Assembly (NCBI GenBank): GCA_017466405.1 | Contig: JAFTUF010000003.1 | Location: 1-51,792, forward strand | Origin: Bacteroidales bacterium | GTDB lineage: Bacteria; Bacteroidota; Bacteroidia; Bacteroidales; F082 | Direction: 5' to 3' | Length of the DNA stretch: 51,792 bases | In this document: positions 1-51,792 of the stretch, in pieces | How positions within the stretch are numbered: the first letter of the stretch is position 1 | Layout: each line of letters begins with the position of its first letter | The notes under the pieces: generated by a model | What the model was told of the DNA's origin: nothing | The model's database searches: none | Seen by the model: only the letters and a program-made list of their open reading frames with translations | Position numbers and translations under genes: made by a program

Positions 1-86
1 GTGTTTACCAATTCAAAATAGTCGTATATGGCATTTGGCAGCAACAACTTCAATGGATCTTCTATCTTCTCTTTACTCTTTTTCAT
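1..86 (-). CDS. Partial N-terminus of a possible ISAon1-type transposase-associated protein
   Basis: A reading frame starts at the ATG complementary to 84-86 and runs off the left end of the window, giving 28 residues. The visible part reads MKKSKEKIEDPLKL, then a segment LLPNAIYDYFELV. The pattern of a leucine-rich LLP followed by DYFEL resembles the N-terminal region of the small protein of ISAon1-type insertion sequences common in Bacteroidales. This is recognition from a very short fragment and could be coincidence. No Bacteroides-type promoter was seen upstream. If right, the window ends inside a multicopy insertion sequence, which would explain why the sequence stops here. Confidence 0.4.
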   Translation of the reverse strand, partial: MKKSKEKIEDPLKLLLPNAIYDYFELVN

Positions 87-191
87 AACACAATAATACT
101 ACTTTTTCTCATATATCCCCACCGATAATTACGACTGAGCCAAATTAACGCGCCAATTGCAAATTTTCATTGCAACTGACGCGCCTTATAG

Positions 192-208
192 GACACATTC
201 AATGTGTC
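192..208. repeat. Near-perfect palindrome
   Basis: GACACATT, one base, then AATGTGTC. It lies between the left-end transposase fragment and the end of the dipeptidase gene. There is no T-tract on either side, so it is not a convincing terminator. Nearby (157-175) the word TTGCAA occurs twice, flanked by ACGCGCC words. Confidence 0.5.
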
Positions 209-221
209 TACAGGGGGACAT

Positions 222-254
222 AATTATGCATTATGCATTATGAATTATGAATTG
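222..254. repeat. Short tandem array of CATTATG/AATTATG words at the dipeptidase stop codon
   Basis: The words ATTATGC and ATTATGA alternate for about 32 bases and end directly against the stop codon (255-257) of the minus-strand dipeptidase gene. The same words, in the same order relative to a stop codon, form the longer array at 7897-7984. It has no spacers and encodes nothing recognisable. Confidence 0.75.
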
Positions 255-1844
255 TCAAAAGTTAACCCAGAATCTCTCCCAGAAGCTCTGTTCCATTTCT
301 TTCCAGGTTTGTGCTGTGGCTGCTTCAAAGTCAGCAGTGTATCTGTTCATTAATTTCTGTGCTTCTTCCTTCTTGCCTTCTTCTAACAACGCCATTACTT
401 CTTTCTCCAAAGCTGGAATTTCTTTCATGGCTTTTTCTTCATATCTCAAAACATTGTCGATGACAGTCTTCTTGGTGCTGCCCCATTGGATCTGTGCTAA
501 TTTGTTAGCCTTACGATAACGCCATAAGATTGTCTCTTCGTTATAGTTGCCGTGACCGCATTCGTCGAAGCATGATGGTAATTGTGTTGAGCCTGTGAAG
601 ATTGGTATTCTTGGACTTTGACCTGGATTCTCTACGCCGTACCATAAGATGCCGCCTATTTCGTTAGGCATCCAGTCGCGGAGCTGGGCTACGAAAGAAT
701 ATGAACACCATGAGACTGATACTGTTCTTTGTGAGTTGACGATACCAGGAGCAATGAAGTTCAATGTGTTGATGTCGTTGCCGCCCATCCATGGATTTGC
801 TATCGGACTTACGATAGTGTCGCCTTTTCTGTTGACCATCTTCAAGTTACGTGTCATGTCTAACTCTGTTCCTTCGTAGGTGCTTCTTAATAATTCCATC
901 ACCTTACGAACATCGACTTTCTCGTCAGGTTTTACTGAGAAAGGAAGGTCTTCGTCGTCCATGCTTAATCCTAATGATGGTGCTAAAGCGTTGAGGATAA
1001 ACCATTCGCGTTCGCGGAAGTTCTTGCCGTTAGAATAGTCGTTGCCAAAAACTTTATACCATACGAATTCGCTTTCGCCGTCCCATAAACCGTGTTTCTT
1101 AGCTACTTTCTCGATATTGTCGGAGCACATAAAGTTGTCGGGGTCGTTTCTGTTTAAATATTTAATTCTTGGGATGTTAGCAGAAACGCTGACTTCGCCG
1201 TCAGGGACTCTTTGTGCTGCCCAGATGGCACCTTTTTTCTTCTTGCCTTCGCCCATGATTTCGAGGCACCATACCTCTTTGGTGTCGGCGATGGTGATAC
1301 ATTCACCGCCGTCGCCATAGCCGTATTCTTTTGTCAATTCATCGATGAGTCTGATGGCGTCTCTTGCGTTGTCGCAGCGTTGAAGAACGATACGTTCCAA
1401 TTCTTCAATCAAGAACATACCTTCTGGGTTGACGAGTGTGTCAGGACCTGAGAACGTTGTCTCTCCAATAGCCAATTGTTTCTCGTTCAAGCAAGGATAT
1501 GCTGTGTTGAGATATGAATATGTATATGCTGCTTCAGGAATTTCGCCTGCCACTTCCAAGCCTTTGCTGTCGTAAGGGTCTTGTGTGTGCATGCTGCCTC
1601 TATAGACTTTGTGCATCGCGCCTTTTTCGTGTTCTTGAGCTTTCTCCCAACGAACCCATGTGCGATACCAGCTGTCGCAGGTGTGTGATGTCATGACGGA
1701 ACCATCGGTAGAAGCGTCTTTGCCTACCATGATACTTGTACAACTTGCTCCTTCAAAATCTTGCGATTCTGCGTCTTGTGCATAAATGTTGACTGATAGC
1801 ATCAACATTGCCAATAATGATAAAATTGATAATCTTGTTTTCAT
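255..1844 (-). CDS. Secreted C69-family dipeptidase
   Basis: A 529-residue peptidase of family C69 (PepD/U34 type), N-terminal nucleophile hydrolases that cleave dipeptides. Residues 1-22 form a signal peptide ending in YAQ. The motif around Cys35 (GASCTSIMVGKDAS) is the family nucleophile, which becomes N-terminal after propeptide removal; the downstream TSHTCDSW matches the family. The length fits full-length Bacteroidota members. The gene starts 7 bases after the rsmD stop, so it is probably the last gene of the operon beginning near 3867. The export signal implies action in the periplasm or outside the cell, probably in peptide scavenging. A repeat array (222-254) abuts its stop codon. 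The family is confident; the substrate is unknown. Confidence 0.9.
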   Translation of the reverse strand: MKTRLSILSLLAMLMLSVNIYAQDAESQDFEGASCTSIMVGKDASTDGSVMTSHTCDSWYRTWVRWEKAQEHEKGAMHKVYRGSMHTQDPYDSKGLEVAGEIPEAAYTYSYLNTAYPCLNEKQLAIGETTFSGPDTLVNPEGMFLIEELERIVLQRCDNARDAIRLIDELTKEYGYGDGGECITIADTKEVWCLEIMGEGKKKKGAIWAAQRVPDGEVSVSANIPRIKYLNRNDPDNFMCSDNIEKVAKKHGLWDGESEFVWYKVFGNDYSNGKNFREREWFILNALAPSLGLSMDDEDLPFSVKPDEKVDVRKVMELLRSTYEGTELDMTRNLKMVNRKGDTIVSPIANPWMGGNDINTLNFIAPGIVNSQRTVSVSWCSYSFVAQLRDWMPNEIGGILWYGVENPGQSPRIPIFTGSTQLPSCFDECGHGNYNEETILWRYRKANKLAQIQWGSTKKTVIDNVLRYEEKAMKEIPALEKEVMALLEEGKKEEAQKLMNRYTADFEAATAQTWKEMEQSFWERFWVNF

Positions 1845-1851
1845 GATATTA

Positions 1852-2382
1852 TTATTTAAAGAAACTAAAATTTACTTTTCCGTATCTGCGTTGCTCCACA
1901 AAACGCGGATGATCTTTGAAGTCGAGGAATTTGTTATGCTCAACGACGAACATCCCGTCTTCTTTAAGCAAGTCGTTGTCCAAGACTAATTTCACTAATA
2001 AATCGTAATGTTCGCTATCGTATGGAGGGTCGGCGAAGATGAGGTCGTATTTCATCTTATGCATAGGAATGAAACGGAACACGTCGGAACGTATTGCGAG
2101 AAGTTCCTCCATATTGAGTTTCGTGGCTGTGTCGCGGATGAATTTGATACAGTTGTTGTTCTCATCGACGGCAGTGACTCTCTGGCAGCCGCGTGATACC
2201 AACTCGTAGGAGATATTGCCTGTTCCTGCAAAAAGGTCTAAGGCAACAATATCTTCAAAGTCGAAGTGATTTTCCAAAATGTTAAAAAGACTTTCCTTCG
2301 CCATGTCTGTTGTAGGGCGAACAGGAAGGTTGCTTGGCGCAGTGATTTGTCGCCTTTGATGTTTTCCTCTTATTATTCGCAT
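1852..2382 (-). CDS. rsmD: 16S rRNA (guanine966-N2)-methyltransferase RsmD
   Basis: A 176-residue class I S-adenosylmethionine methyltransferase that modifies guanine 966 of 16S rRNA during small-subunit assembly. The N-terminal RIIRGKHQRRQI and VRPTTDMAKESLFNIL are characteristic of RsmD. The SAM-binding loop LDLFAGTGN is at residues 48-56 and the catalytic DPPY motif at 118-121. Its start overlaps the end of the upstream DUF3822 gene by 10 bases, indicating translational coupling. The pairing of DUF3822 with rsmD is common in Bacteroidota. Confidence 0.95.
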   Translation of the reverse strand: MRIIRGKHQRRQITAPSNLPVRPTTDMAKESLFNILENHFDFEDIVALDLFAGTGNISYELVSRGCQRVTAVDENNNCIKFIRDTATKLNMEELLAIRSDVFRFIPMHKMKYDLIFADPPYDSEHYDLLVKLVLDNDLLKEDGMFVVEHNKFLDFKDHPRFVEQRRYGKVNFSFFK

Positions 2383-3227
2383 AATGCTGAACTATATAAA
2401 ACGTGATGATAATAATAAGGTATAGAACTTAATTCTTCTGCGTAATTTAAGTCGTTGTTACGTTTGACGAATCTTATGTTTCTGATGTAACGCGAACATA
2501 ATTCCACTACCGGCGACTTCTCTTCTATGAGACCCATGAAATAGAGTGGAGTTGTTTCGTTGTCAATCTTCAATTGCTCGAAGGTAAACAATATGAAATA
2601 TAGGAAGTCTTCTTTGGTGTTAAAGTTAAAATAATTATGAAAAACGAGTTCCGATTTGTTAATTATTGTTAACTCGTAAGAATTGTTTTTCACATTGACG
2701 AAGACTCTCATCTCTTGAGTGCGTTCGGAAAATTCTTTTAATATGTTATCGATTAAGACGCTTGAAGAATGACGCAGCTTTATGTCGAGCGTCGTTTTTG
2801 AAAGATAATCCTCGATATCGTTTTCTATGGCGTAAACGTTATTTATCCTGCAAGACGATAATGTGTCGAAACGAGTGTTTTTCTCTTTTCTTAGATTAAG
2901 TATGTCGAGATATTTATCTTTGTCTTCTTCTTGAAAATATTCAGCTGGAAAGAATGTGTTTTCGTTATTGTCGATGATTAAGTTGACGTTAGCGAATTGT
3001 TCAAGTTTCCAGTTTTCTTTTTCTTGAAGTTCATCGAGCAATACATTTAAAGAGATATTTTTTTCTGAATATGTATAATGTTTGAGGCTGACGAACTTTT
3101 GTTCTTCTATGTCGAATATGACAATAGAAAGACCATCCAACGAGTGTTGAATGGTCAATTTATGATTTTGTTTTGATAAGTCTATCTCAGCTGACGCTTG
3201 GATATAAGGTTGTAGGAAAGATGTCAT
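2373..3227 (-). CDS. DUF3822 family protein
   Basis: A 284-residue cytoplasmic protein with no signal peptide or membrane segment. It resembles the Bacteroidota family DUF3822: an N-terminal part with LTIQHSLDGLSIVIFD, a central NTFFPAEYF motif, and a C-terminal part with YFNFNTKEDFLYFILFTFEQL. No enzymatic role is established. The fold may resemble actin/hexokinase-type ATPases, which I infer only from the alternating strand pattern. It sits between a small membrane-anchored protein (9-base gap) and rsmD (10-base overlap), so the three are probably co-expressed. I assign the family from memory of its motifs. Confidence 0.75.
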   Translation of the reverse strand: MTSFLQPYIQASAEIDLSKQNHKLTIQHSLDGLSIVIFDIEEQKFVSLKHYTYSEKNISLNVLLDELQEKENWKLEQFANVNLIIDNNENTFFPAEYFQEEDKDKYLDILNLRKEKNTRFDTLSSCRINNVYAIENDIEDYLSKTTLDIKLRHSSSVLIDNILKEFSERTQEMRVFVNVKNNSYELTIINKSELVFHNYFNFNTKEDFLYFILFTFEQLKIDNETTPLYFMGLIEEKSPVVELCSRYIRNIRFVKRNNDLNYAEELSSIPYYYHHVLYSSALCE

Positions 3228-3236
3228 TTCAAATCA

Positions 3237-3848
3237 TTAGAGATTTTCCCAGTTACCGTCTATAGAAGCTTCGTCCATTGAACCGACCTTAAGACCTGCG
3301 TATTTATTGATTGCTTCTTGTTGAGCTGCAGTGTTTCTGATTCTTTGTGGGTCGAGGCCGTTCAAATAAGTTTTGTAAGGAGCTTTGACTTCAAATACAG
3401 GAACGTTCATACCACCGCGAACGATATAACCAGCTTTGATTTCGAATTCTTGGTTATTTGTGTAAGGGATGTAACGTAAGTTTTCAACTTTGAAGTTTGT
3501 TCTGTTCTTGAACAATGAGTCAGCAACTTTAACATAACCAACTGTATCGTTGATAGTTTTGGTAAATGTTGTATCGTTAGGGTCTGCTACGATGTTAACG
3601 ATTGGCAACTCACCTGTGCGGATAAATTCAATCAAAGAGTCGAAGTTTGCTGTGTATCTGTTGTAGTTCTGTTTGAACAAGACTTGTGAGCTTCTGATGT
3701 CTTTAAGGTTTTGAACTACTTTGGCTTCGCGTTCTGACTTGTTGTTTTCAAAAACAACAGGTTGTCTGATGCTGTCATAAACTTTGTATGCCAAGAAGAT
3801 TGCTATAAGCACTAATACGACGTTGATAATTGCTAATTTTTTATTCAT
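3237..3848 (-). CDS. Membrane-anchored conserved Bacteroidota protein
   Basis: A 203-residue protein with one N-terminal transmembrane helix (residues 5-24) followed by a short coiled region and a probably periplasmic domain. The segment around residues 45-72 (EAKVVQNLKDIRSSQVLFKQ, then NRYTANFDSLIEFI) resembles the helix-then-domain layout of pseudopilins and is conserved in Bacteroidota proteins encoded beside DUF3822 and rsmD. It is the first gene of that operon and has a near-ideal promoter upstream. Function is not known. The pseudopilin likeness is structural impression only; no prepilin peptidase motif is present. Confidence 0.7.
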   Translation of the reverse strand: MNKKLAIINVVLVLIAIFLAYKVYDSIRQPVVFENNKSEREAKVVQNLKDIRSSQVLFKQNYNRYTANFDSLIEFIRTGELPIVNIVADPNDTTFTKTINDTVGYVKVADSLFKNRTNFKVENLRYIPYTNNQEFEIKAGYIVRGGMNVPVFEVKAPYKTYLNGLDPQRIRNTAAQQEAINKYAGLKVGSMDEASIDGNWENL

Positions 3849-3873
3849 GATTTAAATCTTTTTTTTCGATGGG

Positions 3874-3903
3874 CAAATTTACTATTTTTTTCAATAGGAG
3901 CAA
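3874..3903 (-). promoter_or_regulatory. Bacteroides-type promoter for the DUF3822-rsmD operon
   Basis: Read on the minus strand, TTG (3901-3903) is followed after 19 bases by TAAATTTG (3874-3881). This matches the Bacteroides housekeeping sigma factor consensus TTG-N19-TAnnTTTG. Transcription would begin near 3867, about 20 bases before the start codon at 3848. Confidence 0.8.
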
Positions 3904-3944
3904 TTTTTTTTATCAATTTTTTATAAAATCAATTAATCCTTAAT

Positions 3945-4721
3945 TTATTTGCCGTAACATTCAACATTATAGCCAAGTTGTCTTAAAGGCTCAGCTATCA
4001 TTTCCAATTCTTTGAGGCTTATTTTTTCCAGATTTTTCTCGGGTGTTTCTCTTTCGATGGCGTAAATCATGGTTTTTCTTGGAGCGATTTTCTTGATATG
4101 TTCATACCATAATTTCAGTTCTTCATTGCTAGTATTGTCGATTCTCACGCCATTATGTTCTCCTCTAAGAAAACAAGTCTGCACCACGAGTTCACCTTTA
4201 TATTGTTGGAGTAATTCAATATATTTTTCCAAGTCGAAATCGACGTTTGGTTTGTTGATGGCTCTGATGGTGTCGTATGTTCCTCCGTCAATCTTGATGA
4301 TATTATTATCGACTTTAGAGATGGCGTCGAAGATTTCTTTCTTATGAAGCATGGTCCCGTTTGTCAGCACGCTTATCTTGGCGTTTGGGATATATTTGTC
4401 GCGCAGTCGTATGGTGATGTCGATTATCTCGACGAAGTCGGGGTGGAGAGTAGGCTCGCCATTACCTGAGAAGGTGATGCTGTCGGGTTCTTCATCGGTG
4501 CCTTTCAGTTCTATCAGTCGTTCTTCTAATGTCTTCTCGAAGACTTCTTTTTTAGGAAGGCGGCCAATATTTTTCTTCTCAGGATTCCAGCCGCATTCGC
4601 AGTAGATGCAGTCGAACGAACATATCTTGCCAATTTCAGGCATAAGGTTTATCCCTAACGACTTGCCTAGACGACGGCTTGTGATGGGACCGAAAACTAA
4701 ACTTTCAAACAATATCGACAT
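3945..4721 (-). CDS. Radical SAM protein (COG0731-like)
   Basis: A 258-residue radical S-adenosylmethionine enzyme. Counting from the chosen start, Cys34, Cys38 and Cys41 form the CxxxCxxC motif that holds the 4Fe-4S cluster (KICSFDCIYCECGW). FSGNGEPTLHP and SVLTNGTML are further typical elements. The opening FESLVFGPITSRRLGKSLG matches stand-alone Bacteroidota enzymes related to COG0731, a family that includes wyosine-type tRNA modification proteins; the substrate here is unknown. I chose the start at 4721 because family similarity begins there and the promoter lies just upstream. A start 20 codons earlier (4781) would lie inside the preceding terminator. It is probably transcribed alone. 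Confidence 0.85.
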   Translation of the reverse strand: MSILFESLVFGPITSRRLGKSLGINLMPEIGKICSFDCIYCECGWNPEKKNIGRLPKKEVFEKTLEERLIELKGTDEEPDSITFSGNGEPTLHPDFVEIIDITIRLRDKYIPNAKISVLTNGTMLHKKEIFDAISKVDNNIIKIDGGTYDTIRAINKPNVDFDLEKYIELLQQYKGELVVQTCFLRGEHNGVRIDNTSNEELKLWYEHIKKIAPRKTMIYAIERETPEKNLEKISLKELEMIAEPLRQLGYNVECYGK

Positions 4722-4737
4722 GACAATAATTTTTTTG

Positions 4738-4745
4738 CAAATATA
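4738..4745 (-). promoter_or_regulatory. Promoter -7 element for the radical SAM gene
   Basis: The minus strand reads TATATTTG followed by C, matching TAnnTTTG, 16 bases before the start codon. No clear TTG lies 19 bases upstream. The element overlaps the T-tract of the terminator of the preceding gene. Confidence 0.6.
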
Positions 4746-4778
4746 AAAAAAAGGAGTCGCGTTATGATAACACGACTC
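4743..4778 (-). terminator. Intrinsic terminator of the small secreted-protein gene
   Basis: The region 4752-4778 folds into a stem with seven outer pairs (GGAGTCG/CGACTCC), one mismatch and four inner pairs around a three-base loop. On the minus strand it is followed by a run of eight or nine T, the form of a rho-independent terminator for the gene ending at 4822. Confidence 0.85.
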
Positions 4779-4821
4779 CAAAAAACTATTAAAATATTAC
4801 TTCATTAGTGAAGTTTAGGAA

Positions 4822-5076
4822 TTAGTTGTTCTTTTTCTTTAGTGCGTATGCTACCCCCATACCTGCAAGTAATAATAAACCGGAACCTATTGGAGCTGGT
4901 TCATTTGAAGTTGAACCGAATTCAGGCAATCTTGGAGTAATTCCTGAGATTCCAGATTGATTACTTTCAGTTCTGCTATAATCGCTATAGGTTGAAGTGA
5001 AGAAACCATCAGACTGTGCATTTGCTCCTAACCCTAATGTTATTACTATTGCGAATGTTGCTAATAACTTTTTCAT
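4822..5076 (-). CDS. Small secreted protein with PEP-CTERM-like C-terminal tail
   Basis: An 84-residue protein with a signal peptide (residues 1-20, ending ANAQ) and a short Ser/Thr-rich middle without recognisable domains. The C-terminus has the three parts of a sorting tail: a proline motif EPAPIG (about residues 59-64), a hydrophobic helix SGLLLLAGMGVAYAL (65-79), and a basic end KKKNN. This is the plan of PEP-CTERM and related exosortase- or sortase-like tails. It lacks the T9SS sorting domain used by its neighbours. It follows the 876-residue gene by 73 bases on the same strand and has its own terminator, so the three secreted proteins may be made together. Function unknown; the sorting role is inferred from layout. 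Confidence 0.7.
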   Translation of the reverse strand: MKKLLATFAIVITLGLGANAQSDGFFTSTYSDYSRTESNQSGISGITPRLPEFGSTSNEPAPIGSGLLLLAGMGVAYALKKKNN

Positions 5077-5149
5077 TTTTTCCTTTCTTTTTTGAGGTCA
5101 ACCGACAACTGATTTTTACGTCTAGGTCTGTTGACTGCTGACATTTTGA

Positions 5150-7780
5150 TTAATCTATTAAAATCTTTTGTACTTTAACATCATTTTCTTCTATCATACG
5201 AACGATGTAAATACCGTTTGAGAAGTTATCCATAGGGATATTAGTAGAACCGTTTACGTTGTATGCTGCTACTGGGCGACCTTGGATGTCGTAGATTTCT
5301 ACAACAGCATTGTCGGAAGTGCTGCTGATGAACAACTCGTTCTTATAGATATAAACGAAGTCGTCATTGTCGGAATTCATTTCTGATTTCGAAGTAAGCT
5401 TAAGAACGAAACGTTCTGGGTTGTCGTTCGACTTTGCCATGAATGTATAGTCTTCGAAGAGCATGTTTGTTTCTTCGCCTGTCAAGCGGTCGACGAGGAT
5501 GACTCTTGCGAAATCGCTATTTTCAGCGTCGATGCTGATTGTGTATTGACCCATTGTCTTTGCTTCGAATGAGAATGGAATTTCTTCAACGTCGTTGCTC
5601 ATTGTTGCTACAGCGTAGTTCTTGCCTTCTACTGGAACGTAAACCATAGGAACCTCAGTGTTGCGGTGGTTGATCTTTGTAAGACCTAAGCCTTCGTTGA
5701 ATGAAACGTAAGCTATATCACTGTATTTTGAGTTAGAGACATTGATAGCTAATGAACCGTTGGATTCTCCTTTTGATCTGCTTTGAGCAGCTTTCTTGTT
5801 AATTGCTAATTGACCTTCTCCTCCAACTTGTATAAGGACGCCTTGGAAAGCTTTGATTGTACCTGTATTATCGTTTGCTACCCATGTACCACCGCCTTCA
5901 AGAACATAGAAACCTTGAGCTAAAGAAGTGTGTCTCAAATGAGCAAATGTGATGTCGTGAGAGAATGGGTTGCCGATAAGGTAGAAACCTGCAAGATCGC
6001 CGGCTTCAGCTGTTGTAGAAACACTCATGGTATGAGATTCTTCTGTGTTCAAACTTACCGTGTATGTTGCTTCTGTTTTAGCAGCAGCATTTGCATAGAG
6101 ATAACCTGTTGTTGGTTGCAACTTAGTACCAAATTCAGCATTAACTTCATTTTCGTTTTTATAATTTATCCATTCTTCTTCAATTTTTGATTCATCATAA
6201 CGATATAAGGCGTATGCAGATTCTGTTGTTATCAAACCAGAATTTGCAATATCTACTGAAGAAGGAACTGCTATGGTGTACCAATCATTTTCTAAATTAT
6301 CATCGCCATTGTTGGTGTAGACTTTTTTAACAACAACGTTATCTACGGCTATTTCATTGTAGATTTGACCTTCGCCTGTTACATCAACGCGAGTGATGTT
6401 GTTTGTACCTACAGCAAGTAAATTAAGAGTAGCGCTTACTTCGACAGCACCTTCAATTTTACCTGTAGTGTTGACTGTAACGACAGGAGCGTCATAGCTT
6501 GCATCTTTATAAGCATCGAATGCAAATGCTTTAGAACCATCATTGTTAGCTTTAATGCTTGTGTTACCTGTTATATTTACGTTACCGCTATTGTTTGAAA
6601 GTACGTATGAATCTCCGTATTTTTCTACCCATTTGTCCAAGTTAGTACCGTCTAATGTCATATCTTCAACAGTGAGGTTAGCATAGTTTTGGATTAACAT
6701 ATAATAATAACCATTATAATCTTCATCAACATTTAAGGTGCCGTTTTTAAGAGTAACCGTATTACCTTTCAAGATTTGGAATCCATTTGATTCAGTTCCT
6801 GTTGAACCTACAGGACCATCTGCGAAGGTATAAGTGAAACCGCCGAAGTCGATAGTAACGTTTTTGTTGATGACAACGCCTGAACCTTCAGCATTTTTAC
6901 GAAGGGTAATTGTTTGACCTGCAGTTGCTGCATCTACTGCTGCAGCGAGAGTTTCATACTTGGTCTCGCCAATTTGGGCTACATACGATTTTGTTAAGAA
7001 ATCAATTTTTATAGGTTCAGCAATAGTTCCTAAAAACTTGTTGGTTTCAAAAGTAATGCTATTAACTTCTAAAAATTCTAACTCTTCTCCATTTTCATGG
7101 TCATATAATTTGAAAGTAACGACATCGTTATCTTTACCTGCTATAGTCATTTGGTTTGCGTAGAATCTTTCTTCATTGATAGTGTATGTGAAATCTGTTT
7201 TACTGCTGCCAACGACCTTGTCGCCTATAAAAGCTCCAAGTTCAAGTTTATCGTTTTTTTGTTCTACACCGTCGATTAAAACTACAGCTGTAAGTGTCAT
7301 GTTGTAATCGTAATCGCCAATCTCAGGTATGAAATGATCTGGAGCTATGAAGTTAACATTGTAAGGAGCACGCAGGGTACCAAAAACATCGGCGTTGAAA
7401 GAGATTGTATTATCAACGAATTCGTTGCCGTCTGCATCCGATAATACATAATTAGAGTGTTCAGTCTTATTGCTATGGTCATAAACTTTTAAAGTATATT
7501 CTTCGCCTGATTTGCCTCTAAAAGTAGTCAGTGCTGTATACTTACCATAACCATAGTCCTTTGTCATTGTTGTTGCACGACATACGCCATTGCAAAACAC
7601 TCCGAGTTCGAGATTGTCTCTGTATTCTTCTACTCCTTCAAATGAAACAGTAGTGGCGATTGTCATAGACTGGTTATAAACAGTTGGATCAACAGAAACT
7701 GGAGTATAATAATTATTCTGTCCGAATGACACTGAACAAAGCAACATTAAGAATGTGATAAATGTTAGTCTTTTTTTCAT
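5150..7780 (-). CDS. Secreted T9SS-cargo protein with two tandem copies of the shared domain
   Basis: 876 residues. A signal peptide covers residues 1-20 (ending SFGQ). Two copies of a domain of about 100 residues follow (35-144 and 159-261), each with an ELG[VA]F core and ending in a GT-x-x-x-P motif. Next is one IGETKYETLAAAVDAA unit (about 269-290) with hydrophobic strands typical of a right-handed beta-helix to about residue 480, then a region resembling the GW module of the giants (WYTIAVPSS and YLIGNPFS). The last 75 residues form a T9SS type A sorting domain (VVEIYDIQGRPVAAY, ending NGIYIVRMIEENDVKVQKILID). It is predicted to be secreted and anchored at the cell surface. It lies 200 bases downstream of the 4200-residue gene and shares modules with it. 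No promoter was found directly upstream. Ligand unknown. Confidence 0.8.
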   Translation of the reverse strand: MKKRLTFITFLMLLCSVSFGQNNYYTPVSVDPTVYNQSMTIATTVSFEGVEEYRDNLELGVFCNGVCRATTMTKDYGYGKYTALTTFRGKSGEEYTLKVYDHSNKTEHSNYVLSDADGNEFVDNTISFNADVFGTLRAPYNVNFIAPDHFIPEIGDYDYNMTLTAVVLIDGVEQKNDKLELGAFIGDKVVGSSKTDFTYTINEERFYANQMTIAGKDNDVVTFKLYDHENGEELEFLEVNSITFETNKFLGTIAEPIKIDFLTKSYVAQIGETKYETLAAAVDAATAGQTITLRKNAEGSGVVINKNVTIDFGGFTYTFADGPVGSTGTESNGFQILKGNTVTLKNGTLNVDEDYNGYYYMLIQNYANLTVEDMTLDGTNLDKWVEKYGDSYVLSNNSGNVNITGNTSIKANNDGSKAFAFDAYKDASYDAPVVTVNTTGKIEGAVEVSATLNLLAVGTNNITRVDVTGEGQIYNEIAVDNVVVKKVYTNNGDDNLENDWYTIAVPSSVDIANSGLITTESAYALYRYDESKIEEEWINYKNENEVNAEFGTKLQPTTGYLYANAAAKTEATYTVSLNTEESHTMSVSTTAEAGDLAGFYLIGNPFSHDITFAHLRHTSLAQGFYVLEGGGTWVANDNTGTIKAFQGVLIQVGGEGQLAINKKAAQSRSKGESNGSLAINVSNSKYSDIAYVSFNEGLGLTKINHRNTEVPMVYVPVEGKNYAVATMSNDVEEIPFSFEAKTMGQYTISIDAENSDFARVILVDRLTGEETNMLFEDYTFMAKSNDNPERFVLKLTSKSEMNSDNDDFVYIYKNELFISSTSDNAVVEIYDIQGRPVAAYNVNGSTNIPMDNFSNGIYIVRMIEENDVKVQKILID

Positions 7781-7830
7781 CTGTTTGATTTAATTTTTAT
7801 GAGTTTTGATTTTATTTAGGCTTTGAGCCT

Positions 7831-7884
7831 TGAGTTATGAGCTGTGGCACTTCGACAGGCTCAGTGCTCACAACTCATAGCTCA
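7831..7884. repeat. Long hairpin element carrying a CTTCGACAGGCTCAG loop
   Basis: Arms 7831-7846 and 7869-7884 are complementary at 14 of 16 positions. Inside them GCACT (7847-7851) pairs with AGTGC (7863-7867), and the loop holds TCGACAGGCTC. It lies between the 4200-residue gene and the 876-residue gene. It could end transcription of the giant, act as a processing site, or be a dispersed palindromic repeat. It has no T-tract. Confidence 0.7.
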
Positions 7885-7896
7885 CTGCTCTAAGCA

Positions 7897-7984
7897 ATTA
7901 TGCATTATGCATTATGAATTATGCATTATGAATTATGCATTATGAATTATGCATTATGAATTATGCATTATGAATTATGAATTA
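7897..7984. repeat. Tandem array of 14-base units overlapping the giant gene's stop codon
   Basis: About six copies of GCATTATGAATTAT, with some half units, run without interruption up to and into the stop codon (7982-7984) of the 4200-residue gene. On the coding strand they form its immediate 3-prime untranslated region. The words match the array at 222-254. There are no spacers, so it is not a CRISPR. Confidence 0.9.
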
Positions 7985-10900
7985 CTTCACTACCAATCTG
8001 CAGTTTCTTGAATTGCCATCGATAGTGACTCTAATTACATATATACCTGCTGTTTCAAGAGCATCGATAGAATCGACATTGCTGTATTCGGCAACCTTAA
8101 CACCGAGAGCGTTGAATACTTCAACCTTATCGCATGTTGCTTCAAGATTGATTTCTCTGTCGGTTGTTGTTGGGTTAGGATAGATATTGATGTCGCTCAA
8201 TGTAGCTTCTTCAATATTCAAGATACCTAAGTTGAACATATAAGGTTCGTCGATTGAGCCTAATACTGCGTCGTTGGAGTAGTTGATTCTGTTGTTGAGT
8301 TCATAAACTGTTCCGTAGTTGACATCATAGTATTTGAATGTTAACTCTTGAACGTCTTCTCCATTGATTGTTAGGAATAAGATATATTGGTCTAATTCTT
8401 CAACATATACAGGGCGTGCGCTGCCGCGGCATTCACCGTTAGCGAAAGCTGCAATTTCGTAGTTGTCGTTTACGAGTTCGCCGTCGATGCTCAACATTGC
8501 TACTACAGTCATGTTGTTTGCAAACTTATTAGCATTTGATTTCCAGAATTTATTTTCTGAAACAGCATCCGACTTAGCAGATCTGCTGCTGCCTGCAGAA
8601 TAAACGAATGATGTTGCATTTGCTGATTTGTACATATAGCCTTGTCCTGGAGTCAACTCTGTTAAATCGCCAATCCATTTACCAAGATCTGAATCATAGA
8701 ATGATGTTTTATCTAATGTCTTGATAACATCATCATTAGCTGCTGTGGTGTGATTTGCGAGAGCCTCGTTGATGTCGAGTGTTTCATACAATGGATATGA
8801 GATCCAGTTCCAGCCAGCGCCTAAAGAAATTGTTGTTTCTTCGCGGTCCACGACATTGCCTGAGATTTCTATTGTTACACCTTCAGTTGCAGAAGTGTTA
8901 ATCATGTACATTTGTTTTGTTGAAAGGTTGAAATCGCCTATCCAAGCAGATGTTCCGTTACCGAGGTCTTGGTATGAAGAACTGTTGTTGTTGAATTTAC
9001 CTTTGATTTGTACACCATTAGTTCCGAGAGCGTTTTGTACTTTTTCGAGGCCTGTTTCATCTGAGAGGTCGATGTATGATGAGAACCAGTTCCAGCCGTA
9101 TGCGAGAGCTATCTCTTGAGTGCCTGATGTCATTATTACACTATATGTGCCGTCTTCGTTAGGGACAAATTCGAAGCCTTCAGCTAAGAGAGTTGTATTT
9201 GTACCATTTACTGCAGTTTCTGTGAATGTGCCGCCAGTGATAAGTTCACCAGTAAGTTTTTCTGTATCGTTACAGCCAATCTTTGTGTTAAATGTACCGC
9301 CTGTTACTGAGAACTCAGCATTGTAATGTACATTTGAGTCTGATACATTTCCAACAAATACAGAAGATGCATCTCTGCCGTTAGGAGCAAATTCACCTCC
9401 TGTTATAGATAATTTAGCTGTATTGTCAACAGATTGTACCCATAATTGACCGTCGAATGTACCGCCGTTGATAGTCATATCGCCCTTCCACAAACGTACT
9501 GAACGATAAGCAGGAGTTGATATTGTACCACCATTGATTGTTGATGAACCGCTATATTGGAAGATAGCGCAAATCATGTGAGTAGCGAAAGCTTGTTCAC
9601 CAAGATGTTCAATAGTACCGTTTTCAACTACGAGAGTACCTTCATTACGTACAGTATATGAACCCCAGCCAAAGGTTGGTTCGCCATTGCTTGTGTCTTT
9701 AAAGCTTATCTTACCATTGCCTGTAATAGTAAGGTTACCTTTGTTGCTAATCATCTGATATGATTCTGTACATTCTTTCTCTTGGCTGATTGTATAATCT
9801 GCTAAATCTAATGTAACAACTTTATCAGCTGCAACTGTTATACCTTCTGTAAGAACTATGTCTTTAAGAACTTTGATTTTATCACCATCTTGTGCTGCTT
9901 CGAAAGCTTTTTGCAATGATTCATATTTGTTGCCACCTTCAATTTGAGCTACATAAACTTTATCAACTACTTTGTATTTACCTTCTTCGTAAACAACTTT
10001 CTTATCTTGGTTAAGATTGTAATTGATTGTCAAATCTTCAGTTGTTGTTGCAAGTGTAGCTGCATCTGAAGTGAAGTTGATAGTACCATTATTAGTTAAC
10101 GTACCAGTAATATTAACTGTACCTGCATTGTTCATAGTACCATTAGCTGAAATATTGAAACTTTGTGTTGTTTCGAATGTTGATGCAGCATCAATATTCA
10201 TGATACCGTAACCTTCAAGTTTACTTGCAGCTTGACCGACACCCATACCGTTGTGGTTGTTAACAATAAGTTTTGCTCCGTTTACGAGGCTTATTGTAGC
10301 TGTAGCAGTGCCGTTTTCTGTTTCTGAAGCTGGACGACCTGCGATACCGAAGCCATTCTTAACAGTAAGATTTGCACCTTCATCTAAAGTGATAGTTCCT
10401 CTGTCGATGAGGTAATCAAGTACGATTGTTGAGTTCTTGATAACCAATGTACCGTCGTATTTGTTATCGGTTTCTTTTTCACGGCCTGAAACGTGGATAC
10501 CCAATCCGCTGTTTGCGTTAGCTGAAGCTGAAGTGAGGTTTGCACCGTAGAATGTAAGAGTTGCATCACCTTCACCGCCACGACCTACAAAGAACCAGTC
10601 TTTGCTCCAGTCAACTGTTGCAGTACCTGTGATAGTAACGTTTTTGCCATAGAGAGAAGCGTTCATTGCGATAGCTGGATCGCCTTGTTTCCATAACAAT
10701 TCAATTGTTTCACCGTCTTGAGCTGCGGTTACTGCATCAGCGAGGGATTTATATTTAGTCTCACCTATTTTAGCAACTGGTAACATAAAGTCTTCAGCTT
10801 CGTATGTGTAATTTGTTACACTATATACGTTTTCATTGTCTACCAATGCGCTTGCTGCTGCATCTGAACCTTTAGAGTTATCTACGATAGCTAATTCTAA

Positions 10901-13900
10901 TTTAACTTCGATATTAGGATTTGCATCAAGAATTTCTGGTGTTAAGTAAAGAGCACATTTGAAGTCTTCTACGCTTGAGCAGATATAATCATATTTCTGA
11001 CCCATTCCTACGCCTAGCATAACAGGGTAACGTACACCTTCTTCAATTGTCATTCCATCTACAGGAACTTTAACCCAACCGAAAGTACCATAGTGACCTG
11101 CGAGGTAGCATCCGTCAGCTGTGAAGCTGTCGTTTTCTATACCTGTGAAAGTGATAACGAAATCACCGTACCATTCAGCGTATGGGCTGTTTGTCATATC
11201 ATCTGCGTCTTGGTCAGCGAGGAACTGCATTACGAATGAGAGAGGCATGTCTGCCGTATTATCACCGTTGCCATAAACCATATAATCGCCAGCTGCAATT
11301 GTAGCCATTCCTAAGTTATTCACTGTTGCTGTAGGTTTTGCGCCGACAACGTAATTGTTGTTTAAGTCAGGGAGAGCAGCGTAGCCGTCAGCGCAGAAGT
11401 TAGTATTAGCGCCTTCAGCGGCATTGTTCTCTGGGTTGAACATATAGAATGTACCACCCTTGACAATGATAGATGCCTTATCTGCAGCTCTCATGTCGTC
11501 AATACAGTTCAACGTCATGTAATTTCCATCGTTATTAGGACCTGCACTCTGGAAGTAACCGCCAAGAATTGTAGCAGTACCATTTGTTACAGAGACAACA
11601 GATGAATCATCGCTGTAGAAGTTGCCGTTTTCAATTACAAGGTTGCCGGAATAACCGTCGGTTGTGCCTGCGGTTCTATGACCAACGATGATGGCATAAG
11701 CCCATGATTCACCTTCAGGGCTGGCATCAATTTTACCTTCACCAGTGATTGTTAAGCCGTCGCATACCCAGAATGCACTCTTTGAAGTTGTGTTATCCCA
11801 GTTGTCACTCAACTTAATAGTCTTACCATTCATGTTGAGGGTAATCATTCTTGGGCTAGCAGAATTGAAGAATGTAACCATATCATCAAGCACGATATCA
11901 TTAATGAGAACGATTTCATCACCGTCTTGAGCTGCGTTTTCAGCATCTTGGAGTGATGTATATGCTGTTTCACCGATCTTAGCAACTTTTGCTTTAACAA
12001 CACCGTATTTGCCGTCTTCGGTTTCTTCTATATCATAACCTTCAGCAACAACACTTCCAAATGTAAATCCCACTGAAGCTGAGTAGTCAACAATAACATC
12101 TGTTTCTGGATTGAAGTTTGTAAAGGTACCGCCGCTTACTGTCATGTTTATATCATAATTAGACTGACCAGCAATTGCATGTTGAGCAGGGAATAATGTC
12201 CATACAATATTACCGTGCTCAGGGTCTGCTGCAAAATCATAAGTACCGCCTTTTATTTCAACAGTTGCACCGAATCCTGACCATACAGCGCCAGAGCCTG
12301 TATAAACATCGCTTTCTTCTACAGAATCTTTGAATGTACCATCGTTTACTGTTACTTTTGCATTTGAATGAAGAGCCATGATACATGTACCGCCGTTGTG
12401 AGAAATAAATTCACCATCATTAACTGTAACTTCTCCACGAGTTTGGATACCTCCGTTACCGTTGATAAATTTACCACCATAGACTGTAAGCTTAGATGTG
12501 TTATCAACATCTATACAGTAAGCCATTCCAGTCCATCCGCCAGATACATTGGTGTAATTGCAATCTATTGTACCTTCTCCTGTGATAGTAAGAATAGCGT
12601 TGTTTTTAAGTGAGATAAGTCCCCAAACATCATCGTTATTTGTAAGGACATCTGTGCATTTATCAGAGATAGTATATGTTCCGAGGTTGAGGGTTAAAGT
12701 CTTGCCTGATATTGTGATAGGCTCTTTTAAGTCAACGTTCTTAAGAACTACGATTTCATTGTCGTCTTGTGCTGCATCGAATGCATCCTTTAGGCTAAAG
12801 TAGATAGCATCTTCAATCTGCGCAACGGCATCTGTTGGAGTGATAGGTTTACCATTTGCTGTTGCTGTAACATTCTCAACGGAGACTTCAGTCATTGTAC
12901 TTGCTTCGCCATTACCTGCGATATAACCCATATAATAGTCACTGTTAGAAGTAATCTCTACATTTGATGCAGAAATATTCTCCAATCTGTTTCCATCCTG
13001 TAACAGACCTGCAATAGCAGCTGCGCCACCGTATGCTGACCAAATGTCAACACCCGATACAGAACTGTTTGTGATTGGTGTGCCATTCTCGCCTGCGTAT
13101 CCAATGATACCACCACCGCACCAGTAGTGACATTTTATATAACTGCCATCATTAGCTGTAACTTTACATTTATCAATATCTGGATAGCCATGACCAACGA
13201 TACCGCCAACGTAACCGTAGCCTTCAACGTAAACATTACCTATAACCTCAATGCCAGCAACGACTGAGTTACCGCCAGCATTAGCAATGACACCAGCAAC
13301 ATAGCTACCGCCATGGCCGTTTGTTGTATTTGATGAAACATTTACATTATTGAATTTTATATTCTTGACTGTAGGAGTGCAATCCTCGGCATAGCTACCC
13401 ACGCGAGCAAAGAAACCAAGGTGGTCACCATCGGCATTGATGTAAAGATTTGAAATGGTAGGTATTGTTCCATCGGCTTTCTCGCCATAGAATGTACCAA
13501 GGAAGTTCTGATGGTCACCTACTGAATTCTTACCTATAGGCTCCCAGTTTTCGCCGGCAAGGTCAATGTCAGCTGTAAGTTTAACATACTTGCCCTTGTA
13601 CTGGTGACTGCCATCCTGAGTGTAAGTGTTAACATCGTCGCGGAAAGCTTTGAGCTGTGCTAGGTTACTGATAGTGTATGGATTATCAGCAGTACCTTCG
13701 CCAGGCAATATTGGAAGTGCATCAATAGCAGCCTGAGCCTCTGCACTCAAAGTATTGTTTGTGAATGTAGATGCAGTAGGAGCATTAGTTTCACTAAACA
13801 CGAGATTATTGATTGTGTTTTCAGTGATAGTAGCTGTAGCTCCGTTGTAAACCTTGAATCTTTCTGTACCGAAGTTGTTGCCGGTAACGGTAGACTTCGC

Positions 13901-16900
13901 AGAGTTGGCAAGATTTACTTTACCTGTAGTAATAGTGTTGTTAGTGAACTGCTCATTGCTACGCATTGTGATAGCGTATGCACCATCGGCAGTGTTGAAG
14001 GTATTATTTTTTACAACGATGCTAGTTCTTTCGTCCTCGTAGTAAACAGCGTAGCCCTTTGTATCGTTGAAAGTACAGCCGTCAATGGTAACGCCGTTTG
14101 CACCAGGAAGAACTGCATACTGACCACCGTTGAAAGTTACGTTGCTGATAGTACCAGACTGGAGACCGATACCACCTACCAAACCATCGGCAATATTGAT
14201 GGTAAGATCTTTGACGGTCAAGTTCTGTGCATCGTAGAACAGATAGTTACCGTTGCCAGCAGACTCGATGCTATTGACAGTTAATGTGTGGCCGTTACCG
14301 TCGATGGTAACACCGTTGATGTTGAGTGTGATGAGTGTACCGTCGCCAATGGTAAGATCCTCGGCGAACATAATCCACTTGTCAACAGTTACGTCACTAA
14401 GAATTTCAACTGTACCAGCAGTAGTTGTTCTTGCTCCGCCTGTTACGGCTGCAGCTGCCTTGATAGCATCCTGTACGCTAGTATCGTAAGCAAGGATCTT
14501 ACCTGTGTTATCTGTAACTGCTGCATATATCTTATTGATTTCGTCTGGGCCGTTGAGAACAACATCACCGCCACTAACTTTTTTGCCGTCAACCCAAAGT
14601 TCTACTTTAGCTGGCATGTTATCGATAGTAGGATCTGTTGTCCATTCCATAGTCCAGTATTCGTCTGTATTTGAAGCTGCGTCCAACTTAAGATTCCATG
14701 TGACATTTACATCGCCATCGATGATACCGCCTACATTGTTGAGGCTTGTTGTACCCATGACATCGCCATTTGCATCAAGCACCTTGATTACAAAGCTTTC
14801 TCTAGCATTGCCCCAAACTTCACCCCAAATAGCCTCTTTTCTAGTATAACCTGTGAAGTCATTGCCTTTAGAAACAATCCATACTATTTCTCCATCAACT
14901 GTAACGACTGTGTTAGATCCTTCCATCGAATCCCATTGTGAGTTGAACCACATAGCGCCTTTTTCAGGATCTGTACAACTGTTCATTACAACGTCGATAG
15001 ACTTGACAGAGCCACTGTTGATTTCAACTGCACCTTCTGGTGCATCAGCTGTGCCAGCGTAGTTGAAAGAACAACCTGAGAAAGTGATGTCAAGTTCATG
15101 GTTAGCACCGTTTTCGCTATAGCAGTTTACAGCACGGTCGGTATAAGTGAATGTACAGTTTGTTACTGTTACATTGCTTGAGCCGTATGTCCAGAAACTG
15201 TGTTCAACGCCATTAGCATTAAATGCACAACCTTCGAAAGTAGTAGGTGCATATAAGAAACGCAAACCGTTGATGTTACAGTTTTTGTAGGTTACTTTAC
15301 TACTGTGGTAGAGACCGTAATAGTTCTCGGTTTTGCCATTTATTGTAAGATTTTCAAAGTGAACTGTGGAACCCATCATTTCTTGAGAGCCCTTCTCCAC
15401 CCAGTCGGTAAGAGAAGTGTTTGCTTTATCGAGGGCTGTGAATGTAAGTTCTTTATTTGCAAATCCTGGTAAAGTGTAATTGCCGGTTTTGATGATAGTG
15501 ATTGTTGCACCGCTTTCAGCTGCAGCAACAGCATCAGCGAGAGAAGCATATTCTGTTTCGCCAATCTTAGCTACAGGGGCTGCGGGCTCGATAGATCCAC
15601 TTACGTATGCTGTTCCGTAGGTGTTGTTTTTAGTGTCCAAAATTTCAGAAACCTGAGCGTATGTGGTGGTTGTATTCAACTGACGCAAGAATACCTGACC
15701 CTCGGCTGTATTACCAGTAATATTCAACGTAGCATTGCCAACGTTGCCATTCTCTGCCAAGCAAAGAACACCATAACCTGCACCGATACCAGTGAAGGTG
15801 TTGCCTGTTATAGTTATTGAAGCGACTGTGCTTGAGTTGGTGTGGATACCACGCTCACAATTCTCAAACTTACATGCAGTTACAGTAAGGCTTGATGCAC
15901 GATTCTGGTGTACACCATAACGTCCGCTCAAATTCTGCCAAGTACATTCTGTAAATACAGCAGTCTCAGCATTCTCGCTATTGCTAACACCCCAAGGACT
16001 TACTGCTGTACCTATAAATGTACATTTGGTAAACGTAATATTCTTTGCAAATATCTGAAGTTCACCACTTGTATAGGCGTTTGAAGTATCGTCATCCTCG
16101 AACTTGAAGGTGACGCCAGTGACATTGACAGTCTCAACAGGGTCTGTAATGTTTACATTAGTTGCACCAATGAAGAACTGTGCAGTCTTATTGTTTTGGT
16201 AGCTGCGTTCGCTATCCTTAAGTATGACAACAGTTCCCTCTTCAGTACCGTCGTAGCTGCCGTTCGCATTTGCTCTGATAAGTTCATTGAACTCAGCATA
16301 GGTGTATTGGTTACTTGGAACTACTGTAACGTTATTAGCTGTTATGCCTTCAGGAATTACGAGAATTACTCCCTTAGGTAATGTAACTTCCTCTTCTGTG
16401 CTATAAAGCAATGTTACTGTAGAACCTGATGTTGCAACTGCAGCAGCTTGTGCCACTGTAATGTAGATTTTATTATCTACTAAAACGCCGCAGGCACCAT
16501 TGTCGTTTTTACATGTTGGAGCAACGTCTGATGTAACAGTTGTTCCGTTAGGATCACCATCTAAATCCAATTCAAACACACCTGTGTCTGAATATGTATT
16601 GCCCTCAAGAACTACGCTTTCACCGTATGTGAGAACGATAGCTGGTTTTGAACTTTCACCTCCAAGAGCAGAAAAGACAGTGTTCTTTACTGTAAGATTA
16701 GTATTTTTTGCTTTGTCCTCTGCATACATCTTGATACCACGGTAGTCGTCAAAAATACAATCATCAACTGTTGCATTTACATTACCGTATGCCCAGAGAC
16801 TGTATTTATCGTGTGAACGGTAGAATGTACATTCTGTATATGTTACTATGCCAGATGAAGCGTATGCTCCGTTGGCAAATACACAGTTTGTATATGTAAC

Positions 16901-19900
16901 TTTTGTAACGTCATAAACACCGAATGCTACGTTCATGAAACCAGCATTATCAATGAAACCACCTTGAGACTTGCTGAGTTTTAAGTCTTCAAATGCAACT
17001 TCCTTGCCTGTTGCTGTGATATAACCCTGAACATCGAGATAAATCTCAGCGTCGGTATCTTTACCAACAAAGTTTATAGAAGAGTAACTGCCTGAGAACG
17101 CAGTGTTCAATGTTACCTTGTCATAAATCTCAACAGTTACATCGCCTGTCATGCTGTTTGCTGCAGTGAGAGCGGCTGAGAGAGTTTCATACTCATTATT
17201 GCCGATTTTCACAGGAGCAATATAGTTGCCATAGAGACCTTCTGTGCTAAGACCAGTATCGTTAAGTTGAACCTTAACTTTACCTGTAGGAGCTGTTGGC
17301 ATTGTACCATTTGTTTCATATTCTGAAGTACCGATAGCGCACCAGAGACCGTCGGTGTTCTTTGCAGTCATAGTGTTGGTACCGTTGAAAACTAAAGAAT
17401 AATTTGCAGAAGCATTACGAGCTACTACAGGGATAAATGCGTCAATTTTACAATCTTTAATCGTAGTGGTTGATTCGTATGCTGCATCTACTCTGATACC
17501 ATATTTTGTGTCGAGAGCATCAATCTCCACATTATCAACCAAAACACCTTGTGCACTGCTAAGTGACATACCGCGGCCAGCGTTAGTTACTTTACAGTTT
17601 TGTACTGTAATATTCCAACCTGCAGTGTTTTGCAATAAAGAATGTACATTACTTGCTGTACAATTTTTTATAACAAGATTGTTTGCAGATTTCACAGTTA
17701 CAGGAACATCGTTGCTGCTTGCACCGGAACCTTCAAATGTACAATCTTGAATTGTTATGTTGTTTGGATAGTAATTGGTTTCAGTGGAAACAATGAATTG
17801 ATCAACATCGTCTGTTGGTTTGCAATTGAAGTTCTTTACAACTAAAGTACTTGGAGCATCCTTGCCGGCACGAGCAACAATTGTGATACCACCAGTAAAC
17901 TCTTTGTTATTACCGTTAAGAACAAAACTCTTATCAGCTGTTTGTGTGAAAGAAACTTTTTCTGCACAATCTGTTTGAAGAATAATTTCTTCACCATTTT
18001 GAACTGCGTCGATAGCTGCTTGGAGAGATGCATATTTTGTAGTTCCTATTTGAGCTACAGCATTGCTATATTCATATACATCATTGGCGTTAATGCTTTT
18101 AATTTCAGCATCACCTTCTTGTACGTTAGCTGCTGTTGTTTTGATAGTTGCATCTGTAAGTCCTTCACCACTGTCAAGAAGAATGTCAGCTCCACCTGTA
18201 GGAGTGCCTGTGAATGTTGTTTTTTCAACTAATAAAATAGTTCTACCACCTTCAACTGAAGAAAGAACGCGAACAGGAATTTGGTCTGCTGCTACATCAG
18301 CACCGCAGTTGGTAAATGTACATTCATTAATGGTGACTGTTTGTGTACCTGCTGCCTTGTGGTTAAGATTGACAGCCTTGTTCAAGTTAGAAAATGCTAC
18401 TTTTGTCAAAGTGATAGCACCATCAGCGTTAGAATAAACAGCTTCTTTGATAACGCCTTCAAATGCGCAGTCTGTCATGCTAATGTTCAATGTGCCTGTA
18501 GTGCCACTAATGAACACCTTACCCATATTATCGCAGTTTTCGAACACGAGATTAACAGTGTGTTCTGTTGCTTTAGTACCCCATGCGCCACAGCCATCAA
18601 GATACTTAACAGTTAATGTCATGTCGGCTGCGATGTCATTACCTCCGTTAGGATCTGTATTGCCAAGGTCGAAATCACGTTCTGTATCACCTGACACGTA
18701 TGCATCATTACCATAAACTGTAAGTGTATTTGTTACAGGAGCGTGTTGAAGTGAACCAACGTTAGCATCTGGTTTACAATAAAGAATAGCATTTGCCTGA
18801 CCAGCTACAGCTTCAACTGCTGCTTGAAGTGTTTCATAGTAATTTGTACCATCTGTTACTGTATTTTCGCCAAACATTGCACTATAGTTGTTCTCATTTA
18901 ATGATGAAGGGAGAACTATATGTTCTGCAAAAGGTTGAGCGATAGTTACGTTATCAGCTGTATATCCATTGCTATTTAAAGTAACACCCATTGGCAATAC
19001 AACTTCTTCTGTAGTGTCGTAGAGCAATGTTACTGTTTCACCGGCTTTAACTTCTTTTGCAGCTTGTGCCACTGTAGTGTAGATTTTATTATCTACTAAA
19101 ACGCCGCAGGCTGCATTGCTGTTGCTACGGTCAACAACTTTCATTGTGGAAGCTATGTTGTTGCCTTCTGCATCTTGTGCTATGAAAGTAACACCTTCGC
19201 AGTTGGCGTCAGTACCTGAGTCTAATTCTATATGAGCTGTAGTATTGTTATAGGTGTTGCCAATCAAAGTGATAGATTGTGCATAACCAACAGCTACAGC
19301 AGGTTTTTCTGTTACGTTTTCTGTGAAAGTTGCGTTTTCTACTGTCAAAGTAGATGTGACAGATTCTTCGTCTTCTGAGTAAACTTTGATACCTTTTTTG
19401 CTATCGACAGTACCGCCGGTAACAGTTACGAGAGCATCGTCATAAACCCACAAACCGTATTCTGAGCTATTTTGGAATGTACAAGCTGTGTAAGTTGCTG
19501 TACCGCCACTTGTACAAGCTCCATTTTCAAAAGTACAATTTGTATAAGTTGCCACTCCACCTTGGAGAGAGAAGTAGTTACCCATGTGGCCGGAGTTGCC
19601 AGACCATGCTGGATTAGCTTTTGCCAAAGTCAAGTCTGTGAAAGCAACTGTCTTGCCATGAGCTGCTAAATAGTCGCCGCCAGCAGTTTGGTTTACTGTG
19701 AGTTTAGCTCCTTCAGCCTTTCCTACGAAGCTGATAGAAGTGAAACTGCCGCCATTGAGTTCCATTCCGTCGGTAAACACACCTTCGCCATAAATCTCAA
19801 CAGTTACATCGCCTGTCATGCTGTTTGCTGCAGTGAGAGCATCAGCTAAGGTAGCATATTCTGTTTCACCAATCTTGGCTACTGCAGGAGCAGCAAATGT

Positions 19901-20584
19901 AAATTGTACGCATGGGACATTTTTACTACACGTAGCTTTTTCAATGGCTGAACTTGTTGGATCATAGATAGTACCTGGGTTATCTTCTGATATAAAATTT
20001 GATTTATAAATACACCTATAGTATCCATCATGTTTATACGTATCAAAACATTTGAAATCATCAGCCTCGTATCCATTACCACCATTGTTTGAACTGATTT
20101 CAGATTCACCTGTATTATCAACTACACAGAGTAGAATATTTTCACCAGTGTATTCAAAAGGTGAGTCTAATGTAATGCTATTCCATGCATCACCTAAAAA
20201 AGAAACAGTACCACTAAACACTATATCAGTAGTGTTCAACTGCTTCATTTTGTTGTTTTCATTGTTATATTGTAATTTACTATCGGAAGTATTTACCATA
20301 TAAATCGTAAGACTACGATCAAAATAGAACTTAGCATCACTATCAGCTTGAAATGCGATACTTGTAATTATTCCGCCTTCTGACATACCTATCTCATCAG
20401 CCAAATAATACTGCTGCGAAATAGAATAGTCAAAATTATTATGAATTGGGACATTAGTTGATATAGCAGAACTATGTGCTCCTACTGTTCCATCAATGGT
20501 AACATTTTGGCCATAAAGCCCACATTTTACCCCCGTTGCGAAAAATAGAACGAGAGACATCATTAGTAGAAATTTCTTTCTCAT
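7982..20584 (-). CDS. Giant secreted beta-helix repeat protein with T9SS sorting domain
   Basis: 4200 residues. After a signal peptide (about 1-25) comes a module of roughly 200 residues (FDYSISQQYYLADEIG to VVDNTGESE) often seen at the front of Bacteroidales T9SS cargo. Most of the length is right-handed beta-helix: short strands with TCTF/NCTF turns and CTFENGA-type rungs. Units of the form KIGETEYASLADAVAAA recur near residues 235, 590, 840, 1123, 1670, 2586, 2866, 3266 and 3543. Around 2290-2530 there is a GLUG-like section (NPYTISNLAQLKAF, TADIDLAGENWEPIG). Two GW units (GWNWFSSYIDL near 3828, GWNWISYPL near 3923), one copy of the shared domain (about 4020-4116) and a type A sorting domain (NIYPNPTTT to the end) close the protein. 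It is probably a surface adhesin or matrix protein, possibly carbohydrate-binding. No catalytic motif was recognised. The frame is uninterrupted for 12.6 kb. Confidence 0.85.
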   Translation of the reverse strand: MRKKFLLMMSLVLFFATGVKCGLYGQNVTIDGTVGAHSSAISTNVPIHNNFDYSISQQYYLADEIGMSEGGIITSIAFQADSDAKFYFDRSLTIYMVNTSDSKLQYNNENNKMKQLNTTDIVFSGTVSFLGDAWNSITLDSPFEYTGENILLCVVDNTGESEISSNNGGNGYEADDFKCFDTYKHDGYYRCIYKSNFISEDNPGTIYDPTSSAIEKATCSKNVPCVQFTFAAPAVAKIGETEYATLADALTAANSMTGDVTVEIYGEGVFTDGMELNGGSFTSISFVGKAEGAKLTVNQTAGGDYLAAHGKTVAFTDLTLAKANPAWSGNSGHMGNYFSLQGGVATYTNCTFENGACTSGGTATYTACTFQNSSEYGLWVYDDALVTVTGGTVDSKKGIKVYSEDEESVTSTLTVENATFTENVTEKPAVAVGYAQSITLIGNTYNNTTAHIELDSGTDANCEGVTFIAQDAEGNNIASTMKVVDRSNSNAACGVLVDNKIYTTVAQAAKEVKAGETVTLLYDTTEEVVLPMGVTLNSNGYTADNVTIAQPFAEHIVLPSSLNENNYSAMFGENTVTDGTNYYETLQAAVEAVAGQANAILYCKPDANVGSLQHAPVTNTLTVYGNDAYVSGDTERDFDLGNTDPNGGNDIAADMTLTVKYLDGCGAWGTKATEHTVNLVFENCDNMGKVFISGTTGTLNISMTDCAFEGVIKEAVYSNADGAITLTKVAFSNLNKAVNLNHKAAGTQTVTINECTFTNCGADVAADQIPVRVLSSVEGGRTILLVEKTTFTGTPTGGADILLDSGEGLTDATIKTTAANVQEGDAEIKSINANDVYEYSNAVAQIGTTKYASLQAAIDAVQNGEEIILQTDCAEKVSFTQTADKSFVLNGNNKEFTGGITIVARAGKDAPSTLVVKNFNCKPTDDVDQFIVSTETNYYPNNITIQDCTFEGSGASSNDVPVTVKSANNLVIKNCTASNVHSLLQNTAGWNITVQNCKVTNAGRGMSLSSAQGVLVDNVEIDALDTKYGIRVDAAYESTTTIKDCKIDAFIPVVARNASANYSLVFNGTNTMTAKNTDGLWCAIGTSEYETNGTMPTAPTGKVKVQLNDTGLSTEGLYGNYIAPVKIGNNEYETLSAALTAANSMTGDVTVEIYDKVTLNTAFSGSYSSINFVGKDTDAEIYLDVQGYITATGKEVAFEDLKLSKSQGGFIDNAGFMNVAFGVYDVTKVTYTNCVFANGAYASSGIVTYTECTFYRSHDKYSLWAYGNVNATVDDCIFDDYRGIKMYAEDKAKNTNLTVKNTVFSALGGESSKPAIVLTYGESVVLEGNTYSDTGVFELDLDGDPNGTTVTSDVAPTCKNDNGACGVLVDNKIYITVAQAAAVATSGSTVTLLYSTEEEVTLPKGVILVIPEGITANNVTVVPSNQYTYAEFNELIRANANGSYDGTEEGTVVILKDSERSYQNNKTAQFFIGATNVNITDPVETVNVTGVTFKFEDDDTSNAYTSGELQIFAKNITFTKCTFIGTAVSPWGVSNSENAETAVFTECTWQNLSGRYGVHQNRASSLTVTACKFENCERGIHTNSSTVASITITGNTFTGIGAGYGVLCLAENGNVGNATLNITGNTAEGQVFLRQLNTTTTYAQVSEILDTKNNTYGTAYVSGSIEPAAPVAKIGETEYASLADAVAAAESGATITIIKTGNYTLPGFANKELTFTALDKANTSLTDWVEKGSQEMMGSTVHFENLTINGKTENYYGLYHSSKVTYKNCNINGLRFLYAPTTFEGCAFNANGVEHSFWTYGSSNVTVTNCTFTYTDRAVNCYSENGANHELDITFSGCSFNYAGTADAPEGAVEINSGSVKSIDVVMNSCTDPEKGAMWFNSQWDSMEGSNTVVTVDGEIVWIVSKGNDFTGYTRKEAIWGEVWGNARESFVIKVLDANGDVMGTTSLNNVGGIIDGDVNVTWNLKLDAASNTDEYWTMEWTTDPTIDNMPAKVELWVDGKKVSGGDVVLNGPDEINKIYAAVTDNTGKILAYDTSVQDAIKAAAAVTGGARTTTAGTVEILSDVTVDKWIMFAEDLTIGDGTLITLNINGVTIDGNGHTLTVNSIESAGNGNYLFYDAQNLTVKDLTINIADGLVGGIGLQSGTISNVTFNGGQYAVLPGANGVTIDGCTFNDTKGYAVYYEDERTSIVVKNNTFNTADGAYAITMRSNEQFTNNTITTGKVNLANSAKSTVTGNNFGTERFKVYNGATATITENTINNLVFSETNAPTASTFTNNTLSAEAQAAIDALPILPGEGTADNPYTISNLAQLKAFRDDVNTYTQDGSHQYKGKYVKLTADIDLAGENWEPIGKNSVGDHQNFLGTFYGEKADGTIPTISNLYINADGDHLGFFARVGSYAEDCTPTVKNIKFNNVNVSSNTTNGHGGSYVAGVIANAGGNSVVAGIEVIGNVYVEGYGYVGGIVGHGYPDIDKCKVTANDGSYIKCHYWCGGGIIGYAGENGTPITNSSVSGVDIWSAYGGAAAIAGLLQDGNRLENISASNVEITSNSDYYMGYIAGNGEASTMTEVSVENVTATANGKPITPTDAVAQIEDAIYFSLKDAFDAAQDDNEIVVLKNVDLKEPITISGKTLTLNLGTYTISDKCTDVLTNNDDVWGLISLKNNAILTITGEGTIDCNYTNVSGGWTGMAYCIDVDNTSKLTVYGGKFINGNGGIQTRGEVTVNDGEFISHNGGTCIMALHSNAKVTVNDGTFKDSVEESDVYTGSGAVWSGFGATVEIKGGTYDFAADPEHGNIVWTLFPAQHAIAGQSNYDINMTVSGGTFTNFNPETDVIVDYSASVGFTFGSVVAEGYDIEETEDGKYGVVKAKVAKIGETAYTSLQDAENAAQDGDEIVLINDIVLDDMVTFFNSASPRMITLNMNGKTIKLSDNWDNTTSKSAFWVCDGLTITGEGKIDASPEGESWAYAIIVGHRTAGTTDGYSGNLVIENGNFYSDDSSVVSVTNGTATILGGYFQSAGPNNDGNYMTLNCIDDMRAADKASIIVKGGTFYMFNPENNAAEGANTNFCADGYAALPDLNNNYVVGAKPTATVNNLGMATIAAGDYMVYGNGDNTADMPLSFVMQFLADQDADDMTNSPYAEWYGDFVITFTGIENDSFTADGCYLAGHYGTFGWVKVPVDGMTIEEGVRYPVMLGVGMGQKYDYICSSVEDFKCALYLTPEILDANPNIEVKLELAIVDNSKGSDAAASALVDNENVYSVTNYTYEAEDFMLPVAKIGETKYKSLADAVTAAQDGETIELLWKQGDPAIAMNASLYGKNVTITGTATVDWSKDWFFVGRGGEGDATLTFYGANLTSASANANSGLGIHVSGREKETDNKYDGTLVIKNSTIVLDYLIDRGTITLDEGANLTVKNGFGIAGRPASETENGTATATISLVNGAKLIVNNHNGMGVGQAASKLEGYGIMNIDAASTFETTQSFNISANGTMNNAGTVNITGTLTNNGTINFTSDAATLATTTEDLTINYNLNQDKKVVYEEGKYKVVDKVYVAQIEGGNKYESLQKAFEAAQDGDKIKVLKDIVLTEGITVAADKVVTLDLADYTISQEKECTESYQMISNKGNLTITGNGKISFKDTSNGEPTFGWGSYTVRNEGTLVVENGTIEHLGEQAFATHMICAIFQYSGSSTINGGTISTPAYRSVRLWKGDMTINGGTFDGQLWVQSVDNTAKLSITGGEFAPNGRDASSVFVGNVSDSNVHYNAEFSVTGGTFNTKIGCNDTEKLTGELITGGTFTETAVNGTNTTLLAEGFEFVPNEDGTYSVIMTSGTQEIALAYGWNWFSSYIDLSDETGLEKVQNALGTNGVQIKGKFNNNSSSYQDLGNGTSAWIGDFNLSTKQMYMINTSATEGVTIEISGNVVDREETTISLGAGWNWISYPLYETLDINEALANHTTAANDDVIKTLDKTSFYDSDLGKWIGDLTELTPGQGYMYKSANATSFVYSAGSSRSAKSDAVSENKFWKSNANKFANNMTVVAMLSIDGELVNDNYEIAAFANGECRGSARPVYVEELDQYILFLTINGEDVQELTFKYYDVNYGTVYELNNRINYSNDAVLGSIDEPYMFNLGILNIEEATLSDINIYPNPTTTDREINLEATCDKVEVFNALGVKVAEYSNVDSIDALETAGIYVIRVTIDGNSRNCRLVVK

Positions 20585-20697
20585 TTTCTAAAATTTTTTA
20601 AGTGGTTAATTTAAAATATAATTATTATAAAATCTAGTATTTATTGACAATTTGAAATAATGAGTGCTATATGATTCTTCCCATCCAACCCAACTCG

Positions 20698-20705
20698 CAA
20701 AGGTA
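20698..20705 (-). promoter_or_regulatory. Promoter -7 element for the giant beta-helix gene
   Basis: The minus strand reads TACCTTTGCG, matching TAnnTTTG, about 115 bases upstream of the start codon at 20584. The predicted leader of about 105 bases is AT-rich with no structure I can name. No TTG stands at the usual distance. Confidence 0.55.
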
Positions 20706-20760
20706 AATATTTTTTTGAAAAAAAACTTAATTATTTTTAAGATTGTTAATATTTTTTTAG

Positions 20761-20796
20761 GTCAAAGTTCATAGTCAAAGTCAAAGTCAAAGTCAG
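20761..20796. repeat. GTCAAA stutter repeat upstream of holA
   Basis: The word GTCAAA (with GTTCATA variants) repeats five times just ahead of the holA promoter. Related GTCAAT/GTCAAA words recur at 50047-50186. Confidence 0.75.
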
Positions 20797-20816
20797 TTTA
20801 CATAAAAATTTTTCAT

Positions 20817-20824
20817 TATCTTTG
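20817..20824 (+). promoter_or_regulatory. Promoter -7 element for holA
   Basis: TATCTTTG followed by CG matches TAnnTTTG. It ends 15 bases before the chosen ATG at 20840, giving a very short leader and arguing against a TTG start inside the element at 20822. Confidence 0.7.
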
Positions 20825-20839
20825 CGAAAATTTGCAGCC

Positions 20840-21838
20840 ATGACGTACGAACAGATTTTGAAGGATATTAACAATAGGGTGTTTTACCCTATATATTTTC
20901 TGATGGGCGAGGAGCCTTTCTTTATCGATAACATCAGCGATGAGTTGGAGAATAAAATCCTCGACGAGGCAGAACGTTCCTTCAACCAGATCGTGATTTA
21001 TGGCGCCGACATCACAGCTAAAGATATAATGACGCAGGCTCGCGCCTTCCCTATGATGGGCGACCGCCTCGTGGTGATAGTAAAAGAGGCTCAAAGCGTG
21101 AAAGACATAGATAGCCTCGGAGAGTATATAGATAAACTGCCTCCTACGACGATACTCGTCATCAACTATAAATACAAAAAACTCGACAAACGTAAGGCGC
21201 TGGCAAAATATATCGACAAACATGGCGTACTCTTCGAGTCGAAGAAACTGTACGACAACAATATCCCCGACTGGATTATAAAATATCTCGCATCGAAGAA
21301 ATATAACATCACGCCTAAAGCAGCTCAGATGCTCGCCGACTTCCTCGGCAACGACCTGCATAAGGTGAGAAACGAACTCGATAAGCTGATGGTTGCCGTG
21401 CCTCCAACAAAACGCATCGATGACGCCGATGTGGAATATAATATAGGTATCTCTAAAGACTTCAACGTCTTTGAACTTCAAAAAGCTTTAGGTTCTAAAG
21501 ATTTTCTTAAGGCTTATCAGATAATAAATTACTTCGGCGATAATCCAAAAGATAACCCCATATTCATGACGATTACGGTTCTCTATGGCTATTATACCAA
21601 ACTTCTGAAACTTCATTTCTCAAAAGATAAAAGCAAAAATAACATAGCTACTGTCCTTGGCGTGAATCTGTTTTTCGTCAACGACTATTTCGAGGCAGCA
21701 CGTAACATCTCGTGGACAAAGTGTATGGAATGTATAGCTGTGCTTCGTGAATTCGACCTCAAGGCAAAAGGTTATAACAGCACCGATATTTCGGAGAAGG
21801 AATTATATAAGGAGATGTTGGTGAAGTTAAGTTGCTAA
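20840..21838 (+). CDS. holA: DNA polymerase III subunit delta
   Basis: A 332-residue clamp-loader delta subunit, which opens the sliding clamp at the replication fork. The N-terminal PIYFLMGEEPFFIDNI is the family signature; the central NKRKALAKY-type region, AAQMLADFLGNDLHKVRNELDKL, and the C-terminal collar helices are in the expected order. The start at 20840 (MTYEQILKD) is chosen because the longer frame begins with TTG within the promoter element. The last codons and stop lie in a TAAGTTGC repeat (21828-21855), so the C-terminal Leu-Ser-Cys are encoded by repeat sequence. It is convergent with purL. Confidence 0.92.
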   Translation: MTYEQILKDINNRVFYPIYFLMGEEPFFIDNISDELENKILDEAERSFNQIVIYGADITAKDIMTQARAFPMMGDRLVVIVKEAQSVKDIDSLGEYIDKLPPTTILVINYKYKKLDKRKALAKYIDKHGVLFESKKLYDNNIPDWIIKYLASKKYNITPKAAQMLADFLGNDLHKVRNELDKLMVAVPPTKRIDDADVEYNIGISKDFNVFELQKALGSKDFLKAYQIINYFGDNPKDNPIFMTITVLYGYYTKLLKLHFSKDKSKNNIATVLGVNLFFVNDYFEAARNISWTKCMECIAVLREFDLKAKGYNSTDISEKELYKEMLVKLSC

Positions 21839-21870
21839 GTTGCTAAGTTGCTGAGTAGAGACGCGTCAAT
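21828..21870. repeat. TAAGTTGC stutter repeat across the holA stop, followed by a GTAGAGACGC element
   Basis: The word TAAGTTGC occurs three times, the first containing the holA stop codon, and runs into GTAGAGACGCGTCAAT (21855-21870). The latter matches, at 15 of 16 bases, the start of the hairpin upstream of ksgA (31703-31718), marking a dispersed repeat family. Confidence 0.75.
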
Positions 21871-21942
21871 TTGACCCATTGTCCGTTGACTTTGTCAGCG
21901 AAGAGGTTGTCTTTATAGCCGTATTTCTCGATAAAACGAGGA

Positions 21943-21984
21943 ACGAGGTCGAACAGACGTGCTGGGACGTCTGTTCGACCTCGT
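21943..21984. repeat. 18-base perfect inverted repeat between holA and purL
   Basis: Arms 21943-21960 and 21967-21984 are perfectly complementary around a six-base loop (GCTGGG). The stem can extend about five more pairs past a two-base bulge. It lies between convergent holA and purL, where a bidirectional transcript end is expected, but no T-tract follows on either strand. It may be a dispersed palindromic element acting as a transcript end. Confidence 0.85.
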
Positions 21985-22006
21985 ATTCCTAATTTCTGAG
22001 ATTAAT

Positions 22007-25000
22007 TCATTGCTTATTATTTTTAATCCAGTTGAATGCGTTGACGAAAGCTTCTATCCAAGGAGCCACTTCGTCGTTGTTTCTGTTTTCTGGATAATAA
22101 GGCCATTGCCATGGCAAGAAGGCTCTCTCGATGTGAGGCATCATGGCGAGGTGGCGTCCGTCGTTGGAGCAGATAGCTGCCACGTTCCAGTCGCTGCCGT
22201 TAGGGTTGCCAGGATACTTGTCGAAGCTGTAACTCATGGCGATGTTGTATTTGTCTTTATAATATGGGAAGTTGAACTTGCCTTCGCCGTGAGCGATCCA
22301 TACGCCGAGACGACGTCCTTGCAATGACGACAACATGATGCTGTTGGTGTGGTTGACATCGACATTGACGAAGTTGGATTCAAACTTATGTGAGTCGTTG
22401 TGTAACATCACAGGATGTTCTTCGTGATCTGGATATACGAGCTTCAATGTCGTCATGAGCTGACATCCGTTACATACGCCTAAGCTGAGTGTATCTTTAC
22501 GTGCGTAGAATTTCTCGATAGCAGTGCGTGCCTTAGGGTTGTAGAGAAGTGCGCCGGCCCAACCTTTAGCTGAGCCTAATACGTCGGAGTTGGAGAAGCC
22601 GCCTACGAAGACAATCATATTGACGTCGCTGAGGTCTTCTCTGCCGCTTGTCAAGTCGGTGGTGTGTATGTCTTTGACATCGAAACCTGCGAGGTATAAG
22701 GCGTAAGCCATCTCACGGTCGCCGTTTACACCTTTCTCTCTGATGATAGCAGCCTTGATGCCAGATGGTTCTCTTCTGTGCATATCGATGCCTAAGTCGG
22801 CAGCCTTGCCTGTGAAGCTTGAGCTGAAGTCGTAGCGTAAGTCTTGTTTCTTATAGTTTTCAAAACGTTCTGTTGCTTTGGCTTCACCGCTTTGTCTCTT
22901 GTCTAAAAGATATGAACTCTTATACCATACGTCGCGTAATGCGTCGATGTCTAAGCTGTATGACTCTTCATCTTTCTTAAGAGTGATTTCGCGTTTGTCT
23001 TGTGTCTTACCTATGACGACGAAATCGATATTGTTGTTGCTGAGGATTTCCTTAGCTTTATTGTCTTTGATTTGTAAGACGACAGCAGGTTGTTCGCTGA
23101 ACGCTACTGATATAAGGTCGTTGTTCTTGAATTGTGACAAGTCGATGTCGAGACCGCCTTCGCAGTTGGAGAATGTCATTTCTAATAAGGTGGTAATTAA
23201 ACCGCCGGCAGAGACATCGTGACCTGCAATGACGAGTTCTTGCTCGATGAGACTTTGTAATGTGTTGAAACAATTCTTGAAATATTCTGTGTCTTTTACG
23301 TCAGGGACGTTGTTGCCAATCTTATCTAACACCTGTGCCAAGCAGCTGCCTCCGAGTTGGAAGTCGTCTTTTGAGAAGTTGACATATATGAGTTCCGACT
23401 CGCTATCATTAGCGACGACAGGTTTCACGGCTTGACGTACGTTAGACACTTCGCCCACTGCTGTCACTATCACTGTACCAGGAGCCATCACTTTTTCTCC
23501 GTTAGGATATTTCTGTGTCATCGACAAGGAGTCTTTACCTGTTGGCACGTTGATGCCTAATGCGATACAGAAGTCGCTGAGAGCCTTGACGGCTTTGTAG
23601 AGACGTGTGTTCTCGCCCTCGTTCTTAGCAGGCCACATCCAGTTGGCACTTAATGAAACGCCTTTGAGGTTTTCTTCTATAGGAGCCCAGACGATGTTTG
23701 TCAACGACTCTGCTACTGCCAAGCGAGAGCCTTTTGCTGGGTCGGCGAGTGCTGTGACAGGTGAATGACCGAGAGCTGTACCTATACCTTTAACACCTTG
23801 ATAGTCCAAAGCGCTAATACCTAAGTTATTGAGAGGAAGCTGTATTGGACCTGCGCATTGTTGTAATGCCACGCGTCCGGTAACAGAACGGTCAACTTTG
23901 TTTGTCAACCAATCTTTACAAGCGACGGCTTCGAGTTGAAGCACTTGTTCGAGATAATGGTTGAATTGTTCTTTCTTATAATCTATATCGTTGAAATGAT
24001 AAGGTTTGTCGGTGTCGTAAAGCACTGTCTTAGGAGTGCTGCCGAAGAAGTCGGAGAGAGTGAGGTCGATGGCGTTGCTGCCATTTTCTCTTATGAAACG
24101 CAGACGCTCGTCCTTGGTAGCTTCACCTACTTGATAGTAAGGAGCGCGTTCTCTGAGAGCTGTCTGTTTGATTATCTCTGTATCTTCTTTCTTGACGAGG
24201 AGTCCCATTCTCTCTTGTGACTCGTTGCCTATTATTTCTTTATCTGATAATGTTGGGTCGCCGACTGGGAGTTCACCAACGTTGATGACGCCGCCGCTCT
24301 TGTCGATGAGTTCGGAGAGGCAGTTGAGGTGACCGCCGGCGCCGTGGTCGTGGATAGAACGTATCGGGTTCTCGCCGCATTCTGTCATGGCACGTACTAC
24401 GTTAGCGACGCGTTTCTGCATCTCAGGGTTGGCACGTTGAACAGCGTTAAGCTCGATGGCGTTGCTATATTGTCCTGTATCGACACTCGATACTGCGCCG
24501 CCGCCCATACCGATGCGGTAGTTGTCGCCGCCTAAAACTATGATGAGGTCGCCTGGTTCTGGGTCTTCTTTGATGCTGTCATCTTTTCTTGCGAAGCCGA
24601 TACCGCCAGCGAGCATGATGACTTTATCGTAGCCGAATTCTTTTCCTTCTTCTTGATGTTCGAAGGTGAGGAGACTACCGTTGATGAGAGGCTGACCGAA
24701 TTTGTTACCGAAGTCGGATGCTCCGTTAGAAGCCTTGATGAGGATGTCGGCAGGAGTCTGGTATAACCATTGGCGTTCTTCGAAGCCTTCTTCCCATTCG
24801 CGTTTGCCTTCGGTGCGAGGATATGATGTCATATATACAGCGGTTCCTGCCAAAGGGATACTGCCTTTACCGCCGGCGAGACGGTCTCTGATTTCGCCGC
24901 CGCTACCTGTGGCTGCACCGTTGAAAGGCTCGACGGTAGTAGGGAAGTTGTGAGTCTCAGCCTTCAATGAGATGACAGTGTCGATGTCTTTCACCTGGAA

Positions 25001-25702
25001 ATAATCGGCTTGATGCTGTGTCTTAGGAGCGAATTGTTCCACCTTAGGACCTAAGATAAAAGCAACGTTGTCTTTATATGCAGATACTAATCTGTTAGGA
25101 TTTTCCTTTGATGTTTTCTTGATAAGAGCGAAGAGAGCGTCGGGCATCTCTTTACCGTCGATGACGAAAGTGCCGCCGAAGATTTTATGACGGCAGTGTT
25201 CCGAGTTCACTTGAGCGAAACCATATACTTCGCTGTCGGTGAGAGGACGGCCAATCTTTTCGCTTATGCCTTTGAGATATGAAATTTCTTCTTCGCTTAA
25301 GGCGAGACCTTCTTGGATATTATACGACTCAATGTCGTCGATGTTTTTGATAGGTTCAGGTTTGCGGTCGACGGAGAAGATATGTTGGTCTAAGTTATGA
25401 TATTTCACCTGAAGCATAGGGTCGAAGTTGTTGTTGTCGGCTTCGACGCGGATGAACTCCTCGATGCGGCTTATTCCGCTGATGCCCATGTTTTGTGTTA
25501 TCTCGACGGCGTTGGTGCTCCAAGGAGTGATCATTTCCTTGCGAGGTCCGAAGAAATAACCTTCAACTTTTGGGGTTAACAATTGTTTCGATTCGCCAAA
25601 CAACCAAGACAATCTGGCTATGATTTCAGGATTAGAGATTAAACGTTCTTGACTTTCTATCGCAATGATATTGCGCTGTTTGTTTTCAAAAAATACTATC
25701 AT
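22007..25702 (-). CDS. purL: Phosphoribosylformylglycinamidine synthase, single-chain
   Basis: A 1231-residue enzyme for the fourth step of purine synthesis: FGAR plus glutamine and ATP give FGAM. The length is that of the large proteobacterial type rather than the split PurS/PurL/PurQ system. Visible elements: an N-terminal PurS-like part, the synthetase half with GSGGEIRDRLAGGKGS and DHGAGGHLNCLSE, a second half with PTGKDSLSMTQ, and a C-terminal glutamine amidotransferase domain with the nucleophile Cys1077 in LGVCNGCQ and the closing MPHIERAFLPW. It has its own promoter and is convergent with holA. No frame or motif damage was seen. Confidence 0.96.
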   Translation of the reverse strand: MIVFFENKQRNIIAIESQERLISNPEIIARLSWLFGESKQLLTPKVEGYFFGPRKEMITPWSTNAVEITQNMGISGISRIEEFIRVEADNNNFDPMLQVKYHNLDQHIFSVDRKPEPIKNIDDIESYNIQEGLALSEEEISYLKGISEKIGRPLTDSEVYGFAQVNSEHCRHKIFGGTFVIDGKEMPDALFALIKKTSKENPNRLVSAYKDNVAFILGPKVEQFAPKTQHQADYFQVKDIDTVISLKAETHNFPTTVEPFNGAATGSGGEIRDRLAGGKGSIPLAGTAVYMTSYPRTEGKREWEEGFEERQWLYQTPADILIKASNGASDFGNKFGQPLINGSLLTFEHQEEGKEFGYDKVIMLAGGIGFARKDDSIKEDPEPGDLIIVLGGDNYRIGMGGGAVSSVDTGQYSNAIELNAVQRANPEMQKRVANVVRAMTECGENPIRSIHDHGAGGHLNCLSELIDKSGGVINVGELPVGDPTLSDKEIIGNESQERMGLLVKKEDTEIIKQTALRERAPYYQVGEATKDERLRFIRENGSNAIDLTLSDFFGSTPKTVLYDTDKPYHFNDIDYKKEQFNHYLEQVLQLEAVACKDWLTNKVDRSVTGRVALQQCAGPIQLPLNNLGISALDYQGVKGIGTALGHSPVTALADPAKGSRLAVAESLTNIVWAPIEENLKGVSLSANWMWPAKNEGENTRLYKAVKALSDFCIALGINVPTGKDSLSMTQKYPNGEKVMAPGTVIVTAVGEVSNVRQAVKPVVANDSESELIYVNFSKDDFQLGGSCLAQVLDKIGNNVPDVKDTEYFKNCFNTLQSLIEQELVIAGHDVSAGGLITTLLEMTFSNCEGGLDIDLSQFKNNDLISVAFSEQPAVVLQIKDNKAKEILSNNNIDFVVIGKTQDKREITLKKDEESYSLDIDALRDVWYKSSYLLDKRQSGEAKATERFENYKKQDLRYDFSSSFTGKAADLGIDMHRREPSGIKAAIIREKGVNGDREMAYALYLAGFDVKDIHTTDLTSGREDLSDVNMIVFVGGFSNSDVLGSAKGWAGALLYNPKARTAIEKFYARKDTLSLGVCNGCQLMTTLKLVYPDHEEHPVMLHNDSHKFESNFVNVDVNHTNSIMLSSLQGRRLGVWIAHGEGKFNFPYYKDKYNIAMSYSFDKYPGNPNGSDWNVAAICSNDGRHLAMMPHIERAFLPWQWPYYPENRNNDEVAPWIEAFVNAFNWIKNNKQ

Positions 25703-25772
25703 AGTACGTATTAATAAATGTGCACATTATATTCTGTAGCGACTGCTTTATTATGTCAGTCTTACAATTTCG

Positions 25773-25780
25773 CAAAGGTA
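25773..25780 (-). promoter_or_regulatory. Promoter -7 element for purL
   Basis: The minus strand reads TACCTTTGCG, the same core as the giant gene's promoter. It predicts a leader of about 64 bases that contains the palindrome TGTGCACA and a short GACTG/CAGTC hairpin. I do not recognise a purine riboswitch in it. Confidence 0.55.
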
Positions 25781-25931
25781 ATAAAAATATGTTTTATAAT
25801 ATAAGGTGTAGAGAAAAAAACTTTTGGCTTTTAAACTAAGGCTTTAGAACCGGTTCAATGGTCTTAGTTCAACGTTTAAAGTTTTAAAAAATAATTTTTC
25901 TCGCACCTGTGATTTGTATCGAAAAAAATTG

Positions 25932-25939
25932 TACTTTTG
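25932..25939 (+). promoter_or_regulatory. Promoter -7 element for rplU-rpmA
   Basis: TACTTTTG followed by C matches TAnnTTTG, 43 bases before the rplU ATG. A TTG lies at 25914-25916, only 15 bases upstream, shorter than the usual 19. Confidence 0.6.
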
Positions 25940-25982
25940 CAGTCCGAAAAAATAGAAATTAATTTCAATTTAAATTTAAAGA

Positions 25983-26294
25983 ATGTACGCAATTGTAGAA
26001 ATCGCAGGGCAACAATTCAAAGTAAGCAAGGGAGATCAAATCTATTGCAATCGTTTGAATGGTGAAGTCGAAGGCACAATCACTTTCGACAAGGTGTTGT
26101 TGATCGAAAATGAAGGCAGCACAAGGGTAGGCACCCCCGTCCTCGAAGGTGCTAAAGTTGATGCTAAGATTGTTGAGCATCTCAGAGGTGACAAAGTTCT
26201 TGTTTTCAAAAAGAAAAGAAGAAAAGGTTATCAAACATTAAATGGTCATCGTCAAGATTTGACAAAGATCAGCATTGAAAATATCACTGAATAA
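25983..26294 (+). CDS. rplU: 50S ribosomal protein L21
   Basis: 103 residues, the full length of bacterial L21. It begins MYAIVEIAGQQFKVSKGD and contains GTPVLEGAKVDAKIVEH and the basic KKKRRKGYQTLNGHRQ near the C-terminus, all family hallmarks. It binds 23S rRNA in the large subunit. It is followed 22 bases later by rpmA, the usual pairing, under one promoter with a shared terminator. Confidence 0.98.
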   Translation: MYAIVEIAGQQFKVSKGDQIYCNRLNGEVEGTITFDKVLLIENEGSTRVGTPVLEGAKVDAKIVEHLRGDKVLVFKKKRRKGYQTLNGHRQDLTKISIENITE

Positions 26295-26316
26295 CAAACC
26301 CAAAAATTAATTAATT

Positions 26317-26589
26317 ATGGCACATAAAAAAGGTGTTGGTAGTTCATCAAACGGTCGTGAATCCCAAAGTAAACGTTTGGGCGTAAAAGTTTTCGGTGGT
26401 CAAGCTGTTATCGCTGGTAACATTATCGTCCGTCAACGTGGTACAAAACACAATCCAGGTGAAAACGTAGGTTGCGGTAAAGACCATACTCTTTTCGCAC
26501 TCACAGACGGTATCGTAGAATTCCGTAAAAGAAGAGACAATCGTTCTTACGTTTCAGTTATCCCAGTAGAAGCTGAAATCACAGAATAA
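26317..26589 (+). CDS. rpmA: 50S ribosomal protein L27
   Basis: 90 residues. It begins [16 protein letters not shown] and contains [20 protein letters not shown] and [20 protein letters not shown], diagnostic for L27, whose N-terminus reaches the peptidyl transferase centre. The mature Gly-rich tail follows directly after the start, so there is no cleavable N-terminal extension as in Firmicutes. Second gene of the rplU operon. Confidence 0.98.
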
Positions 26590-26613
26590 TCGTTACAAAT
26601 AAAACGAAATAAA

Positions 26614-26647
26614 AAATCCCGAATCTCAATTGAAGTTCGGGATTTTT
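26614..26647. terminator. Bidirectional intrinsic terminator between rpmA and the ATPase gene
   Basis: Arms ATCCCGAA (26616-26623) and TTCGGGAT (26636-26643) enclose a 12-base loop. The stem is followed by seven T on the plus strand and preceded by six A, so it can end both rplU-rpmA and the convergent ATPase gene. Confidence 0.9.
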
Positions 26648-26670
26648 TTGTTGGGATTTGAGACGATTTT

Positions 26671-27804
26671 TTATAGTTCTCCTTTTATGAATAGTTGATA
26701 ATTATTAGGATTGATAACATTATAGGTGTATTTAGGATAATTTTTGGTAAATGTATCCGTAAGTTTTGGATGTTTTGTGTTGCTCCATTTGAACTCGTAA
26801 GTGTTTAAAATTCCATCAATGTCCTCTATATAATCAATTTCCTGTTGTTGTTGAGTTCTCCAAAAATAACTTTTGCCATAAAATAAACTATATGTGTTGT
26901 GCTTTTTACGTTCACTGATAAGATAGTTCTCCCATAATGCACCAGTATCATTTCTTAGGTTAAGTTGTTTGAAATCACCTAAAATTGCATTTCTTACACC
27001 ATTGTCATAGAAGTAGATTTTACGGCTTTTCTTTAATTCGTTACGTAAGTTTTTGCTGAAAGACCGTAAGTGAAAGATTACATACGATTTCTCTAATAAA
27101 TCAATATAACGTTGAATAGTTTGAGAATTGAGACCGAGTAACTTGCCTAATTCATTGAATGAAACCTCACTTCCTATTTGTAAAGCTAATGCTTGAAGAA
27201 GTTGCTCGATTATCTCGGGCTTTCTAACATCTTGAAAAGCAAAAATATCTTTGTAGAGGTAACTGTTGGTAAGATTTGTTAACGTTTCTCGCTCTTCTCC
27301 TGGAAAATTCACCACATCAGGATATGAACCATAGATAATACGATGTTCCAATAATCTCTGTTCCTCTGTGCTACCGTGATTGTCTATTAGCTCTTCTGAA
27401 GAAAACGGAAACATATTGTATTCATATTTTCTTCCTGTAAGAGGTTCCGTTATAGAATCTGATAATTCCAAAGCGGAAGAACCAGTGACAATAATTTGTT
27501 TTTCAGGGAAATTGTCAACAATGAGTTTTAGTGTTAAACCAATATTTTTCACCCTTTGAGCCTCGTCTATAAATATGAGTTCGGCATTGGCGATGTCAGT
27601 CCCAAGCTGTGTTGAAGTGGGATTTGAAAGACGTTGCCTAATGTCTGGCTCATCGCAATTCCAAAATAACGCTTTCATTTTGGTGTCAGACATTAACATT
27701 TTTAATAATGTGGTCTTTCCGACTTGTCTTGGACCTGTGAGAACAATAATCTTTCCTCTAAATAAACGCTGTTCTATTATTTGTCGAAGTCTTCTGTCAA
27801 TCAT
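26671..27804 (-). CDS. AAA-type ATPase with C-terminal DUF4143
   Basis: 377 residues. The N-terminal ATPase domain has a Walker A motif GPRQVGKTT at 24-32, a Walker B motif LIFIDEAQR at 77-85, and GSSALELSDSI as sensor region. The second half has the winged-helix and nuclease-like features of DUF4143 (LLGLNSQTIQRYIDLLEKSYVIFHL, then FYDNGVRNAILGDF and a late EIDYIED). Such proteins are very common in Bacteroidota and Archaea. Suggested roles range from stress or defence to DNA handling, and none is proven here. It stands alone, divergent from serS, with a promoter next to an 11-base inverted repeat. Confidence 0.85.
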   Translation of the reverse strand: MIDRRLRQIIEQRLFRGKIIVLTGPRQVGKTTLLKMLMSDTKMKALFWNCDEPDIRQRLSNPTSTQLGTDIANAELIFIDEAQRVKNIGLTLKLIVDNFPEKQIIVTGSSALELSDSITEPLTGRKYEYNMFPFSSEELIDNHGSTEEQRLLEHRIIYGSYPDVVNFPGEERETLTNLTNSYLYKDIFAFQDVRKPEIIEQLLQALALQIGSEVSFNELGKLLGLNSQTIQRYIDLLEKSYVIFHLRSFSKNLRNELKKSRKIYFYDNGVRNAILGDFKQLNLRNDTGALWENYLISERKKHNTYSLFYGKSYFWRTQQQQEIDYIEDIDGILNTYEFKWSNTKHPKLTDTFTKNYPKYTYNVINPNNYQLFIKGEL

Positions 27805-27826
27805 ATAGGTAACTTTTGTATGGTTG

Positions 27827-27834
27827 CAAAGATA
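27827..27834 (-). promoter_or_regulatory. Promoter -7 element for the DUF4143 ATPase gene
   Basis: The minus strand reads TATCTTTG followed by C, 22 bases before the start codon at 27804. An inverted repeat lies directly upstream (27850-27883). Confidence 0.65.
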
Positions 27835-27849
27835 TAATATTTTTCTGTT

Positions 27850-27883
27850 ATAATGGAAAATTATTATAATATTTTTCCATTAT
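27850..27883. promoter_or_regulatory. 11-base inverted repeat upstream of the ATPase promoter
   Basis: ATAATGGAAAA (27850-27860) and TTTTCCATTAT (27873-27883) are exact complements with a 12-base AT-only loop. The position, 15 to 50 bases upstream of the -7 element, fits an operator. A role as binding site is inference. Confidence 0.5.
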
Positions 27884-28000
27884 GATATAAAATTATTAAT
27901 TTTTTAACTATGCAATTTTAGAAATCATTATTTTTGTAGCAGCATGCGTTGAGAATTGGAGATTGGACAGAAACATAATTATTCATTATGAATTAAAAAA

Positions 28001-28030
28001 TCTGTTGTCTGTTGTCTGTTGTCTGTTGTC
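28001..28030. repeat. TGTTGTC tandem repeat upstream of serS
   Basis: Four copies of the seven-base word TGTTGTC precede the serS -7 element. They place a TTG triplet every seven bases, at 16 and 23 bases from the -7 element. The same word, in the same plus-strand orientation, recurs inside the lolC gene (35551-35582). Confidence 0.85.
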
Positions 28031-28037
28031 TTTTTAC

Positions 28038-28045
28038 TATCTTTG
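28038..28045 (+). promoter_or_regulatory. Promoter -7 element for serS
   Basis: TATCTTTG followed by C, 20 bases before the chosen ATG at 28066. The -33 region is made of the TGTTGTC repeat; no TTG sits at exactly 19 bases. Confidence 0.7.
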
Positions 28046-28065
28046 CATATAAAATATATTTTACC

Positions 28066-29337
28066 ATGTTAGTAGTTTCATATATCAGAGAACATAAAGA
28101 AGAAGTTATCAAACGATTGAGTATTAAAAACTTTACTCGCTTTGAATTATTAGATGAAGTTCTGCAGTTAGACGATGAACGTCGTGCTGTACAACAACAA
28201 AACGATGAGGCTCTCGCCGAAGCTAATTCACTCGCTAAGAAAATTGGCGAGCTTTACAAACAAGGCAAAGCCGATGAAGCCAACGAACTGAAAAAGAGAA
28301 ACACCGAACTTAAAGAATTGACAAAAACTCTCGCCGAACGCGCTGAAGAGATAAAGACTCAACTGCAAAACAAACTCGTTGAGATTCCTAACACTCCAAA
28401 CCTCGAAGTGCCTTGCGGAAAGACAGCTGCCGACAACCTCATCGTCAGTCAAGAAGGCGAGATGCCACAGCTTCATAAAGACGCTGTTCCTCACTGGGAT
28501 CTCTTAAACAAATATCAACTCGCCGACTTCGAACTCGGCAATAAAGTGACAGGCGCAGGCTTCCCATTCTATAAAGGCGCAGGCGCAAGATTACAACGCG
28601 CTCTCATCAATTTCTTCCTCGATGAAGCTATCGCAGCAGGTTATTACGAAATCCAACCTCCAATATTAGTCAACGAAGCATCAGCTTACGCAACAGGTCA
28701 ACTTCCTGACAAAGAAGCTCAAATGTATGCCGTGCCATTGGACGGTATGTATCTCATCCCAACAGCAGAGGTGCCTGTGACAAATATCTTCCGCGATAAG
28801 ATAGTTCAAGAGAATCAGCTTCCTTTGAAGAACGTGGCTTACTCAAACTGCTTCCGTCGTGAGGCTGGTTCATGGGGCAAGACAGTGCGCGGTCTCAACA
28901 GATTACATCAATTTGATAAAGTTGAAATAGTTGAAATAGCTCACCCTGACACTTCTTACGAGAGACTTGAAGCTATGAAAGAACACGTCGCTAACTTGTT
29001 ACGCAAACTCGAACTTCCTTTCAGAGTGTTACGTCTCTGCGGTGGCGACATGAGCTTCACATCAGCAATGACATACGACTACGAAGTGTGGTCAGCAGCT
29101 CAAGAGTTGTGGCTTGAAGTAAGTTCTGTCTCCAACTTTGAGACATTCCAGGCTAACAGAATGAAACTCAGATTTAAAGATAAAGACGGTAACATCCGAC
29201 TCGTTCATACTCTCAACGGCAGCGCCCTCGCATTGCCACGTATAGTAGCAGCTTTGTTGGAAAATAACCAGTGCGAAGAAGGAATCAGAGTTCCTAAGGC
29301 ACTCCAAAAATATACAGGCTTTGAAATTATTAAGTAA
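28066..29337 (+). CDS. serS: Seryl-tRNA synthetase
   Basis: 423 residues. It charges tRNA-Ser and tRNA-Sec type acceptors with serine. The N-terminal coiled-coil arm that grips the tRNA long variable arm spans about residues 30-105. The class II core follows, with motif 2 CFRREAGSWGKTVRGLNRLHQF and motif 3 NGSALALPRIVAALLENNQ. The start at 28066 (MLVVSYIREHKEEV) is chosen because the upstream extension would encode the promoter and repeat. The stop codon overlaps the start of the following lipoprotein gene. Confidence 0.96.
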   Translation: MLVVSYIREHKEEVIKRLSIKNFTRFELLDEVLQLDDERRAVQQQNDEALAEANSLAKKIGELYKQGKADEANELKKRNTELKELTKTLAERAEEIKTQLQNKLVEIPNTPNLEVPCGKTAADNLIVSQEGEMPQLHKDAVPHWDLLNKYQLADFELGNKVTGAGFPFYKGAGARLQRALINFFLDEAIAAGYYEIQPPILVNEASAYATGQLPDKEAQMYAVPLDGMYLIPTAEVPVTNIFRDKIVQENQLPLKNVAYSNCFRREAGSWGKTVRGLNRLHQFDKVEIVEIAHPDTSYERLEAMKEHVANLLRKLELPFRVLRLCGGDMSFTSAMTYDYEVWSAAQELWLEVSSVSNFETFQANRMKLRFKDKDGNIRLVHTLNGSALALPRIVAALLENNQCEEGIRVPKALQKYTGFEIIK

Positions 29338-29794
29338 ATTAAGTATATTATTGATATTGTTCTCATTGATGGCTTGTAAAGAAACCGAGCCATCAATGAG
29401 GCGTATTAATGAGATGACAAAACAACTCGAGAGAATCGAGAAAAAACAAGTTAAAGCAGAAAAAGCTTTCAACGAGCTCGTCGAACAATGTATGGATTTT
29501 GACGAGTTTTTGAGAAACGAGAATAACCCAAAACCAGAGATGCAACTTGTTCGCGCTTATCTTCAACAATATGAAGACGAACGTGATAACATAACTGAAA
29601 ACATAAAATACTCTACTTCACAAATCAGCGACCTTAAAGATGATTTGAAGGCTGGTCTTTATGACGAGACGCAGCGTGAAGAATATCTCAGCTCGGAAGA
29701 AAAAGCTGTCAATACTATAGAAGCGCAACTCGATTATTTCATCGACCGCTTCCAGAAACAGAGTGATTTTATTAAGGAAACTGAAAAACAATAA
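29321..29794 (+). CDS. Small lipoprotein with coiled coil, TTG start
   Basis: 157 residues. With a TTG start overlapping the last five codons of serS, the protein begins with a basic-hydrophobic signal and a lipobox LMAC (Cys19), so the mature protein is predicted to be lipid-anchored. The next ATG (29369) falls inside the lipobox and would destroy the signal, which is why I take the TTG. The remainder is highly charged and helical (residues 25-60 and 80-150) with coiled-coil character. It sits 6 bases ahead of the TPR gene, and the two may act together at the envelope. No family recognised. Confidence 0.65.
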   Translation: MKLLSKLSILLILFSLMACKETEPSMRRINEMTKQLERIEKKQVKAEKAFNELVEQCMDFDEFLRNENNPKPEMQLVRAYLQQYEDERDNITENIKYSTSQISDLKDDLKAGLYDETQREEYLSSEEKAVNTIEAQLDYFIDRFQKQSDFIKETEKQ

Positions 29795-29800
29795 GATACG

Positions 29801-31669
29801 ATGAAAAAGACCTTGCGATTGCTTTTCATTGTTATTGCCCTGATGTCGATGTCGAGTTCTTTGTTGTTAGCACAGGAACCGGTTCTTCCTAAGAGAGCAG
29901 TGAACAAAGATCAGTCAGCTCAGTCGCAACGTCAGATAGATGAGCAACTCGCTCGTTCTTTTTATAATAATAAGGAATATGACAAGGCAGCTGAGTTATA
30001 TCAACAGCTGTATATTAATTACAGATACTATTATCATTTCTCCCAATATATTGAATGTCTGTTGTTTTTGGAACGATATGACGATGCTGAGAAAGATTTG
30101 AAGTCTTTTATCAGAAACGATAATTCCACCAATAAATGGAAGGCTCAGGTGAATCTGGCGTATGTTTATCAAAAAAACAGTTCCTCTGATAAGGTCGAGA
30201 AATATCTGAAGAAGCTCATCAATGAGTTGCCTGAAGATAAGAACGTATATTTGCAGGTCGCTAATATGCTGCGTTCCAAAGACTTCGATGAGTATGCAAT
30301 AATGGTTTATGATAAAGGAGCTAATATTCCTTCAATGAATCATAAGTTTTTCATGGAGAAAGCTTTGGCGTATCAGTCGATGCTTAACTTTGAGAAGGCT
30401 ACTGAGAATTATCTCCTTCAGCTTGAAACCGATCCAGATGACTACGAATTGATTAAGTCGCGACTTTCGTTTATGTTGAGATATGATGTTGACGGTTCTG
30501 TCGTCGATGATATGCGTATGGCTCTTTTGAAAAAGACACAGGAACGACCCGACGATGTCTTGTTTTCAGAATTATTGGTGTGGTTCGCTCTTCAGATGAA
30601 AGATTATGAGATAGCTCTTAATCAGGAGATTGCCTTGGATAGAAGATTTAACGACAGAGAATATGACATTAATTATCTCGCTATAATAGCACGCGACAAC
30701 GAACAATACGACATCGCGCTCGCAGCCTACGATTATATCATCAAGAAATCTAAGGAAGGTGCTTTCTATCCTGAGGCTGTAGTGGGAAAGACAGAAGTAG
30801 AATATATCAAATCCTCTGATGTTGATGATAAGGATTTTTACGAATCTTTCGAGCAACGTATTATGAATGAATGTAATGAACTTGGAATATCAGATAAGAC
30901 AATACCTTTATTAATAATACGTGCTGAGATTTTGACATTTAAGCTTAATGAGATAGAAACTGCTATTGAATTATTGAATGATAATTTGGATATAAATATC
31001 AATAGATACAACAAGTCGAAGCTGAAGATGTTGCTTGCTGATATTTATCTTTATAAGGACGAAGTCTGGGAAGCCACCTTATTATATAGTCAGGTTGACA
31101 AGTCGATGAAAGAGGAGCCGATAGGACATGAGGCGCGTTTTAAGAATGCTCAACTGCGTTATTTTATAGGTGAGTTCGATTGGTCGTTGGCTGTCTTAAA
31201 TATTTTAAAATCAGCGACGTCGAAACTTATTGCCAACGATGCTATGTCGTTGTCGCTGCTCATCTCTGATAATTTAGAATACGACACTATCGCATTGCAG
31301 CGTCTTGCCAAAGCAGATTTTTATATGTACCAGAAGAAATACGAACTGGCAGAGAAGATGCTCGATTCGATAAATATCTATAATCCTAACGAGGTGAGTA
31401 TGCCATATCTCTTGATACGTAAGGCACAGATTGCTTTAGATAGAGACGAGTATCAACTTGCTGACAGTCTTTATAAAAGAGTATATCAGGGATATTCAGA
31501 TAGTTATATCGCTGATAAGGCATTATTGGAAAATGCAATATTATTGGAAAAATATTTAAACAATAAAGAAGCAGCGATGGAGTGTTACGCGAAACTCATC
31601 GATGAATATACAGCGAGCGTCTATGTGGCGCAAGCACGTAATGCTTATCGCAGACTGAGGGAGAATTGA
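29801..31669 (+). CDS. Secreted or periplasmic TPR-repeat protein
   Basis: 622 residues with a signal peptide (1-24, ending LLLAQ) followed by tetratricopeptide-like helical pairs through most of the length; clear ones include YNNKEYDKAAELYQQLYINY near residue 55 and FEKATENYLLQLETDPDDYEL near 205, with more to the C-terminus (LADSLYKRVYQGYSDSYIADKALLENA). TPR proteins are scaffolds for protein complexes. Here it presumably works in the periplasm or at the outer membrane with the preceding lipoprotein. The stop codon lies inside a GAGAATTGAAAGTT stutter repeat. The specific partner is unknown. Confidence 0.85.
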   Translation: MKKTLRLLFIVIALMSMSSSLLLAQEPVLPKRAVNKDQSAQSQRQIDEQLARSFYNNKEYDKAAELYQQLYINYRYYYHFSQYIECLLFLERYDDAEKDLKSFIRNDNSTNKWKAQVNLAYVYQKNSSSDKVEKYLKKLINELPEDKNVYLQVANMLRSKDFDEYAIMVYDKGANIPSMNHKFFMEKALAYQSMLNFEKATENYLLQLETDPDDYELIKSRLSFMLRYDVDGSVVDDMRMALLKKTQERPDDVLFSELLVWFALQMKDYEIALNQEIALDRRFNDREYDINYLAIIARDNEQYDIALAAYDYIIKKSKEGAFYPEAVVGKTEVEYIKSSDVDDKDFYESFEQRIMNECNELGISDKTIPLLIIRAEILTFKLNEIETAIELLNDNLDININRYNKSKLKMLLADIYLYKDEVWEATLLYSQVDKSMKEEPIGHEARFKNAQLRYFIGEFDWSLAVLNILKSATSKLIANDAMSLSLLISDNLEYDTIALQRLAKADFYMYQKKYELAEKMLDSINIYNPNEVSMPYLLIRKAQIALDRDEYQLADSLYKRVYQGYSDSYIADKALLENAILLEKYLNNKEAAMECYAKLIDEYTASVYVAQARNAYRRLREN

Positions 31670-31703
31670 AAGTTGAGAATTGGAAATTGAAAGTTGAAAA
31701 TTG
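31661..31703. repeat. Stutter repeat across the stop codon of the TPR gene
   Basis: Variants of GAGAATTGAAAGTT and GGAAATTGAAAGTT repeat here. The first unit contains the gene's last two codons and stop (TGA at 31667-31669). It runs into the GTAGAGACGC hairpin. Confidence 0.75.
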
Positions 31704-31754
31704 TAGAGACGCATCAATGATACCTTAAAAACAAATACACATTGATACGTCTCG
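31703..31754. repeat. GTAGAGACGC hairpin in the ksgA leader
   Basis: Arms 31706-31719 and 31740-31753 pair at 13 of 14 positions around a 20-base AT-rich loop. The hairpin ends 19 bases before the ksgA start. The same GTAGAGACGC head occurs once at 21855. Confidence 0.75.
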
Positions 31755-31772
31755 ATAAAATTGAAAATAAAT

Positions 31773-32558
31773 ATGGAACAGAATCAATCATATAATAATT
31801 TGGTAAGACCTAAGAAGGCTTTGGGTCAGCATTTTTTAACTGATTTGAACATTGCACGAAAGATTGTCGATGCTATGTCGGCTGACGTTAATGTTATTGT
31901 AGAAGTCGGTGCTGGAATGGGAGTCTTGACGCAATATATCATTGAGGATAATTTAGAGAAACTGCGTGTGGTTGAGATTGACACTGAATCTGTTGAATAT
32001 CTCAAGAATGCTTATCCTCAGTTGGGCGACCATCTTGTTCATGGTGATTTTTTGAAAACCGATCTTAGTAAATTTGCTTCAGAGAAGATTGGCGTGATTG
32101 GTAATTTTCCATATAACATCAGCAGTCAGATTTTCTTTCAGGTTTTAAAATATAGAAACCAGGTTGATGAGGTCGTAGGTATGATTCAGAAAGAAGTTGC
32201 TGAGCGTATCGCTGCCGGACCAGGAAGCAAGACTTACGGGATATTGAGCGTTTTGTTACAAGCTTGGTATGATATTGAATATCTGTTTACTGTGCATGAG
32301 AATGTCTTCAATCCTCCTCCAAAAGTGAAGTCGGCTGTGATAAAAATGCGTCGTAATAATGTAACTCAATTAGATTGCGATGAGAAGACTTTCGTGATGG
32401 TTGTGAAGCAGTCGTTCAATCAAAGAAGAAAGACACTGAGAAATTCGTTGAGAAGTATGATACCTCAGGAAATCATTGCAAACGAAATCTTTAACAAACG
32501 ACCAGAGCAGTTGTCGGTACAAGAATTTGTCGAGTTGACGAAGATGTTGGAGAAGTGA
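31773..32558 (+). CDS. rsmA: 16S rRNA dimethyladenosine transferase
   Basis: 261 residues (also called ksgA). It dimethylates two adjacent adenines in helix 45 of 16S rRNA. PKKALGQHFLTD (residues 13-24) is the family opening, EVGAGMGVLT is the SAM loop, and NFPYNIS (111-117) is the catalytic motif. The C-terminal QSFNQRRKTLRNSL is also diagnostic. The start at 31773 is chosen over an upstream TTG because MEQNQSYNNLVRPKKALG follows a normal spacing. It is downstream of the serS group, with a hairpin in its leader. Confidence 0.95.
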   Translation: MEQNQSYNNLVRPKKALGQHFLTDLNIARKIVDAMSADVNVIVEVGAGMGVLTQYIIEDNLEKLRVVEIDTESVEYLKNAYPQLGDHLVHGDFLKTDLSKFASEKIGVIGNFPYNISSQIFFQVLKYRNQVDEVVGMIQKEVAERIAAGPGSKTYGILSVLLQAWYDIEYLFTVHENVFNPPPKVKSAVIKMRRNNVTQLDCDEKTFVMVVKQSFNQRRKTLRNSLRSMIPQEIIANEIFNKRPEQLSVQEFVELTKMLEK

Positions 32559-32602
32559 GAATTTTTAACATTTTTTAACTTTTTTATTTAATATATAAAT
32601 CT

Positions 32603-32610
32603 TAAATTTG
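32603..32610 (+). promoter_or_regulatory. Promoter -7 element for the restriction-modification operon
   Basis: TAAATTTG matches TAnnTTTG, 44 bases before the methyltransferase ATG. No TTG at the usual spacing. I saw no controller-protein box. Confidence 0.5.
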
Positions 32611-32653
32611 TCCCAGAATCGCTAATTGAAATTTGTATATGTAATCGTTTTAT

Positions 32654-34114
32654 ATGGAATCCCTTGATAGAGCATATAATGTTACAAGAACCTTTGTAGA
32701 ATCAGTTCCTAAAAAAGAACGTAAGAGATATGGTCAATTCTTTACTTCCAGAAAAACAGCAGAATTTATGGCTTCTCTTTTTACGATAGATTATTCTAAG
32801 AATGAGCTTAGTTTGTTGGATGCAGGTGCTGGTACTGGTTTGTTGACCATTGCTTTGGTTGAGAGGTTGCGTAAAGATGGTTACAAAGGAAAAATCAAAG
32901 TGGTATGTTATGAGAATGATGCTTCGGTTCTGCCTGCTTTGATTGAAAATATGGAGAATATCAAAAATTGTTTTGATGTAATATATGATATAAGAATTGA
33001 GAATTACATATTGTCACAGCAATTTTCTGAAATGGACTTGTTTGGAAATCAGGTTGAAAAATATGATATGATAATAGGTAATCCTCCTTATAAAAAACTT
33101 GTCAAGGAAGCACCAGAAGCTAAGATAATGTCTGAAATTTGTTATGGATCACCGAATCTATATTTTCTATTTTGGGCAATGGGGATTCGTAATTTAAAGG
33201 ATAATGAAGAGTTGGTGTATATTGTACCTCGATCGTGGACATCTGGAGCATATTTTGAACGTTTTAGAAAATTTTTATTCAATAATTGTGTTATAACCAA
33301 CATTCATATTTTTGAGAGCAGGGATAAGGTTTTTGATGGTGATTCTATTTTGCAGGAAACTATAATTGTCAAGATAAGAAAAACTCGAAATAAACCTGAA
33401 AGTGTGGAAATATCATCTAGTGAAACTTCTGATTTTTATGATGTGAGAAGTTGTAGTGTTGATTATAATACAGTTGTATCTCAAAATAAGTATGTTTTCA
33501 TTGTCACAAATGAAAAAGATGTTGAAATATTATCAAGAGTTAATAGTCAAACTAGTACATTGGAAACAGATAATCTTCGTATGCGTACAGGTATCATAGT
33601 TGATTTTCGAACAAGAGATGTTTTGAGGGATACAAGAGAGGATGGTTCTTATCCGATTTTTTATTCACATCATATAAAAGATGGACGTGTCTTTTGGCCT
33701 GTTGGTCGTGAAGCGGAATACATAGTTACGGATAAGAGTGGGTATTTACAAGAAAATACCGATTATCTTTTTGTAAAGAGGTTTACGTCAAAAGAGGAAA
33801 AACGTCGTTTGCAATGTGGTATTTATTTGAAAAGTGACCACAGTCAATATAAATATATCAGTACTCAGAATAAAATTAATTATATAAAATGTGAGAATCC
33901 AGAGTTGGCGTATGGATTGTTTGTTATCCTTAATTCTTCATTATATGATGCTTATTATAGAATTCTGAATGGTTCGACTCAGGTTAATTCGACAGAAATT
34001 AATTGTATGCCTGTTCCTCCTAAAGATTCTATTCATCAAATGGGGTTGGAACTTATAGGAATGGAATTGACAGAACAGAATTGTGATAAAATTATTGATA
34101 GATGGATAAGATAA
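32654..34114 (+). CDS. Type II DNA adenine-N6 methyltransferase
   Basis: 486 residues, class I SAM-dependent. Motif X-like RYGQFFTSRKTAEFM (25-39) is followed by the SAM loop DAGAGTGLLT (56-65) and catalytic NPPY at 143-146, the gamma-type order of motifs used by adenine-N6 enzymes such as those paired with BsuBI/PstI. The second half is a target-recognition domain without close likeness to anything I know (YPIFYSHHIKDGRVFWP region). The gene overlaps the endonuclease by 13 bases. It protects host DNA from the partner, most likely at CTGCAG. The codons look more AT-rich than in ksgA or lolC, suggesting transfer. Confidence 0.9.
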   Translation: MESLDRAYNVTRTFVESVPKKERKRYGQFFTSRKTAEFMASLFTIDYSKNELSLLDAGAGTGLLTIALVERLRKDGYKGKIKVVCYENDASVLPALIENMENIKNCFDVIYDIRIENYILSQQFSEMDLFGNQVEKYDMIIGNPPYKKLVKEAPEAKIMSEICYGSPNLYFLFWAMGIRNLKDNEELVYIVPRSWTSGAYFERFRKFLFNNCVITNIHIFESRDKVFDGDSILQETIIVKIRKTRNKPESVEISSSETSDFYDVRSCSVDYNTVVSQNKYVFIVTNEKDVEILSRVNSQTSTLETDNLRMRTGIIVDFRTRDVLRDTREDGSYPIFYSHHIKDGRVFWPVGREAEYIVTDKSGYLQENTDYLFVKRFTSKEEKRRLQCGIYLKSDHSQYKYISTQNKINYIKCENPELAYGLFVILNSSLYDAYYRILNGSTQVNSTEINCMPVPPKDSIHQMGLELIGMELTEQNCDKIIDRWIR

Positions 34115-35013
34115 AAAAGATAAGAGAACTTCTTGAAAAACTTGGTTTGCCTAAAAAGCAACAGACTGATATATGCGTGTTGACAATATTAAGTATGGGA
34201 GGTCTCAAGAAAAGGACCAAATGGGCAGAAACAACAAATGAATGGTTAAGGATACATGATATAATATCATTTGCGAATAATCACTATAATGTAAATTACG
34301 CTGAGAACTCGAGAGAAACATTTAGGAAGCAGGCATTGCATCATTTTAGAACGGCAGCTATAGTAGAAGATAACGCAATGGCTACGAATAGTCCAAATTA
34401 TCGCTGGAGATTGACTGAAGAGTTTGTTGAAATTTTACGCAATATCAATGTGTCTAATTTGCCATTTGAAACTTTTAAGCAGAATCATGCAAGTTTGATA
34501 GATATTTATGCATCAAAAAAAGAGATGTGTAAATTGCCAGTAAAAATCAATGGAATTGATTATACATTTAGCAAAGGGGAACATAATCAATTACAAAAAG
34601 CGATAATAGAGGAGTTTGCACCACGTTTTGCTCCAGACGCAGAATGTCTTTATGTTGGTGATACTGTTCAGAAAGATCTTGTAAAACTTGAAAATCAACT
34701 TGAGGGATTAGGATTTGCAATTACTCTTCATGATAAAATGCCAGATGTGGTTTTATATAGGGAAGATAAAGATTGGATATATTTTATAGAGGCTGTAACG
34801 TCAGTTGGTCCAATGGATCCTAAACGTTTGCAAGAGATTACATCTATGACTAAGGATGTTACGGCAGGTAAGATTTTTGTAACTGCATTTCTTGACTTTA
34901 AGACATATAAAAGGTTTTCAGATCAACTTGCATGGGAAACTGAAATATGGATTGCTGAATTTCCTGACCACATGATTCATTTGAATGGAGATAAATTCTT
35001 AGGACCAAGATGA
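34102..35013 (+). CDS. Type II restriction endonuclease, BsuBI/PstI family
   Basis: 303 residues. The N-terminal half is helical with a winged-helix look (ETFRKQALHHFRTAAIV, NYRWRLTEEF). The C-terminal half has the family's nuclease core: YVGDTVQKDL (184-193), PDVVLY (214-219) and YFIEAVTSVGPMDPKR (227-242), which correspond to the conserved acidic residues of BsuBI/PstI enzymes. Known members cut CTGCAG; I infer the same specificity. Its stop is only 7 bases from the end of the convergent lolC-like gene, so the pair is packed tightly between core genes. Confidence 0.88.
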   Translation: MDKIKKIRELLEKLGLPKKQQTDICVLTILSMGGLKKRTKWAETTNEWLRIHDIISFANNHYNVNYAENSRETFRKQALHHFRTAAIVEDNAMATNSPNYRWRLTEEFVEILRNINVSNLPFETFKQNHASLIDIYASKKEMCKLPVKINGIDYTFSKGEHNQLQKAIIEEFAPRFAPDAECLYVGDTVQKDLVKLENQLEGLGFAITLHDKMPDVVLYREDKDWIYFIEAVTSVGPMDPKRLQEITSMTKDVTAGKIFVTAFLDFKTYKRFSDQLAWETEIWIAEFPDHMIHLNGDKFLGPR

Positions 35014-35020
35014 TTTTTCC

Positions 35021-36283
35021 TTATCTCGCGTTCAATGAGACATCTTCCATTTTCTCGATAGATTTGTTAGCGGTGAAGAACGCCGCCACGCTTCCTATAA
35101 TTGTGATTGTTATGAAAACAAGCGCTACATCCGCTAGCTCGAGCGCTACAGGATATGCCTCGATGATATAATTGCCTTCGCCATTGCCAAGTCGTATGAT
35201 GCCGAAATGCTGTTGCACCAAAACCGCTGCTATTCCTAACAACAATCCTAATATTCCACCTACGACGGAAATCAAAAGACCTTCGTTGATGAAGATTTTC
35301 TTCACTAAATTATTGTCGCCACCCATAGCTTTGAGCAGGCTGATGTCTTTTCTCTTGTCGATTATCAGCATGCTGAGAGTTCCTATCACGTTGAAGGTCG
35401 CCATTATCAAGATAAACGTAAGTATGAGATAGACAGCGAGTTTTTCGGAACGCATCATCTTATATAAAGTCTCTTGCTGTTCGTATTGGTCCTGGACTTT
35501 AAAGTCGTCACCGAGAATATTTTTAATTTCTTTTTTAATTTTTCTTAACAGTCTGTTGTCTGTTGTCTGTTGTCCGTTGTCGTTCACAAACACCTCTACG
35601 TCTGTGGCGAGCCCCTGATAGCCCATTAGTTCTGAGAGCCATTCTACGGGGGCGAGCACGAGGCGTTCATCTATTTCCTGCTGAGTGGTGAAAACCTTTG
35701 TGACTAGAAGTTTTGAACTGCTGAAACTATTTTCGAGGCTGAAAGATGACGCGTTGCCGCGTTTCGGAACATAAACTTGTATGGAAGAATAAGGCTGATA
35801 AACATTGATTCCCAGATAATAAGCCATGCCGGCGCCAGGAATGCCGAAGTTAACATTGCCGCTGCTGACAGTAAACGTAGAGTCGTTTAAAATGGTTCCT
35901 CTCACACGAGAGATTTTGTTGTAGTCGTTGGGAACGCCTTTGATTTGACCAATCTGTTGTTTGTTGGAATTTTTAAAAAGAACATCTTCCGTTATCGTCG
36001 GAAAGACAAACTCCACTCCTTTGATGTCGCTGATTTTTTCTATGGGGAAATCTTCAAGTTTTATGGTCTTGCCTTTCACAGCGCTGATATTCAGGTCGGG
36101 CGACATCTGATGAATCATATCGGAGATGACTACATTGAAACCGTTGAATACCGACAAAACGAAAATCATCGCGAAAGTCGCCACGCAAACACTTATTATC
36201 GAAATCCATGTTACGATGTTAATAAGGTTGTGGCTTTTCTTCGCGAGTAGATAACGTTGCGCTATAAATGCCGGAAGTTTCAA
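35021..36283 (-). CDS. LolC/LolE-type ABC transporter permease
   Basis: 420 residues with the four-helix plan of LolC/E and FtsX-like permeases: one N-terminal transmembrane helix (about 22-50), a large periplasmic domain, and three C-terminal helices (about 280-305, 328-355, 378-400). The opening FIAQRYLLAKKSHNLINIVTWISI is characteristic. Such proteins extract lipoproteins from the inner membrane together with a LolD ATPase, not encoded here. It lies downstream of rbfA, a common Bacteroidota arrangement. Residues about 234-244 (NGQQTTDNRLL) are encoded by TGTTGTC repeats read in reverse, within the periplasmic domain. Confidence 0.88.
   Translation of the reverse strand: MKLPAFIAQRYLLAKKSHNLINIVTWISIISVCVATFAMIFVLSVFNGFNVVISDMIHQMSPDLNISAVKGKTIKLEDFPIEKISDIKGVEFVFPTITEDVLFKNSNKQQIGQIKGVPNDYNKISRVRGTILNDSTFTVSSGNVNFGIPGAGMAYYLGINVYQPYSSIQVYVPKRGNASSFSLENSFSSSKLLVTKVFTTQQEIDERLVLAPVEWLSELMGYQGLATDVEVFVNDNGQQTTDNRLLRKIKKEIKNILGDDFKVQDQYEQQETLYKMMRSEKLAVYLILTFILIMATFNVIGTLSMLIIDKRKDISLLKAMGGDNNLVKKIFINEGLLISVVGGILGLLLGIAAVLVQQHFGIIRLGNGEGNYIIEAYPVALELADVALVFITITIIGSVAAFFTANKSIEKMEDVSLNAR
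35551..35582. repeat. TGTTGTC tandem repeat inside the lolC-like coding sequence
   Basis: Four copies of the seven-base word (the last as CGTTGTC) lie inside the open frame of the permease, which they keep open. More than 20 bases are identical to the intergenic array upstream of serS (28001-28030), with the same orientation on the plus strand. In the permease they encode a Gln/Thr/Asp/Asn stretch. Confidence 0.9.
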
Positions 36284-36304
36284 TTTAATTTACAATTTAC
36301 GGTT

Positions 36305-36384
36305 TGAAGTCAAAAGTCTAAAGTCGAAAGTCAAAAGGATTTTTGTCATCACCTTTAGACATTAGTCTTTTGCCTTTAGTCTTT
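36305..36384. repeat. AAAGTC/AAGACTAA stutter repeat at the rbfA stop
   Basis: Words of the form AAAGTC (and the complement GACTTT) fill the space between rbfA and lolC. On the coding strand the run AAAGACTAAAGGCAAAAGAC begins in the last codons of rbfA and includes its stop codon (36376-36378). The two halves are partly complementary. Confidence 0.7.
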
Positions 36385-36717
36385 AAGCAGATGATCGATG
36401 TTCTCTATGTAATCCAAGGAGTCGTCTTCGAAGAATTGAAGTTCCGGGATTATTCTGAGTTGGTGTCTCACTCTGTCGCCCAACATTTTGCGTAATCCAT
36501 ATTTCATTCCGTTGACTTCCTCAACGACTTTTTTCTTTTCTTCTTGCTTAGGACCGAAGATGCTGAGATATACGCGAGCATACGACATGTCGGTTGTAAC
36601 GTTGACTTTTGTAACAGAAATCATTACGTTACCTTTAGGTTTTATTTCTCTTTGAAAGATTTCGCTCAACTCTTTCATGAGGAGCTTTGATATTTTTTGC
36701 TGTCTCTTTGTTTCCAT
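36376..36717 (-). CDS. rbfA: 30S ribosome-binding factor A
   Basis: 113 residues. RbfA binds immature 30S subunits and assists 16S rRNA 5-prime end maturation, notably in the cold. The opening METKRQQKISKLLMKELSEIFQ, the central VNVTTDMSYARVYLSIFG, and the C-terminal LRIIPELQFFEDDSLDYIENID define the family. The start at 36717 is chosen because the promoter lies directly upstream; the longer frame begins in repeat sequence. It leads the two-gene unit rbfA-lolC. Confidence 0.94.
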   Translation of the reverse strand: METKRQQKISKLLMKELSEIFQREIKPKGNVMISVTKVNVTTDMSYARVYLSIFGPKQEEKKKVVEEVNGMKYGLRKMLGDRVRHQLRIIPELQFFEDDSLDYIENIDHLLKD

Positions 36718-36721
36718 GCTG

Positions 36722-36729
36722 CAAAAGTA
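36722..36729 (-). promoter_or_regulatory. Promoter -7 element for rbfA
   Basis: The minus strand reads TACTTTTG followed by C, identical in core to the rplU promoter, only 4 bases before the start codon at 36717. Transcripts would then have almost no leader, or start slightly downstream at another ATG-proximal base. The element directly follows the stutter repeat at 36739-36892. Confidence 0.55.
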
Positions 36730-36738
36730 ATAAAAAAA

Positions 36739-36892
36739 GTTCATAGTTAATAGTTTATAGTCCATAGTAGTTAATAAGTTTATAGTTAAAAGTTTATCAT
36801 AATATCAATAAATATATTATGAACCACCAGCAGAATAAACTATTAAACTATTAACTTTTCCACTACTCTAAACTATGAACTATAAACTTTAC
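36739..36892. repeat. AGTTTATAGTT stutter repeat with inverted halves at the dtd stop
   Basis: Words such as AGTTCATAG, AGTTAATAG and AGTTTATAG fill the left part; their complements (CTATGAACT, CTATTAAACT, CTATAAACT) fill the right part, so the region can fold on itself. The right end overlaps the dtd stop codon (36889-36891). Confidence 0.8.
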
Positions 36893-37341
36893 ACTTTATC
36901 TTTAGTATCCATAATTATCGTCACTGGTCCGTCGTTGATGAGGGCGACATCCATCATGGCGCCGAACTGTCCGCATTGTACAGGTCGTCCCGAGATGGTG
37001 GCGAGTCGTTTTAAGAAAGTCTCGTATAGTGGAATCGCTTTCTCTGGTCGTGCTGCCTTGATGAAACTCGGGCGGTTGCCTTTCTTCGTCATGGCATGAA
37101 GCGTAAACTGACTCACGACCAAAAACGCTCCTTCAATCTGGTTGATGTCTAAGTTCATGGCGTCGTTTTCGTCGGAGAAGATACGAAGCTTTGTCAGTTT
37201 GTTGCAAAGCCACTCCACATCTTCTTCATTGTCGGCGTCCTCAATACCCAACAAAATCAACATTCCTTTCCCTATCTTTGAAATGACTTCTCCGGCAATG
37301 CTTACCGAAGCCTCTGAAACTCTTTGTATAACGATTCTCAT
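36889..37341 (-). CDS. dtd: D-aminoacyl-tRNA deacylase
   Basis: 150 residues, the usual length. It hydrolyses D-amino acids wrongly attached to tRNA. MRIVIQRVSEASVSI opens the protein, SQFTLHA (77-83) and NDGPVT (136-141) are the catalytic-site motifs, with the Gly-Pro pair used for chiral proofreading, and GQFGAMM (124-130) is the remaining family block. It is transcribed away from the secreted-protein operon at 37491, with its own promoter. Confidence 0.95.
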   Translation of the reverse strand: MRIVIQRVSEASVSIAGEVISKIGKGMLILLGIEDADNEEDVEWLCNKLTKLRIFSDENDAMNLDINQIEGAFLVVSQFTLHAMTKKGNRPSFIKAARPEKAIPLYETFLKRLATISGRPVQCGQFGAMMDVALINDGPVTIIMDTKDKV

Positions 37342-37374
37342 TCTATTCTTTTTTTATGAAGATAACTATAGATG

Positions 37375-37382
37375 CAAAGTTA
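37375..37382 (-). promoter_or_regulatory. Promoter -7 element for dtd
   Basis: The minus strand reads TAACTTTG followed by C, 34 bases before the start codon at 37341. It is divergent from the element at 37437-37444. Confidence 0.6.
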
Positions 37383-37436
37383 ACATTTATAATGATAATA
37401 GTGAATAAAAATGTTTCATATCTAACAGAAAAATGT

Positions 37437-37444
37437 TATCTTTG
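37437..37444 (+). promoter_or_regulatory. Promoter -7 element for the 210-residue/3227-residue operon
   Basis: TATCTTTG within AAATGTTATCTTTG. The same 13-base context AAATGTTATCTTT appears at 47883-47895 upstream of the hydrolase gene. Confidence 0.65.
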
Positions 37445-37490
37445 TAAGATAAAAACATAACTACTAATTACTAATTAAAATAACAACAAA

Positions 37491-38123
37491 ATGAGAAAAT
37501 CTATTTTTACAATCTTTGTTACAGTATCATTACTAGTAACACTATCGAGTATGCACAGTGGATTGTTGTCGAGGAACAAATACGAACCGTGCAGTGAGAA
37601 CCAATACCAGGGCAATATGCTTATGATAGCTCAAGTTATGGAAGGGGACGATGTGCTTCTAAACTGTGAAGTTGCAGTCTTCGACTCTAACGAGGAATGC
37701 CGTGCCTCGGAGATGTCAATACCTAACGACAACGGTTATGTCTATCTCACCATTCAGGGTGAAGGTGAAGGCGAGCCATTACATTTCAGGGTCGTTTATG
37801 AAAGCGGCGACAGCATCAGAGACGTGCTAGCTGATGAAACGGTCGTATTTGTCAATGATGACGTGGTTGGCAGTTTACAGAATCCATTTGTCATCAATAT
37901 TGATAAACCAGTGTCTGTTAATGACATTAAAGCAGACAAAAATGACGTTGACATTCTTTCTACTAACGATGGAATCTTGATTAGAACAATGAAAAGACAG
38001 AGCGTATCTGTATATAATATCATGGGTGTTTGTATGTTTCAACAAGAAGTCGAGGGTGAGTGCGTTGTTAACCTTCCTCAAGGAATATATATCGCCAATG
38101 GCAAAAAAATCATTGTTAAATAA
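37491..38123 (+). CDS. Small secreted protein: one shared domain plus T9SS-type tail
   Basis: 210 residues. A signal peptide covers about 1-24. Residues 42-138 are one copy of the domain shared with the giants (MLMIAQVMEGDD, CEVAVFDSNEECRAS, closing GSLQNPFVINI). Residues about 142-210 resemble a T9SS type A sorting domain (SVYNIMGVCMFQQ, then LPQGIYIANGKKIIVK). It is thus the minimal form of the C-terminal part of the giant proteins. It is first in an operon: the 3227-residue gene starts 28 bases after its stop. Function unknown; surface display by T9SS is inferred. Confidence 0.75.
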   Translation: MRKSIFTIFVTVSLLVTLSSMHSGLLSRNKYEPCSENQYQGNMLMIAQVMEGDDVLLNCEVAVFDSNEECRASEMSIPNDNGYVYLTIQGEGEGEPLHFRVVYESGDSIRDVLADETVVFVNDDVVGSLQNPFVINIDKPVSVNDIKADKNDVDILSTNDGILIRTMKRQSVSVYNIMGVCMFQQEVEGECVVNLPQGIYIANGKKIIVK

Positions 38124-38151
38124 CTAAATAATAATAACTAAAATTACTAAT

Positions 38152-41100
38152 ATGAGAATATTTACTAAAAGAATAATGCTGCTATGTATGGCGGTTTTAT
38201 TTATCTTCAATCTGGCGAAAGCCGAAGACTGGGACTGTGTTGTCGTGAATAATAAAATAAGTCCGGAGAAACCATACATAGAACTTGATATGAGATGGTT
38301 TGAATGGTACACGAGTAACTCGTGGATGGACTCTTGGGAGATAACTTTCAGCAATTATAACGACGAGTTTAACTTTACTGAAGGAGAAGACCTTTGCACT
38401 GGAAGCAGCGAATGGGCATCAAGTATTAGGGATGATAATGACACGTATAAAACATACTCATCAACGAATTTCTTTGTTGAACTTTGGAATCCTTATACTG
38501 AATTTGATGACAAATACTGCTATCGTGTCACTATCAGAATTCTTCCTAAATTCCCTATCGATAAAGATACAAAAATCATAGGTACTGTAAGTTGTAAATG
38601 GAGAGACAATCACGACGGTCCATACGACAACAGTTGCGATTTTAGTGCGAGTGTTGATGATAATTCTGTCTTTCAGTCATTGGGAGAAGTGACAAGAGAT
38701 AGTTATAAAGTGAAATATAGTAACACAAATCTGTCAAATATCAGTGGCGTGTATCAAGGATATCAACGTAAGTTGGCTTTGTCCGTCGATGGCAGTACAT
38801 CAAACTACATTATATCTGATGCATCGACATCGTATTCACAGAATGTATCAGTTGCAAGTAATACAAAGACATACGATGTTACTGAAATCATGGCTATAGA
38901 GAATAACAACTATTACCTTGGAGAGAAAACACATACTGTAAGTTTTATTAGTAAAAAAACAACGACACTCAAAGGTAGTACCTATCCAGATAATGTTACG
39001 ACAGAATTCGATAAGTGGAATAAATTTATAAAAGTTAAGTGGACATATACCAGCACCAATCTATCCACTTCAGGTACATGGAAGATAATCAGAAAGAAAG
39101 TAGGAACGACAGAAGAGGTGACGGTTGCCAGCGGTATGAATTTCGGAACTGGCTCATACGTTGATTATGATGCATATTATGATACAAAATATACATATAC
39201 AGTTGTCTTTATGCATACAGGATGGGAAGACGTGGTGTGTTCTGATTTGAGTGCTACTTCTAAAGAGGTTATCATCAAAAAGGATTTCGAGATAGCTTTA
39301 ACTTGTACCAGCGAAGATGATAATATTCTTTTATCATGGAATCATGAGGCGTTGGGCGGCACTGGCAATTATTCGTATAAGGTACTTAGACGTTTAAATA
39401 GTGATACAGAATGGATTAAACTTAAAGAAGAGAATAACCTAAGTTCCAATGTGATGAAATATAGTTACAGAGATGCTGATATAGGTTCCTCATGTGACAT
39501 AAATCATTACAAGATAGAAATGATAGCGTTGAACAACGAGACGTTCTATTCCAATGAGGTAGAAGCTAGGATAACGGGCACTACTTCTGTCACATCATTC
39601 TATGCAACTAAAGGTGATTATGCTGGAAATGTTAAACTTAGCTGGAGCGTGAATCAGGTAGGTGGCGATAAAACTAAATTCAAACTCTATCGTAAATTGT
39701 TAGACTCCGATTCCTCTGGCGACTGGAAAATAATTCACGAAACAGAAGGCGTCGCAAGTGTATATAATTATGACGACGTCACAACTAATACTGGACAATA
39801 TTATAACTATAAACTGACAGTACTGACATCATGCGATGGAGAGTCTGACAGTGGAATGAATTATTATTCTGATGGCTTCAGCTTCGCTACAGGTGTCATA
39901 TCGGGACGCGTTACCTATGGCACAGGAACTGCTGTAGAAGGTGTGAAGGTTTCTTTGGAAAAAGCCGATGAGGATGACAATAGCAACGAACAATTCTATT
40001 CTCTCGATATTAATAAAGTCGGTGGCGTGCTGACTGGTATTGATACAGAAACCGCTAAGACAATTTTTGGTAACAGTTTCTCAGTGCAGTCTTGGGTCAA
40101 TCTTGACGTTGTCTATGACGCTGACAAAAACATTGATGAACCAGTCATCGCTCAAGTGCCTTATATGTTCAGATTTACAGCAAAGAAACAAGACCAAGAC
40201 GTATTTAAATTGAACCTCAGTACTTATAATAACAACACAAATAAATACGAAAATCATCCGACTGATATTGAAATAGCTGCCAATAGTTTCTATCATCTGA
40301 CAATGGCGTATGACCATAACGAGAAAAAAGTCGTTATCACTTCCGTTGATGAAGATAGGACAATGGTTACAGATTCAATAATGATGACTGACGCATTCGA
40401 TGTTGAACAGTCTGTCGTTGACTTGTCTAAAATTGACGAAAGTCTGATAGAGCATTTCAGAGAGTTCGATGGAAAGAATGTAATAGCCTTTGCCGCTTGT
40501 ATGGAAGACTCTACAGCTCATTATTATAAGGGTTATATTGATGAAATCAGGGTATGGAGCAAATTCTTGAGCACGAAAGATATAAACAGGAACTATGATC
40601 ATTTGTTGGCTGGCTCCGAAAAAGACCTCAGGATATATTATCCTATCGACGAAGGCATAAACAATCAAAAGACAGCCTACGATTATTCAAAGACCGATGG
40701 CGTATCGAACTCGCTTCATGGTATTATCGTGACAGGCTCAGGCATTAAGAATTACATATCTCCATTGATGGGATTGCATTCATATACCGATGAAAACGGA
40801 AACTATACTATTCGAGGAATACCTTTCCGTGGAACAGGAACCAACTATAACATCATCCCTACTTTAGGTGTCCACGAATTTTCTCCTAATGCCGATAACC
40901 GTTTCGTATCGTCATCTTCACTTAATTTCAGCGGTGTTAACTTCAGCGACATCTCGAGTTTCCCTGTCAGTGGCGTGGCTTATTACAAGAATACCACATA
41001 TCCAGTGGCAGGTGCTACCTTATATGTCGATGGTGTGATGGCTGTTAAAGATAACAAACCTGTCATAACTAATGCTAACGGAGAGTTCTTGTTAAGCGTT

Positions 41101-44100
41101 CCTATTGGCGACCACTATATCGAGATAAAACGTGATGCTCATACATTTGAAAATGGAGGACGTTATCCTGAAGATTCTGAAAATATTGGAACCAAGTTCA
41201 CTTTCGATAGAGAAGTCAAGGACCTAACATTCTACGACAATACCACCGTGATGTTTGCCGGTCGTGTGAGCGGAGGTAAGATAGAACAGGCTAAGCCACT
41301 CGGATGCGGCGTCAGTAAAGCCAATATAGGTCAGGCTAAGATAACATTCTCGACTCCATATAAGATGAATGTGATAAAAGATACTGAAAGCGCAGGAGCG
41401 GTGAGATATATTACCAACCCAGATACATTGTATTATGTGTCAGACAGCGCTAGATATGTAAATTCACGCGCCTTCGCAGGAAATACCGACGAGACAGTGA
41501 GAAGCATCACTATCCTAACCGACCCTGTGACAGGCGAGTTCGCAGTGGAACTCCCACCTGTAGAATATAACGTCGATTCGGCGAGAATACTTACAAATAG
41601 CGAAATCTTATTTCCTGAATTGCCGACATTTATCAAAGCTTCTAATGAATTGTTAGATTATTGCGACACAGCGTCTGTTAAGGTGGTTTATTATGAATAT
41701 GATACCACATATAATACTACATATATCGATGGCGTTCCCGTAGTTGATACTGTTGTTACTCAAGAAATGGAGACGTATTACGACGAGAGACGTTTTAACT
41801 ATAATGCGTCCTTGTTCCTGACACATCGCAGCGAGCCTGTTTTTGAAGTGACTGAACACGAGAACGGTATCTTTGGTATCGACACGGCTTATTGCGTGGG
41901 AGCTGATGGAACAAAGACTCCTGTCGTTGTGTATTCTATAGATTCAATTAATAATACGGTGACATACAATTATGGTCATCCTATCTATGAGTCGTATGGT
42001 TCTTACATTTACGACATCCTGGCATACGAGGAATATGTCAATTATGATGGGGAAGAAGCTCAAATAAACAGAGTACCTCTTTCTGGAACAAGAGTCAAAA
42101 TTGAAAATGAGTTTGCTGCTGGAAACACTATCTCTACTCAAGGTAGCACCGACGGTCAGATAGTTGAACTCGCAGAGAATGAAATAGAACTCGACTCTCT
42201 GGGTAAAGCTGTGTATGGATTTATGGGTGGAGCTCCTAATATCATAGAGCCATATACTCTTAACCTCAATATGAGCTATGAAGTTAATGGCCGACACTAT
42301 GATTGGGATAAAAATGGAGAATTCAAAGCTATCATTCTCGGAAGTCTTCCAACGGGAAATAACTTCGTTACATCAGGCCCGGAACAGGTTCAGATGATTC
42401 TTCGCGACCCTCCAGGATCTAACTCATATTCTTATTGGGAAACAGGAACAACTCATACAAATACTACTCAGCTCGGAGGTCATTATGTGGGTGGAACATA
42501 TATTAAATTCGATATCGGCAACGGACTCGGCAAGACAACCGCCGCTGGTGCCCCTGGATTCTATATCGTCAGCTCATTCAAATACGTTCATGAACATGTG
42601 CCAGGTGTCGATTTGAAAGTTGATTTAGATGCTCACAATAGATTTACAACTTCATGGACTACAACGGAAAGAGTATCTACATCAAGCGATGTCAATTTCG
42701 TGGGTGCTGAAGGTGACGTGTTTATCGGTTCTTCAACAAATATTATCTTCGGTGATGCTCGCGAGGTGGGATTCCATCACGATAAAAATACTAATGAGAT
42801 AGTCCTCAATATGGAAGACTGCACCACTGTGGGCGAAGAGTTTACAACGGGTTTCAAATACACAAAATATTATATTGAATCGACATTGATTCCTAATACG
42901 ATAAAACTCCGTAACGAACTCCTCTTGCCTAAAGGAACGACAAATCTAACACCTAAAAATGATACAATATACTACATCTCCAATTTGGAGACAACGAACG
43001 TAAATTATGGTGCGTCAAATAAAGACGCTTCGGTGTGGGGTAGTGAAGCTAATGTAGAAACAATGGTTGAAGGCAACTATACTCGTATCAAAGGCAAGAG
43101 TTATGATATTTTATATGACCATAATTATTATGCCTCGATGGATGATGAATCTGCCGTAATATTGTTACCTCAAGATCAGGTTAACTTCTACAACCAATCG
43201 GTATATAACTGGAAAAATATCTTGAGAGAAAATGAAAGAGCAAAGATTAATGCGATAGACTTCAGTATTGCGAAAAACGTATCTGTTGACGGTGGGGCTG
43301 TTTATGAAAGTAGTTATACTGTTGATACTATTGACAATGTAATAGGGAATTTCGACTTTACAATAGATTTGTTTGTTGACCATGACTTCGGAATCTATGC
43401 AGGAACTGCTCATAGCTTGAAAATACAACATGGCATCAGCTTCGGTGGTGGAGGTGATTTTTCTATGGATAATTCTGATGAGAACGTAGATACTAAAGGT
43501 TATGTCATACATGACGGAAACTATACCGACGCTCTTTCTGTCGATATCCATGAAGACAACTTCGGAGCTATTTTCCGTACACGTGGCGGACAGACAAGTT
43601 GTCCTTATGAAGATGCCATCGTATCAGAATATGAACAGCCTGGAACTATTCTTTCTGAAGCAACGATGAGAGTGGAAATGCCAGGTATTAAGATAGTCGA
43701 TAATAATATTCAAAATAATGTGCCTTCAGGATCGGCAGCGATTTTCAATGTCGAACTGAGAAATGAGAGCGAGACAGATACTGATATGTGGTATTCGCTC
43801 CGACTCGTTGATGAAAGCAATCCTTATGGTGCTGTCGTCGCAATGGATGGATTAGCGATTACAGCCGTCGACCGTCCTATTATGATTCCTGCAAATTCGG
43901 TAATGAATAAGCAGATTACAATCAAACAAAGCGACGAAAGTATCACAGATTATGAAGATATAAAGATTGTGCTGAGCTCAGAATGTCAGAACGACCCTAC
44001 AAGTGTATATGGTGCTATCGCCGACACTCTCAGACTTAGCGCTCACTTCGTGCCAAGCTGCTCACCTATTGAAATTCATATCGATAACAGAGTGCTTAAT

Positions 44101-47100
44101 ATCAATAGTCCCAACCTTGTCGTGAAAGTGGATGGTTATGATTTGAACTATAGAAGTCTTAAAGGTATTAACATCCAAATCAAAGGCGAACACGATAATA
44201 ATTGGACTACATTGAAATCGTACGTCAAGAATCATGATGAGGTCACTCAAGATGTTGAATTTCTCGATAACAGCGAGATAATATATACCAATCCGTTGAC
44301 AAATCTCTCCGATCAGAATTATTTGGTTCGTGCCGTGACAATATGCGAATATGGAGCAGAGACAATAAATAACGAAAGTGAAGAGATTCTGATAACTAAA
44401 GACTTGAAATTACCTGCTCTTATCGCTAATCCTAATCCTGCCGACGGAATACTCAGTGCCGGCGATGAGGTGTCAATACTCTTTAACGAAAATATAAAAA
44501 GCGGTGAGATTACTGAAGTCGATAACATCTTTGTGAAAGGAATCTTGAATGAAAGCGAAGTCGCTCACAATGTTGCTTATGCTGCTCTTAAAGATGCGGA
44601 ACCTGCTAGAACAGAATCTACAATCGACCTTAACTCTCGTTCCTTCTCTGTAGAGATGTGGATGAAATATTCATCAAACGGTACTATCTTCAGACATGGA
44701 ACTTCTGACAATAGTTTTGTGGCAGGTGTCGATAATGATGGATATGTTACTATCACGATAAATGATGCTTCTGTTAAGTCGTTGGTTACAATACCTAAAG
44801 ATAAATGGATGTATCTGTCGTTTGCTGTCAATCAAGAAAATGATTATGCAAGATTGTCGGCTGTATGTGCCTACGACGAATTCGTTCTAGACTTGTTTGT
44901 TGATGAGCAAATTACTCTTTACACAGGAAATGGAACGTTGACTCTGGGAGAGGACTTGAATGCAGCGATACATGAACTCACACTTTGGAACTATGCTCGT
45001 AGCTCCAATGAAGCATTGAGTGAGATTTATACAACTAAGTCGCCTTATACAACAGGACTTATCGGATATTGGAAACTTAACGAAGGTCATGGAACATCGG
45101 GAAAAGATTGTGTAAGAAACCGTCACCTTGTTATCTCTGGAACAAATTCATGGTATCTGGCAAACGAAAACGATGCCCTCGTGCTCGACGATAATAATTA
45201 TGTGACGATGAATGTGGCTCACTGTCCAACAAACAACGATGACAACTATCTCATCGAATTATGGTTTAAAGGCGGTGAAGATAACGGCGCGAAATCTCTC
45301 ATGTCAATGCATAACGACACTGATATTCTCGATATTCGTTTAAATGAAAACGGTAATATTGAAATTGAAACATCTTACGAAACTTATAGCAATACACATG
45401 ATAACTTCCTCGATAACAATTGGCATCATATAGCATTGAATGTCTTGAAAGCAAATAGCGGTTCTGCAATTCTCTATATTGATGGTGAAAATGTCATTCA
45501 GATTTCTGCCGATGAATTTCCAGCCATACAATCAGCTCAATTGATATTTGGTGCAAATTACGATGGTATGTACGGTCAGTTCTTTGGAGGTGCATTCGAT
45601 GAGATAAGATATTGGAAAGGAACTTATACCGCCGACTACATACGTAACAACATGTATTCGAGAGTTTCTGCCGACGAACCAGGACTGATGGCTTATTATC
45701 CGATGGAAGAGATGAGCGTTGATGAATATAACCAGACTGTCTATGAATCTACATTGAGCGACCAGAGCGAAAATGAAGCAGTGGAAAATGCAACGCTCGT
45801 CGTTTATGAAGTGACAACGACAGGTACAACGCAAACTACGACAGAGGTAACGCCTCAATGGACAGAAATGACACCTCCTTTAAAGGTCGCTCCTGTGTAT
45901 GATAATGTCGATATTTCTTTCGTGGCCTCCGAACGTAAATTACTCATCAATATTGATGAAGATAAATATAAGACAGAAGGATGCACTCTGATATTCAGCG
46001 TTTCTGAGATAAGAGACGAGAATGATAATATGATGAGTCCTGTTACATGGTCGGCTTACGTCTCGCAAAATCAGCTGAAGTGGAAAGAGTCGGACATCAA
46101 CATACGTAAACAAAGCGGTGATGAGGAATATTTCTCTGTGAAGATTAGCAACACATCGGGCAATACAGAATATTGGAACATCCAGAATCTCCCTGACTGG
46201 CTCGAAACAGATATAGAATCTGGCGAGTTGGCTCCTCTCTCGGAGGCGACAATAAACTTCACCGTTTCAGCAGCGACACCTATAGGTCGTTATGAATCGG
46301 TCGTGTATCTGACAGGAAATAACGCCATCCAAGAACCTCTGGTGATAAACTTAGTTTGTGAAGGTGAAAGACCAGACTGGAACGTCAACCCTGATGAATT
46401 CCTGTCTTCCATCAACATGATAGCTCAACTTGAAATAGATGGACGTATCAGCGAAGATACAGATGACATCGTGGCGGTGTTTGACGGAAATACATGCATA
46501 GGCGTGGCAAGTCCTACTTATAATGTAAACTATGACGCTTATTATTTAATGATGACTATTTATATCAAGATGAACGATATTATTAAGGGAAATGCTGATG
46601 TTAGATTTAAGGCATACGATGCTTCGACAGGCATGTTGTATCCAACTCTCCAAGTGTCTGACACAATTGATTTTAATACGGGATTCATTGTTGGAAATTT
46701 CAACGATCCTGTCGTTCTGTCTCCTGCCAATGACGTCCAGCAATCTATTAATCTCGCAAATGGATGGTCGTGGATTTCTGTAAATGTCAGACCTAATGAA
46801 GACTCGGTATCGACTATGATGGAAAATATTGCAGAAGATATGTTGTATATCAAGTCGAAGAATGCTTTCGCATATATCAATACCGACAGTCATGAATGGC
46901 ACGGCAACTTGTTAACTATTGACCATTCGGTGATGTATAAGGTTAGGACTACAGATGCTAATGTTCTTGATATTGTTGGTGAGAGAATAGAACCAAGTGA
47001 AGATACAATTACTATTAACATGAGATGGAATTGGATAGGCTATACTCCGAATCAAGTTATGTCGGTCGCTGATGCTCTATCCAATGTAAATCCTGTTAAC

Positions 47101-47835
47101 GGCGACTTGATTAAGAACCGCGACGAGTTCGCTTTATACGACGGTTATGAGTGGTCTGGCTCTCTTACCGCTATGCGTCCTGGTATGGGATATATATATA
47201 GGTCAAATGATACGCAGACTAAAAAATTTACCTATCCTTCTGCTTCAAAGTCGGCTGGTGTCAGAAATGATGTCCCATCTGTGTATTCCTGGGCAAATGA
47301 ATATCAGAATAGCATGAATGTCATAGCCATAGTTAAAGATGGCGATGACATTGTGGAAAACGCTGCTATTGAAGTGTATGCTAATAATGCGCTCAGAGGT
47401 ATTTCAAAACAAAGCATTGTCGATGACAAACACTTCTTGACAATATATGGCGACACTTCTGCCGATAGTCTTTCTATCAATGTTATCATTGATGGTTATA
47501 CTTACGAAATCGGTAATAAACTCGTTTTTGGTGAAGATTTGGTGTTGGGTTCTTTGGAAAATCCATATATCATTCAACTTAACAGCAGTGAGTCTGATTC
47601 CGAAAATGTCGTCAATGTTTATCCTACATTGGTAAGTGATGTTCTCAATATCTCGAGCGATGAACTTATCAATATGGTTACACTCTACGACGTGAACGGC
47701 TTGAAGGTTTACCATAACGAAGACCATTACCATAGTAATCAAATAGATGTGAGATTCCTTACTAATGGAGTTTATATCTTGAAGGTTACGACTGAGAGTG
47801 GTAACGTTGTAATAAAATATGTAGTTAAAGGATAA
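38152..47835 (+). CDS. Giant secreted LamG-domain protein with T9SS sorting domain
   Basis: 3227 residues. Signal peptide about 1-25 (ending NLAKA). N-terminal fibronectin-III-like segments (about 280-580) lead to a carboxypeptidase-regulatory-like fold (ISGRVTYGTGTAVEGVKVSL near 583) and a LamG domain (about 617-837). More regulatory-like folds (870-1042) and a long unassigned central region (about 1390-1850, with LRDPPGSNSYSYWE and FRTRGGQTSCPYE) follow. Then come two further LamG domains (about 2147-2313 and 2343-2526), a strand-rich domain with NLPDWLETD (about 2667-2743), the shared domain (about 2753-2856), two GW units (GWSWISVNV, RWNWIGYTP), a second shared domain (about 3050-3143) and a type A sorting domain (VNVYPTLVSDVLNIS to end). 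LamG folds often bind glycans or proteins, so it is probably a surface adhesin. No catalytic site seen. Confidence 0.85.
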   Translation: MRIFTKRIMLLCMAVLFIFNLAKAEDWDCVVVNNKISPEKPYIELDMRWFEWYTSNSWMDSWEITFSNYNDEFNFTEGEDLCTGSSEWASSIRDDNDTYKTYSSTNFFVELWNPYTEFDDKYCYRVTIRILPKFPIDKDTKIIGTVSCKWRDNHDGPYDNSCDFSASVDDNSVFQSLGEVTRDSYKVKYSNTNLSNISGVYQGYQRKLALSVDGSTSNYIISDASTSYSQNVSVASNTKTYDVTEIMAIENNNYYLGEKTHTVSFISKKTTTLKGSTYPDNVTTEFDKWNKFIKVKWTYTSTNLSTSGTWKIIRKKVGTTEEVTVASGMNFGTGSYVDYDAYYDTKYTYTVVFMHTGWEDVVCSDLSATSKEVIIKKDFEIALTCTSEDDNILLSWNHEALGGTGNYSYKVLRRLNSDTEWIKLKEENNLSSNVMKYSYRDADIGSSCDINHYKIEMIALNNETFYSNEVEARITGTTSVTSFYATKGDYAGNVKLSWSVNQVGGDKTKFKLYRKLLDSDSSGDWKIIHETEGVASVYNYDDVTTNTGQYYNYKLTVLTSCDGESDSGMNYYSDGFSFATGVISGRVTYGTGTAVEGVKVSLEKADEDDNSNEQFYSLDINKVGGVLTGIDTETAKTIFGNSFSVQSWVNLDVVYDADKNIDEPVIAQVPYMFRFTAKKQDQDVFKLNLSTYNNNTNKYENHPTDIEIAANSFYHLTMAYDHNEKKVVITSVDEDRTMVTDSIMMTDAFDVEQSVVDLSKIDESLIEHFREFDGKNVIAFAACMEDSTAHYYKGYIDEIRVWSKFLSTKDINRNYDHLLAGSEKDLRIYYPIDEGINNQKTAYDYSKTDGVSNSLHGIIVTGSGIKNYISPLMGLHSYTDENGNYTIRGIPFRGTGTNYNIIPTLGVHEFSPNADNRFVSSSSLNFSGVNFSDISSFPVSGVAYYKNTTYPVAGATLYVDGVMAVKDNKPVITNANGEFLLSVPIGDHYIEIKRDAHTFENGGRYPEDSENIGTKFTFDREVKDLTFYDNTTVMFAGRVSGGKIEQAKPLGCGVSKANIGQAKITFSTPYKMNVIKDTESAGAVRYITNPDTLYYVSDSARYVNSRAFAGNTDETVRSITILTDPVTGEFAVELPPVEYNVDSARILTNSEILFPELPTFIKASNELLDYCDTASVKVVYYEYDTTYNTTYIDGVPVVDTVVTQEMETYYDERRFNYNASLFLTHRSEPVFEVTEHENGIFGIDTAYCVGADGTKTPVVVYSIDSINNTVTYNYGHPIYESYGSYIYDILAYEEYVNYDGEEAQINRVPLSGTRVKIENEFAAGNTISTQGSTDGQIVELAENEIELDSLGKAVYGFMGGAPNIIEPYTLNLNMSYEVNGRHYDWDKNGEFKAIILGSLPTGNNFVTSGPEQVQMILRDPPGSNSYSYWETGTTHTNTTQLGGHYVGGTYIKFDIGNGLGKTTAAGAPGFYIVSSFKYVHEHVPGVDLKVDLDAHNRFTTSWTTTERVSTSSDVNFVGAEGDVFIGSSTNIIFGDAREVGFHHDKNTNEIVLNMEDCTTVGEEFTTGFKYTKYYIESTLIPNTIKLRNELLLPKGTTNLTPKNDTIYYISNLETTNVNYGASNKDASVWGSEANVETMVEGNYTRIKGKSYDILYDHNYYASMDDESAVILLPQDQVNFYNQSVYNWKNILRENERAKINAIDFSIAKNVSVDGGAVYESSYTVDTIDNVIGNFDFTIDLFVDHDFGIYAGTAHSLKIQHGISFGGGGDFSMDNSDENVDTKGYVIHDGNYTDALSVDIHEDNFGAIFRTRGGQTSCPYEDAIVSEYEQPGTILSEATMRVEMPGIKIVDNNIQNNVPSGSAAIFNVELRNESETDTDMWYSLRLVDESNPYGAVVAMDGLAITAVDRPIMIPANSVMNKQITIKQSDESITDYEDIKIVLSSECQNDPTSVYGAIADTLRLSAHFVPSCSPIEIHIDNRVLNINSPNLVVKVDGYDLNYRSLKGINIQIKGEHDNNWTTLKSYVKNHDEVTQDVEFLDNSEIIYTNPLTNLSDQNYLVRAVTICEYGAETINNESEEILITKDLKLPALIANPNPADGILSAGDEVSILFNENIKSGEITEVDNIFVKGILNESEVAHNVAYAALKDAEPARTESTIDLNSRSFSVEMWMKYSSNGTIFRHGTSDNSFVAGVDNDGYVTITINDASVKSLVTIPKDKWMYLSFAVNQENDYARLSAVCAYDEFVLDLFVDEQITLYTGNGTLTLGEDLNAAIHELTLWNYARSSNEALSEIYTTKSPYTTGLIGYWKLNEGHGTSGKDCVRNRHLVISGTNSWYLANENDALVLDDNNYVTMNVAHCPTNNDDNYLIELWFKGGEDNGAKSLMSMHNDTDILDIRLNENGNIEIETSYETYSNTHDNFLDNNWHHIALNVLKANSGSAILYIDGENVIQISADEFPAIQSAQLIFGANYDGMYGQFFGGAFDEIRYWKGTYTADYIRNNMYSRVSADEPGLMAYYPMEEMSVDEYNQTVYESTLSDQSENEAVENATLVVYEVTTTGTTQTTTEVTPQWTEMTPPLKVAPVYDNVDISFVASERKLLINIDEDKYKTEGCTLIFSVSEIRDENDNMMSPVTWSAYVSQNQLKWKESDINIRKQSGDEEYFSVKISNTSGNTEYWNIQNLPDWLETDIESGELAPLSEATINFTVSAATPIGRYESVVYLTGNNAIQEPLVINLVCEGERPDWNVNPDEFLSSINMIAQLEIDGRISEDTDDIVAVFDGNTCIGVASPTYNVNYDAYYLMMTIYIKMNDIIKGNADVRFKAYDASTGMLYPTLQVSDTIDFNTGFIVGNFNDPVVLSPANDVQQSINLANGWSWISVNVRPNEDSVSTMMENIAEDMLYIKSKNAFAYINTDSHEWHGNLLTIDHSVMYKVRTTDANVLDIVGERIEPSEDTITINMRWNWIGYTPNQVMSVADALSNVNPVNGDLIKNRDEFALYDGYEWSGSLTAMRPGMGYIYRSNDTQTKKFTYPSASKSAGVRNDVPSVYSWANEYQNSMNVIAIVKDGDDIVENAAIEVYANNALRGISKQSIVDDKHFLTIYGDTSADSLSINVIIDGYTYEIGNKLVFGEDLVLGSLENPYIIQLNSSESDSENVVNVYPTLVSDVLNISSDELINMVTLYDVNGLKVYHNEDHYHSNQIDVRFLTNGVYILKVTTESGNVVIKYVVKG

Positions 47836-47887
47836 TAATCTTTCATTGATTATTTTGATACCATATCAAATAATCAGGAAAAAATGT

Positions 47888-47895
47888 TATCTTTG
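47888..47895 (+). promoter_or_regulatory. Promoter -7 element for the hydrolase-mrp group
   Basis: TATCTTTG followed by CC. It predicts transcription from about 47902 and a leader of about 70 bases containing the perfect hairpin 47907-47953. Confidence 0.65.
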
Positions 47896-47906
47896 CCAAA
47901 AAGATT

Positions 47907-47957
47907 TTTACAATGTACAATCAAGATTTACGCCTTAGATTGTACATTGTAAATTTT
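47907..47957 (+). terminator. 16-base perfect hairpin with T-tract in the leader of the hydrolase gene
   Basis: Arms 47907-47922 and 47938-47953 are exact complements around a 15-base loop and are followed by five T. By form it is a rho-independent terminator. It could end the giant LamG gene's transcript, but it also lies downstream of the promoter-like element at 47888-47895, where it would act in the 5-prime leader. Confidence 0.75.
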
Positions 47958-47973
47958 TAAATAATTCAGAAAT

Positions 47974-48756
47974 ATGCAATTATTTTACAGAAAGTATGGC
48001 GATCCCAAGAATAAACCTATAGTTGTGATTTTCGGTTTGTTGGGAGTTTCGGAAAACTGGGATTTTTTTGGAAAACGCTTTGCAGAACTCGGATATTATG
48101 TCTTGGTTCCTGACGTGAGAAATCACGGACAGTCGCCACATTCCGATGTCTTCAACTACGATGTTTTAGCAGCCGATATAAAACAGATGATTGACGAAGA
48201 GAACATAAGCAAATGTTATCTCTTAGGTCATAGCATGGGCGGAAAGATAGCGATGCGTTTAGCGTTCGACTATCCCGATATGGTAGAGAAGTTGGAAGTC
48301 TTAGACATCAGTCCGCGTGCTTTCGATCATCCGATGGAACATGTTGGATTCATAGCTGCGATGTCGAAGATCGACCTTAAGAAAGCTCAACATCGCTCCG
48401 ATGTGGAAGCAGAACTTGCAAAAGAAAATTATGAGAGACGCCTTCTTCTCTTCTTGATGAAAAACTTGTCGTACAGCCATGAAAACGGTTACAGATGGAA
48501 ACCTTATCTCGACGGAATAGCAAGAAACATCGCAGAGATTGGTAAAGGCTTCGACCAGAAATATCATTACGACGGACCGACTTTGTTCGTCAGAGGTGGC
48601 AAGTCAGATTATATTTTAGAGAAGGACTATGAATTTATGAAACATCATTTCCCGAATTATCAAATGGTTACCTTAGAAGAGTCGGGACATTGGATTCACG
48701 TCGATGACCCAGAAGGTTTCAATAAGGCAACAGAAGATTTTTTTTGTGACAAATAA
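47974..48756 (+). CDS. Alpha/beta hydrolase, YbfF-like esterase
   Basis: 260 residues, cytoplasmic. The nucleophile elbow GHSMGG holds Ser87, VPDVRNHGQSP (46-55) is typical of the YbfF/esterase group, and His239 in ESGHWIH completes the triad; the acid is probably in the FVRGGKSDYI loop. The likely activity is hydrolysis of short acyl or thioester substrates; the physiological one is unknown. It is followed 16 bases later by the Mrp gene. Confidence 0.85.
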   Translation: MQLFYRKYGDPKNKPIVVIFGLLGVSENWDFFGKRFAELGYYVLVPDVRNHGQSPHSDVFNYDVLAADIKQMIDEENISKCYLLGHSMGGKIAMRLAFDYPDMVEKLEVLDISPRAFDHPMEHVGFIAAMSKIDLKKAQHRSDVEAELAKENYERRLLLFLMKNLSYSHENGYRWKPYLDGIARNIAEIGKGFDQKYHYDGPTLFVRGGKSDYILEKDYEFMKHHFPNYQMVTLEESGHWIHVDDPEGFNKATEDFFCDK

Positions 48757-48772
48757 TTAGTTTTACATAGAT

Positions 48773-49795
48773 ATGATACCATCAAAATTAAAAGTTGTTG
48801 AGGTCTTGAAGGAAGTTGTTTATTTCCCTAAAGGCGACAATATCATCAATTTAAAAATGGTTGACGATATTCAGTTAGAAGAAAACCTGATTCGTTTTCG
48901 TCTTTTATTTGAGAAGTTAGAAGATGAGAAAAACCAAATTCTCATCGACACCGCGACACAGATGTTAAAAGCTGAATTCGGCGATATAGAGATTGACATT
49001 ATCGCTGCTTCTCAAGAAAATTCCTTGTCAAAAGTAAAACATATTATTGCTGTAGCTTCAGGCAAAGGTGGCGTAGGTAAATCGACGGTGGCAGTGAATC
49101 TTGCTATTGGTCTCGCTCTTCAAGGAATGAGAGTTGGATTGCTCGACGCCGACATCTACGGTCCTTCAATTCCTGTTATGTTCGGTAATGAAGAGACACG
49201 TCCTCTCGCATACGAAAACGAAGGCAAGTCATATATGATACCTATCGAGAAATACGGCGTGAAGATGTTGTCGATAGGACATCTCGTCGATAAGGATATG
49301 CCTTTGATATGGCGTGGTCCTATGGCATCTAACGCCTTGAGTCAACTTCTGTTAGATACCGATTGGGGCGAACTCGACTATATGGTCATCGATATGCCTC
49401 CTGGAACAGGCGATATTCAACTTTGCCTCGCGCAGAACTTCAAACTCTCTGGCTCTATCATAGTGACAACACCTCAGAAAGTAGCTTTTGCCGACGTACG
49501 TCGCGCTGCTAATATGTTCCGTCATGAAGGTGTTAATGTGCCAATCTTAGGTCTCGTGGAAAACATGGCTTACTTCACGCCATCAGATATGCCAGAAAAG
49601 AAATATTATATCTTCGGAAAAAATACAGGTAAAGCCTTTGCAGAAGAATTGGATCTTCCTTTGCTCGCTCAGATTCCTATCGACGAAAACGTTTCTGAAG
49701 CTAACGACAGCGGAACTCCGTTCTCACACAATAAGTTCTCTCCTGTGACAGCAGCCTTCAGAAGTCTTGCAAATAAGGTAATAGAAATGCTTTAA
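48773..49795 (+). CDS. Mrp/ApbC-type Fe-S cluster carrier ATPase
   Basis: 340 residues. The N-terminal part (about 5-80) resembles the MIP18/DUF59 domain. The P-loop GKGGVGKST is at 97-105, LLDADIYGPSIPVMFG and VIDMPPGTGDIQL are the switch motifs of the deviant Walker ATPases. In classical Mrp proteins a CxxC near the C-terminus holds the cluster; here the same place reads YFTPSDMPEKKYYIFG with no cysteine, as in other Bacteroidota sequences I recall. The next gene, 4 bases on, encodes a CxxC protein. It probably helps assemble or transfer Fe-S clusters. Confidence 0.9.
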   Translation: MIPSKLKVVEVLKEVVYFPKGDNIINLKMVDDIQLEENLIRFRLLFEKLEDEKNQILIDTATQMLKAEFGDIEIDIIAASQENSLSKVKHIIAVASGKGGVGKSTVAVNLAIGLALQGMRVGLLDADIYGPSIPVMFGNEETRPLAYENEGKSYMIPIEKYGVKMLSIGHLVDKDMPLIWRGPMASNALSQLLLDTDWGELDYMVIDMPPGTGDIQLCLAQNFKLSGSIIVTTPQKVAFADVRRAANMFRHEGVNVPILGLVENMAYFTPSDMPEKKYYIFGKNTGKAFAEELDLPLLAQIPIDENVSEANDSGTPFSHNKFSPVTAAFRSLANKVIEML

Positions 49796-49799
49796 TAGT

Positions 49800-50039
49800 A
49801 TGGAAAAACAAGAATTGATAAAAAAGATAAACAACATACTCATTCAGATCAGACCTTACTTAGTCGCTGACGGTGGAGGAGTAGAGTTCGTTGATCTGAC
49901 TGACGATATGGTTGTCTTGGTGAAACTGACAGGTGCTTGCGGCAATTGTCCTCATAGTTCTAGAACATTGAAGAATGGTATAGAGAAAACTATCAAGAGT
50001 ATTCTTCCTGAGATAAAATCGGTGGAAAACGTTAAATAA
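49800..50039 (+). CDS. NifU-like (Nfu) C-terminal domain protein
   Basis: 79 residues, a stand-alone Nfu domain. YLVADGGGVEFVDL and LTGACGNCPHSSRTLK contain the CxxC pair (CGNC) that binds a 4Fe-4S cluster between two subunits. It probably receives or delivers clusters together with the Mrp ATPase encoded directly upstream. Confidence 0.93.
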   Translation: MEKQELIKKINNILIQIRPYLVADGGGVEFVDLTDDMVVLVKLTGACGNCPHSSRTLKNGIEKTIKSILPEIKSVENVK

Positions 50040-50046
50040 ATTTGGA

Positions 50047-50186
50047 CGCTGACATTAACACTGACATTGACATTGCTTGAACGTAGAATCCTATAAACTT
50101 AAAGTTCAAAGTCAGTGTCAATGTCAATGTCAACAGTCAATGTCAATGTCAAAGTCAATAGTCAAAGTCAGAGTCAGAGTCAATGC
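50047..50186. repeat. GTCAAT/GACATT stutter repeat with inverted halves
   Basis: The left part repeats GACATT; the right part repeats GTCAAT, GTCAAA and GTCAGA. GACATTGACATTG (50063-50075) is exactly complementary to CAATGTCAATGTC at 50119-50131 and again at 50138-50150, so alternative hairpins can form. The last GTCAATG word supplies the ATG of the next gene (50183). Confidence 0.85.
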
Positions 50187-50533
50187 TAGCCTCCTATCTC
50201 AAATATCGTTTGAAGTCGCAGGGAAAGTTCAGACTGCATTCACCTTTCGTTTATGATTTTTATGTAGAAGTCTTGGATAAGATGAATCGTGAAAATTGGA
50301 AAGAGAAATTGAATGATAATCTTAATTCTTTCTTGTTGTCGAAAAAAGATGTTTTCTTTGAAGATGATAATGTCGTGGTAAAATACGACATACATAATTC
50401 AAAAGAAAATGAGAAGGAATGGAACGATATGATAAATGACGATGAAACAACATTAAGCATAGATTGTTATCATTTTGGATTGATATTTAAAATGAAAAGA
50501 AAAGAAAAACAACATTTTCTTTTAAAATTTTAG
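50183..50533 (+). CDS. Shortened relative of a class I methyltransferase, SAM-binding core missing
   Basis: 116 residues. The N-terminus (LASYLKYRLKSQG, then RLHSPFVYDFYVEVLDK) matches the start of a Bacteroidota class I SAM methyltransferase family of roughly 250 residues, and the C-terminus (VKYDIHNSKENEKEWNDM, then LSIDCYHFGLIF and KQHFLLKF) matches that family's end. Everything between, including the glycine-rich SAM loop, is absent, yet the frame is intact. It cannot bind SAM in the known way. Either it is a decaying gene or a small protein kept for another role. The start codon lies in repeat DNA. The family likeness is from memory of its conserved ends. Confidence 0.6.
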   Translation: MLASYLKYRLKSQGKFRLHSPFVYDFYVEVLDKMNRENWKEKLNDNLNSFLLSKKDVFFEDDNVVVKYDIHNSKENEKEWNDMINDDETTLSIDCYHFGLIFKMKRKEKQHFLLKF

Positions 50534-50560
50534 AACCTTGAATTAAGATTGTTGAATAAA

Positions 50561-50625
50561 CTTAAAACTAAATAACTTTCAACTTTAAAACTACTATAAA
50601 CTATTAACTATAAACTATAAACTAA
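50561..50625. repeat. AACTATAAACT stutter repeat upstream of the adenosyltransferase gene
   Basis: Words AACTTTAAAACTA, AACTATTAACTA and AACTATAAACTA repeat up to the ATG at 50627. They are the complements of the words at 36739-36760. No TAnnTTTG promoter was found in the 93-base gap. Confidence 0.75.
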
Positions 50626-50626
50626 A

Positions 50627-51184
50627 ATGAAAATATACACTAAAACAGGAGATAAAGGAACCACCTCATTGATAGGAGGAACACGTGTTGGCAAAGACGA
50701 TATTCGTCTTGAAACATACGGCAGTTTCGATGAGCTGAGCGCATTCGTTGCGGTGTTGAGCGATTCGGAAGGAATGGAACAGCACGAGATTGAGGTTATG
50801 GATAGAATACAGAATTGTTTGCTCGTATTGGAGTCATGTCTGGCATTAGAACCTGAAGATACCAACGTTTCCAAATACATTCCACAGCTGACAGAGGACG
50901 ATGTTTTGTTTTTAGAGGGAGAAATTGACGCTATTAATGCGCAATTGGAGCCTTTGAAGAGTCTTGTCATCCCTGGAGGAGATATGTTGTCGTCGAGGTG
51001 TCATGTATGCCGGACAGTATGCCGCAGAGCGGAACGCAACCTTGTGCGAATGGGCAGAGAATATGAGGTTGACGAAAAAATCAGACGATTTGTCAACCGC
51101 CTTTCCGACTATTTTTTCATCTTGTCGCGCCTTCTGATGAAGAGAAGCGGTAATGCCGAAAAGCCTTGGAAACCAACGAAATAA
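50627..51184 (+). CDS. Cob(I)yrinic acid a,c-diamide adenosyltransferase, PduO type
   Basis: 185 residues, the normal length for PduO-type ATP:cob(I)alamin adenosyltransferases, which make adenosylcobalamin. The opening MKIYTKTGDKGTTSLIGG forms the ATP-binding loop, YGSFDELSAFV follows, and the C-terminal CRRAERNLV and NRLSDYFFILSRLL are the family signatures. It probably serves cobalamin salvage. The following DUF2795 gene has its own promoter. Confidence 0.95.
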   Translation: MKIYTKTGDKGTTSLIGGTRVGKDDIRLETYGSFDELSAFVAVLSDSEGMEQHEIEVMDRIQNCLLVLESCLALEPEDTNVSKYIPQLTEDDVLFLEGEIDAINAQLEPLKSLVIPGGDMLSSRCHVCRTVCRRAERNLVRMGREYEVDEKIRRFVNRLSDYFFILSRLLMKRSGNAEKPWKPTK

Positions 51185-51213
51185 TTTTTTTGAAAAATAA
51201 TTGCAAAAAACAC

Positions 51214-51243
51214 TTGATAATTGATATTTAAATAGTATTTTTG
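51214..51243 (+). promoter_or_regulatory. Bacteroides-type promoter for the DUF2795 gene
   Basis: TTG (51214-51216), 19 bases, then TATTTTTG (51236-51243): an exact match to TTG-N19-TAnnTTTG, 27 bases before the ATG at 51271. Confidence 0.8.
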
Positions 51244-51270
51244 CGCCCGAATTTTAAAACCATAAAACAC

Positions 51271-51492
51271 ATGTATTGGACATTAGAATTAGCATCAAAG
51301 ATGGAAGACGCTCCATGGCCAGCAACAAAGGATGAATTGTTGGAATGGGCAATCAGAGTTGGATTACAGCAAGAAGTTATAGAAAATCTGACAGAGATAG
51401 AAGACGAAGGTGAAATATATGAAAGAATAGAAGATATTTGGCCAGACTATCCAACAAAAGACGACTTCTTTTTCCACGAGGATGAATATTAA
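51271..51492 (+). CDS. DUF2795 family protein
   Basis: 73 residues, acidic. MYWTLELASKMEDAPWPATKDELLEWAIRVG, read in order, is typical of the small Bacteroidota DUF2795 proteins: a helical segment around PATKDELLEWA followed by an acidic tail (IWPDYPTKDDFFFHEDEY). Function unknown. The start at 51271 is chosen because the promoter overlaps the alternative upstream TTG. It is monocistronic, with its own promoter and terminator. Confidence 0.85.
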   Translation: MYWTLELASKMEDAPWPATKDELLEWAIRVGLQQEVIENLTEIEDEGEIYERIEDIWPDYPTKDDFFFHEDEY

Positions 51493-51501
51493 GAAAAAAT
51501 A

Positions 51502-51525
51502 ATGGTTTATAAGCTTGTAAACCAT
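51502..51525. repeat. 24-base hairpin after the DUF2795 gene
   Basis: ATGGTTTA and TAAACCAT form eight outer pairs, with three more inside (one T-G). It lacks a T-tract and lies just before the terminator at 51538-51576. Confidence 0.7.
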
Positions 51526-51537
51526 TGAAAATCAAAG

Positions 51538-51576
51538 AGAGCGTATGAGTAGAATTTACTTGTACGCTCTTTTTTT
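51538..51576 (+). terminator. Intrinsic terminator downstream of the DUF2795 gene
   Basis: Arms AGAGCGTA (51538-51545) and TACGCTCT (51563-51570) around a 17-base loop, followed by six further T. The A-run before and the T-run after extend the stem. Confidence 0.85.
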
Positions 51577-51769
51577 GCTTGTTTTAGTACGAAATTTACT
51601 TGTCTATTTCACAACAACTTACGTTTTTTGTTTGTATATTTGCTTGTCTATTTCCTGACTTCGTCACTCTATTTTTAGTAAAAATATAAGTTGTAGATAA
51701 ACAGCGTTTTAACTCTTTTGCGCACCCTATTTTGGGGTACGCAAGTGTTTTTTTTACTATTTTTGTAAC
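51577..51769. other. Non-coding right end with short repeats, a palindrome and a promoter element
   Basis: No gene is seen in this stretch. It holds AATTTACTTGT twice (51553-51563, inside the terminator loop, and 51593-51603), CTTGTCTATTTC twice (51599-51610 and 51643-51654), and a 27-base imperfect palindrome (51718-51744) with arms TTGCGcACCC and GGGTaCGCAA. TATTTTTG at 51758-51765 is a -7 element directly before the last ATG. The repeats may belong to the end of an insertion sequence. Confidence 0.5.
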
Positions 51770-51792
51770 ATGTACGTAAAGAAGAAAAAGAA
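51770..51792 (+). CDS. Partial N-terminus of a possible IS1634-type transposase
   Basis: Only MYVKKKK can be read before the window ends. Bacteroidales IS1634-type transposases often begin with MYVRKKK or MYVKKKK, and the promoter element and palindrome upstream fit an insertion-sequence end. Seven residues cannot prove it. Confidence 0.3.

Follow-up and report, generated by a model that had tools for sequence, protein, structure and literature searches.

The stretch of DNA analysed here (the window, 51,792 nucleotides) is a whole contig (G000:C37) of a Bacteroidales genome of 2.43 Mb in 69 contigs; rumen and gut MAGs make up many of the nearest named relatives among the matches listed. The window encodes four proteins, P1 to P4, which carry between them six copies of a domain of about 105 residues that we label D, and all four open reading frames are present where a preliminary description of this DNA had placed them. 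The proteins fall into two pairs, P2/P1 and P3/P4, each made up of a giant secreted protein and a smaller neighbour; signal peptides were assigned by eye rather than by a program.

The first pair lies on the reverse strand. The giant P2 (7982-20584, 4200 residues) consists of right-handed beta-helix repeats, two segments of a module that we call GWNW (8576-8947), a single D (8225-8545) and a type A sorting tail of the type IX secretion system (T9SS) at 7985-8185, which scores 29.3 bits with TIGR04183 and 18.8 bits with Por_Secre_tail (cut-off 27). Downstream of it, its partner P1 (5150-7780, 876 residues) comprises a signal-like segment, two copies of D (7346-7699 and 6995-7330), a middle part that looks beta-helix-like by eye and a type A tail (5156-5341; TIGR04183 E 1.2e-9, Por_Secre_tail E 2.8e-7), so that both D copies are N-terminal, directly behind the signal-like segment and distant from the protein's own tail. 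This is a standard pair in the usual gene order, with an intergenic gap of 201 bp that contains no terminator-like site. A 7/14-bp tandem repeat (ATTATGAATTATGC, 6.3 copies, 97% matches) lies in this gap at 7896-7984.

The second pair lies on the forward strand. P3 (37491-38123, 210 residues) has a signal-like segment, one D (37584-37904) and a short C-terminal tail (37917-38093); it is partner-like and is encoded upstream of P4, at a distance of 28 bp. The giant P4 (38152-47835, 3227 residues) starts with a signal-like segment and continues with FN3-like regions (assigned by eye) and LamG (Laminin_G_3, the best of three Pfam matches at 45193-45642), followed by a first copy of D (D1, 46378-46728), two GWNW segments (46753-47256), a second copy (D2, 47281-47583) and a type A tail (47620-47829; Por_Secre_tail E 4.7e-8, TIGR04183 E 3.9e-7). 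The 28-bp gap contains no terminator-like site; one terminator-like pattern was found at 38178-38195, inside the start of P4.

GWNW is a duplicated 'GWNW...GSL...PG.GY' module, recognised by eye and without a Pfam match in either P2 or P4. In P2 it precedes D; in P4 and related Bacteroidales giants, as read in their loci, it separates D1 from D2. The module was also seen in L185, L191 and other loci. In L185 (239-4476 of G000:C59), a frame of 798 residues ends right after this module, with neither a D nor a sorting tail, and a protein of about 615 residues with an N-terminal D starts within a few bases after it.

With TIGR04183, whose cut-off is 23 bits, P1, P2 and P4 score 37.9, 29.3 and 30.0 bits, as expected of type A cargo, and the genome has one SprA (TIGR04189) match over the cut-off, so that the T9SS is present. 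The tail of P3 reaches 14.5 bits with TIGR04183 and 17.2-18.2 bits with DUF6383 (cut-off 23.7). Hence, the placement of D just before a T9SS sorting domain, as proposed in the preliminary description, is firm for P2 and P4 but weak for P3, the tail matches of which are sub-threshold; similarly, P3 does consist of one D and a short tail, but the identification of that tail as a sorting domain is less secure than had been supposed.

Domain D and its relation to known families

The six segments align over their full length, with invariant G, T, G and P columns in the first alignment. When each copy was searched with a profile built from the other five, the E-values were 8.5e-12 and 2.9e-14 for the first and second copies of P1, 6.9e-23 for P2, 7.8e-14 for P3, and 7.8e-10 and 1.2e-11 for the two copies of P4, against 0.29 to 4.6 for the top shuffled decoy in the respective runs. 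The sixfold recurrence that had been noticed by eye is thus confirmed, with copy boundaries that agree within about 10 residues, and the profile search found no seventh copy in the window at E < 0.1. The genome as a whole contains 16 copies, 10 of them beyond the window.

For a wider set, we combined the window with 77 loci from named genomes, taken from the best 80 matches of the scan. This set holds 239 copies in 147 frames; 228 were kept after those that scored under 55 bits or matched an insufficient part of the profile had been dropped, and 141 rows, out of 175 non-redundant ones, went into profile A4. The consensus reads Y..NMT.........G.E......E..AF....ECRG......Y...FLT.YG.......F.LYD.........F..N...G....P, and its most conserved positions are G98 (227 of the 228 copies), F33 (221), R39 (219) and G40 (218), the cysteine of the ECRG turn (Cys38) being retained in 191 copies. 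A second cysteine, in column 34 (AFC...ECRG), goes with a cysteine later in the domain (Fisher p 7e-5, uncorrected for kinship); it is found in 21 of 38 N-terminal and 7 of 96 C-terminal copies and in 57 of the 94 others, counts that are likewise uncorrected for kinship.

The preliminary description recognised no named family, and this is borne out by the searches of Pfam-A and NCBIfam with whole P1-P4, which gave no match over the cut-off in the D segments, and by those of the PDB, where the deeper D profiles reached E-values of 0.53 and 0.38 at best. Single D rows fared similarly against Pfam: from six rows, one family was hit by one row (E 0.066), and 43 rows collected stray matches to 23 families, each of them confined to one or two rows (best E 0.0046). 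An early PDB match to Tako8, obtained with profile A1, had a whole-chain E of 2.5e-6 without any single stretch that passed, and vanished with the deeper profiles. Two other candidates were rejected, namely, that D is a disguised T9SS sorting tail (hhalign probability 0.1%) and that it is linked to phages (tblastn identified no relative among 13 pattern matches in viral contigs). No description of D was found in the open-access journal literature searched. D is a real domain for which we found no family in Pfam-A, NCBIfam (searched with whole P1-P4) or the PDB.

Adjacent giant and partner genes

D was expected to be confined to C-terminal positions, which is not the case: although 96 of the 228 copies (P3 included) are C-terminal, 38 begin no later than residue 75 of the frame and the remaining 94 are located elsewhere. 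All 95 proteins with a C-terminal D (C-type proteins, P3 not included) end in a type A tail (TIGR04183, E <= 0.01). The corresponding figures for proteins with an N-terminal D are 34 of 45 for type A and three of 45 for type B (E <= 0.01), where the 45 include eight that are also C-type; they were drawn from 74 rows after setting aside four loci, the frames open at the 3' end and the tail-less frames, with P1 added.

These two architectures tend to be encoded side by side. The recurring pair consists of a giant secreted protein with D before its T9SS tail and an adjoining, usually smaller protein with D near the N-terminus. In a sample of 149 genomes of the order Bacteroidales, 17 contain D at E <= 1e-6, and a giant followed by a partner was found in 14 of the 16 that remain when the window's genome is set aside (G006, G010, G017, G035, G047, G056, G060, G082, G085, G096, G111, G118, G128 and G131; hand count, from the places of the matches and the frames read). 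The two without a pair are G078, where no D-bearing gene was seen next to the giant in the stretches read, and G003, whose sole D match is a single protein, cut by the contig end (L017, G003:C43), which also has InlB-type repeats and, after D, a Dockerin_1 domain (E 5.4e-13). In the sample of 395 genomes of the phylum, 12 contain D and eight of the 11 other than the window's have the pair (hand count): in G213, G374, G437, G484 and G566 the frames were read, for G260 and G525 the call is based on the partner frame and the match spacing, and for G362 on spacing alone. The pair was not seen in G331, G361 and G421, the first two of which, like G078, have giants without a D partner. Ten genomes of chosen loci were searched whole, and seven of these contain the pair (G599, G600, G601 and G605-G608); G602, G603 and G604 have giants without it, the giant of G602 being at a contig end. 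In several genomes, among them G601, G605 and G606, D was matched in the members of a single pair and nowhere else; Flavobacterium foetidum (G601), for instance, has just two at E <= 1e-6, one in each pair member.

Counted by frame, a C-type frame immediately precedes 35 of the 42 frames with an N-terminal D, a proportion inflated by the fetching of loci by their D match, so that the per-genome counts are fairer. Conversely, a next gene is present for 86 of 92 C-type frames; it is co-directional in 77 cases, and in 55 it carries a D of some kind, which is N-terminal in 34, where the loci are related, the events are not independent and the gaps are those between stop-to-stop frames. The body of the partner varies between genomes, and in L119, L150 and G484 the partner is nearly giant-sized.

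At the other extreme, five partners (in G006, G060, G260, G374 and G111), 140-155 residues in length, end 0-3 residues after D, without a T9SS tail and without any Pfam family match at E <= 0.01. In each of them, a cysteine was seen by eye where the hydrophobic N-terminal segment ends, followed by mostly charged residues: C-KDDDKS in G006, C-QKEEVY in G060, C-KKESG in G260, C-KKNSH in G374 and C-NSDDDD in G111. Only two or three of these partners have a canonical lipobox; a simple lipobox pattern matches three of the 74 N-terminal-D rows, all three being near-bare partners (G060, G374 and G111). PMC5080379 reports C-X-K-(D/E)2-X as the best lipoprotein export signal of Capnocytophaga and SDDDD as the proposed export consensus of Bacteroides fragilis. 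Charges resembling such a signal are clear in the partners of G060, G006 and G111; C-QKEE of G060 fits the former motif exactly, and the other two are close. By these features, the lipoprotein-like partners would sit on the cell surface.

Kinship of the pairs and unpaired copies

When P4 without its D part was used as a BLAST query, related giants were retrieved from Bacteroidales, Flavobacterium, Ignavibacteriae, Neomarinimicrobiota, Latescibacterota, Krumholzibacteriota and Cloacimonadota; the distant relatives match in pieces, some of which may be carried by shared LamG, and the list of phyla is provisional because MAG records may be mis-binned. These giants share a common plan of D1, about 200 residues, D2 and a T9SS tail, and in the tree the D1 copies from six named phyla, with that of P4 among them, fall into a single clade (support 95/93, with a bootstrap that had not settled). 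Beyond Bacteroidota, the pair itself was seen in Neomarinimicrobiota (L119, L134 and L140) and Cloacimonadota (L150), and not in the loci from Latescibacterota (L114) and Ignavibacteriae (L142 and L145); the Krumholzibacteriota locus (L129) ends too soon to show a partner.

Within the order sample, relatives of the P4 core occur in 14 other genomes of the 149, all of them D-bearing, and the partner is next downstream in 13 of the 14, G078 being the exception. Among 60 genomes of the genus, the core is present in two, the window's own included. Given this patchiness, the window's genome may have received P4 by transfer, or else it may have retained P4 while other genomes lost the core.

Recent tandem duplication was considered as a source of the pairs. 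For 11 downstream partners outside the window's genome (four lipoprotein-like ones were left out), the nearest D in the tree was in no case that of the partner's own giant: for ten it belonged to another partner, twice of the same MAG, and for that of L111 to the giant of another genome. Hence, the pairs are old rather than recent tandem copies, with the possible exception of P3.

Indeed, P3 breaks the rule of the pair in both gene order, which is the reverse of the usual one, and kinship, as its D falls into one group with the D2 copies of P4, L139, L130 and L141 (support 95/90). No complete stand-alone counterpart of P3 was seen among the 60 genomes of the genus; some of the small frames were checked, and four of them are cut by contig ends. 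P3 is best read as the detached C-terminus of a giant (D2 and the tail) that has acquired a signal peptide, and it perhaps acts as a substitute partner.

Not every D has a D-bearing neighbour. The 16 copies of the window's genome are distributed over 13 frames, eight of which form four pairs (P2/P1, P3/P4, one in contig C4 of 1656 and 621 residues, and one in C28 of 2455 and 752 residues); the other five (C47, C55, two in C43, and C59) lack a D-bearing neighbour within the stretch read.

A putative docking module and its alternatives

The presence of D on adjoining giant and partner genes suggests that the two proteins dock on the cell surface. In the envisaged scheme, the giant is T9SS cargo with one or two copies of D beside its sorting tail, and the partner, with D near its N-terminus, would be held on the surface by an anchor of its own, mostly a T9SS tail, sometimes a lipoprotein-like one. 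Binding of the partner's D to that of the giant would yield one tethered surface complex, which would display the variable outer parts, such as LamG, FN3-like, beta-helix or InlB repeats. What remains constant from pair to pair is a D on the giant, a D on the neighbour and an anchor on the neighbour, with the rest varying. A nearly bare D on a lipid anchor speaks for D as a joint, since it would have nothing to hold at a distance. Docking is also favoured by the recurrence of the pair from genome to genome and beside the P4 core, by the lone pair of F. foetidum, by the varying body of the partner and by the kinship of the partners' D copies, the nearest of which lie outside their own giants. 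Thus, D is tentatively considered here as a putative docking module that tethers a giant to an anchored partner, a reading that we prefer while granting it somewhat less than an even chance. The earlier hint of a role in display or anchoring comes close to this, the D-D binding and the adhesive role being putative. The broader version, according to which Bacteroidota and some neighbouring phyla share an old two-gene surface system where a homotypic D-D joint would tether LamG/beta-helix giants and the anchor (a T9SS tail or a lipid) would be interchangeable, is more doubtful still. Against docking stand the unpaired copies of D, which are common, the giants of G078, G361 and G331 that lack a D partner, the tandem rows of D, as in a stalk, and the phyla in which no pair was seen, as well as the partners of nearly giant size, the lipoboxes that depart from the canonical form and the deviation of P3 from the rule.

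In the strongest alternative, T9SS giants would use D simply as an Ig-like stalk or spacer, without specific binding, and neighbouring genes would share it through the clustering of surface-protein genes and the exchange of modules between them. A genome of Cloacimonadota (G600, L150) has 85 D matches, some of which, in contig C138, form an even tandem row with steps of about 339 bp within a frame of 2733 residues, many of the matches being partial, and there are 47 matches in G170 and 40 in G178. The passenger domains are varied, five of the 13 D frames of the window's genome are unpaired, and a few stray, sub-threshold Ig-like Pfam matches fall at or near D. Against a spacer stand the nearly bare D of the lipoprotein-like partners, the several genomes in which D is matched in one pair alone, and the D copies of partners, whose nearest kin lie outside their own giants. 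We regard the stalk explanation as rather unlikely, although it comes closest to the docking module.

Less probable again, but deserving consideration, is binding of glycans: a CBM-like D would fix both proteins to the same polysaccharide, such as the LPS of the cell itself or glycans of plants or mucus. Its co-occurrence with LamG and beta-helix regions, the many copies in the gut genus of the window and the dockerin of G003 would fit such a function. However, neither Pfam nor the PDB yielded a match to a carbohydrate-binding family, and the highest conservation is at F33, the ECRG turn and G98 rather than, in our reading, at exposed aromatic residues.

A role of D within the export machinery of the T9SS, where it would sit beside the tail and assist in sorting or give protection, is improbable: the type A tails of all 95 C-type proteins and the presence of SprA in every D-bearing genome (17/17 against a base of 140/149 in the order, 12/12 against 303/395 in the phylum, the window's genome being counted in both) would agree with it, but D is absent from most SprA-bearing genomes, is often N-terminal, occurs on tail-less lipoprotein-like partners and is unrelated to the tail profile. 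The co-occurrence with SprA is consistent with a tie of D to the T9SS and says little, as it would arise by chance with a probability of about 0.04 in the phylum sample and about 0.3 in the order sample. The tie proposed in the preliminary description holds in that most D proteins are T9SS cargo, but not as a rule without exceptions, some partners being lipoprotein-like and one D protein carrying a dockerin.

T9SS giants rank among the largest bacterial surface proteins, and many of them, to our knowledge, have no assigned job. An uncatalogued domain shared by such a giant and its genetic neighbour offers a testable handle on which neighbour holds which giant, and by which joint. The near-bare partners are small enough for expression and binding tests, and a family model of D would label hundreds of proteins, as the scan contained at least 418 relatives.

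How, then, does this arrangement compare with known systems? The five near-bare partners resemble the Bacteroidota surface lipoproteins with an export signal, as described in PMC5080379, in their cysteine and the mostly charged residues after it, but differ from them in that the body is nearly only D, without a Pfam family. With the type A cargo of the T9SS (TIGR04183/PF18962), P1, P2, P4 and all 95 sampled C-type proteins share the tail, whereas D itself is distinct from the tail, to which a profile comparison shows no relationship, and is found also in N-terminal positions and on tail-less proteins. The Ig-like stalk domains, such as BACON, PKD, Big and FN3, are similar to D in size, in repetition and in their occurrence in multidomain secreted proteins; D differs in having no match over the cut-off to any of them, in its recurring gene pair and in its near-bare, lipoprotein-like forms. 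A further analogy is that of cohesin and dockerin: a small module distributed over a large, scaffold-like protein and the product of the adjoining gene would act in a comparable manner. Unlike that system, no cohesin or dockerin match falls within D in the Pfam scans of D rows, and one and the same domain, the binding of which is putative, is present on both sides.
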